From positions 1 through 38,517 of the forward strand of contig JAQWZU010000010.1 of the NCBI GenBank assembly GCA_029253285.1: DNA of 38,517 nt, read 5' to 3'. Positions 1 through 38,517 of this stretch are shown one piece after another. The notes beneath the pieces were generated by a model. That model worked only from the letters and a program-made list of their open reading frames with translations, was not told the DNA's origin and made no database searches. Position 1 is the stretch's first letter. Each line of letters opens with the position of its first letter. Source of the stretch: Akkermansiaceae bacterium. Its GTDB lineage: Bacteria > Verrucomicrobiota > Verrucomicrobiia > Verrucomicrobiales > Akkermansiaceae. A program made the position numbers and the translations under genes.

Positions 1-800
1 ACGCGCCCTTCCAACTCGGCCACCGCGACATAATCACCACGAATCGATACCGCGCAGGGACGACGAAGATGCTTGGTATGCACACCAACGAAATTCAAAT
101 CGAGATCGAGGTGAACCAAACGGCGGTTCTCACGATCGGAAACCAAGAGCAAAGGCTTCTCGCCGCGATGATCGACAGAGATCCCGTGACAGGTGGTAAA
201 CTGACCGTCACCTTTACCACGACCCCCGGCCGACTTGAGGAGCTTACCGCTGGCATCAAACTTATGGATCAAATTTGATCCATACCCGCAGACCACGTAA
301 ATGTGACCTTCCGGACCGACATCAACCCCGGTCACTCCTTGGAAGCCTCCCTTGATTTCGCCCGTTTCCTTGTGCGGAATGGTCAAAAGTGTTTTCCCGT
401 CCAGATCAAGCTTCAGCACTTGCTGCACGGACACGGCCGCTCCGATCAAAACTTCCTTGTCCCCTTCCTTCACCAATGCCAAAGAATGGAGGGCTTTCGT
501 CCCGGCCCCAAAGCTCTTCACAAACTTTCCCTCTCCGGAGAACTTCACCACACCATGATTCGCCTCGGTGCTGACGTAGACATTTCCGGCTCCGTCTACC
601 GCGACGCCACCATGGGTCGGCCCGACGTTCGCTCCATCCGGCATCGCCGCGAATCCCGGGACGGTTTCAAAGGTAAACTGACCATTCCCGGTCACCTGAA
701 CACTCGTCACCACTTTCCCCGCCGGAGGGTTTTCATGCCCCTCGTGACCCTGGGCTACCATTCCACCCAACAACATTGTCGTAATAATCGTCTTTTTCAT
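1..800 (-). CDS. NHL-repeat beta-propeller secreted protein, 3' end cut by window edge
   Basis: This gene starts at the ATG at 800 and runs off the left edge, so 266 codons are visible. The N-terminus (MKKTIITTMLLGGMVAQGHE) looks like a signal peptide, so the product is probably exported. The body carries repeats of NHL/six-bladed beta-propeller type: a GGVAVDGAGNVYVS strand near residue 65, VTGVDVGPEGHIYVV near 155, and GDGQFTTCHGISVD near 197, each followed by a segment of the V-K-F-x-G/H-K-F-D type. The substrate is unknown; such propellers usually bind ligands or act as sugar or lactone-type hydrolases. The gene diverges from lepA. I see no clear Shine-Dalgarno sequence. The family call is good, the function open. 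Confidence 0.85.
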   Translation of the reverse strand, partial: MKKTIITTMLLGGMVAQGHEGHENPPAGKVVTSVQVTGNGQFTFETVPGFAAMPDGANVGPTHGGVAVDGAGNVYVSTEANHGVVKFSGEGKFVKSFGAGTKALHSLALVKEGDKEVLIGAAVSVQQVLKLDLDGKTLLTIPHKETGEIKGGFQGVTGVDVGPEGHIYVVCGYGSNLIHKFDASGKLLKSAGGRGKGDGQFTTCHGISVDHRGEKPLLLVSDRENRRLVHLDLDLNFVGVHTKHLRRPCAVSIRGDYVAVAELEGR

Positions 801-1086
801 AGATTCTAACGGCAGAAAAGACGGATAAATCCAGTCATCGGTCAACCAATAACCGAAATAATGAGAAGATATCCTTTCCCCTTTTCACACTTCAAAACAC
901 CATTTTGAGATTCTTCATTCGCGATGAAGGCAATTGCGGGAAAAACCCACCGACCCATCCCTGGCCCCGCCGAACGGGCTTCCCCGCACTCCACTCTTCC
1001 CTTTTCTACGATTTCCCTTTATCTCCCGCGCGCGAGGAGGCGAAATCATCCTTCACTCCTCACTTTTCACCATTCACAATTTTCCC
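801..1086. other. Divergent intergenic region upstream of lepA
   Basis: These 286 bases separate the NHL-protein start (leftward) from the GTG start of lepA (rightward), so both promoters should lie here. The half nearest lepA is strongly pyrimidine-rich. I find no convincing -35/-10 pair, hairpin or RNA gene. The lepA frame is open through much of this stretch, but it encodes no LepA-like residues before the GTG. Confidence 0.5.
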
Positions 1087-2886
1087 GTGTCCGTCGAACT
1101 CACCCGTAATTTCTCCATCATCGCTCATATCGATCATGGCAAAACGACCCTGTCCGATCGGCTCATGGAGCACACCCAGACCATTACCCAACGGGAGTCC
1201 CAGGCCCAACACCTCGACTCCATGGACCTCGAGCGGGAAAAAGGGATCACCATCAAATCCCATCCCGTCACCCTCTCTTTCAAATCCAAAGACGGCAAGA
1301 CCTACAAGCTCAACCTCCTCGACACCCCCGGTCACGTTGACTTTTCCTACGAAGTCTCCCGGTCCCTCGCCGCTTGCGAGGGCGCCATCCTCATCATCGA
1401 TGCCGCCCAAGGCGTGGAAGCCCAAACCATGGCCAACGTCAACCTCGCCATGGAGCAGGACCTCGCCATCGTCCCCGTCCTAAACAAAATCGACCTTCCC
1501 GCCGCCGATATCCCCCGCTGCCGCCAGCAGCTCGAAGACATCCTCGCCATCCCCGGCGATCACGCCATCCCCGCTTCCGCCAAACAAGGGATCGGGATCG
1601 AGGACATCCTTGAAGCCGTCGTCGAACTCGTTCCTCCGCCGGTCGAAAATCCCGACGGCCTCCTTCGCGCCTCCGTTTTCGATTCTCTCTATGATCAATT
1701 CCGCGGCGTCGTCTCCTACGTTCGCATCGTCTCCGGCGAGGTAAAGAAAGGCGATAAAATCAAGCTCTTCCATACTCCCACCAACTACGAGATCAAGGAG
1801 ACCGGCATCTTCACTCCCAAGATGACCAAAACCAACGGACTCAAAACCGGGGACGTCGGCTACATCATCGCCAACATGAAGTCCTCCGCCGAAGTCAAAA
1901 TCGGCGACACCATCACTCACAAGGACAAGCCCTGCCCCGAGCCTCTCCCCGGCTTCAAGGAAATCCGCCCCATGGTTTTCTCCGGCATCTACCCCATCGA
2001 CACCTCCGACTACGAGGCTCTCAAGGTCGCCATGGGTAAGCTCCAGATCAACGACGCCGCCTTTACCTTCCAAACTGAATCCTCCACCGCACTCGGCTTC
2101 GGCTTCCGCTGCGGCTTCCTTGGCCTTCTCCACATGGAGATCATCCAAGAGCGCCTCCGCCGCGAGTTCGACATGGACGTCATCTCGACTTATCCCTCCG
2201 TGATCTACGAGGTCACCAAAACCAACGGCGAAGAACTCATCATCGACAACCCGTCCTACCTCCCCGAAGCCCAAATCATCGAAGAAATTAAAGAGCCCAT
2301 CGTGCGCATCTTTATCATGGTTCCCGGCGACTACATCGGCGACGTCATGAAGCTCATCATGGAAAAGCGCGGCGACCTCGAAAACACCGAGACCATCGAC
2401 GAATTCCGCGTCATGCTCACCGCCACCGTTCCCCTCGCCGACATTCTCGTCGACTTCAACGACCGCCTCAAATCCATGACCAAAGGCTACGGGTCCATGG
2501 ACTACGAGCACGCCGGCTACCGCGCCGCCAACATGGTCAAAATGGATATGCTCATCGCCGGCGACCCCGTCGAAGCCTTCTCCACCATCGTCCACCGCGA
2601 CAAAGCCGTCGGCCGAGGTCGCGAACTCGCCGCCAAGCTCAAGGAGGTCATCCCCACCCAGATGTTCGTTGTCGCCATTCAGGCCGCGATTGGAGGAAAC
2701 ATCATCGCAAGGGAGACCATCTCCGCGATGCGTAAAAACGTCACCGCCAAATGCTACGGCGGCGACATCTCCCGAAAGCGCAAGCTCCTCGAGAAACAGA
2801 AGAAAGGGAAAGCCAAGATGAAAGCCTTCGGCAAAGTCAACATCCCCCAGGACGCCTTCATCAAGGTTCTGAAGTCAGGGGACTGA
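1087..2886 (+). CDS. lepA: Elongation factor 4 (LepA)
   Basis: Ribosome-associated translational GTPase that acts on stalled or back-translocating ribosomes. From the GTG at 1087 the protein is 599 residues, the same length as E. coli LepA, and begins directly before the G domain. An upstream start at 934 in the same frame would add about 50 unrelated residues, so I reject it. The GTPase motifs are all present: AHIDHGKTT (13-21), GITI (53-56), DTPGH (79-83) and NKID (133-136). The LepA-specific C-terminal domain is recognisable from CYGGDISRKRKLLEKQKKGK near residues 555-580. The stop codon lies only 8 bases from the stop of the convergent metallopeptidase gene, with no obvious terminator between them. 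Confidence 0.98.
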   Translation: MSVELTRNFSIIAHIDHGKTTLSDRLMEHTQTITQRESQAQHLDSMDLEREKGITIKSHPVTLSFKSKDGKTYKLNLLDTPGHVDFSYEVSRSLAACEGAILIIDAAQGVEAQTMANVNLAMEQDLAIVPVLNKIDLPAADIPRCRQQLEDILAIPGDHAIPASAKQGIGIEDILEAVVELVPPPVENPDGLLRASVFDSLYDQFRGVVSYVRIVSGEVKKGDKIKLFHTPTNYEIKETGIFTPKMTKTNGLKTGDVGYIIANMKSSAEVKIGDTITHKDKPCPEPLPGFKEIRPMVFSGIYPIDTSDYEALKVAMGKLQINDAAFTFQTESSTALGFGFRCGFLGLLHMEIIQERLRREFDMDVISTYPSVIYEVTKTNGEELIIDNPSYLPEAQIIEEIKEPIVRIFIMVPGDYIGDVMKLIMEKRGDLENTETIDEFRVMLTATVPLADILVDFNDRLKSMTKGYGSMDYEHAGYRAANMVKMDMLIAGDPVEAFSTIVHRDKAVGRGRELAAKLKEVIPTQMFVVAIQAAIGGNIIARETISAMRKNVTAKCYGGDISRKRKLLEKQKKGKAKMKAFGKVNIPQDAFIKVLKSGD

Positions 2887-2894
2887 CAAGCCCC

Positions 2895-4238
2895 TTACAA
2901 CCCAAGCGCCTTCCGGTTCGCTTCCTTCCACTCGGCCCCGAGCTCTTTGAGCGTCTTGCCGGTCCACTCTTTCCAAATCTCCTCTTGATACCCCTCGTGA
3001 ATCGACTGGTTGATGTGGCGCATTAAGTCCTTGTCGTAGTTCTTAATCACCCAATCGAAAAAGTGGGCCGTGATTCGATAGCTGCTGTCGTGGGAGGCTC
3101 TCCCAAAATTCCCTCTGGTAATGCGCGCGCCCTTTTTCTCAGGCTCAAAGAGGAACCAACGAATGTAGTCTGCCGCTCCTTCGGTGACCCAGACCGGAAG
3201 AGGCTTCCCGCGCGTCATTTGACCCTCCTTGTCCCGGCTTCCAAACTGCACCACGTGCACCACCTCGTGAATCCCCGCTCCGATCGCTTCTCCAGCCAGT
3301 TCCTTGCGCATGAAGTCGGCATTAAACACCACCGAAGCTCCGCTGGCATAAGCCGGAACGCCGCTCAGATTTTTTGGCAGATTCTTCGCCGGCCTCATCG
3401 TAAACGTGATTTCCGTGGAAGGCTTCACTCCGGGAACCGGAAGCATTTCGATGATCTTGGGATACCATTTATCCATCACCGGAATGAGTTCCTTCTCCGC
3501 CCAATCGGCGAGATCGGGAGCTTCGATCGAATTCAGAGTGTAGGTGAACTTCCCGGATTTTGAGGGGAATTTCTTCACAATAAGATTGGGCTTCTCAATG
3601 CGGATTACCTTAGGCCCCTTGGCATCGATGATGTCGATCTCGCTGAAGAAGGTTTCGTTAAAATGTCCCTTCGACAAATTCGGCTTCACCGCAAACAAGA
3701 GGTGACGATATTTCCCCAGCGATTTCTGATCCTTTCCACTCATCAACACCCCATGCTGCCCGGCACCGGCTTTCGAGGTATCCACTTTCTCAATCAAACT
3801 CCAGCCGCCTCCGGGAACTGCCGGCCATTTTGGCAACTCGGGTTTTTCTAAATTCGACCCGTAGAGCGCAAATCGTTGCGCCGCCCGCGAACCATAGTGC
3901 CAGGAATAGGTCGCCACCGAGGCCACCTCGATGGACTTCCCCAAATCGGCTAATATCAACCCGCCTTCGCTGCCCTGGGCAAAAAAGAAATTACGCGAGG
4001 GATCGTCCTCACCACGCGGGATCAACCCATCATTCAACACCGCCAACGGAGCACTGGCCCGATCAGCCTTGCCTCCCACGATCCGAAAAGTCGCCTGACT
4101 CCCCGCATCGTTCGTCGCCGGAACGGGGATCTTTTCCAATTCGAAATAGTCCCCGTCACTGCGTCCGCTTTGGACAACAGCACAGAGCGCAACAAGAGGA
4201 CTGAAACTGACAATTAAAAGAAGAGAGCGATGATTCAT
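2895..4238 (-). CDS. Secreted basic-secretory-protein family metallopeptidase (PF04450-like)
   Basis: Predicted 447-residue exported zinc peptidase. I chose the ATG at 4238 because a signal peptide (MNHRSLLLIVSFSPLVALCA) follows at once; the longer frame from 4316 puts 26 residues in front of it. Residues 30-210 look like a discoidin-type or galactose-binding beta domain (DLGKSIEVASVATYSWHYGS, then ALYGSN). Residues 225-447 resemble the plant/bacterial basic secretory protein peptidase: HEVVH zinc motif at 324-328, followed by the family's WVTEGAADYIRWF at 350-362, whose glutamate or aspartate may supply a third zinc ligand. Family assignment is from memory of these motifs. The substrate is unknown; the N-terminal domain suggests binding to carbohydrate or cell surface. 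It follows two sulfatase genes on the same strand after 156 bases. Confidence 0.85.
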   Translation of the reverse strand: MNHRSLLLIVSFSPLVALCAVVQSGRSDGDYFELEKIPVPATNDAGSQATFRIVGGKADRASAPLAVLNDGLIPRGEDDPSRNFFFAQGSEGGLILADLGKSIEVASVATYSWHYGSRAAQRFALYGSNLEKPELPKWPAVPGGGWSLIEKVDTSKAGAGQHGVLMSGKDQKSLGKYRHLLFAVKPNLSKGHFNETFFSEIDIIDAKGPKVIRIEKPNLIVKKFPSKSGKFTYTLNSIEAPDLADWAEKELIPVMDKWYPKIIEMLPVPGVKPSTEITFTMRPAKNLPKNLSGVPAYASGASVVFNADFMRKELAGEAIGAGIHEVVHVVQFGSRDKEGQMTRGKPLPVWVTEGAADYIRWFLFEPEKKGARITRGNFGRASHDSSYRITAHFFDWVIKNYDKDLMRHINQSIHEGYQEEIWKEWTGKTLKELGAEWKEANRKALGL

Positions 4239-4394
4239 TTCTTGGAAAGCGACGCCAAAGAGAAACTTGCTCGAAGGGAAGTCTAAAACGGCGGTGGAGA
4301 CAGCGTAATCCCTCATTCGCCCTTGGGAAACCCCGGATCGAAGGTCGGCATGGAATTCAAAGAGCTCCTCTCAAGAGCACGATAGCTCCCACTG

Positions 4395-5804
4395 CTATTT
4401 CGCTTCGGTCGCTTTCAACTCAGCCATCACCTCGGCTTTCCAGGCCTTCAAGCCCAACTGCAACCGCTGCATTACTTTCGGGTTTTCCTTTGCGAGATTT
4501 TTCGACTCACCGGGATCGGCGATAATGTCAAAAAGCTGCGGCGTCTTCTTTCCTTCGATCAACTTGTAGCGATGCTCCATCCACGCGGCTTCCTTGCCAT
4601 CCTTGTTGAGAAAGCCCAGAGGCTTTTCCCGCTCTATTTTCTTGCCCGTCACAAAAGGCAAGAGAGTAACTCCGTCGTATGTCCGCCCAGCGGGTAAATC
4701 TACGCCAAGCGTATCAAGAATGGTCGGAAAATAATCCGAGGTGAAACAGGGAGCTTCCACGGTCTTTGGCTCTTTGATTTTCTCCGGCCAGACCATCAAT
4801 CCCGGCACTCGAATCCCGCCTTCGTTGATCGACAATTTATAACCTTTCAGATCCTTGGCCGTCCCCACGTGTCTGGGAGATCCCTGTCTGGCCGGCCCGT
4901 TATCGGAGCAAAACCACAGCATCGTGTTGTCCGCTGCGCCCAGTGATTTTAACTCAGCCCTCAAACGGCCAATCTGCTCATCCATCGCGGTGAGACAGCC
5001 GTAATAATGCTGCTCGTGCTCGGTCCGGTCCAGATACATCTCACGATACCTCGGACCACCCACCACGGGAGAATGGGGCGTGTGAAACCAGATCACGGTA
5101 AAGAAGGGCTTCTCTTCCTTCACCGCATTTCGAATGAAAGGCAGAGCCCGATCCATGATGACACGGGAATCGTCACCCTTCGTATTCTCCGTCGCCTTCT
5201 GCCCCGGCCCGGAAAAATAATCATTCCCGTAGGGCTTCCCACTCGACGGCGAACCTCCTTTCTTGATCGGACCCGGATCGATCAATGGATCCCAAGTCGG
5301 CACCTTGGACTCAGTCACAAAACTAACATCCACATCGCGCTCCCACGGCGGGCAGTAGTATCGCGCCGGAGACTTGGCAAAAGTGCCCCAGCGCTTTTGA
5401 TCGCGAGGCTCTTTGGACAAGGTTCCCAAATGCCACTTCCCAAAATGCCCTGTGGTATATCCCTGTTTTTTCAAAACCGAAGTAATCGAAACCTCGCTCG
5501 GCTCCAGCATCCCCTTCATCGCAAACGTAATCCCGTAGCGATAAGGATTCCGGCCCGTGTAACAACTTCCACGAGTCGGCGAACACATCGCCGCACCGGC
5601 ATAAAATCGCGTAAAGGTCACTCCCTCTGCATGCATTTGGTCAAGATGCGGCGTCTTCAAATGTGGATGCCCGTTGTAGCCGACATCACCCCAGCCCTGG
5701 TCATCGGTCATGCATAGAATAATATTCGGGCGGTCCGCGCCATGAGTGGCTTGCGTGAAAATCGCCACTGCGATCACTGATAGTATCTTAACAGGAAATT
5801 TCAT
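4395..5804 (-). CDS. Secreted type I sulfatase
   Basis: Arylsulfatase-type hydrolase of 469 residues that removes sulfate esters, probably from sulfated carbohydrate in the periplasm or outside the cell. A signal peptide covers residues 1-22. The calcium-binding pair DD is at 34-35 (CMTDDQGWGDVGYNG) and the formylglycine site is CSPTR starting at Cys74, in the usual C-x-P-x-R form. GHFGKWHLG near 120 supplies the active-site lysine, and FCSDNGPA near residue 300 gives the DNG motif. Activity needs a formylglycine-generating enzyme, which is not in this window. The start lies 15 bases after the stop of the preceding sulfatase, so the two are probably cotranscribed. Confidence 0.95.
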   Translation of the reverse strand: MKFPVKILSVIAVAIFTQATHGADRPNIILCMTDDQGWGDVGYNGHPHLKTPHLDQMHAEGVTFTRFYAGAAMCSPTRGSCYTGRNPYRYGITFAMKGMLEPSEVSITSVLKKQGYTTGHFGKWHLGTLSKEPRDQKRWGTFAKSPARYYCPPWERDVDVSFVTESKVPTWDPLIDPGPIKKGGSPSSGKPYGNDYFSGPGQKATENTKGDDSRVIMDRALPFIRNAVKEEKPFFTVIWFHTPHSPVVGGPRYREMYLDRTEHEQHYYGCLTAMDEQIGRLRAELKSLGAADNTMLWFCSDNGPARQGSPRHVGTAKDLKGYKLSINEGGIRVPGLMVWPEKIKEPKTVEAPCFTSDYFPTILDTLGVDLPAGRTYDGVTLLPFVTGKKIEREKPLGFLNKDGKEAAWMEHRYKLIEGKKTPQLFDIIADPGESKNLAKENPKVMQRLQLGLKAWKAEVMAELKATEAK

Positions 5805-5819
5805 CGCTGAAGGAGAAGT

Positions 5820-7244
5820 CTATTTCTTTTTCTTGTTCCGGGAATGCGGAGCCTGCAATCGATCCTTGTCGATCAACTCTCGATCATAAATCTCGCCAGG
5901 CCGGATTGGTTCGTGAGCCGCTTCGGCAAATCCAACAAGCTTCTTGAGGACCTCCGGGTGTTCCTTCGCAAGGTTCTCCTTCTCCTCTACCTCTTTCGAA
6001 AGGTCATAGAGCTGCCAGTCTCCTTTTTTCCCTTTGTAGGCTTTCCAGTTTTTCATCCTTACTGCGGTCTGGCCTACATACTCCCAATAGAGGTATTCAT
6101 GATTCTTCTGTCCCGGCTCACCCATGAGAGTCGGCATCAACGACAAGCCATCGGTCTTAGGACTCGTCGCTCCGGCCAACTCCGCAAGCGTCGGCATAAT
6201 GTCCGGGAAGTAACACAGATGGTCGGCCTCCACTGATTCCTTGATCATTCCAGGCCAGCGCACCAGGAAGGGAATCTTCAAGCCACCTTCGTAAAGTGAT
6301 CCCTTACCCGCCTTAAAACGCTCACCGGTTTCCGGATTGAGATTCGGCCCGAAGAAACCATGCGGACGACCCTTCGTCGAAAAGTAAGCCTGCCCCCCAT
6401 TGTCGCCACACAGAAAAAAGATCGTCTCCTGATCCAGATCCATCTCCTTCAGGCTCGCGATAATTTCCCCAATCTGCCGATCAATCATATGCATGAATGC
6501 GGCATAGACCTTGGCGTCATTTTTTGTTCTCTGACCTGCGGTCCACGGCTTGTCTTTGAACAACTTCCAGGACGGGTCATCTTGATCGATTCCCCACAAT
6601 CCATGAGGCGGCGTCCAAGGCAAGTAGCAGAAAAAGGGCTTCTCTCTATTCTTACGAATGAACTTCATCGACTCTTTGAAAATCTCATCTTGGGCATGGG
6701 TTTTCCCTTCGTAGAAACTCGTTCCCTCGTTTCCCTCCAGAGGCACTTCCTTACTATTTCGAATAAGGTATTTTGGATAAAAAGTATGCGCATGTACCTG
6801 GTCGTAATATCCAAAGAACTCGTCAAATCCGTGCTTCTCGGGAACACCCGAGGTTCCCCGCCCGCCGATTCCCCACTTCCCAAATCCTCCCGTGGCATAC
6901 CCTTCTTTCTTCAACATGCTCGCTAGCGTTTGCTCCTCCCTCCGGATCGGCGCGGATCCATTGTTCGATCTCATCGAGGTATGACCGGAATGCAACCCCG
7001 TCAATAAGACGCACCGCGTCGGACCACACACCGGAGCTCCCGCATAGGCATTGGTGAACCTCATGCCATCCTTCGCAAACTGATCGATATTGGGGGTGAG
7101 CAAATCCTTACTCCCCATATGGCCCGATTCAAAATACCCCCACTCATCGAGCATGAGATAAATAATATTGGGTTTCTTCTCCTTCGCCGAGACACTGGAA
7201 ACCAATACTAGGGCCGATACCACGGCCAACAATGTGCACTGCAT
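5820..7244 (-). CDS. Secreted type I sulfatase with Asp-Glu in place of the Asp-Asp pair
   Basis: Sulfatase of 474 residues with a signal peptide (about 1-20, ending SVSA). The catalytic site is CGPTR from Cys73 (C-x-P-x-R kept), followed by a standard LLTGLHSGH segment. GFGKWGIGG near residue 120 holds the active-site lysine and CGDNGGQ near 295 the DNG motif. The calcium-binding pair near the N-terminus reads LDEWGYFESGHMG, that is Asp33-Glu34 rather than Asp-Asp. It is the first gene of a two-sulfatase unit, followed after 15 bases by the next one. The C-terminus is lysine-rich (RNKKKK). The substrate cannot be read from the sequence. Confidence 0.93.
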   Translation of the reverse strand: MQCTLLAVVSALVLVSSVSAKEKKPNIIYLMLDEWGYFESGHMGSKDLLTPNIDQFAKDGMRFTNAYAGAPVCGPTRCVLLTGLHSGHTSMRSNNGSAPIRREEQTLASMLKKEGYATGGFGKWGIGGRGTSGVPEKHGFDEFFGYYDQVHAHTFYPKYLIRNSKEVPLEGNEGTSFYEGKTHAQDEIFKESMKFIRKNREKPFFCYLPWTPPHGLWGIDQDDPSWKLFKDKPWTAGQRTKNDAKVYAAFMHMIDRQIGEIIASLKEMDLDQETIFFLCGDNGGQAYFSTKGRPHGFFGPNLNPETGERFKAGKGSLYEGGLKIPFLVRWPGMIKESVEADHLCYFPDIMPTLAELAGATSPKTDGLSLMPTLMGEPGQKNHEYLYWEYVGQTAVRMKNWKAYKGKKGDWQLYDLSKEVEEKENLAKEHPEVLKKLVGFAEAAHEPIRPGEIYDRELIDKDRLQAPHSRNKKKK

Positions 7245-7418
7245 GTAAACTTCTACGCAAAGATTCCCCCAATCTCACTCAAAAAGAATTTCTCCGTGAG
7301 GCACTCACCAGAACGTGAAAAAGCTGCAATCTCGCTTGGAGGACCCCAGACAGAATCTTGGCTTTAGAAAGCGCAACTCTCCCACACCCAATCTGGAAAA
7401 ACCAAAAATCCTGGGCCC

Positions 7419-8525
7419 CTAATCGATCTTCGGCGGTAATGTTGGAGGCCTTTCCGGCCCCGGCTTCGTCGGCGCCGGGGGAGGCTCTTTCTCTCTCCTA
7501 ATTTCCACATCATCGATGCGGATGTAATAGGCGCCCATTCCCCTGACTTCCCAACCCGCCGAGACCCGGGCCTTATCGGTCACCCGACGCGCTTGCAGGT
7601 AGGTATTGAAAGAATTCGGGTGCACGTGAAACATCAGCACCGATCTAATGTTGCTGGAAAGCTTATAAACGATCTTCGCAAAGTTGCTGTCTTTCTTTTT
7701 TAGTTCTTCGAGAGAGGTTCCGCCCGCCTTCAGGTCGGGCGACACCACGAGTTGCATTCTCGTTGAAACCGGATTAGCCACCAGTTTGACTTTCTGGTTT
7801 CGTGAGTTTTTAAAATCGAACTTCTCGTAGTGTTTGAGAATCGGACCTGAACGATAAATATAGCGATCCGCACCCTGTCGCTTGATTCGTTCATTCGGAA
7901 AGTTGCGTTTCTCCTTCCTAAACTCATCCTCAAACATCTTCAGCGGCGTAAAAGGATCGATGAAATGCACCCGATCATTGATAACCAGCGCGTGGTAGAT
8001 CTCCGCACTCTTCGGCACCGGACGACTCGCCGGAATCCCCACAACTGTCGGATCAACTTTCAGCACCGGAGTCTTATCCAAGAGCGCCTCAAGGCGTGCA
8101 ATTTCATCCTGAATTCCCTTGGTCTTCTTCGCTTCATCATCCCGCTCTTTCCGTGACTTTTTCTCCAGCTTCTTCAGTTGTTCCAAATCTGCCAACAGCT
8201 CCTCATTAGTCTTCACGTTCTTCTCAAGCAAGGCCAACTGCCGTTTCTCGTCCTCCACGTCCTCCGGCTTTGGCGGCTCTTTCGTGAGCATCGTCTCCAA
8301 GATGATTTTTTCCGATTCCAATTCCTTGGCCTTCTCTTCCGATGCCGCCACCTCTTCTTCAGTCGCCGGCAGAAGGCCTTCCAGAAACTGCACCACCTTC
8401 TGACTCACATCAGCTTGCACAAGGAGGAGCACGAGAATAAGCACCGCCACCACATTGGTAAGCGCGTCCATGAGGGAGTCGAGATTAACTCCCTCGTCTG
8501 AACTGGATTTGCGTCTTCTTCCCAT
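7419..8525 (-). CDS. ExbD/TolR-like stator protein with coiled-coil stalk (keeps the membrane Asp)
   Basis: A 368-residue protein with one N-terminal membrane segment (about 20-37) after a short basic N-terminus (MGRRRK). NLDSLMDALTNVV aligns with the ExbD motif N-x-x-P-L-I-D-V, placing Asp20 where the proton-relay aspartate of ExbD lies. Residues 55-150 are rich in Glu, Lys and Leu and should form a long coiled coil. Residues 170-345 are a larger alpha/beta domain, and the tail is proline-rich (PPPAPTKPGPERPPTLPPK). Typical ExbD is about 140 residues, so this is much longer. It is the last gene of a three-gene operon, 5 bases after the preceding stop. It probably works with the ExbB-like channel encoded upstream; the task powered is unknown. 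Confidence 0.85.
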   Translation of the reverse strand: MGRRRKSSSDEGVNLDSLMDALTNVVAVLILVLLLVQADVSQKVVQFLEGLLPATEEEVAASEEKAKELESEKIILETMLTKEPPKPEDVEDEKRQLALLEKNVKTNEELLADLEQLKKLEKKSRKERDDEAKKTKGIQDEIARLEALLDKTPVLKVDPTVVGIPASRPVPKSAEIYHALVINDRVHFIDPFTPLKMFEDEFRKEKRNFPNERIKRQGADRYIYRSGPILKHYEKFDFKNSRNQKVKLVANPVSTRMQLVVSPDLKAGGTSLEELKKKDSNFAKIVYKLSSNIRSVLMFHVHPNSFNTYLQARRVTDKARVSAGWEVRGMGAYYIRIDDVEIRREKEPPPAPTKPGPERPPTLPPKID

Positions 8526-8530
8526 CGTTC

Positions 8531-9346
8531 CTAGCGCTTGAATAATGAAAGATCGATCTTCCCGTCATTGGGAATCGGAAGCTTTCCGGTTGGCAGTTTA
8601 TATTTCAATTCCGCCGTCGCGGCGGCCCAGCGAAAGGCTTCGTTCCCGGATTTCCGGATGAGATACAACACCATCGAGTCGTCGGTCTTCTTCACCCGGT
8701 CCAAATACTTGGCATACACCCCGCTCGTTTTGATCGCGGCGGTCGACAATTTTCTCTCTCCCCCCTGCGCGTCGAGCAAGATAATCCCGGTGGAATTACA
8801 TTCCACAAAAAAGATCTTCCGCGGCCCTCCTTCACCCACTCCCCGCGGCTGAACGATCACCGACTCCTTCGGCTTCGGAGCTTCCTTACGTGCCTTCAGT
8901 TCATCCTGCAAGGTCTTCAAGCGCTTGGCCAAAGGAGGACGTTCCTGACGAAGAGCCTTCACCTCTTTTTTCATATTTTCCACCTGCTTCTGCAACTGGG
9001 CGTCGGTCATCTTGGGATCCTTTGCTTTCTCGAGCTCCTTCAACTTCATCGTCAGGGCAATCCTGGCTTCCTCGATTTTCGCCATCGCGGACACCGTCGA
9101 TTTATCCTTCTTCAACTTCTCATCCAGCTCGGCGATTTTCTTTTCCAATTCTTTGGTTTGAATCTGCAAATCCCGGTTCTTGGTTGCCCGGGCCATTTCC
9201 TCTTCGGTCCGACCGTTTTTCTCCATTTGTTGAACCTGCATCATCACGCTGATCATGAGCGTCAGAATCCCGATGAGGCATGCCAGGATGCTCATGAAGG
9301 GGAACAGGGAAACTCCCTGCGATGAATCTTTCGCTCGCCGCGCCAC
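8531..9346 (-). CDS. ExbD-like protein with coiled-coil stalk lacking the membrane Asp
   Basis: A 271-residue protein with the ExbD layout: short basic N-terminus (MARRAKDSSQGVS), a single membrane helix (about 15-36, LFPFMSILACLIGILTLMIS), a Lys/Glu-rich coiled coil (38-145) and a C-terminal alpha/beta domain (about 155-271). Where ExbD proteins have P-L-I-D, this one reads P-F-M-S, and there is no acidic residue in the membrane helix. It therefore probably cannot relay protons itself and may act as the passive partner of the Asp-bearing ExbD-like protein encoded next. It sits 5 bases from both neighbours. The ExbD relationship rests on topology and operon context more than on sequence identity. 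Confidence 0.8.
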   Translation of the reverse strand: MARRAKDSSQGVSLFPFMSILACLIGILTLMISVMMQVQQMEKNGRTEEEMARATKNRDLQIQTKELEKKIAELDEKLKKDKSTVSAMAKIEEARIALTMKLKELEKAKDPKMTDAQLQKQVENMKKEVKALRQERPPLAKRLKTLQDELKARKEAPKPKESVIVQPRGVGEGGPRKIFFVECNSTGIILLDAQGGERKLSTAAIKTSGVYAKYLDRVKKTDDSMVLYLIRKSGNEAFRWAAATAELKYKLPTGKLPIPNDGKIDLSLFKR

Positions 9347-9351
9347 GGTTC

Positions 9352-10644
9352 TTATGATTTGGAAAAGAAGCCGCGCTTCTTCTTGGCCTCGTTCGGAATT
9401 TTCTTCTCACCCAGGTCCTTCAGCGCCCGATTCATCGACTCGACCCCATGCGCAATATTTTGGAAGGTCAGCTCCAGTTGCGAATGCGACTTGATGAAGA
9501 TGTCACTACTGGATTTCGACATTCTGGATACCGCATCCGTAAACGAGTCCTCGACAACCTTCTTGTGATCATCCAAGCGATCCTGCATCAACTCGCCCAC
9601 ATAAGTCATCTGGCGAGTCGATTCATTCAGGTTCACCAGGAATGTTTCATGCGCCCGGGCCAAGGATGCCACCAACTGCGGAATGCTATCTGCCTGCTGA
9701 ATTAACTCGTCCCCGACCAAGGTGCGGCTGTCGTTGAGCTTCGGCAGGAGTTCCTCGACACAAAAAGCATCGATCATGGTGAGTGTTTCATCTTCCTTCT
9801 TCTGCACCGCAGCCAGAGGGAAGCTCATCAAGATGCTCAGAACCAAGCCCAGCAAAGTCGTATCAAAAGCGGTGCCCAGCCCGCTGGTCAAACTGTTGAT
9901 CGAGGACTTCAAGGCTTCGGGGTCGGCATTGTCACCCATTGCCAGTGATCCCACCGCCACCGACAAACCAATCACCGTTCCGATAAATCCCAAAATCGGA
10001 ATGGCCCAAAGAAAGACTCTCACCAAAGAATACGACCCAGTCGATCGATTCGCATCGATGTCCGACTGCGTATTTAAATAGGCCCCCACCTCTCCGTTGT
10101 TCGTCCGGGATTCAAAGAGCTCCAGGGCCTTGCGAATCCGATTCACAATAAGACTGTCTCTCAAGGTCAGCGGCACCCGGTAAATATTATCGATAAACTC
10201 CCCGACATTCCTCGCATGGATTTCTTTCCCCAGATGCTCCGGGAAGAGATTCAGCAAAACAGCCTGGGACTGCGACTGGTTTTTCTTCCACTTCATCACC
10301 AAAATCACAATCCCCCAGCAAAAGAGAAAGGTCTCTGTCCAGTTCACCCAACCTCGATCCAGGAATAGCTCACCCAAGCGCGTTGACTTGAAGGGGAACA
10401 TCATGAAGAGAAACAAGATCGAGATCCCCGCTCCGATGAGCAGGCTCTTTCCAAAGCTCACATTAGCGTGATCACCTTCCTCCCAACCTGTGCGCTCGGG
10501 ATTCTTCGACGCGCCCCCCCCGGATGATGCGACTTCATTGGGCACCGCGAAGCGGCTTTGACAAGCTGGGCACTGCACCTGCTGACCGAGGTGCTCCTCG
10601 GTTACACTCAGTGCGGTCGAACATTTGGGACAAGATATTTGCAT
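9352..10644 (-). CDS. ExbB/TolQ/MotA-family proton channel with N-terminal zinc ribbon
   Basis: A 430-residue membrane protein. Residues 1-35 form a zinc ribbon with two CPxC knuckles (Cys5, Cys8, Cys25, Cys28), of the kind found in MJ0042-type fingers. Four membrane segments follow: about 66-84, 102-118, 207-235 and 255-278. The third contains GFIGTVIGL (Thr223) and the fourth GTAFDTTLLGL (Thr258, Thr262, Thr263), matching the pore helices and threonines of ExbB/TolQ. Residues 285-415 are a long, mostly helical cytoplasmic tail, larger than in ExbB. This is the first gene of the operon with the two ExbD-like genes, so together they should form a proton-driven motor. The zinc ribbon is the odd part and may bind a cytoplasmic partner or nucleic acid. 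Confidence 0.9.
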   Translation of the reverse strand: MQISCPKCSTALSVTEEHLGQQVQCPACQSRFAVPNEVASSGGGASKNPERTGWEEGDHANVSFGKSLLIGAGISILFLFMMFPFKSTRLGELFLDRGWVNWTETFLFCWGIVILVMKWKKNQSQSQAVLLNLFPEHLGKEIHARNVGEFIDNIYRVPLTLRDSLIVNRIRKALELFESRTNNGEVGAYLNTQSDIDANRSTGSYSLVRVFLWAIPILGFIGTVIGLSVAVGSLAMGDNADPEALKSSINSLTSGLGTAFDTTLLGLVLSILMSFPLAAVQKKEDETLTMIDAFCVEELLPKLNDSRTLVGDELIQQADSIPQLVASLARAHETFLVNLNESTRQMTYVGELMQDRLDDHKKVVEDSFTDAVSRMSKSSSDIFIKSHSQLELTFQNIAHGVESMNRALKDLGEKKIPNEAKKKRGFFSKS

Positions 10645-10751
10645 GGGGTTGGAAAATTGAATCGGCCCAACTTTCTATCGACAGATCCAAGACTTGCCAA
10701 CAGAGATTCTCTAAATCGTGTCTCACGGGAAATGCTGTCTTAAGTTCCAGT

Positions 10752-10780
10752 TTGTCTAAAAAGCATAATCTCGGTATTAT
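10752..10780 (+). promoter_or_regulatory. Candidate sigma70-type promoter for the haloperoxidase-like gene
   Basis: TTGTCT at 10752-10757 and TATTAT at 10775-10780 are spaced by exactly 17 bases. The expected transcription start falls within a few bases of the ATG at 10789, which would give a leaderless mRNA. The alternative is that translation begins at an in-frame GTG at 10798 or 10831. The match is only moderate for the -35 box. Confidence 0.45.
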
Positions 10781-10783
10781 GCT
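10762..10783. promoter_or_regulatory. Perfect 8-bp inverted repeat over the -10 region, possible operator
   Basis: AGCATAAT (10762-10769) is repeated inverted as ATTATGCT (10776-10783) with a six-base spacer. It covers most of the candidate -10 box and ends five bases before the start codon at 10789. The position suits a repressor site. As RNA it would be a weak AU-rich hairpin without a U tract, so a terminator is unlikely. Confidence 0.45.
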
Positions 10784-10788
10784 ACTAG

Positions 10789-12819
10789 ATGCAGGTAGTG
10801 AGAGTCTCTTTCAAACGCTCAATCGGGGGAGTGCTCATTTCTAGCATTCTCTCCATCGCCCCAAGCCCGGCACAAACGGTCGCGAGGCAGTGGAACGAAG
10901 AAAATCTTGCCGCAATCCGAATCGACTTCCCCGCTCCCACTGTCCACGCGCGGAATCTCTTCCACCTCTCGGTTGCCATGTGGGATGCCTGGGCTGCCTA
11001 CGATCCGGCCGTAATTGGCTATCTTCACAACGAAAACGCCATCGTTCCGGTCAGCCACACCTTGGCCCAGGCCCGTGATGAGGCCATCAGCTTCGCCGCC
11101 TTTCGATTACTCAAACAGCGCTACGCCTTTTCGATCAACCCGGCCACCACGCTGGCCGCTCTCGACGACCGCATGACCGCTTTGGGATACAATATCGCAA
11201 ATACTTCCACCGTCGGGAGCACTCCTGACGCCGTCGGTAACCGGATCGCGACCTCGATCATCAACCACGGAACATCCGATGGCGCCAACGAAAGCGCCGA
11301 CCCCGGCTACACCGACACCAGCGGTTATGCGGCGATAAACGACCCGCTCATGCTAGAGACCAACGACACCATCGCTGGCTTCCCGCTGGGATGGGTCGAC
11401 CTCAATCGTTGGCAGCCTTTGGCCTTCAGAAGCGCGGAAACTCAAAACGGCTTCGAAGCCAGAAGAGTCCAAGCCTTCGTCAGTCCGCATTGGGGAAGCG
11501 TACAAGGATTCGGACTCTTCACCGCCGACCTGAATGCAAACGCCCTTTATTTTGATCCCGGCACCCCTCCCTATCTCGGTGGAACCGGTGACCTTGACTA
11601 CAAAAACAACGCCGTCGAAGTCTTGGAATATTCGGCCCTTTTGGATCCCGCTGACACCACACCCATCAACCTCTCGCCTTCAGCCCGCGGCAACAACACG
11701 CTCGGGCAAAATGACGGCACCGGCCATCCGGCCAACCCGACGACCGGAATACCCTACCCTGACAATATCGTTCTCCACGCTGACTACGGACGCTGCGTCG
11801 CCGAGTTTTGGGCAGATGGCCCGGACTCGGAAACCCCTCCCGGGCACTGGAATGTCCTCGCCAACGAAATTACCGACGACATCATCGCCGATCCATCCCT
11901 GAACCTGAAAATTGCCAATACCGGCCCCGTTTTGGACACTCTGGAATGGGAGCTCAAACTCTACCTCGTTCTCAACGCCGCCCTTCACAACACCGCCGTC
12001 GCTGTCTGGGGCGTCAAAGAACACTACGACTACGTTCGTCCTCTCTCGGCCATTCGCTATCTCGGCCGTACCGGAGATCTGCCATTGACTCCGGGTTTGG
12101 TGGAAGAGATTACTCCGGCAACCATCGCGAGCTACCACAGCCATCTTTCGGACCACTCCGGAAAAATCGCCGTGAACACCTGGCCCGGTGAACCAGCCGA
12201 TCCTATAACTCAATCCGGAGGACGCGCCTGGATTCTCGCTGAAGAATGGCTTCCCTATCAACGCGATACCTTTGTCACCCCCGCCTTCGCCGGGTACGTT
12301 TCCGGACATTCCGGATTTAGTCGGGCCGCCGCCGAGGTGATGACCCTAATGACCGGCTCTCCCTATTTTCCGGGCGGCCTTTCCTCCCATACTATACTTG
12401 CAGGCGGACTCCTTTTCGAAAACGGGCCCACGGTCGATCTCACCTTACAATGGGCCACCTATTATGACGCCGCAGATGAAGCCGGAGAATCCCGCCTCTA
12501 CGGTGGCATTCATGTTTCTCCCGACGATGGCCCCGGCCGCATCATGGGGTCGCTGATCGGCCAATCTGCCTTCACCTACGCGCAAAAATTCTGGGACGGC
12601 TCTGTTCTTCAACTGTCAACCGTTGACCTCGGCGAAACCGGAGAACTCAGCTACCATACCATCCCAGGATACCACTACACTCTCGAGAGCGGCACCCACC
12701 CGGATTCCTTCCCCACCATTGAAGCCACTCCAGGAATCGCCACCGGGCACGAAAACACCATCACCGTCTCCACTACCGATCCCGCCCGCTTTTTTCGCTT
12801 TAAAATCACCGGACCTTAA
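10789..12819 (+). CDS. Secreted vanadium-dependent haloperoxidase / PAP2-superfamily protein
   Basis: A 676-residue exported enzyme. The shared haloperoxidase/acid-phosphatase active site is complete: K410-x6-R417-P418 (KEHYDYVRP), SGH at 505-507 in YVSGHSGFS, and S568-R569-x5-H575 (SRLYGGIH). The vanadate-dependent version oxidises halides with peroxide; PAP2 phosphatases use the same residues on phosphate esters, and the sequence alone does not separate them. The gap between the RP and SGH motifs (about 86 residues) is longer than in classical enzymes. A signal peptide ends near residue 28. The last 75 residues form a small beta module ending FFRFKITGP, similar in style to the C-termini of two other secreted proteins here. 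The next gene begins 12 bases downstream. Confidence 0.9.
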   Translation: MQVVRVSFKRSIGGVLISSILSIAPSPAQTVARQWNEENLAAIRIDFPAPTVHARNLFHLSVAMWDAWAAYDPAVIGYLHNENAIVPVSHTLAQARDEAISFAAFRLLKQRYAFSINPATTLAALDDRMTALGYNIANTSTVGSTPDAVGNRIATSIINHGTSDGANESADPGYTDTSGYAAINDPLMLETNDTIAGFPLGWVDLNRWQPLAFRSAETQNGFEARRVQAFVSPHWGSVQGFGLFTADLNANALYFDPGTPPYLGGTGDLDYKNNAVEVLEYSALLDPADTTPINLSPSARGNNTLGQNDGTGHPANPTTGIPYPDNIVLHADYGRCVAEFWADGPDSETPPGHWNVLANEITDDIIADPSLNLKIANTGPVLDTLEWELKLYLVLNAALHNTAVAVWGVKEHYDYVRPLSAIRYLGRTGDLPLTPGLVEEITPATIASYHSHLSDHSGKIAVNTWPGEPADPITQSGGRAWILAEEWLPYQRDTFVTPAFAGYVSGHSGFSRAAAEVMTLMTGSPYFPGGLSSHTILAGGLLFENGPTVDLTLQWATYYDAADEAGESRLYGGIHVSPDDGPGRIMGSLIGQSAFTYAQKFWDGSVLQLSTVDLGETGELSYHTIPGYHYTLESGTHPDSFPTIEATPGIATGHENTITVSTTDPARFFRFKITGP

Positions 12820-12831
12820 ATCAATCACTCG

Positions 12832-13689
12832 ATGAAACTCCTCCCGGCCCTCCTCACCCTGCTTGGTGTTTCCCTTTTCTTCGCCCAAAATCCTCCCGAG
12901 AAAAATCCCGGTCTCACCCTCCGGCGCGATGGCCATTGGCTCGTCATCGAGGGCAAATATCTCCCCGACGGCGAGCTCCGCATCAACTACCTCGAGGCCT
13001 ACTGCCGCGCCAACTCCACCGATGCCGATTGGGTCAAGCACACCGTCATCAATCACAAGTGCGAGCTCATCTCCCTGAGCGATGACCGCAAAACGATGAA
13101 GCTCCGCGACATCCTCACCGACGGTGTCATTGTTGATCACACGATCACTGCCGGAACCGACGAGATCACTTTTGAACTCACCGCCCACAATCCCACCACC
13201 AAACGCTCCGAAGCCCACTGGGCGCAACCGTGCGTGCGGCTTGGCGGGTTCACCGGCTCGAAAGACGGCACCGACCTCAGCAAAGGCGACATCGAAGACT
13301 ACGTCCCCAAGTGCTTCATCTTCGTTGACGACAAACTCACCCGCATGCCCACTCCGCAATGGGCCACCAAAGCCCGCTACACTCCCGGCCAGGTTTGGTG
13401 TCCCAAAGACGTCCCCCGCACCGACGTCAATCCCCGCCCCCTCAGCGAACTGGTCCCCAGCAACGGGCTCATCGGCTGCGTCAGCGGTAACAAAAAACTC
13501 CTCTTTGCCACCGCCTGGGAACCCTACCAAGAACTTTTTCAGGGCGTCGCCCGCTGCCTCCACTCCGATTTCCGCCTCGGCGGCCTCAAGCCCAACGAGA
13601 CCAAAAAGATCAAAGGCAAAATCTACCTCATGGAAAACGATACTGCCGCCCTCCAAAAACGCTACGCCTCAGATTTCCCGGGGCACTAA
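12832..13689 (+). CDS. Secreted protein of unknown function
   Basis: I do not recognise a named family. The 285-residue product begins with a clear signal peptide (MKLLPALLTLLGVSLFFAQ) and has no further membrane segment. The mature part is rich in beta-strand-like segments with several cysteines (for example in EAYCRAN, NHKCEL, QPCVRLGG, PKCFIF, VWCPKD, IGCVSG, ARCLHSD), which may form disulfides after export. The C-terminus reads LKPNETKKIKGKIYLM, a pattern seen at the end of beta-sandwich domains. It is 12 bases after the haloperoxidase-like gene and probably in its operon, so it may act on or bind the same material. No catalytic motif is visible. Confidence 0.8.
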   Translation: MKLLPALLTLLGVSLFFAQNPPEKNPGLTLRRDGHWLVIEGKYLPDGELRINYLEAYCRANSTDADWVKHTVINHKCELISLSDDRKTMKLRDILTDGVIVDHTITAGTDEITFELTAHNPTTKRSEAHWAQPCVRLGGFTGSKDGTDLSKGDIEDYVPKCFIFVDDKLTRMPTPQWATKARYTPGQVWCPKDVPRTDVNPRPLSELVPSNGLIGCVSGNKKLLFATAWEPYQELFQGVARCLHSDFRLGGLKPNETKKIKGKIYLMENDTAALQKRYASDFPGH

Positions 13690-13780
13690 TCTTCCCCGCC
13701 CTCAACCAAGAAATCTCTCAGCTCAGAGCCATCGTCGAATTCCCCTTGCACCTTTCCTTCCCCTTCTCCATAGCGTCTCC

Positions 13781-14095
13781 ATGAATTTCACCAACGTCAC
13801 CGCCGAGGCTAAAGCCAATATCTATTTCGATGGAAAGGTCATCTCCCATTCCATCATCATGCCCGACGGCAGCAAGAAAACACTCGGCGTGATCCTCCCC
13901 GGCTCCTACCACTTCGGCACCGAAGCCGCCGAACGCATGGACATTGTCGGCGGCTCCTGCGAAGTCGTCCTCGATGGCTCGGAGGATCGCCAGTCAATCG
14001 AAAGCGACTCCTTCTTCGACGTCCCAGCCAATTCCGGTTTTACCGTCGAAGTCACCGGCGACGCCTGCCACTACGTCTGCTCATTTCTTTCCTAA
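13781..14095 (+). CDS. ppnP: Pyrimidine/purine nucleoside phosphorylase (PpnP, DUF1255)
   Basis: A 104-residue single-domain cupin of the PpnP/YaiE family, which splits nucleosides with phosphate to give the base and ribose-1-phosphate in the cytoplasm. Diagnostic segments are NVTAEAKANIYFDGKVISHSI near the N-terminus, KKTLGVILPGSYHFGTEAAE in the middle, and FDVPANSGFTVEV near the end. The length is close to the usual 94 residues. The ATG at 13781 fits the family's start. The same frame stays open far upstream across the preceding gene, but that part is an off-frame translation. The gene is 91 bases after the secreted hypothetical gene and may have its own promoter. Confidence 0.93.
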   Translation: MNFTNVTAEAKANIYFDGKVISHSIIMPDGSKKTLGVILPGSYHFGTEAAERMDIVGGSCEVVLDGSEDRQSIESDSFFDVPANSGFTVEVTGDACHYVCSFLS

Positions 14096-14183
14096 CGTCG
14101 CGGCGGATTCCATCCACAAAGCCAATTAAAACCATCTCTTCTTTCATTGCCACACCGCCCCTCAAAGGCAAAGCTGGTCAGCA

Positions 14184-15770
14184 ATGAATCTCGAAGATCT
14201 ACCCAAGGCCCTCCAACACGAAGGTGGGCTCTCCCGCCGCCTCTTTCTCGCCTACGCCGCTTCACTCTCATCGATCCCACTCCTGAGCCGCTACGCTTCT
14301 GCGGCACCAGTTCACGTCTTCACCAGCGAGCCCTTCACTTTTGGCGTCGCCTCCGGGGATCCCGACCACGAAAGCGTCATTCTCTGGACCCGTCTCGCAC
14401 CCAAGCCGCTCGAGCCCGGCGGCGGCATGCCCAAGGCTCCCGTCGAAGTGCATTGGGAAATTGCCGAAGACAGTTCCTTCAAAAAAATCGTCCAGTCCGG
14501 CAAGATCAACGCCACACCGGAACTTGGCCATTCCGTCCACATCGAACCCCGTGGCCTCAAGCCCGACCATTGGTATTCATACCGCTTCAAATCCGGCGAC
14601 GCCACCAGCCCAATCGGCCGCACCCGCACTCTGCCCGCGCCCGACGCCTCTCCTGACAAACTTCGCTTTGCCGTCACATCCTGCCAAAACTTCGAGGCCG
14701 GACTCTTCACCGCCTACCAGCAAATGGTCAAAGACAAGCCCGACTTCGTCTTCCACCTCGGCGACTACATTTACGAATACGCTTCCGGCCGAAATGGCAA
14801 GGTCCGCACCCACCTCGGCCCCGAAATCGAATCACTCGACCAATACCGAATCCGCTACGCACAATACAGAGGCGACAAAGATCTCCAGGCCATGCACGCC
14901 GCCTGCCCGTGGTTCGTCACTTGGGACGATCACGAATTCGACAACAACTGCGCTAACGACATTTCCGAACAGAAGAATGTCGACACCGCCAAATTCCTGA
15001 TCCGCCGCGCCAATGCCTATCAAGCCTACTACGAGATGATGCCCCTGCGCACTTCCTCGCTTCCCGTCGGCCCCAACATGACGCTCTACCGCAAAGGAAG
15101 CTTCGGCACTCTCGCGGAATTCTTTATTCTCGACACCCGCCAATACCGCACCGACCAACCGAACAACGATCGGAAAAGTCCTCTCAACGCCGCCGCTACC
15201 AACCCGCGTAATTCCCTTCTCGGCGAAACGCAGCGCAAGTGGCTCTTCGATTCCATGAACGCCTCGAAGGGCACCTGGAACATCCTCGCCCAACAAGTCA
15301 TGATGGCTCTCGCCGATCGCTCCAAGGCCAACTCCCCTGCCAACTACTCCATGGACCAATGGCCCGGCTACGCCCACGAACGAGCCGCTCTCCTGAAACA
15401 CATTCAGGATCACAAAATCACCAACCCCGTCGTCCTCACCGGGGACATCCACTCCAACTGGGCCAACGAACTTCGCATCGATGACTTCAAGCAGGAGCAA
15501 GCAATCATCGCTTCCGAATTCGTCACCACCTCCTTATCCAGCGGCGGTAATGGCTCGGCCACCATCAGGGGACTCGACGAATACCTCGGCCGCAATCCCT
15601 GCACAAAATTCCACAACCGCGAGCGTGGCTACATCATATGCGATGTCACCGCCAAGACCTACACCACCGACTACAAAGTCATCGACGAAGTTCTCAAACC
15701 CGGCGGAAAAACCACCTCACGCGCCAAGTTCACCGTGGAAGCCGGCACGCCGAAGATTCACGAGGCATAA
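14184..15770 (+). CDS. phoD: PhoD-family alkaline phosphatase, TAT-exported
   Basis: A 528-residue phosphodiesterase/alkaline phosphatase that releases phosphate from organic esters outside the cytoplasm. The N-terminus has a twin-arginine signal (SRRLFL, Arg18-Arg19) followed by a hydrophobic stretch ending YASA near 40. Residues 45-150 are the PhoD N-terminal Ig-like domain (FTFGVASGDPDHESVILWTRL). The metallophosphatase core shows GDYIYEY at 193-199, WDDHEFDNN at 247-255 and LTGDIHSNW near 416-424, which carry the metal-binding residues. All three are intact. It starts 88 bases after ppnP; a PHO-box-like element was not found. Confidence 0.95.
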   Translation: MNLEDLPKALQHEGGLSRRLFLAYAASLSSIPLLSRYASAAPVHVFTSEPFTFGVASGDPDHESVILWTRLAPKPLEPGGGMPKAPVEVHWEIAEDSSFKKIVQSGKINATPELGHSVHIEPRGLKPDHWYSYRFKSGDATSPIGRTRTLPAPDASPDKLRFAVTSCQNFEAGLFTAYQQMVKDKPDFVFHLGDYIYEYASGRNGKVRTHLGPEIESLDQYRIRYAQYRGDKDLQAMHAACPWFVTWDDHEFDNNCANDISEQKNVDTAKFLIRRANAYQAYYEMMPLRTSSLPVGPNMTLYRKGSFGTLAEFFILDTRQYRTDQPNNDRKSPLNAAATNPRNSLLGETQRKWLFDSMNASKGTWNILAQQVMMALADRSKANSPANYSMDQWPGYAHERAALLKHIQDHKITNPVVLTGDIHSNWANELRIDDFKQEQAIIASEFVTTSLSSGGNGSATIRGLDEYLGRNPCTKFHNRERGYIICDVTAKTYTTDYKVIDEVLKPGGKTTSRAKFTVEAGTPKIHEA

Positions 15771-15791
15771 GGCAAGCAGCACCAACCGATC

Positions 15792-16313
15792 TCAATCTGG
15801 AAAATTCATAGGATCCGAAACCCTTAGAATTCCGATCACCAATCCACGCTTCTCGCCGAAGACATTTGCAATTTCTGTAAGATGACCGGCTGTTTCGAAG
15901 CCCAGCTTTTCGTTGATGCGTTTCGAGGCTTTGTTATGATCAAAATAGAAGCTCAGCAAGTTCTCCACCCCTAGCCGGGGACATTCCTTAATCATCTTTT
16001 CTTTTAACAAGGTCCCCAAGCCCTTTCCCTGGGCGTCCGCCGAGAGATAAGTGCTAATCTCCGCCGTCTTATCATAAGCCGGACGGTCCCCGTAGAATGA
16101 CCGTAAGTAGACGCAGCCCAAAATCTCGCCAGCCTCCTCCGCCACCCAGCACGGCCGCCTTTCCGGATCGAAATCCCGGAACCATTCCCTTCGTGACTCC
16201 ACCGTGATCGGCTTCAAATCTGCCGTCGCCGCCCCACCCGGAATCGACTCATTATAGATCCCCACAATCGCCGGAAGATCCTCCTCAGTCGCATCCCGAA
16301 TAATCACAACCAC
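15792..16313 (-). CDS. GNAT-family N-acetyltransferase
   Basis: A 173-residue acetyl-CoA-dependent acetyltransferase. It begins IIRDATEEDLPAIVGIYNE, typical of the phosphinothricin-acetyltransferase-like branch, and carries the acetyl-CoA loop QGKGLG at 95-100 and the NxxASxxxxEKLGF motif (NKASKRINEKLGF) near 126-138. The substrate is unknown. The gene is convergent with phoD, with 21 bases between the stop codons, and divergent from the metallo-beta-lactamase gene. Confidence 0.92.
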   Translation of the reverse strand: MVVIIRDATEEDLPAIVGIYNESIPGGAATADLKPITVESRREWFRDFDPERRPCWVAEEAGEILGCVYLRSFYGDRPAYDKTAEISTYLSADAQGKGLGTLLKEKMIKECPRLGVENLLSFYFDHNKASKRINEKLGFETAGHLTEIANVFGEKRGLVIGILRVSDPMNFPD

Positions 16314-16440
16314 AAGCTACCAACTCATCTCCCCCCATCCAGAGTTTTGTTCATTCCCACGGAGCCTGGTCTTTAGTCCGAGCGGCCTCCCCAAGCAAAT
16401 CTGTGTGCATCTACGAAATCTGCGGATAAACTCTCCTCAC

Positions 16441-17451
16441 GTGCCGATCACCTTCCATCCCCGTTCCCTCACCCTTCCCAAGCTGGGCATGCAACTGGAC
16501 CCCCATCGCCCCTGCCCTTTCGCCTTCGTCTCCCACGGACATGCTGACCACTTCGCCCGACACGAAAAAATCCTCTGCTCCGTTCCCACCGGTCACATTC
16601 TCCGCAGGCGCTACTCCGTCGCCAAAGACCGACTCCTTCTCCTCGACTGGGAAGATCAAATCACCACCGATGGACACCACATCCAACTCTTCCCCGCCGG
16701 GCACATCACCGGCTCCGCCATGATCCGTATCGAACACGACGGAGAATCCCTCCTCTACACCGGTGATTTCAAAACGCGCGCTTCCTTCACCGCCGAATCC
16801 CCTGTCTTCCCCCAAGCCGACATCCTCGCCATGGAAACGACCTTCGGTCTCCCGCACTTCGTCTTTCCCCTCACCGAAAAAATCCACACCAATATTCTCA
16901 CCTTCGCCAAGGAAGGACTCGAACTCGGCGAGACCCCAATCTTCTATGCCTACTCGCTCGGTAAAGCCCAGGAGGTCTACGCCATCCTCACCCGCGCCAA
17001 GCTCCCCGTCGTTCTCAACAAGTCGGTCTACGAAATGACCCAAGCCGTCCGGGAAACCGGAATCAATCTTGCCGAACCCAAACTCCTCGGCGAGGCCATC
17101 CCACCCGGCACCATCGTCATCGCACCGCCCAACTTCGGGAAAACTCCGCTCGTCAAAAACCTGAAGGCCAAACGCACCGCCATGCTCAGTGGCTGGGCTC
17201 TCACCTCCGGGGCGAAATACCGCTACCGCGTCGACACCCTTTTCCCTCTCTCCGACCACGCCGACTTCCCCGGCCTCCTCGAAGCCGTCGAGAAAGTCGC
17301 CCCAAAACACATTTACACCCTTCACGGCAGCACCCGCGAGTTCGCCACCGAACTCCGCGCCCGCGGCCACGACGCCTGGTCCATTTACGGCAATGACCAA
17401 CTCGAGCTCTTTGGGAAAGAGGAGCTCCCAAATTTTACTGAAGGTCGCTAA
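16441..17451 (+). CDS. Metallo-beta-lactamase fold / beta-CASP-like exonuclease-type protein
   Basis: A 336-residue cytoplasmic metallohydrolase. The metal site motif HGHADH is at 32-37; GHITGSAM and YTGDFKTR near 85-110 supply further ligands, and SDHADF near 277 is the late histidine motif. The middle segment FYAYSLGKAQEVYAIL has the form of a beta-CASP domain, as in mRNA-processing nucleases and in ligase-associated DNA exonucleases. No DNA ligase gene is nearby, so its partner is unknown. I chose the GTG at 16441, where homology-like sequence begins (PITFHPRSLTLPKLG); another GTG at 16405 would add 12 residues and cannot be excluded. A long antisense frame over the gene is a codon-bias artefact. 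Confidence 0.88.
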   Translation: MPITFHPRSLTLPKLGMQLDPHRPCPFAFVSHGHADHFARHEKILCSVPTGHILRRRYSVAKDRLLLLDWEDQITTDGHHIQLFPAGHITGSAMIRIEHDGESLLYTGDFKTRASFTAESPVFPQADILAMETTFGLPHFVFPLTEKIHTNILTFAKEGLELGETPIFYAYSLGKAQEVYAILTRAKLPVVLNKSVYEMTQAVRETGINLAEPKLLGEAIPPGTIVIAPPNFGKTPLVKNLKAKRTAMLSGWALTSGAKYRYRVDTLFPLSDHADFPGLLEAVEKVAPKHIYTLHGSTREFATELRARGHDAWSIYGNDQLELFGKEELPNFTEGR

Positions 17452-17486
17452 GATCATATCGTTGGTAAAACATCACGATAACGGCT

Positions 17487-17505
17487 TGGCGCTTGGAAAG
17501 CGCCA
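17487..17505. repeat. Short perfect hairpin TGGCGCTT-GGA-AAGCGCCA
   Basis: An 8-bp perfect stem with a three-base loop lies between the metallo-beta-lactamase gene and the sensor kinase. No T-run follows on either strand, so a standard terminator is doubtful. Similar words occur in two other gaps: TTGGAAAGCGACGCC at about 4243-4257 and TTTAGAAAGCGCAA near 7365-7378, both as half-sites only. Confidence 0.45.
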
Positions 17506-17533
17506 CCACGCTCTCTACAAGGACCCCTCGAAC

Positions 17534-19081
17534 GTGAAACTTCTCTTCATCTCTATTCTCCTCATTGCGACATCCGTCTTGCATGCAGAGGGAGTCAATT
17601 CCCCGCCTTCCACGAGAGTTGAACTGAATGACACCTCCGAAAGCCCCGCCTCTCCGACTTTCGATATTCATCCCGGGAACAACCGAGTCCGCTATCGACT
17701 CAAAGGACTGGCTCCCACTTGGATCGAGAATGCCGACGAAATGAATCTGGTGGTGAGATTTATTACGGCCAATGGAAATAATCTCCAACGAGGCGCCATC
17801 GGGGTGACTGGCCAGAGCCCCGGTTGGAATGGAAACCCCGAATCAACCCCTCTCGTTCCCCGGGAGATGACTTTCCCCATTCCCCCCGGAACCACCGAAG
17901 TTCAGTTCCTAGTCACCTCCTCCGGATCACCTCAAGCTCTGGGCATTTATATCGTCAGGGATCTCAAAGTGACTCAGGAAAAAGGGGGGCAGAAAGAGGT
18001 TCTCATGGTCAACGGCATGTGTCCCAGGTGGAAAAGGCCACTTTGGAATCAATCTGGCACTCATCCTTCGATGGCCTTGAAAGGCTCCGACTTTCCCCGT
18101 TCACTTCACGTGCAGGATACCGACATCTTAGCCCACGCCGACTGGGGTTCCGCTCCCATTCCCGTCATGGAAGAACAACTCACCCTGTCCTGGCAGGAAG
18201 CTTACAGTATCGGTGCTGGAAAGCATCAAACTGTCGACTACGAGCGACTCCCTCCTGGCGAATACGCTTTTGAAGTCGAGGAACTCGAGATTAATGGCAT
18301 CCCAAGTGGCAGGATTCAAATAGTCAACATTGAAGTCCCCCGGCCACTTCTCCAGTCTTGGTGGTTCTGGCTCCTCTGCCTGACAGCTCTGGCCCTGGTG
18401 ATCTACCTCTTTATCCGCTCACTAGTGAATCGCCGGGTTCGCCGAGCCGTTCGCCATACCCGCCTCATCGAAGACGAACGCCTCCGTATCGCCATGGACC
18501 TCCACGATGATATTGGCACGCGACTCTCCCAAATTTCACTTGCCGGGTCTCATGCCGAAATGAAATCAGATGATCCGGATTCCAAAGAATCCTTTCAGCA
18601 AATCACAAATCTCACCGGTGAGCTCGCCGCCAGCCTCTCGGAAACAGTCTGGATGCTCAGCCCCAAAAACAACGATCTCGAATCGCTCATCGGCTTCCTC
18701 AGCCGCATCGCCAGTGAACTCTGCCGGGCCGGAGAAATTCGCTGCCGAATCAATGCCGAGCCCATCGACGAGGAGATCAAAATCTCCCAGGAATTCCGCC
18801 ACCACTTCGTCCTCTCCGTTAAAGAAGCCCTCAACAACGCCCTGAAACATTCCGGAGCTAAAGAGGTCCGACTGGCGATCAAACTCGATGACGAAATCCT
18901 ATCTGTCATCGTCTCCGATAACGGCGCTGGATTTGATCATTCTCAAAATCTTCCTGGAAATGGACTGAATAGCCTGAGGCAACGCATGGAAGATCTCAAA
19001 GGACACTTCTCGTTCCTCAAATCTGATTCAGGAGGAACCACCATTTCGATGAAAGCTCCGCTCAGGCAGGACGAGTATTAG
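17534..19081 (+). CDS. Membrane sensor histidine kinase, Y_Y_Y / HisKA_3 (NarX-DesK type)
   Basis: A 515-residue two-component sensor. The GTG at 17534 is chosen because a signal peptide (MKLLFISILLIATSVLHAE) follows and AAGGA lies 10 bases upstream (17519-17523); the longer open frame has no membrane or sensor features. Residues 45-270 are periplasmic. The segments VRYRLKGLAPTWIE and YERLPPGEYAFEVE are signatures of a Y_Y_Y domain, here without the usual beta-propeller. One membrane helix spans about 273-296. The phosphoacceptor is His324 in MDLHDDIGTRLSQI, of the HisKA_3 class, and the ATPase domain shows NNALKHSGA, DNGAGFD and GNGLNSLRQRM. The response regulator gene follows after 10 bases. 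Confidence 0.92.
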   Translation: MKLLFISILLIATSVLHAEGVNSPPSTRVELNDTSESPASPTFDIHPGNNRVRYRLKGLAPTWIENADEMNLVVRFITANGNNLQRGAIGVTGQSPGWNGNPESTPLVPREMTFPIPPGTTEVQFLVTSSGSPQALGIYIVRDLKVTQEKGGQKEVLMVNGMCPRWKRPLWNQSGTHPSMALKGSDFPRSLHVQDTDILAHADWGSAPIPVMEEQLTLSWQEAYSIGAGKHQTVDYERLPPGEYAFEVEELEINGIPSGRIQIVNIEVPRPLLQSWWFWLLCLTALALVIYLFIRSLVNRRVRRAVRHTRLIEDERLRIAMDLHDDIGTRLSQISLAGSHAEMKSDDPDSKESFQQITNLTGELAASLSETVWMLSPKNNDLESLIGFLSRIASELCRAGEIRCRINAEPIDEEIKISQEFRHHFVLSVKEALNNALKHSGAKEVRLAIKLDDEILSVIVSDNGAGFDHSQNLPGNGLNSLRQRMEDLKGHFSFLKSDSGGTTISMKAPLRQDEY

Positions 19082-19091
19082 ACCGCGGATC

Positions 19092-19724
19092 ATGATGGAT
19101 CAGAAAAAAACAATCGCCCTCGTCGAAGACGACATTCTTCTGCGGGATCAACTCATCAAGATCCTCAACGACGCACCCGACCTCGAAGTCCTCCTCGCGG
19201 TATCGACAGGCGAAGAAGCCCTGGAAAAAATCCCGTCCCACTCACCAGACGTTATCCTCCTCGACATCAACCTCCCCGGAAAATCAGGGGTCGAGTGCAT
19301 CCGGGAACTCAAAAAGAAGTGTCCCCGCACGGAGGTTATTATGCTCACGGCCTACGAGGAAGAGGACAACATCTTCAATGCCCTCCGCGAAGGTGCCAGC
19401 GGCTACCTGTTAAAAACAAGCTCTCCCGAGGAACTCTTCGACGCCATTCGCGATGTTTATTCCGGTGGCGCTCCCTTCTCCAGCCACATCGCCCGCAAGG
19501 TCGCGCAATACTTCCGGCAAGATCGCGAAGTGGTCGAAGAAAACGAATCACTCTCCCCCCGCGAACGGGAGGTCCTCAAGCTCCTATCCTCCGGCTACAT
19601 CTACAAAGAAGTCGCCGACCAACTCAACATCACGATCGAGACCGTGCGCACCTACGTGAAGCGGATCTGCGCCAAACTTCACGTGCGCAGTAAAACGGAA
19701 GCGATCTTGAAATTTCGCCAGTAA
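19092..19724 (+). CDS. NarL/FixJ-family response regulator
   Basis: A 210-residue DNA-binding regulator, partner of the kinase just upstream. The receiver domain (1-125) has the acidic pair Asp13-Asp14, phosphoacceptor Asp58 in VILLDINLPG, Thr near 86 and Lys108 in GYLLKTS. The C-terminal LuxR-type helix-turn-helix is at about 150-205 (LSPREREVLKLLSSGYIYKE, then TVRTYVKRICAKLHVRSKTEA). The next downstream element, 20 bases after the stop, is copy 1 of the 17-bp palindrome, then the surface-protein gene. Its DNA target is unknown; the palindrome family is one candidate. Confidence 0.95.
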   Translation: MMDQKKTIALVEDDILLRDQLIKILNDAPDLEVLLAVSTGEEALEKIPSHSPDVILLDINLPGKSGVECIRELKKKCPRTEVIMLTAYEEEDNIFNALREGASGYLLKTSSPEELFDAIRDVYSGGAPFSSHIARKVAQYFRQDREVVEENESLSPREREVLKLLSSGYIYKEVADQLNITIETVRTYVKRICAKLHVRSKTEAILKFRQ

Positions 19725-19744
19725 GTAGCTGATTACTCATGTTT

Positions 19745-19761
19745 GTCCCCTCTTTGGGGAC
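19745..19761 (+). repeat. 17-bp palindrome, copy 1 (GTCCCC-TCTTT-GGGGAC)
   Basis: First of five near-identical palindromes. It lies 20 bases after the response-regulator stop and 101 bases before the ATG of the surface-protein gene. Read with transcription it is TGTCCCC-TC-TTT-GGGGACT, the same orientation and flanking T bases as the other four. Confidence 0.85.
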
Positions 19762-19862
19762 TAGCGAGATGCCGCTCTGCTATCGTATTTTATCCCTTAT
19801 CTTTACTACAAAACCCCAGTCCGGATCGGTTTACAGTAGTGATTAGAATAGCATTTCGCCTA

Positions 19863-21989
19863 ATGAAACAAACACACCTTCAACCTTTATCGTTTTCTCT
19901 TTCGCTTTTGTCCTGTGCGATTGCCTCAGGCCAAAATATCACCACTAACGAGTGGATCGGCGACGACTCTTCCGATTGGAACACCGGCTCAAACTGGTCC
20001 TTGGGAACCGTCCCAAGCGGCAGTGACAACGCCGGAATTTCCCTCGAGACTCCTGCTGTGGCGACCTCCGCTGCTACCGCCAGCGACCTCACCCAACTCC
20101 TTATTGTCGGGAACACTCTCGATCTCAATCACAGCCTGGGAATTATCGGCACTCCATTCATCGCTGGAGCTCCCAATATCCAGCCCACCGGAGGCTTCTA
20201 TCTGGGCACGGGTGGTTCGGCTGATCCCGCAATTCTAAACATTAACGATGGCGGCGCGCTCACTGTCACCGAGGGCAACTTCCGCATCGGTCGGGCGAAC
20301 AATGTTGCGACGCTGAATCTTGTCGACGGCGCAACGCTTACCGTCACTGGAAAAGGCTTTGACGTCGGCCGGGACAACTTCTCAGCGTCCATCCTTAATC
20401 AAACGGGAGGAACCCTAAACCACGGTGGTATCACGAGTAGCGACTTTAAGGTCGGAGCTTTTGGCGGCACCGGAACTTACAATCTCAGCGATGGAATCGC
20501 TTCGGTGCGGAATCTCCGTATCAATTTCGGCCAGAACACCAATGGGGATATTGGTAAAGGAGTTCTTAATCATTCTGGTGGAGCCCTCTCTTCAGAAGCG
20601 GGGTTCGCCATCGGTTGGGCGAACCGAGGAGACTCCGAGTATAACCTCTCGGGAGGGATCCTCAACGTCGATGGGAGTCTTCGCATGGGAGTCGGCACAA
20701 ATGCTGAATCCACCCCGGAACACACCACCACAAACACCTTCACTCAAACTGGAGGATCTGTCTTTTGTAATGCACTCTCCATTGGAGAAAGGCCCATCCA
20801 TCAGAATAGCTATACAATCTCCAGTGGAACTCTCGAAACCAATGCCGCCCTCACTATTGGCGCAGTCAGCGCAGGGGCGACCGGAGAAATGACAATCAGT
20901 GGAGATGCCGAGGTTACTACAAACAATCTCGTACTTGGAATTGTCGATGATGCCATCGGCATTCTCAATCTCGATGGCGGCGTCCTCAATGTGAACCAAA
21001 TTCTCTCCGGGCAGACAAATACCCTTCCCCAGGTCCTGAATCTCAATGGAGGCACCATTAAAGCGAAGCAAAACACCGGAAACCTCATCCATGGAGGTTT
21101 TGCGCTAGCTCCAATCTTACACGAAAATGGCGTCACCATCGATTCGAATGGATTCAACGTTTCAGTCGGAAGTATCGGCGGCGCAGGGCCCATCACCAAG
21201 CTTGGTGACAACACTCTCACTTTCCGCCTTCCCAGCACTTTCGTAGGTGATGTCATCGTCAACGAAGGCTCCGTTAATGTCGCCGTTGCAGGTGGTCTCC
21301 ATTTTAAACCGGAAGCAAGTGGCGTCACCAATAAAGTCACCGGAAACGGCACTGGGACTTTCAACTTTTCTGGAAAAATGACAATCGACCTCGCAGATGC
21401 CGCCCCCAACGGCGCATGGACGATCATCGACTCGGCGAACCTTGATCTCGCCACCTATGGAGGGGCTTTCGAAGTCGTCGACTGGAACGACGAAGGAGAT
21501 CAAACTTGGACCATCACCTCGATGGGCACCGACTACGTCTTCGATGAAGCCACTGGACAAATCACCACCGGAACCGGAGCAAATGCTTACGAAGCTTGGG
21601 CAGGTATCAATGGACTCACCGCCGCAAATAACGATGAAGCCCAAGACCCTGATCAAGATGGCATTCCCAACATTCTCGAATTTGTTACCGGAAACGATCC
21701 CCTCGCTGCGGAAGCCAACGTCTTTAGCTCGGTAGAGTTGAATGATACGAGTTACGATCTTGAATTCAGCCGCAGCGACGAATCCGAAGGCATTACCGCT
21801 CTGGTTCTCCAATATGGTTCGAACCTCGTCGGTTGGACCGACATTCCCATAGGCGAGACCACTTCGGGACAGGTGACTGTTCAAGAAAATGACGCGGAGC
21901 CGGACACCGTCACCATCTCTCTTGACCGTTCGCTCGCAATTGATGAGAAGCTCTTCGTTCGCCTCAGTCAATCAAGCGAAGCCAACTGA
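19863..21989 (+). CDS. Large secreted beta-strand-repeat (autotransporter-like) surface protein
   Basis: A 708-residue exported protein. I chose the ATG at 19863 because the signal peptide (MKQTHLQPLSFSLSLLSCAI) starts there; a TTG at 19743 in the same frame lies inside palindrome copy 1. Residues 30-480 are repeated short strands rich in Asn, Gly and Thr with recurring words such as LNLDGG, LNHSGG, YNLSGG and FTQTGG, as in autotransporter-associated beta-strand or beta-helix proteins. Around residue 600 comes a calcium-binding-type DPDQDGIPNILEFVTGNDPL, then a beta domain (YDLEFSRS, LVLQYGSNLVGWTDIP) ending FVRLSQS. There is no PEP-CTERM tail and no outer-membrane barrel, so the surface anchoring route is unclear. 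A good terminator follows. Confidence 0.88.
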   Translation: MKQTHLQPLSFSLSLLSCAIASGQNITTNEWIGDDSSDWNTGSNWSLGTVPSGSDNAGISLETPAVATSAATASDLTQLLIVGNTLDLNHSLGIIGTPFIAGAPNIQPTGGFYLGTGGSADPAILNINDGGALTVTEGNFRIGRANNVATLNLVDGATLTVTGKGFDVGRDNFSASILNQTGGTLNHGGITSSDFKVGAFGGTGTYNLSDGIASVRNLRINFGQNTNGDIGKGVLNHSGGALSSEAGFAIGWANRGDSEYNLSGGILNVDGSLRMGVGTNAESTPEHTTTNTFTQTGGSVFCNALSIGERPIHQNSYTISSGTLETNAALTIGAVSAGATGEMTISGDAEVTTNNLVLGIVDDAIGILNLDGGVLNVNQILSGQTNTLPQVLNLNGGTIKAKQNTGNLIHGGFALAPILHENGVTIDSNGFNVSVGSIGGAGPITKLGDNTLTFRLPSTFVGDVIVNEGSVNVAVAGGLHFKPEASGVTNKVTGNGTGTFNFSGKMTIDLADAAPNGAWTIIDSANLDLATYGGAFEVVDWNDEGDQTWTITSMGTDYVFDEATGQITTGTGANAYEAWAGINGLTAANNDEAQDPDQDGIPNILEFVTGNDPLAAEANVFSSVELNDTSYDLEFSRSDESEGITALVLQYGSNLVGWTDIPIGETTSGQVTVQENDAEPDTVTISLDRSLAIDEKLFVRLSQSSEAN

Positions 21990-22005
21990 TCTCCACAGCC
22001 GATCG

Positions 22006-22023
22006 AGGGAGAGCACTCTCCCT
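22006..22023. other. Hairpin AGGGAGAG-CA-CTCTCCCT downstream of surface-protein gene
   Basis: An 8-bp perfect inverted repeat begins 16 bases after the stop at 21989. TCGA on both sides could extend the stem past a small bulge. It has no T-run, so it may act as an RNA 3' stabiliser rather than a terminator. Confidence 0.4.
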
Positions 22024-22041
22024 TATCGAACGTCTCTAAAG

Positions 22042-22080
22042 CGCCCCAGTCTCGTTTACCTGAGTATGGGGCGTGTTTTT
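22042..22080 (+). terminator. Intrinsic terminator of the surface-protein gene
   Basis: CGCCCCA at 22042-22048 pairs with TGGGGCG at 22067-22073, and a run of five T bases follows at 22076-22080. The loop is 18 bases and can fold weakly itself (CTC/GAG). It lies about 50 bases past the stop codon at 21989. Confidence 0.7.
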
Positions 22081-22192
22081 ATGCATCGCCATACAACTCG
22101 GATATGTGTTGTCACAAGTTAACCGAGCGCTTTTTCCCCCATTCTCTTGCCTCCCCCGGTGAGAACCACCCCGACGGTGAAGGAGCGCCCAT

Positions 22193-22228
22193 AAAAAAAG
22201 AGCAAAGAGGACTGATGCCTCTTTGCTC
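22193..22228 (-). terminator. Strong intrinsic terminator of the PEP-CTERM gene
   Basis: On the minus strand, GAGCAAAGAGG (22228-22218) pairs perfectly with CCTCTTTGCTC (22210-22200) across a 7-base loop and is followed by seven T bases (22199-22193). The stem is 11 bp without mismatch. It lies 21 bases past the stop of the gene at 22250. Confidence 0.93.
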
Positions 22229-22249
22229 CTGTGAAAAACCGGCAATAAA

Positions 22250-23038
22250 CTAGCGGCGGCGGCGCATCATGAGGCCAACGAGAGCAAGTCCGCTGAGTAG
22301 CGCAGAGCTTGGCTCGGGAACCGAAGTGATGTCGAAGGTGAGTGAGTTCAGGCGGTAACCTTCTGCTGGATCGCCAGCCCCTTCTTCATCAAGAACCTCA
22401 AAGCGCAGGAAGCCTCCACTGGCGAATGATAAGCCGTCTGCGCTCGTGTTCACTGCTCCCACTCCGTTGTTAAAGTAATTCACAGAAGTGGAATCGGACG
22501 TTACCGTAGGGTCCGAATTACCATTGCCGGTGAAGGTGAATTCATCCAGCGTCGCTGCCACCGCTCCTGAAGAAAGAGAGAAGACAATCCGCTCGATATT
22601 TCCATTGGGTAAAGTAGCGCCGTCGATCACGCTAGCGTTTTGGCCGAAGATACCAATGGTGCCCCCGCTTTGAAGGCCATCACCGGATATCCCAACGGCA
22701 TCAAAAACAGTCCCCGCATCGTTTCGACGCTCACCTGCGACTGTCAAAGTAAACGAAGTTCCGAAGAGAGCCGCATCAGAAACGGTTCCCGCAGAGCCAT
22801 CCCAACCATTCACCGTAGCGATGGAATCGGCATTCGCGCTCGTGGTCGTAGCATTCACAGTCACGTTACCAGTGCCATCGACCGTAAAATCAAAAGTGAG
22901 CGAATTGCCAAGATTCAAACGAGTTGGTCCGGCAAATACGGAATCAACGGGGAACGCAAGTGAAATGGCTCCGGAGGCGCTACTCCCAACACCGAGGGCA
23001 AGGAGGGCGATCATGTTTTTACAATGAGATAGTTTCAT
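22250..23038 (-). CDS. PEP-CTERM sorting-domain protein
   Basis: A 262-residue exported protein with an N-terminal signal (MKLSHCKNMIALLALGVGSS) and a classic PEP-CTERM tail: VPEPSSALLSGLALVGLMM followed by four arginines. Such tails are recognised, cut and transferred by an exosortase during export, usually to the cell surface or extracellular matrix. The mature part is low in Cys and Lys and rich in Thr, Ser, Asn and Gly, as expected for a beta-sandwich matrix protein. No exosortase gene is in the window. Palindrome copy 2 lies 95 bases upstream of the start, and a strong terminator follows the stop. Confidence 0.95.
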   Translation of the reverse strand: MKLSHCKNMIALLALGVGSSASGAISLAFPVDSVFAGPTRLNLGNSLTFDFTVDGTGNVTVNATTTSANADSIATVNGWDGSAGTVSDAALFGTSFTLTVAGERRNDAGTVFDAVGISGDGLQSGGTIGIFGQNASVIDGATLPNGNIERIVFSLSSGAVAATLDEFTFTGNGNSDPTVTSDSTSVNYFNNGVGAVNTSADGLSFASGGFLRFEVLDEEGAGDPAEGYRLNSLTFDITSVPEPSSALLSGLALVGLMMRRRR

Positions 23039-23133
23039 AATTTGGTTGTGAGTTCTTCCGCGAAAGAGGCAAAATCAGAGTAGTAGCCGCAACGGAACGG
23101 GAGGATCGTAGTAACTGGAGGCCTTATCGGGTA

Positions 23134-23150
23134 GTCCCCAAAGTGGGGAC
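23134..23150 (-). repeat. 17-bp palindrome, copy 2 (GTCCCC-AAAGT-GGGGAC on +)
   Basis: Lies 95 bases upstream of the PEP-CTERM start and 30 bases after the stop of the fragmentary frame 23181-23348. Read with leftward transcription it is TGTCCCC-AC-TTT-GGGGACT. Confidence 0.85.
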
Positions 23151-23180
23151 AATGGATCCTGCTTCATCGGCTGAACAATC

Positions 23181-23348
23181 TTACGGAGTCGTGACTTCTG
23201 CCCTGATGAACTGACGAATTTCATCTGCAATCGGGGTAGCACTTCGAAAGAGCAAATGATCTACTTTATTCTCAATCAACGGGCAATCGCCCGCCTCCGA
23301 ACTCCAAATACCGAGGTCAAGTGAGATCGCTGCTGCGTGATTGCTCCC
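23181..23348 (-). pseudogene. Possible gene remnant or short uncharacterised frame
   Basis: On the minus strand this stretch translates for 55 codons to a TAA at 23181-23183, ending DHLLFRSATPIADEIRQFIR then AEVTTP. The composition looks like real protein, with an amphipathic helical end, but there is no ATG; only TTG codons could start it. The upstream boundary is a TGA at 23349-23351, beyond which a different frame is open. A decayed or frameshifted gene would explain this, but chance cannot be excluded. It lies between palindrome copies 3 and 2. I recognise no family. Confidence 0.25.
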
Positions 23349-23520
23349 TCATTCTGAAATCCTCCTGGGGCTCCGACATACGAATGAGAAAAATCCACCT
23401 GCACTGCCGCATGGGCACATGAGAAGCTGGAGCACCAGCCGACAACAGGGAGTTTCCAAAGAGAGACCAGAGGGCGAATAACCACACAAAATGCTATCCC
23501 AATTTTTGGGCTCCGCAAAA

Positions 23521-23537
23521 GTCCCCAAATGGGGGAC
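23521..23537 (-). repeat. 17-bp palindrome, copy 3 (GTCCCC-AAATG-GGGGAC on +)
   Basis: Lies 12 bases after the stop of the CotH/lamin-tail gene and 370 bases before copy 2. Read with leftward transcription it is TGTCCCC-CA-TTT-GGGGACT. Confidence 0.85.
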
Positions 23538-23549
23538 AAACCGGACCGA

Positions 23550-26500
23550 TCACTGGACCGTCGCCGAAATTCGGTAGAAAAGACGTTGGCGCAAATCAAC
23601 AGGCGGCATCACCACCATTGTCACCGAGGACCTGCCATCTCCCAGGGGCTCTTCAGATTTCAAAGTGACTCGTGAATCCTCTCCCCAAGCTTCGAGATCG
23701 CTCGAGAGCTCGATTCCGAGAACGACCCTATCCGCCGCAATGCTTCGAGTAAATGTCAGCGTCGGTAGGACTGTCTGCACTCCTTCAAGTAAATGAGTCT
23801 CTAGGCTGATCGAGGGTCGGATCGCCGGAACTCCCAGATCGTTTCCGAGCACGTAGTCCAGTAAACCCCCGGGAAGGTCCGCCGGAAGAGGCAAAGAATC
23901 GGCTACCCCGGGTCCACCGCCAAGAGCCGCGCTCATCCGCCAGCCTGCAGGCTCGTCAAGGTTCGCTGGGTCAGTTAGCACAAGACTGTATCCTTGATCC
24001 GCAGCAAGCGGCCACCCTTGATCATCCCGATAATGAAATTCCAGGATGGTATTGTTGAGAGCGTCTTCCAGTTTCACCGCGTCATCTGAATTACTCAACT
24101 TACTGTTGTTTTGAAAGACACCTGCAATCGGGAAGCCCGTTCCGTGGACGGCTTCGAAAGCCGCGATGTCACGCACCACAAGCACCCGTTCTCCGGGAGC
24201 GAGCGATGTCACCGCCGACCCGGTAAAATTAAACTCCACCCCGGAGGTGAAGCGCACGTTCGTGAGGTCGAGCGTGGTGCTTGTGCTCGTGTTGAGAAGT
24301 TCGATAAATTCAGCATCCCCATCCGGCTCGGGATGATACATCAACTCGGTGATGCTGAGGTAGGACTGGGCATCGCTGGCATTCCCTGAATAAGTAAGAC
24401 TCGCATTCAGCACTCCACCATCATCGGTCAGAATAATCGTCTCCCCTTGGTTGGAAAGATGCCCGGAATAGCCTCCCTGCACGAAGTTTCCTTCGCCAGC
24501 GCTCGGGCTTGTCGCACGGGCACGGAAGACGCTCACATCCGGCGTCACATAAAGGGTGCCATTTGCCGGAATCACTGTTCCCGGTTTGAACTGATGGGTC
24601 ACTGCATCACTGAGCGACCAACCAGAAATATCAATCGCTTTGCTGTGAGGGTTCGTAATCTCAATAAACTCCTCGTCTTGGATTCCCGATGCCGGAGAGG
24701 ATTCGATACTCTCGATCACCAGGAACGGATTCACTCCCTCGCCCGTCTCAGAAAGGCTCCCGAGCAGTTGCACATTGAGCACAAAGTCATCGTTGATCGT
24801 GCTCTGGTTGAAACCATGGACCGCGAGAATATTTGTCCCGTTCTCGAGAAGGCCCATGACGTCATCCAGATCAAAGGAATCATAAGTCGATGAATTCGCC
24901 TCGTGAGTGCCATCCGACGTCGAATCAAAAACCGGGTTAGCGGGCGCATTCACTTCTTGGACCGCCACGCCATTCAAATATACGATAAAGCCATCGTCAT
25001 ACTGCATCTTCAGCTCCAGGCCCTCCAGCGCATCCTTATCAGAGACTTCAAAAGGGACTCTTAAAAATAGGGACGCATTCTTTGTCCACATTTCACTCTG
25101 CACATCAGTTGAAATGATCGCATTGTAACCCGACCCGAGATCATAGCCGATCGCGGCGTTCCCGCTCCCCCAGCTGGAATCATCAAAGGGTTCATCCCCA
25201 CCTGTCCAAGAGAGGCCCGCTGATCCATCAGTGGGAATGAGGAAGCGGGAGGCGCTCACAGCCGTCACCAAATTCCCCGAGAAACCCGGATCCAGCTCTT
25301 TCTGGGGCAGCGGAATCTCCCCACCTTTCCCGACGACCTGGTGCTCATAAATCTCCTCCCGCCGTCCCGTGAGAAACTCCGTTTTATAACGAGTAATCGC
25401 TTCCGCCATCGTCTCCACATCAGGATGGTTCGTCGTGAATGGAACCTGGCCTCCTCCTTGTCCGCTCAGCCACGATCCCCACTTCTCAAAATCCAACTGC
25501 GCATCAGATTTCGTGTGCGAAGGATCATCAATGAGCGCTGAAAGCTCATCGAGTCGTTGTTCAAAAAAGCGCTCCTCCAACGGCGTCGAAGCTTCCTGTA
25601 GAAATCGATCATGCAGAGTCCGCATGCGCCGCACCAGCATCTGCTTCAGCTCGGAATTTGCACGGATCTGAGAAATCAGACGCACCGCTCCACCCACGAA
25701 TATTTTATCTTTGGTCAAAATCGCGTTGTTGAAATACTTGTTCGCCTGATCGAACTGCCGCCCCTGCGAAAGGTCGAGGTCCCAGGGAAGCATCGCCCAT
25801 TCATCACTCTTCCCCGTGTCACGATAGAGATACCAGTTCTTGCGCTGAATATCGACATTGCGGATCACCGTCATCGTCGCGAGATAATTGATCGTGCTCG
25901 GCAGGTCGATGTTGTCGTAGAGGTAGTTTTCCAAACTCGTTCCTCCCAGATCAAGCCCATCAATGAGCGACTGCAGATCAGAATTATCCTCCTCCTTCCG
26001 CGTCTTCTTCTGCATTCCAAAATCCGCCATGTCGCCTTCGTCTTTGTTAAGACGCATGTCATAGGCCTTATAAAGCACCCCCTCCGGATTCAGGCCGGCG
26101 CGCTCCAGATAGGTTTCATCGCCATCTTCCACCAAATCCGCCGTCGAGAAGAACTCCCCATTCTGATGCACCCGCACCGTGTAGGCAAAGTGTGCCGCCA
26201 CTCCCGCCCTGCGCATTACCTCGTAAGCCAAAGCATGACGCACCTTTGACTTATCTGCCCAGTTCGTCAGCAGATCGATGTCCGAGACTCGCGGAGCCTC
26301 CGCACTCCACTCAAATTTATGACCTTTGTTGAAGTCGATATTGTAGGACTTCTTTGGGAAAGAAGACGTCGATTGGCCATGCAACTTAAAGCCCACGTTA
26401 TCGTAAAATTGCCCGCGATAATACAGTGCCCCGGGAGCTCCTCGGTCACCCGTTGGAAATCTCACCGCCGCCGCTGTTGGATTTTCGATGAACCAATACA

Positions 26501-27344
26501 GTGTCGTGAGGTTCGATTCAATGGTAGGATCTGCACCCACCGTTCCGAAATACTTGGGCGAGTTCTCGGGCTCTGGAAATGGCGGGCTCGTCGTCACGAG
26601 GGTATTGGAATCAGTCACCTCAAAGCGCCACCGCGTCATTACCCCAGGCCCAAAGGCTGTCGCTGGAATCGAAGAGGTATAGAGCCCGTCACCCGAATCC
26701 GTCGCACTCAGAGCGACTTCGTTTTCAAAATCCTTCCGGTAATAAACCCTCACCGAGGAAATCGTGCCATTCAGCGCCCGCGGACGAAGTGACAGCGCAA
26801 ACGGACCCGCAAATGGCTGCACAGGCTCGGCTGGAACATCATCGAAAGTTGGGCCCGCTAAGGACCCGTTTCCGTTCGCTACTCCCGGTGTCGGACTCGA
26901 AAAAAAGACCAAGTTATTAGAAGTCGACACCCCAAAGGACTGATCCTCCTTCTGCGCCGGATAATCAAATCCACTCACCAAAGTCCCCGCCCTCGTCAGC
27001 GCCACAAAACCGCCCTCACTCGAAAGCTTAAAGTCCGCATGAAACTCCCCGACATCACGATCATTCCCCGAAGCAAAGACCACCAGGTATCCCCCCGGCT
27101 CAAGCAGCGCCCCACCCGGGAAGCTCCACCGGCTCATCTGTAACCGATCATCCGTCAGCGTATAATCTCCCAGATCATAAGAAACCCCATCCGGATTATG
27201 AATCTCGATCCAGTCCGAAAAACCACCATCCTCATCCGCCAATCCCGCCTCATTCGCCGCCAGAAACTCCGTCATCACCAGCTCTGCCCCCACCCCTTGG
27301 GTCAGAACAAGCGCCAAGAAACAAAGCCGTGACGAAAAAACCAT
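23550..27344 (-). CDS. Giant secreted CotH-kinase / lamin-tail domain protein
   Basis: A 1264-residue exported protein and the largest gene here. After a signal peptide (1-20) comes a lamin-tail domain (about 21-160; ELVMTEFLAANEAG, FSDWIEIHNPDG). The CotH protein-kinase-like domain spans roughly 310-570, with FKLHGQSTSSFPKKSYNIDF, KSKVRHALAYEVMRRAG and MLPWDLDLSQGR, which contains acidic residues expected at a catalytic or metal site. Two further lamin-tail domains lie at about 890-1010 (DEEFIEITNPHSKAIDISGW) and 1030-1130 (ITELMYHPEPDGDAEFIELL). The C-terminal beta module ends LFYRISATVQ, like two other secreted proteins in the window. CotH domains phosphorylate spore-coat proteins in Bacillus; the target here is unknown. 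Palindrome copies 4 and 3 flank the gene at 34 and 12 bases. Confidence 0.92.
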   Translation of the reverse strand: MVFSSRLCFLALVLTQGVGAELVMTEFLAANEAGLADEDGGFSDWIEIHNPDGVSYDLGDYTLTDDRLQMSRWSFPGGALLEPGGYLVVFASGNDRDVGEFHADFKLSSEGGFVALTRAGTLVSGFDYPAQKEDQSFGVSTSNNLVFFSSPTPGVANGNGSLAGPTFDDVPAEPVQPFAGPFALSLRPRALNGTISSVRVYYRKDFENEVALSATDSGDGLYTSSIPATAFGPGVMTRWRFEVTDSNTLVTTSPPFPEPENSPKYFGTVGADPTIESNLTTLYWFIENPTAAAVRFPTGDRGAPGALYYRGQFYDNVGFKLHGQSTSSFPKKSYNIDFNKGHKFEWSAEAPRVSDIDLLTNWADKSKVRHALAYEVMRRAGVAAHFAYTVRVHQNGEFFSTADLVEDGDETYLERAGLNPEGVLYKAYDMRLNKDEGDMADFGMQKKTRKEEDNSDLQSLIDGLDLGGTSLENYLYDNIDLPSTINYLATMTVIRNVDIQRKNWYLYRDTGKSDEWAMLPWDLDLSQGRQFDQANKYFNNAILTKDKIFVGGAVRLISQIRANSELKQMLVRRMRTLHDRFLQEASTPLEERFFEQRLDELSALIDDPSHTKSDAQLDFEKWGSWLSGQGGGQVPFTTNHPDVETMAEAITRYKTEFLTGRREEIYEHQVVGKGGEIPLPQKELDPGFSGNLVTAVSASRFLIPTDGSAGLSWTGGDEPFDDSSWGSGNAAIGYDLGSGYNAIISTDVQSEMWTKNASLFLRVPFEVSDKDALEGLELKMQYDDGFIVYLNGVAVQEVNAPANPVFDSTSDGTHEANSSTYDSFDLDDVMGLLENGTNILAVHGFNQSTINDDFVLNVQLLGSLSETGEGVNPFLVIESIESSPASGIQDEEFIEITNPHSKAIDISGWSLSDAVTHQFKPGTVIPANGTLYVTPDVSVFRARATSPSAGEGNFVQGGYSGHLSNQGETIILTDDGGVLNASLTYSGNASDAQSYLSITELMYHPEPDGDAEFIELLNTSTSTTLDLTNVRFTSGVEFNFTGSAVTSLAPGERVLVVRDIAAFEAVHGTGFPIAGVFQNNSKLSNSDDAVKLEDALNNTILEFHYRDDQGWPLAADQGYSLVLTDPANLDEPAGWRMSAALGGGPGVADSLPLPADLPGGLLDYVLGNDLGVPAIRPSISLETHLLEGVQTVLPTLTFTRSIAADRVVLGIELSSDLEAWGEDSRVTLKSEEPLGDGRSSVTMVVMPPVDLRQRLFYRISATVQ

Positions 27345-27378
27345 TCATTAAGTTAACAGACCCGCCCTCCAAGTTACA

Positions 27379-27395
27379 GTCCCCAAAGGGGGGAC
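27379..27395 (-). repeat. 17-bp palindrome, copy 4 (GTCCCC-AAAGG-GGGGAC on +)
   Basis: Lies 5 bases after the stop of the gluconate-dehydrogenase-subunit-3-like gene and 34 bases before the start of the CotH gene. Read with leftward transcription it is TGTCCCC-CC-TTT-GGGGACT. Confidence 0.85.
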
Positions 27396-27400
27396 ATTCC

Positions 27401-28030
27401 TCACTCCACCGTCTGCTCCACACCGGCCTGTTTCAGAACTTCTTCAGGTGGCCCGGGAAAAGATCCACCAATAGGCATATTCCCCACGTAGCCGAGCGCC
27501 CTCCAGCACTTGGGATCACTGTAGTAAGCTCCCGCCGCGATACTGGTAAAGACATTGAAAAAGTGATTCCCCTTTGCCATTTCATCGCAAGCAGCTTGCT
27601 TCTGCTCTACACTGGCATCAGCAAAGTTCTTTTGGAAATGCTTCTGGCATTCCTCATCGAGCTTTTTCAGCCCCGGAATGATCGCTTTCCGGTCATTCTG
27701 TTGGCGCGGATACGGAGCACTCACCCATTCATCAATGAAGTCCGCCACGCGAACCTCGCTCGCGGCTGGACCGAGCTCATCTGCTGGAAAAATGACATCC
27801 GCCAGGGCAACCGCAGCCTTCTTTTCCGCTTCCGTAAATGTCAGCGGCCAGACTTCACCTCGTTCGTAGGTTTTATTCAGCACCGGGTCATATCCATAAC
27901 CCTCCGCTGCCGGCTTGGGAGCTTGCGCCAGCGTCGTCGGAATCGAAAGCCCCTCGGCTGCAGCTACCGCTGCGAACCATTGCAAAACCCGTCGACGCGG
28001 AAGGCGATTTTCTTGTTCTTCTGAATTCAT
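27401..28030 (-). CDS. Gluconate 2-dehydrogenase subunit 3 family protein, TAT-exported
   Basis: A 209-residue protein with a twin-arginine signal (PRRRVLQWFAA near residue 10-20). The mature part has the subunit-3 pattern: LTFTEAEKKAAVALADVIFP, then RVADFIDEW, and a C-terminal stretch with SDPKCWRALGY. In known systems this small subunit escorts a flavin-containing GMC-type subunit through the TAT pathway and supports its assembly. That fits well here: the GMC oxidoreductase gene ends one base before this start, so translation is probably coupled. It is the last gene of the five-gene operon, directly followed by palindrome copy 4. Confidence 0.92.
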   Translation of the reverse strand: MNSEEQENRLPRRRVLQWFAAVAAAEGLSIPTTLAQAPKPAAEGYGYDPVLNKTYERGEVWPLTFTEAEKKAAVALADVIFPADELGPAASEVRVADFIDEWVSAPYPRQQNDRKAIIPGLKKLDEECQKHFQKNFADASVEQKQAACDEMAKGNHFFNVFTSIAAGAYYSDPKCWRALGYVGNMPIGGSFPGPPEEVLKQAGVEQTVE

Positions 28031-28031
28031 C

Positions 28032-29822
28032 TTAAAGGTCTCCTTTCCGTGCTTGTTCGATCAAACGATCCGCCGCCCGCCAAGCGAGAGCCATGATCGT
28101 TTCCGTCGGATTCTTGTCTGAGTTCGAGGCAAAGGGCGACGCGTCGCAGAGAAGAAGATTCTTAATATCCCAAGTCTGGTTCCATTCATTACAGACCGAT
28201 TTTTTAGAATCGGCTCCCATAATCGCCCCACCCACTTCGTGAATCACTTCGCCACCACGGAGAATCGCTTTCTTCCCCTTCCGGTTCGGATTGATGAGAC
28301 CTTTTCCACCGGCCGCCTCAAAAATCGCCCCAAAGGTATCCTGCGCGTGCTTCGCCATATTCAATTCGTGATCACTCCACTCCCAATGCCACTTCATCAC
28401 CGGAATTCCCCACTTGTCCGTCACCTCGGAATCCAACTCCGCAAAGGAGCCTTCATTGGGAATCATCTCCCCCCGACAAGCCACGTGAATGAACGACCCG
28501 TAGTAACGTCGCGCCGCCTCCTTGAGCCTCGTTCCATAGAGACCCTTAAAAACGTGAGTCGGAACCGGGCTATTTCCCTTCGGCATCGAGCGCGTTCCGC
28601 TGATCTCGATGTGATACCCACGTGCGAAGTCCATCTTACCCGCCTTCTGCTCTTTGTAGAGCCACCAGGGGGAATAAAAATGGCATCCTCCCGCGCCGTC
28701 GTCGTTGTGCGCCGGGAGATTCTCGAGCGCTGGAATTTGACCCAACATATCCGAGCCCACCGTGTCCATGATGTATTTTCCAACAAGGCCACTAGAGTTT
28801 GCGATGCCATCGCCGCTCGCTGAGTTTAGCAAAATCCGTACCGTCTCACCGCTACTCGCAGCAAGCACCACGGCCTTGCCTTTCACTCGTTCTTCTTCGC
28901 CTGTCGTTTTATCAATAAAAAGAACCCCTTTAGCCTTTCCATCCTTCCCCACAATCACTTCTCGCACGTGGGCATTCGCAATAATATCGAGATTCCCCGT
29001 CGCATCCGCCGGTGGAATATGAACCGTCGTCGACTGGTAATTTGCACGGATGCTGCAGCCCCGACCACAATCGGTCGCCCAAAAACAGGCGGCTCTACTC
29101 GACATCGACTCCTCCACAATTTTCTGTGCCTCGGGATTGTCCGGATGGAGCTCAGGCGCAAGCTTCTTGCCATCCTGAGGCTTCGTCAGAACCGCCCGAT
29201 GAATCGGCACCACCGGAACGCCCAGTTTTTTCCCGTGCTTCTGAATCATCAAATCACCGACACGCCCCTTCGGCGGCGGCTGTAGGACTCCCTTCGGCGA
29301 ATCCGGCGTATTCTCCAATCCCTCATTCGTCCCATAAACCCCAATCAACTTCTCTACCTTCGTGTAGTAAGGTTCCAGATCATCGTAAGAAATCGGCCAA
29401 TCAAAACCCAAACCATCACGTGAGTAGGGCTTAAAATCGTAAGGCCCATTTCGCAGCGAAATCCGCCCCCAGTGATTCGTGCGGCCACCCATCATGCGAG
29501 CGCGCCACCACCTAAACTGCTCCTCGGCTTTGTCGCTCGCTTGCGTGTATGGCTCATCGGGAACCTGCCAACCGCCATCAATCGTGGCATCGTAAAACCC
29601 GAAATTTTTATCCGGCGTGGAAGAGCCTCCGAGAGGGGCGTCCTTGCCAGTCTGAAACATCGGAGTCTCGGCTACGACATCGTAGGAACGACCTGCCTCC
29701 AACATGAGACATTTAAGTCCGGCAAGAGTCAGGGTGTAGGCCATCTGGCCTCCGCCGGCTCCAGAGCCGACGATGACAACATCGTATTCAGATTGCGCTT
29801 TCGAAATTGGAATCGTAGGCAT
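28032..29822 (-). CDS. GMC-family FAD-dependent oxidoreductase
   Basis: A 596-residue flavoenzyme that oxidises an alcohol or sugar hydroxyl. The FAD-binding motif is at 14-41 (DVVIVGSGAGGGQMAYTLTL, then LMLEAGR). A second conserved block is ARMMGGRTNHWGRISLRNGP near 106-125. The C-terminus carries HEVGGAIMGAD and later NPTETIMALAWRAADRLI, which hold the FAD-contacting and likely catalytic residues (a His followed by an Asn). It lacks its own signal peptide, so it is probably exported by hitchhiking with the TAT-signal subunit-3 protein encoded next. A separate cytochrome subunit was not found. It lies 3 bases after a sulfatase gene, which suggests oxidation of a sugar released by desulfation. 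Confidence 0.94.
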   Translation of the reverse strand: MPTIPISKAQSEYDVVIVGSGAGGGQMAYTLTLAGLKCLMLEAGRSYDVVAETPMFQTGKDAPLGGSSTPDKNFGFYDATIDGGWQVPDEPYTQASDKAEEQFRWWRARMMGGRTNHWGRISLRNGPYDFKPYSRDGLGFDWPISYDDLEPYYTKVEKLIGVYGTNEGLENTPDSPKGVLQPPPKGRVGDLMIQKHGKKLGVPVVPIHRAVLTKPQDGKKLAPELHPDNPEAQKIVEESMSSRAACFWATDCGRGCSIRANYQSTTVHIPPADATGNLDIIANAHVREVIVGKDGKAKGVLFIDKTTGEEERVKGKAVVLAASSGETVRILLNSASGDGIANSSGLVGKYIMDTVGSDMLGQIPALENLPAHNDDGAGGCHFYSPWWLYKEQKAGKMDFARGYHIEISGTRSMPKGNSPVPTHVFKGLYGTRLKEAARRYYGSFIHVACRGEMIPNEGSFAELDSEVTDKWGIPVMKWHWEWSDHELNMAKHAQDTFGAIFEAAGGKGLINPNRKGKKAILRGGEVIHEVGGAIMGADSKKSVCNEWNQTWDIKNLLLCDASPFASNSDKNPTETIMALAWRAADRLIEQARKGDL

Positions 29823-29825
29823 GAT

Positions 29826-31370
29826 TTATTGGGTAAATTCGCCGAATGGGCGTTTGGGAAATTTCTTTAGTTCAAGTGAGAGCTTGTCCTTCATTCGCTT
29901 CGTCACTTCAAGGTAATTGTCAGCGACATTTTGATCCTCCTCACGATCACTGCTCAGGTGATAAAGCTGATCGGCATCAAAGTAATGAGGATTCGACTTC
30001 GAGGCATAATGTCCCAGGTGGCCATTTCTTGTCAGATAAGGTCGCTTGATTTCTCCACCATCGAACCCCTTGAAAACCTCTCCGAACTCAACGCGGCGCT
30101 GCAATTCCTTGGGATAACGCACCGCGATATACTTCCACTCTTTCGATTTCACACATCGCGAGTGACCCAGTTCCCCGAAAAGGAATTCCCTCTCGTCATA
30201 CTGCTTCCCAAACAAAGCCGGCTTGAAACTGCGGCCATCCATTTGATAGCCCTCCGGCGGAGTAATTCCGCAGAGGTCGAAAAGCATGGGCGCGATATCA
30301 ATATTTGCCACAATGCTGTCATTCCTGCTCCCCGGTTTGATCGTCCCCTTCCACTGCATGAGAAGCGGAACTCGCATGCCATATTCGTGCAGAGTCGCCT
30401 TCCCGTGGCGATAAGAACCATGATCCGGGACAAACATGATGAGGGTTTCCTCCTCCAGCTTCATTGTTGAAATCTTATCGAGAATGGCACCGACGCCATC
30501 ATCCAACCAAAGCGCATAAGCATCCTTTGGCTTAAAGCCAGCCTCACGATTTCGCTTCAAGACATCACTGCGCTTTGGCATGACGTTAAAACCCTCCTGC
30601 ACAAAACCCTCTCCCGTCATTCGGGGATCTGCCGATAAAGAAAACTGATTGGCCCAAGGAGCAGGACCGTGATGAAGCGTCGTGGAGAAATAGAGGAAGA
30701 AAGGCTTCTCTGTCTTCTTATCCTCAATGAACTGCAAAGCCTTTGCTACCGTCCAATCCAAATTGTGCACGTTAAGTTGGTCGTTATGCAATTCCTTGAG
30801 ATTGGCAGCGTAAACTCCGTCGGCGAAGTCAAAACCATACTTCTTAATCTCATCGCACCAGGTCTGGTGATTCTGACGCATCTTTTGATTCACCTTCGGA
30901 TCACGTGGGTCGGCCTTCCGGGGATAGCTCAACAAGGGCGAACTCTTGGGGTGCTCCAACCAATCATGGCGCACCACATGCGACTTTCCCACAAAGCCGG
31001 TGCGATATCCGTTCTTCTGCAGAACCTTGGCAAGGTTCCTCCCGTCCTGCTCAAGCTCGCCGATATTCTCAACCTGAGTCTGATCACCCGGAGGGTGCTC
31101 CTTGAGAAAACGCTCACCCTCACAACGCCCGGCATAACGCCCGGTCAAAAAACTATAGCGCGAGGGTGAACACACTGTGGAAGTCACATTAAAGTCCGTG
31201 AAGAACAAGCCCTCTCCGGCCATCTGGTCAATGCGCGGCGTATGAACCTTCCCACCCATAAACGCCAGGGAATCCCAACTCTGGTCATCCGTGATGATAA
31301 GAACAATGTTTGGCTTTCCAGCAACAAGACCGGGTAGCGCGAGAAAGGAAATGAGAGCGAGAATCTTCAT
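29826..31370 (-). CDS. Secreted type I sulfatase
   Basis: A 514-residue sulfatase with a signal peptide (1-18). The calcium-site Asp28-Asp29 (IITDDQSWDSLAFMG) and formylglycine motif CSPSR from Cys67 are intact. TGFVGKSHVVRHDW near 127-140 provides the active-site lysine and histidine, and VPDHGSYRHGKATLHEYGMR near 315-334 holds the DHG motif and a downstream lysine. The C-terminus shows YHLSSDREEDQNVADN, a usual sulfatase ending. It is the third gene of the operon, 7 bases after the double sulfatase and 3 bases before the GMC oxidoreductase gene. Confidence 0.95.
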   Translation of the reverse strand: MKILALISFLALPGLVAGKPNIVLIITDDQSWDSLAFMGGKVHTPRIDQMAGEGLFFTDFNVTSTVCSPSRYSFLTGRYAGRCEGERFLKEHPPGDQTQVENIGELEQDGRNLAKVLQKNGYRTGFVGKSHVVRHDWLEHPKSSPLLSYPRKADPRDPKVNQKMRQNHQTWCDEIKKYGFDFADGVYAANLKELHNDQLNVHNLDWTVAKALQFIEDKKTEKPFFLYFSTTLHHGPAPWANQFSLSADPRMTGEGFVQEGFNVMPKRSDVLKRNREAGFKPKDAYALWLDDGVGAILDKISTMKLEEETLIMFVPDHGSYRHGKATLHEYGMRVPLLMQWKGTIKPGSRNDSIVANIDIAPMLFDLCGITPPEGYQMDGRSFKPALFGKQYDEREFLFGELGHSRCVKSKEWKYIAVRYPKELQRRVEFGEVFKGFDGGEIKRPYLTRNGHLGHYASKSNPHYFDADQLYHLSSDREEDQNVADNYLEVTKRMKDKLSLELKKFPKRPFGEFTQ

Positions 31371-31377
31371 CGAAAAT

Positions 31378-34335
31378 CTAGCGAGCCGAAGTCGCGAGGG
31401 CTTGTTTTTCCTTCAAGATCTTCCGGAATTCCTCGAGCCTGGGACTGAGATCATCTCGGCCTGCGAGGTTCTTTTTTTCCTCGGGATCGCGAGTGAGATT
31501 ATAGAGTTCCTCCCCATCCGGCCACTTGCCGTAGCGCCAACGTTGATTGCGGAGGGCGTAACCCATGTCCTTGCCGCGGGTCACAATGCTGTAGGCATAC
31601 TTCTTTTTCCCAAGACGCTCCGGGTGATCGAGTAATGGACGTAAGGAGGTTCCCTGAAGATAGTCCGGCGGCGTCAGTCCGGTGAGTTGCGCGAGAGTCG
31701 GATAAATGTCGATCAACTCAACCATCGCTTCGGACCTCGTCCCCGGCTTGGTCAGTCCCGGGGCGTGAATGATAAAGGGCACCTTGGCCCCGATGTCGAA
31801 GAGGGTCACTTTCCCCCACAGGAAATGATCGCCGAGATGGTATCCATGATCAGAAGTGAAGATCACGATAGTGTCCTCCCACTGTCCGCTTTCCTTGAGA
31901 GCATCGAAGACCAACTTGACCTGCGCATCGATGAAGGAAATACACGCGTGATAGGCCTGCATGTATTCGCGACGAAGAGCGTCATCTTCTTTGGAAAACT
32001 CAAAACCAAATTCCTTAAAGCGGGTATTCATGGCCCTCTTCGGCAGGGTCTCCCATAGGTTTCTCGGGTCCGGCTTGTAGACAATCCCGCTCGTCGGATA
32101 GAGATCGAAATACTTCTGTGGTGCGAGGAAGGGCACGTGAGGCTTTTGAATGCCGCAGGCCATGAAAAACGGCTTGTCTCCGTTGGGTTTTTCTTTGAGC
32201 CACTTCACGACCTGACGGGCATTCTTGCCATCCTTGTGTTGCGCATCGCTGAGCCCACTCGCGCCGTATCCCGGCGGCGTTTGGGCATCGAGCGTGGCCT
32301 TGGCTTTCTTTTCCAGAACGCGCCAGGCTTTGCGGTTTTTTTGGAGATCCACCGAGCCGTTCTCCGCTTCAAATTTCTTGCGAGCCTTCGTCACCACAGG
32401 AAGCTCATCATTTACAAAGCGGAGGAACTCGCTCCAGGCAATCTCCCCATGTTCATGTCGCGGCGAATGGAAAACCTTCCCCACACTTCCGGTCCAGTAA
32501 CCATTCTTTTTGAAAAACTCCGGCATGGATATTGTCCCCGGCCGGGTCTGACGAATGTCCGCCTTGTTATCGATGACCCCGGACGATTGCGGATAGAGCC
32601 CATTCAAAAAAGAAGCCCGCGACGGCCCACACACCGGATACTGACAGAAGGCCCGATTGAAGGACATGGCTTCGGAAGCAAACCGGGATAGAGTAGGCGT
32701 CTTGATATGCGGGTATCCCGAAGTGGCCACATGCGTATTGAGATCATCGCAGACAATGAAGAGAACATTTTTCTTTCCGCTCTTCTTGGGTGGCGTCTTC
32801 TTCTGAGCGGGTCCCGGAACTTTCTTCTCATGAGGCGTCTTTTTTCCCGTCCCCTCTCCCTTCGACCAGTGAAAAGACTCACCCTCCAAAACAAGATCGT
32901 TACGGACGTTGTATTTGGCTTCCTGCGGAGCGAAACTCTTGGGCGCAACCTTTCGGAGAGAACTCTTGATTTCGTCGTACTTGGAATCCCCCGCTAGGTT
33001 CTCCCACTCATTGGGGTCCTTCTTCACGTCGTAAAGTTCCTCTCCGTCTTTCCCATAGGAAATGTAACGCCAATCACGATTGATCACGGCATATTCTCCC
33101 GGCGTCATATAGGGTAAATATACCTCGCGGTCTTTGGCCGCATCGGGATTTCCAAGAGTCTTGGCGAGTGAGGTCCCTTCGAGCTTCTGGCTGGGCTTCG
33201 ACAAGCCGCACATCTCGACAAAGGTGGGATACATGTCGATCAAGCTCGCCGTGACATCAGTCTTCTTCCCCTTGGCGACTCCCGGACCGGCCCAAATAAA
33301 AGGCACATTGGAAGTGCGCTCCCAAAGGGTGTGCTTTCCCCAATCTCCTTTTTCCCCGTGGTGATAGCCATGATCACTCCACAACACCACAATGGTATTA
33401 TCGGCATAGGGGCTGGCCTCCAGGGCATCAAGCACCCGCCCCATCATGGCATCAGCATAGCTCATGCAGGCCAGGTATCCGTGGATGGCGTCATCAACCG
33501 CATTGAGGCTCTCGAGCTTTTTGTGGATCTTGGAGCGATTGGTTTTCATCTTCCTCATCCGCTCGGGAAGATCGTCGAGGTCATCCGCTTTGTATGGCGG
33601 AAGCTCGATCTTTTCGGAGTCGTAGAGATCGAAGTATTTTTTCGGGCAATAGTTGGGGAAATGCGGCGCGTAGATTCCCGCTGCGAGGAAGAAAGGTTTG
33701 TCGTGTTTCTTTCCCAATTGTTCGACGGCCCAATTGATCCGCTGGGTGTCGGCCATTTCCTCTTCCTTGTCATTCGGAACTGGTCCCCACTCGAGGAAGA
33801 GTCCGCCGGTTATTTTTTGCCCCTTGTTGTAGATGCTATTCGGAAAAGGATCGGGAAAAGGGACCTCCTCGCTAAATGAATCGAGCGGCCAACCGGACTC
33901 GCGTTGCGATTTGTTGCGCAGAAAAAACTCGCTCCACCCTCGCTGGTCGATATTGCCCGCCGGATGGTGAAAGAGCTTCCCCGCTCCCAAGGTGGTGTAA
34001 CCCGCCTTCGAAAAGCTCATCTGCATCGCTTCGATCTCGGGATGATGGGTAAAGTAGTTCGCGCTAATGTAGCATCCGGTCGTCGACGCGAACTGGCCCG
34101 AAAAAATGGCCGCTCGGGAAGGCGCACAAAAAACTCCCGCGGTGTGGGCATTGGAAAAATTCACGCCACGCCCAGCCAGCTTATCGATATTCGGCGTGAT
34201 CGCTCTGGGTGTCGTTTCCAAACAACCAATCCAGTCGTTCATGTCATCGACAGCGAGGAAGAGAACGTTGGGGCGATCTTTGGCGACAGCCTGGCCGAGA
34301 ACAAGGAGCAGCAGATAAAGTGAGGCGATTTTCAT
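31378..34335 (-). CDS. Tandem double sulfatase (two complete catalytic domains in one chain)
   Basis: A 985-residue exported protein made of two full sulfatases. Domain 1 (about 20-455) has VDDMNDW with Asp30-Asp31, formylglycine motif CAPSR at Cys70, and [15 protein letters not shown] at 320-334. A Lys/Pro-rich linker (about 490-522) follows. Domain 2 (about 523-985) resembles iduronate-2-sulfatases: CDDLNTH with Asp530-Asp531, CGPSR at Cys569, and a [15 protein letters not shown] block further on. Both keep the residues needed for activity, so the enzyme may remove two sulfates from one oligosaccharide or make two different cuts. The reading frame is continuous through the linker. It is the second gene of the operon, 14 bases after the hydrolase gene. 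Confidence 0.95.
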
Positions 34336-34349
34336 AAAAAAGTGAGCGG

Positions 34350-35660
34350 CTATTTGTTGGAAGTTTTAGAAGATGGCAATTCGCCACGAAGGAGTTTTCC
34401 TCCCTGTCCGGTGAGTTTCAGATAGTGGTCGCTTGGTAGGCCTTCGTAGTCGAGAAATCGCACCCCTTCCCCCACCGGAGGATGATTGGTGCATTTGAAA
34501 ATAGCCGTTGCCTCATCGATTTCGTCAAACATTGCGATGTATGCCGTCTCCACGCCCGCTGCCCGAGTGCCCACGAATTGCTCCCAGAGAAAACGACCTT
34601 TTCGTCGGGGAATCGCTCCCAATTTCTCCCCATTCATATTGTGCCAGCTGAACCCGGGATAAAGCACCGGAAGGTAAGCGATCTTATTGACCTCACACCA
34701 CTTTCGATCAGCGACCTGATTGGCGACATACTTCCCCGATTTAAAGTCCACCTTGTGATATCGTCCCACCGCCCATGGACTGATAATATCCGCCAACTTG
34801 AGCACTTCGTGAAATCGCTCATCCTTGGTTGCATCGCGCACCTGCTCCCGCCATCCAAAAGGAACCCCCAGCATGATACTCATGCCGCCCCACTCGGGAT
34901 TCTGTTTGAGCAAACGAATAAACCATTCGACATCTTCGAGATTGTAGTCCCGGTCTTCATTAAACCCGACACCCCAAATAGCCACGAGAGGTTTCTCATT
35001 ATACTGGAGGTGAGCGCGATCATTGGGGTCTGTTCCAAGCTTCATTTCCGTCCGTAGTTTCTTCCAGTCTCGAGCCAAACTTTTGAAGTCTTCTGGTTTC
35101 AAACCACTCAGATCATACATCAGGGCGTAACAACGCCCGTTGGCATTTGCGGCATCGCGACAATGCATCAGCTTTTGATTGTCCGATTTGAGGTGATTAT
35201 AGGATCGATATTCTTTTGCCCCCACCAAGCCAAAGCGCTGCACAAATGCTCCGTCGATCCCATAGTCATTCATCCACTTGAAATGACGATTCACCGTTTT
35301 GGGATGCAGCGAGCTAAACACTTCCGCCGCACTGCCATCCTTCATTTTGAATGATGTGGCAAATTTTTCGTCCTGATCAAATTCAGTAAGATCCGGCCAC
35401 AGATCAATGGTGCACGCTCCTGGCTCAAACTTCCGCCCCTTCTGATAATGATAAAATCCCATTCCCGAGCCATCACCTTCCGCACGAAACCATCCCTGAT
35501 ATCCCGTGAGCACCTTTCCCTTAATCCCACTCGGACGTTCGCTTCGATTACTCGTTTCCTTCGCCGGAGTCAAAACCCCATAGGCCTCGTCCATCGAAAC
35601 AGGCTGGGCCGAAACTGAACCCAACAGCAGCGACGAGAGCAGAATGCGAAGGGAAATCAT
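34350..35660 (-). CDS. Secreted GH71/GH99-like glycoside hydrolase
   Basis: A 436-residue exported protein starting with a signal peptide ([19 protein letters not shown]). [12 protein letters not shown] near 48-59 and the following DLWPD are characteristic of bacterial proteins annotated as GH71/99-like or xylosidase. Acidic residues that could serve catalysis occur in FDEIDEATA near 390 and [10 protein letters not shown] near 133, but I cannot assign them. Related GH99 enzymes act on mannose-containing chains; the substrate here is inferred only loosely to be a sulfated glycan. It is the first gene of the five-gene operon; palindrome copy 5 lies 36 bases upstream of the start. Confidence 0.87.
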
Positions 35661-35696
35661 TTGTGAAGCATACGAGTTAGAATTTCAAATATTCCA

Positions 35697-35713
35697 GTCC
35701 CCAAATCGGGGAC
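35697..35713 (-). repeat. 17-bp palindrome, copy 5 (GTCCCC-AAATC-GGGGAC on +)
   Basis: Lies 3 bases after the stop of the VF530 gene and 36 bases before the start of the GH71/99-like gene. Read with leftward transcription it is TGTCCCC-GA-TTT-GGGGACT. Confidence 0.85.
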
Positions 35714-35716
35714 AAC

Positions 35717-35923
35717 CTATTCAGCGATCATCTCAAGATAGAGTTTCTCCACTTTGTTCCGGGCCCATCCGGTCTTACGCAAAAACTTCAGCGTCGATTT
35801 AACCGAGGGATCATTGGCAAAACAGCGGATGCGAATCCGGTCGCTTAATTCGTCCCACCCAAAGTGCTCCACCAAGTCGGTGACGATTTTCTCCAGTGTT
35901 ACGCCATGCAAGGGATCACTCAT
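35717..35923 (-). CDS. VF530-family small DNA-binding protein (DUF2132)
   Basis: A 68-residue protein beginning [20 protein letters not shown]. The block [20 protein letters not shown] and the following [21 protein letters not shown] match the VF530 family, a small helical fold with reported double-stranded DNA binding. The length is right for the family. The ATG at 35923 is the family start; a longer open frame upstream lies inside the preceding gene. Its ATG overlaps the stop of the DUF2288 gene by four bases (ATGA), so the two are translationally coupled. Confidence 0.93.
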
Positions 35924-36249
35924 ACCGGACGACAAAGGACGAAGGGTGAAACCACAAGAGCCTGGAATTGTTGGTCTGAATCTTCCCACTGCGCCGCATG
36001 CAGGGCCTCAATCTTCACAATCTCACCCGCCTTAAGCCAGCGCTCCACGGATTCCTTGTCATCCTCTGAAATGGCCGCGCCGACATCCTCAAGGGCAAGC
36101 TCCGGGTCCACAAAATGTAGCACGCCATTCTCGTAATGCGGCTTCAAATAATCCCATCCACATTCTCCGGAATACTTCGCCAGCTTCTCGCTGGTGGTGC
36201 TGCCGTCCTCACCCAGCATCCCGTATTGCATTTGCTCCGAATCGCTCAT
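35920..36249 (-). CDS. DUF2288 family protein
   Basis: A 109-residue cytoplasmic protein. The body matches DUF2288: [20 protein letters not shown], then [20 protein letters not shown], then a C-terminal [14 protein letters not shown]. The function of the family is not known. It lies in the middle of a coupled trio, overlapping the MOSC gene upstream and the VF530 gene downstream by four bases each. Confidence 0.88.
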
Positions 36250-36740
36250 GAGAGAATCCTAACGGTTTGTGCTCCTTTTCCAAGCGTTCCGCTTTTGCGA
36301 ATGCGGCAACGGAGACCGCCCTTGCCTTTCAGAAATTCCTCTGTGCCCGGCGCACAAGCCTGATCCATCCAGTAGCAGGGCTTTGCCTCCTCACTTCCCT
36401 CAAATTCCAATTCCCCAATCGCGAAACGCTTTCCAATCAAGGAATTTAAATCGACCCCATCGATAATGACATTACGCCGAAAGGCCGAGGTCTCCAAATC
36501 CGGTAGCAAAAACTCATTCTTCACCGCTTCATAAACCGCAAAATCGAAAAAGGTAATCTGCCCTTTGTAATCTTCCTTGTAATCAAAGAAGCGATCCCCC
36601 CGAACACCACTTCCCGAAACCAATTCAAAGGTGTTGCAATCAATGATTTCGTTTTCCTCCCGCCCCTTCCCGTGACGACCATAAAAATCGTGACCTGGTG
36701 AGATGTAGAGATGGGAAATTCTCCCGCTGCATTCGCTCAT
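36246..36740 (-). CDS. MOSC-domain protein
   Basis: A 164-residue stand-alone MOSC domain, the fold found at the C-terminus of molybdenum cofactor sulfurase and in YiiM/YuaD proteins. Characteristic segments are SHLYISPGHDFYGRHGKG near the start, VSGSGVRGDRFFDYKEDYKG near 40-60 and FRRNVIIDGVDLNSLIGKRF near 87-106. The conserved cysteine is probably that in KPCYWMDQACAPG, with a glycine- and arginine-rich end (GLRCRIRKSG). MOSC domains handle sulfur carried as cysteine persulfide or bind molybdenum cofactor; no molybdoenzyme is in the window. The stop overlaps the DUF2288 start by four bases. Confidence 0.92.
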   Translation of the reverse strand: MSECSGRISHLYISPGHDFYGRHGKGREENEIIDCNTFELVSGSGVRGDRFFDYKEDYKGQITFFDFAVYEAVKNEFLLPDLETSAFRRNVIIDGVDLNSLIGKRFAIGELEFEGSEEAKPCYWMDQACAPGTEEFLKGKGGLRCRIRKSGTLGKGAQTVRILS

Positions 36741-36774
36741 GCTCGAGAGTTATCAGAGAGTTCCCAAAAATCAA

Positions 36775-37785
36775 TCAATGGAGCTTGTATGAAGGCCTCA
36801 CGGCGGGTGCCGTCCTGACCGGAGCTCTGATAACCGGAGTCGGGAGAACCGCAGGTGACGAACGAATAGTCGGCACTAAACTCACCGGAGATCTCCGAAT
36901 CGGGATCACCGGAGGACAATAAGTGGGGCTTGGTGACCTCCTGATCACCGTCCTTACCGGTGGGCAATAGGTGGAACTCGATGATCTGCCTGAGTACCAT
37001 GTTGGGTGAATCACCGAAGATGAATAGCGATCGAGCGACGAAATTCCTCGAAGCCTAGGATTAGTGACTTGAGTGATTTGAATCGGCCTCTTGGCCGCAG
37101 CAAGCGCACGTTCCAGGGCGGCAATCCGCTTTTGGGCCGCAATCTTTTTTTGCTCCTCCTTGATCTTGGCCATACTCTCGTCGACCGCTTTCTCCCAACG
37201 ATAGCGGGCTAATCTCTCAGATTTTCGGGCCTCCAAAAAACGAGTCACATCAAAATGAAACCTCTCCGTCCAAAGCGCAGGAAGATTCATGAAATCTATT
37301 CGGGCTACTCCATTTCGATGGGTAAACCGCACCCCAATTTCATCGACGCCGGTAATGGCCACATCATGATAAATCCGGCCCGTGCTCAACTCGAGTTTCT
37401 CATGCTTCTCGCCCATCGCAGCTCTTCTGGCCGCCTCGATATCTGCTCTCTTTGAGACCTCCTCTTTTTTAGGAGCCTCCGACTTCTCAGGAGCAGCCAC
37501 AGGCTTGCTGACGACTGCCGGTTTTACTCTCTGAACTTCCTGTAATTTGGAACCCAGTTCCTCAACCGTGCTTTTGAGCGAATCAATCGCGACATCATAC
37601 TTGGCGATCAGCATCGTGTGATCCCCTTCCGCATCCTCAAGATCTTTGTCCAAGGCCCCCAATTTTTCTTGCAGAGCCAGGATCTCGGCATCCTTTTCTT
37701 CATTCAATCTTTGCGAAGTCTGCGAATCATCGCAGGAAACAAAAGTAAAGGCGGCCAAAAGGCTCAATAAAGATGGAATTTTCAT
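36775..37785 (-). CDS. Predicted lipoprotein with coiled coil and C-terminal proline/arginine repeats
   Basis: A 336-residue protein I cannot assign to a characterised family. The signal ends in a lipobox, TFVSC, giving lipidated Cys18 followed by Asp19; in E. coli an Asp at +2 keeps lipoproteins in the inner membrane. Residues 20-90 form a coiled coil (LQEKLGALDKDLEDAEGD). Residues 130-175 hold a short domain common in Verrucomicrobia-type proteins (ELSTGRIYHDVAITGVDEIG ending in FMNLPALW). A second helical stretch covers 185-232. The tail (about 255-336) repeats TYCPPV and IRRSP-like units and is Pro, Arg and Ser rich. It lies 34 bases upstream of the MOSC gene on the same strand. Confidence 0.8.
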   Translation of the reverse strand: MKIPSLLSLLAAFTFVSCDDSQTSQRLNEEKDAEILALQEKLGALDKDLEDAEGDHTMLIAKYDVAIDSLKSTVEELGSKLQEVQRVKPAVVSKPVAAPEKSEAPKKEEVSKRADIEAARRAAMGEKHEKLELSTGRIYHDVAITGVDEIGVRFTHRNGVARIDFMNLPALWTERFHFDVTRFLEARKSERLARYRWEKAVDESMAKIKEEQKKIAAQKRIAALERALAAAKRPIQITQVTNPRLRGISSLDRYSSSVIHPTWYSGRSSSSTYCPPVRTVIRRSPSPTYCPPVIPIRRSPVSLVPTIRSSPAVLPTPVIRAPVRTAPAVRPSYKLH

Positions 37786-38124
37786 GATGTTAACGAGAGC
37801 TGATCACAGTGAGGCGGAAACTTATCGCGGAATATTCACTCATGGGACAAAAATATCCCATTTCTACCTAAAAAATCTACCCATCGGCACTCAACATGCT
37901 CCCTGCAAGACCCTTCCCGCCCAAAAGGGAAAGACGTCCAAATTCAGTTCACTGATATTCTCCTCTCATTTTCGACAATTCAGGGGGAAAAATAGCTGCT
38001 CCAGACCCCAATCCCGTCGATCTCACCAAAACTTCTCTCGAAAAGCAATTTCCTGTCAGTTCCCGCAATTCATGATTGGCTCGCGACAAGTTTCTTCATT
38101 AGATCGCACTTCCTCGGTCCCCGC
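37786..38124. other. Divergent intergenic region between lipoprotein and kinase-like gene
   Basis: These 339 bases separate two divergent genes and should hold both promoters. The only structure I see is an imperfectly placed inverted repeat, ATGGGA (37842-37847) and TCCCAT (37856-37861) with an A/T-rich 8-base loop. No gene, tRNA or terminator with a T-run was found. Confidence 0.45.
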
Positions 38125-38517
38125 ATGCAATCTGACTATCATATCGAAGATCTCGTCTATCAAACCGGCGACCTCGTAGTCTTTCGCACCCGGAACAAAA
38201 AGGGCGTGGCCCACGCCGTCTCGCGAATCAAATTCCCCGACGAAATTCTCAGCGGGCTCGAGGGAGAGAGATTTCAGGAAGCCTACGACGAACTGCTCAC
38301 CTTTGATCAACCAGGCATTCGCAATGTCATCGACGGAGGACAAGACCCAATCGATCAATTCCCCTGGGTCGCCACCAAATGGTCGGAGGGCTCGATCTTA
38401 AGTAAGAAATTCGAAGAAGGCCCTCTGGAAGAGGAAGAACTCCAGCGAATCCGATCCAGCGCAGAGGCGCTCATCGAAAAACTCGGTGACCGCGCGGCCG
38501 CTCTCTCTTTCAAGACA
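38125..38517 (+). CDS. Protein-kinase-like domain protein, 3' end cut by window edge
   Basis: The frame opens at the ATG at 38125 and is still open at the right edge, giving 131 codons. The start MQSDYHIEDLVYQTGDLVVF resembles the N-lobe opening of serine/threonine protein kinases (Y-x-I-x-x-L plus a following beta strand), and ATKWSEGSILSKKF near residue 90 resembles the hinge region after strand 5. There is no glycine-rich loop, and the usual strand-3 lysine is not evident, so the N-lobe looks degenerate. It resembles kinase-like domains in other Verrucomicrobia proteins as I remember them. The C-lobe and any membrane part lie outside the window. Confidence 0.65.
   Translation, partial: MQSDYHIEDLVYQTGDLVVFRTRNKKGVAHAVSRIKFPDEILSGLEGERFQEAYDELLTFDQPGIRNVIDGGQDPIDQFPWVATKWSEGSILSKKFEEGPLEEEELQRIRSSAEALIEKLGDRAAALSFKT

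What the first reader, a model, noticed from the sequence alone, without database searches (positions are those of the whole stretch)
7419..10644. A proton-channel operon with a zinc-ribbon ExbB and two stalked ExbD-like proteins, only one with the proton-relay Asp
The channel protein has the ExbB/TolQ pore motifs (GFIGTVIGL, GTAFDTTLLGL), an added CPxC/CPxC zinc ribbon in the cytoplasm and a long helical tail. The two partners each have one membrane helix, about 100 residues of coiled coil and a distinct C-terminal domain. One keeps Asp20 in the ExbD position; the other has P-F-M-S there and no acidic residue in its helix. ExbD works as a dimer inside an ExbB pentamer, so this may be an obligate heterodimer with one active and one passive arm. 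No TonB gene is next to it. The long stalks and tail recall other specialised motors such as Zorya, but the components differ. I know of no described system with this combination.
Basis: partly seen in the sequence, partly recalled or inferred. Interest (0 to 1): 0.8.

Follow-up and report, generated by a model that had tools for sequence, protein, structure and literature searches.

The report
Proton motor with two unlike axles
Three neighbouring bacterial genes look like a membrane proton motor whose central axle is made of two different proteins, and in relatives the key acidic residue has moved back and forth between the two, with the channel protein changing in step, which makes an open question about how such motors step testable.

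Summary
On the minus strand B (9352-10644), D1 (8531-9346) and D2 (7419-8525) lie 5 bases apart. B has a zinc ribbon and four predicted membrane helices (MotA/ZorA-like). D1 and D2 are paralogues (hhalign probability 99.4), each with one membrane helix, a ~105-residue stalk and a TolR/ExbD-like domain by predicted fold. D2 has Asp16 and Asp20; D1 has Ser19 at the ExbD site, whereas all 10 ExbD-family genes found elsewhere in this genome keep Asp.

The trio goes together: of 58 genomes (window's own included) 27 have all three, 29 have no strong hit, 2 have pieces at contig ends.

Relatives with Asp in D1 exist, so Asp loss is not fixed. But the sites switch together: of 82 complete trios, 61 have D1-Ser/D2-Asp16/B-Thr262 and 21 have D1-Asp/D2-Val16/B-Ala262; none is mixed. 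A second sample gave 14 of 14 for D1/D2 (13 of 13 readable for B). Outside the membrane the tree needs four switches. That is strong evidence for one B-D1-D2 complex, most likely a 5:1:1 motor.

Pairs of unlike TolR genes are already in print for this superphylum, so: a new variant of a known kind. Cellular role unknown, probably work on the envelope.

The parts
9352..10644 (-). B, 430 aa: zinc-ribbon channel subunit with four predicted membrane helices and a helical C-terminal tail
   Evidence: PF01618 E 7e-10; four hydrophobic peaks
10537..10644 (-). MJ0042-type zinc ribbon of B (Cys5, Cys8, Cys25, Cys28)
   Evidence: TIGR02098 above cut-off; the four Cys are invariant in the 17-row alignment, window included
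10333..10335 (-). B Glu104, second membrane helix; co-switches (Glu in 51 of 61 state I rows, 5 others Thr or Ser, 5 gaps; Asn in 21 of 21 state II rows)
9859..9864 (-). B Asp261-Thr262 in the last membrane helix; Asp261 in 80 of 82 rows; Thr262 in 61 of 61 state I rows and Ala in 21 of 21 state II rows
8531..9346 (-). D1, 271 aa: ExbD/TolR-like axle subunit without the ExbD-site Asp
9290..9292 (-). D1 Ser19, at the ExbD Asp site; Asp in state II relatives
   Evidence: aligned with D2 Asp20 by hhalign
8891..9205 (-). D1 stalk, residues 48-152, predicted helical, hydrophobic period 3.4 residues
8570..8851 (-). D1 C-terminal domain, residues 166-259; best structural match TolR 5by4 Z 7.0, ExbD 8pek Z 6.2
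7419..8525 (-). D2, 368 aa: ExbD/TolR-like axle subunit with Asp16 and Asp20
8478..8480 (-). D2 Asp16, one helical turn before Asp20; Val in state II relatives
8466..8468 (-). D2 Asp20, the ExbD-site Asp; invariant in the 75-row alignment, window included
8073..8360 (-). D2 stalk, residues 56-151, predicted helical; hydrophobic period 3.46 residues (measured on residues 48-152)
7500..8018 (-). D2 C-terminal domain, residues 170-342; best structural match TolR 5by4 Z 6.2, with an insertion

Best explanation
B, D1 and D2 form one inner-membrane, proton-driven motor of the 5:2 kind with a mixed axle, most likely five B around one D1 and one D2. The two axle helices sit in the B pore, the stalks of D1 and D2 run side by side as a coiled coil, and two TolR-like heads sit in the periplasm, where TolR/ExbD domains elsewhere bind the cell wall or partner proteins (recalled). 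In this genome only D2 has a carboxylate at the ExbD site (Asp20, perhaps helped by Asp16); D1 holds the second axle position with Ser19. Shown by computation: the trio's linkage, the paralogy, the likely folds, and the co-switching of the three membrane parts. Inferred: stoichiometry, rotation, proton use, and that the stalk itself carries force outward because no TonB or TolA gene adjoins. The cellular job is not shown; force on the outer envelope is my best guess, from the TolR-like heads and the lack of any conserved neighbour.
For: PF01618 channel with the pore signature. D1 and D2 paralogous over 245 columns, hhalign probability 99.4, E 5e-22. Both C-domains best match TolR (Z 7.0, rmsd 3.5, 86 aligned; Z 6.2, rmsd 3.3, 92 aligned, next row 4.4). 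All three genes in 27 of 58 genomes, no strong hit in 29. No conserved neighbour in the 84 loci examined (flanks up to about 7-9 kb) except the trio itself; the next commonest family is in 11. Co-switching: 61 versus 21 versus 0 mixed of 82 complete trios; the positions that tell the states apart strictly or nearly so lie in or just before the B helices, the D1 helix and the D2 helix; 14 of 14 further trios obey for D1/D2, and 13 of 13 readable ones for B262. On a tree without the switching columns four changes are forced and a single state II clade is rejected, p-AU 1e-18. The distance from switch site to head is 154-165 residues in D1 (82 of 82 trios) and 145 or 146 in D2 (65 of 82).
Against: No complex could be modelled and no experiment was done. 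Sequence profiles do not tie D1 or D2 to canonical ExbD: PF02472 is not among the families shown for 76 and 75 members (one search shows 25 of 55 families, all 18), and hhalign against this genome's ExbD set is weak (probability 4.5 and 21). Structural Z of 6-7 is middling by the tool's own yardstick. Only 4 independent switches, so the sign test stops at p 0.125; on the tree of whole B, switching columns included, 3 changes are needed and only 2 are forced by well-supported branches. D1 model pTM is 0.41. D1 and D2 stalk lengths do not rise together. A third, distant form (L204, L207, L213, L214) has Asp in D1 and also an acidic residue one turn before the Asp in D2, so the coupling is not universal.
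Confidence: 0.75

Rival explanations
1. B forms two alternative motors, B5:D1-2 and B5:D2-2, with different outputs; D1 homodimers would be proton-dead regulators or spares in state I.
For: For the gliding system AglR with AglQ and AglS, a review states it is not known whether the two form heterodimers or homodimers (PMC9389320, passages read).
Against: A D1 homodimer with no carboxylate at the site has no evident motor use, yet D1 is present in all 27 genomes of 58 that hold an unbroken set. D1 and D2 membrane helices switch together, expected if they face each other in one pore.
Confidence: 0.15
2. The two states are not functional alternatives: blocks of the membrane parts were exchanged between operon copies by recombination, and the co-switch is only co-inheritance.
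For: Membrane pieces are near-identical between distant state II rows (D1 helix 100%, D2 helix 90% for L058 and L149) while the rest follows relatedness. Some genomes have, or had, two copies (L091/L095, L122/L140, L120/L123).
Against: The exchanged pieces are not contiguous: the B tail, D1 stalk and D1 C-domain lie between them and did not move (B tail 78% and D1 C 81% for L058-L059 against 56% and 50% for L058-L149). Separate tracts that always end up matched still imply selection for matching.
Confidence: 0.2
3. A Zorya-like or other defence motor.
For: B's best NCBIfam and PADLOC hits are ZorA models (E 9e-10 and 5e-12), and B has a helical tail.
Against: The best ZorA score is far below its cut-off (38 against 100 bits). 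Pfam on six neighbouring proteins showed no Zorya-type effector; PADLOC was run on the trio only. D1 and D2 match TolR/ExbD by fold. No neighbour of any kind is conserved.
Confidence: 0.04

Closest known systems
[quoted passage not shown]
   Same: One TolQ/MotA-type gene with two unlike TolR-like genes; published in the same superphylum
   Different: Those are described with a vWA transducer and a TPR gene beside them; here no further partner is conserved, B carries a zinc ribbon, the axles have ~105-residue stalks, and one axle lacks the Asp. I could not check whether that paper's figure includes this trio.
AglR-AglQ/AglS gliding motor of Myxococcus (PMC9389320, passages read)
   Same: One MotA-type and two MotB/TolR-type subunits
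   Different: AglQ and AglS are both described there as predicted to have the conserved Asp; no zinc ribbon noted in the passages read
ExbBD and TolQR
   Same: PF01618 pore; TolR/ExbD-like head by predicted fold; Asp at the same place in D2
   Different: Two unlike axles, long stalks, zinc ribbon, four predicted helices in B, no TonB or TolA gene nearby
ZorAB
   Same: Best profile hits of B; a pore protein with a tail
   Different: Scores below ZorA cut-offs; two axles with TolR-like heads; no Zorya effector gene among the six neighbours scanned with Pfam
GldLM (recalled, and a passage of PMC9389320)
   Same: Long shaft reaching into the periplasm
   Different: GldM is described as a dimer with an 18 nm shaft; the D1 and D2 heads match TolR

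Membership tests
MotA/TolQ/ExbB channel family (PF01618) | Match above the curated cut-off over the pore helices | tested here: met
   39.1 bits against 22.9, residues 170-287
ExbB/TolQ proper | Three membrane helices (recalled) | tested here: not met
   Hydropathy gives four, the MotA layout
ExbD/TolR (PF02472) | Pfam match by sequence | tested here: not met
   No PF02472 match for window D1 or D2; not among the families shown for 76 and 75 rows (25 of 55 shown in 72, all 18 in 73)
ExbD/TolR (PF02472) | TolR/ExbD periplasmic fold | tested here: met
   First VIA row is TolR for D1 (Z 7.0) and D2 (Z 6.2); ExbD Z 6.2 for D1. Middling Z, so moderate strength
ExbD/TolR (PF02472) | Asp near the start of the single membrane helix | tested here: inconclusive
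   Met by D2 (Asp20), not by D1 (Ser19); met by D1 in 21 of 82 complete trios
5:2 rotary motors | Pentamer of channel subunits around two axle helices | not testable with these tools
   No complex prediction was possible
5:2 rotary motors | Channel and axle subunits encoded together and co-evolving at the pore | tested here: met
Zorya (ZorAB) | ZorA model above cut-off | tested here: not met
   38.2 against 100 bits for the best ZorA model
TPH-vWA transducers (PMC12204202) | vWA fold on the axle protein | tested here: inconclusive
   TolR leads both lists of structural matches; a fold that is not listed is not excluded

The most novel reading that the evidence does not exclude
The two states are a natural gear change in one motor: with Asp on both axles (state II) each turn uses ten proton events in 36-degree steps; with Asp at the ExbD site on one axle only (state I) it uses five events in 72-degree or limping steps. 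B's pore region (Thr262/Ala262, Glu104/Asn104, Arg97/His97) is re-tuned each time, and the same chassis has switched gear at least four times.
Probability: 0.25. Interest if true: 0.88.

Novelty: new variant of a known kind. Interest (0 to 1): 0.7.

Why it matters
How 5:2 motors use their two axle carboxylates is open. The review PMC9389320 (passages read) predicts 36-degree steps from two equivalent axle chains, and 72-degree or limping steps if an outside partner breaks their symmetry; applying this to axles that differ in themselves is my inference. Known ExbBD, TolQR and MotAB axles are homodimers (recalled), so one arm cannot be changed without the other. This trio breaks the symmetry genetically: either axle can be mutated alone, and nature supplies matched variants with one or two ExbD-site Asp in the same protein set. 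It also shows that D1 and D2, which matched no Pfam family above its cut-off, are hidden TolR-like proteins; the D2 profile hits 40 of 384 genomes of the class.

Tried and rejected
Defence (Zorya): rejected on scores and context. A TonB- or TolA-type partner or other conserved neighbour: none found; families near 10-11 of 84 loci (sulfatases, cytochrome-like and DUF1501-like proteins, a PQQ-propeller-like gene; named by eye) are scattered. Sequence search of solved structures with D1 and D2 profiles: the rows shown (60 of 131 for D1, all 34 for D2) are mostly coiled-coil or other helical proteins and none is TolR or ExbD; the stalks dominate. Foldseek alone gave no match at E 0.001 for either model. 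In the 50 rows shown by each VIA search no vWA or OmpA-like chain appears; that is no evidence of absence. Correlation of D1 with D2 stalk length, read in 50 of 82 trios by pattern, was weakly negative (rho -0.37) over very small ranges, so it does not support length compensation; the column-based recount of all 82 is. The rule 'two carboxylates per axle pair' holds in the zinc-ribbon family only: the third form has three, so I do not claim it as general. Promoter and terminator scans were at chance level. My first reading of genome G035 as one insertion element between D1 and D2 was wrong: B-D1 lie inside contig C5 and D2 near the end of C40, and the transposase-like frames at the two breaks do not have the orientation of one insertion. 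Literature: in the listings (titles and abstract starts seen) and the passages of PMC12505986, PMC12204202 and PMC9389320 I saw no zinc-ribbon channel with two stalked axles and no such residue switch; the library lacks most subscription papers and preprints.

Rows dropped: one search used 90 of 104 unique loci (14 lacked B or had under 180 aa of it); 8 of the 90 did not enter the 82: L133 and L054 (one genome, D2 broken; D1 has Ser), L150 (D1 not picked by the script; by eye state I), L170, L171, L177, L179 (short form, D1 not read by the pattern; by eye no acid at the site), L172 (third form). One search used 23 of the 26 rows of that clade (L056, L123, L131 left out as near-copies) plus 6 outgroup rows. 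One search found 40 of 384 genomes; 25 places were fetched, 11 were duplicates of earlier loci, 14 were new; 14 others were already in hand; G440 was not fetched because D2 lies at the contig start. In one search the B site of L237 could not be read.
Full report
What is there. Three genes on the minus strand, B (9352-10644, 430 aa), D1 (8531-9346, 271 aa, GTG start) and D2 (7419-8525, 368 aa), are separated by 5 bases each. B matches MotA_ExbB (39.1 bits against a cut-off of 22.9) and the MJ0042 zinc ribbon. Hydropathy shows four membrane helices in B and one each in D1 and D2. B's best NCBIfam hits are ZorA models, then (after the ribbon) PomA and MotA; these channel models are all below cut-off. 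The genome has seven other PF01618 genes, all scoring higher on that model than B, and ten PF02472 ExbD matches; all ten show Asp at the helix start, read by eye in the translations. D1 with Ser19 is the exception.

What D1 and D2 are. Neither window protein has a Pfam hit above cut-off, and PF02472 is not among the families shown for their relatives. Profile against profile they are paralogues over 245 columns (probability 99.4, E 5e-22), with D1 PFMS19 aligned to D2 SLMD20. AlphaFold2 models (D1 pLDDT 76, pTM 0.41; D2 pLDDT 83, pTM 0.57) show a membrane helix, a helical stalk that ends at residue 152 (D1) or 151 (D2), and an alpha/beta head. In the second-look structural alignment the first row is E. 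coli TolR for both (D1 Z 7.0, D2 Z 6.2); ExbD follows for D1 at Z 6.2. These Z values are middling; unrelated rows are lower (D1: 5.8; D2: 4.4). Residues 48-152 have a hydrophobic period of 3.4 (D1) and 3.46 (D2) residues, reached by 6 and 16 of 500 shuffles, as a coiled coil would. The distance from switch site to head is tightly kept: in D1 154-165 residues in 82 of 82 trios, in D2 145 or 146 in 65 of 82, with outliers at 115, 164 and 164; the rest of the proteins varies more (D1 109-183 residues outside that span; the D2 part includes rows cut at contig ends).

Do the three go together? In 58 genomes, the window's own included, strong hits (by bits, counted by eye) were found for D1 in 27, D2 in 28 and B in 28. 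All three are in the same 27. G005 has B and D2 at contig ends, with D1 missing at the gap; G004 has only the start of B at a contig end; the other 29 have no strong hit. In 25 of the 27 the genes are adjacent by their coordinates. In G039 D1 lies at a contig end and B is on another contig. In G035 the trio is split: B-D1 lie inside one contig and D2 near the end of another, each break followed by what looks by eye like the start of the same transposase, so a rearrangement parted them; all three stay open and all three are still in state II. In the loci of the scans, 76 of 81 with at least 2600 bases upstream of D2 have D1 and B there on the same strand. The five others: L150 (D1 is there by eye but was not picked), L117 (a B piece on the other strand at the contig end), L120 and L140 (second copies in which the stretch from B to D1 is deleted or broken, by eye), and L151 (no B found). 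No other gene family is conserved beside the trio: of 84 loci examined the next commonest family is in 11.

The Asp switch. A scan of genome contigs (one genome for each of 84,980 species) with the D2 profile found 289 relatives and kept 80; with loci from the other searches this gave 131 loci, 104 unique, distant forms included. Of 82 complete trios, 61 have D1 Ser19 with D2 Asp16 (state I, as in the window) and 21 have D1 Asp19 with D2 Val16 (state II); none is mixed. D2 Asp20 is invariant in the 75-row alignment. The positions that tell the states apart, strictly or nearly so, are few and lie in or beside the membrane parts: B Thr262 to Ala and Val210 to Ala, Glu104 to Asn, Arg97 to His (and 64, 98, 99, 101); D1 13, 15, 19, 22; D2 14-17 and 37. 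D1 19, D2 16 and B 262 are strict in all 82; some others have a few exceptions or gaps. A later sample of 384 genomes of the class gave 14 trios not seen before: 8 state II and 6 state I, none mixed; B262 fits in the 13 that could be read.

Is it only shared ancestry? On a tree of B, switching columns included, the state needs 3 changes, 2 of them forced by well-supported branches. I then built a quick tree without the switching columns and without the D1 and D2 membrane ends (29 rows). Four changes of state are forced by well-supported branches, and a single state II clade is rejected (log-likelihood 859 lower, p-AU 1e-18). Within one genus (g17) three genomes are in state II (L058, L228, L229) and two in state I (L059, L060). 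Segment by segment, state needs 2 changes on the tree of the B membrane region but 4 to 7 on each of six other segments. For L058 against L059 identity is 72-92% in the ribbon, B tail and both C-domains, yet 68% and 55% in the D1 and D2 helices; against distant L149 the helices are 100% and 90%. So pieces of three genes, separated by stretches that did not move, changed together. Four of four independent pairs agree, but four pairs cannot reach p 0.05 (sign test 0.125). Whether the pieces changed by recombination or mutation, only matched sets are seen, which is best explained by contact in one pore.

How it works, with likelihoods. One B-D1-D2 complex: about 0.85. A 5:1:1 rotary motor with a mixed axle: about 0.75 (by analogy with PF01618 motors). 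Force passed outward by the stalk and TolR-like heads rather than by a TonB-type partner: about 0.5. In state I only one axle carries a carboxylate at the ExbD site, which, if the stepping model of the review (PMC9389320, passages read) carries over to unlike axles, would give five rather than ten equivalent events per turn, unless D2 Asp16 acts as a second site: about 0.25. The zinc ribbon's role is unknown; a cytoplasmic docking or oligomer contact is a guess. The job in the cell is not known.

Evidence against a general rule. A short, ribbon-less form, next to fabZ-, lpxA- and gspD/gspE-like genes in several loci (named by eye; B was read in 10 of the 13 loci L191-L203), also lacks the acid in D1 and has the paired acids in D2 where these were read, with Thr at B262, like state I. 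But a third form has Asp in D1 (L204, L206, L207, L213, L214), together with an acid one turn before Asp in D2 where D2 was read (L204, L207, L213, L214), and Thr at B262 in the three loci where B was printed (L204, L206, L207). The coupling is therefore a property of the zinc-ribbon family, not of all such pairs.

Known or new? [quoted passage not shown] PMC9389320 (passages) says it is not known whether AglQ and AglS form heterodimers. Mixed axles are thus already suspected. In the searches (listings seen) I found nothing on the zinc ribbon plus two long-stalked axles, on an axle without Asp, or on the coupled switch. Verdict: a new variant of a known kind, with a co-evolution pattern that is unusually direct evidence for a mixed axle.

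Noticed in passing
L191-L203 (e.g. L195:3008-7729, L199:6623-9289): A short ribbon-less B-D1-D2 set sits next to fabZ-, lpxA- and gspD/gspE-like genes in several distant Verrucomicrobiota genomes (neighbours named by eye), a hint at an outer-envelope role.
   Followed up: partly
B residue 261 (window 9862-9864) and relatives: B has an acidic residue just before the pore Thr pair (Asp in 80 of 82 trios; Glu in L204 and L207); the seven other channel genes of this genome have other residues there.
   Followed up: partly
L093, L094, L098 (D1): These state I D1 proteins have Asp at position 13 (VDLFSFMSIL); the short form has Asp at a similar distance.
   Followed up: no
L066, L069, L071 (same genome as the window): Three other channel genes here are followed by pairs of ExbD genes that both keep Asp, near long proteins of 1011-1936 aa, perhaps like the published TPR/vWA sets.
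   Followed up: partly
window 31378-34335: One 985-aa frame holds two sulfatase matches in tandem.
   Followed up: no
window 23550-27344: 1264-aa protein with a CotH kinase domain and three lamin-tail-domain matches.
   Followed up: no
L054 / L133: In this genome D2 is broken by stops while D1 stays open; a search match to B also spans one stop near its start.
   Followed up: partly
L143: One trio lies in a record titled Planctomycetaceae; it may be a misnamed bin or a real case outside Verrucomicrobiota.
   Followed up: no
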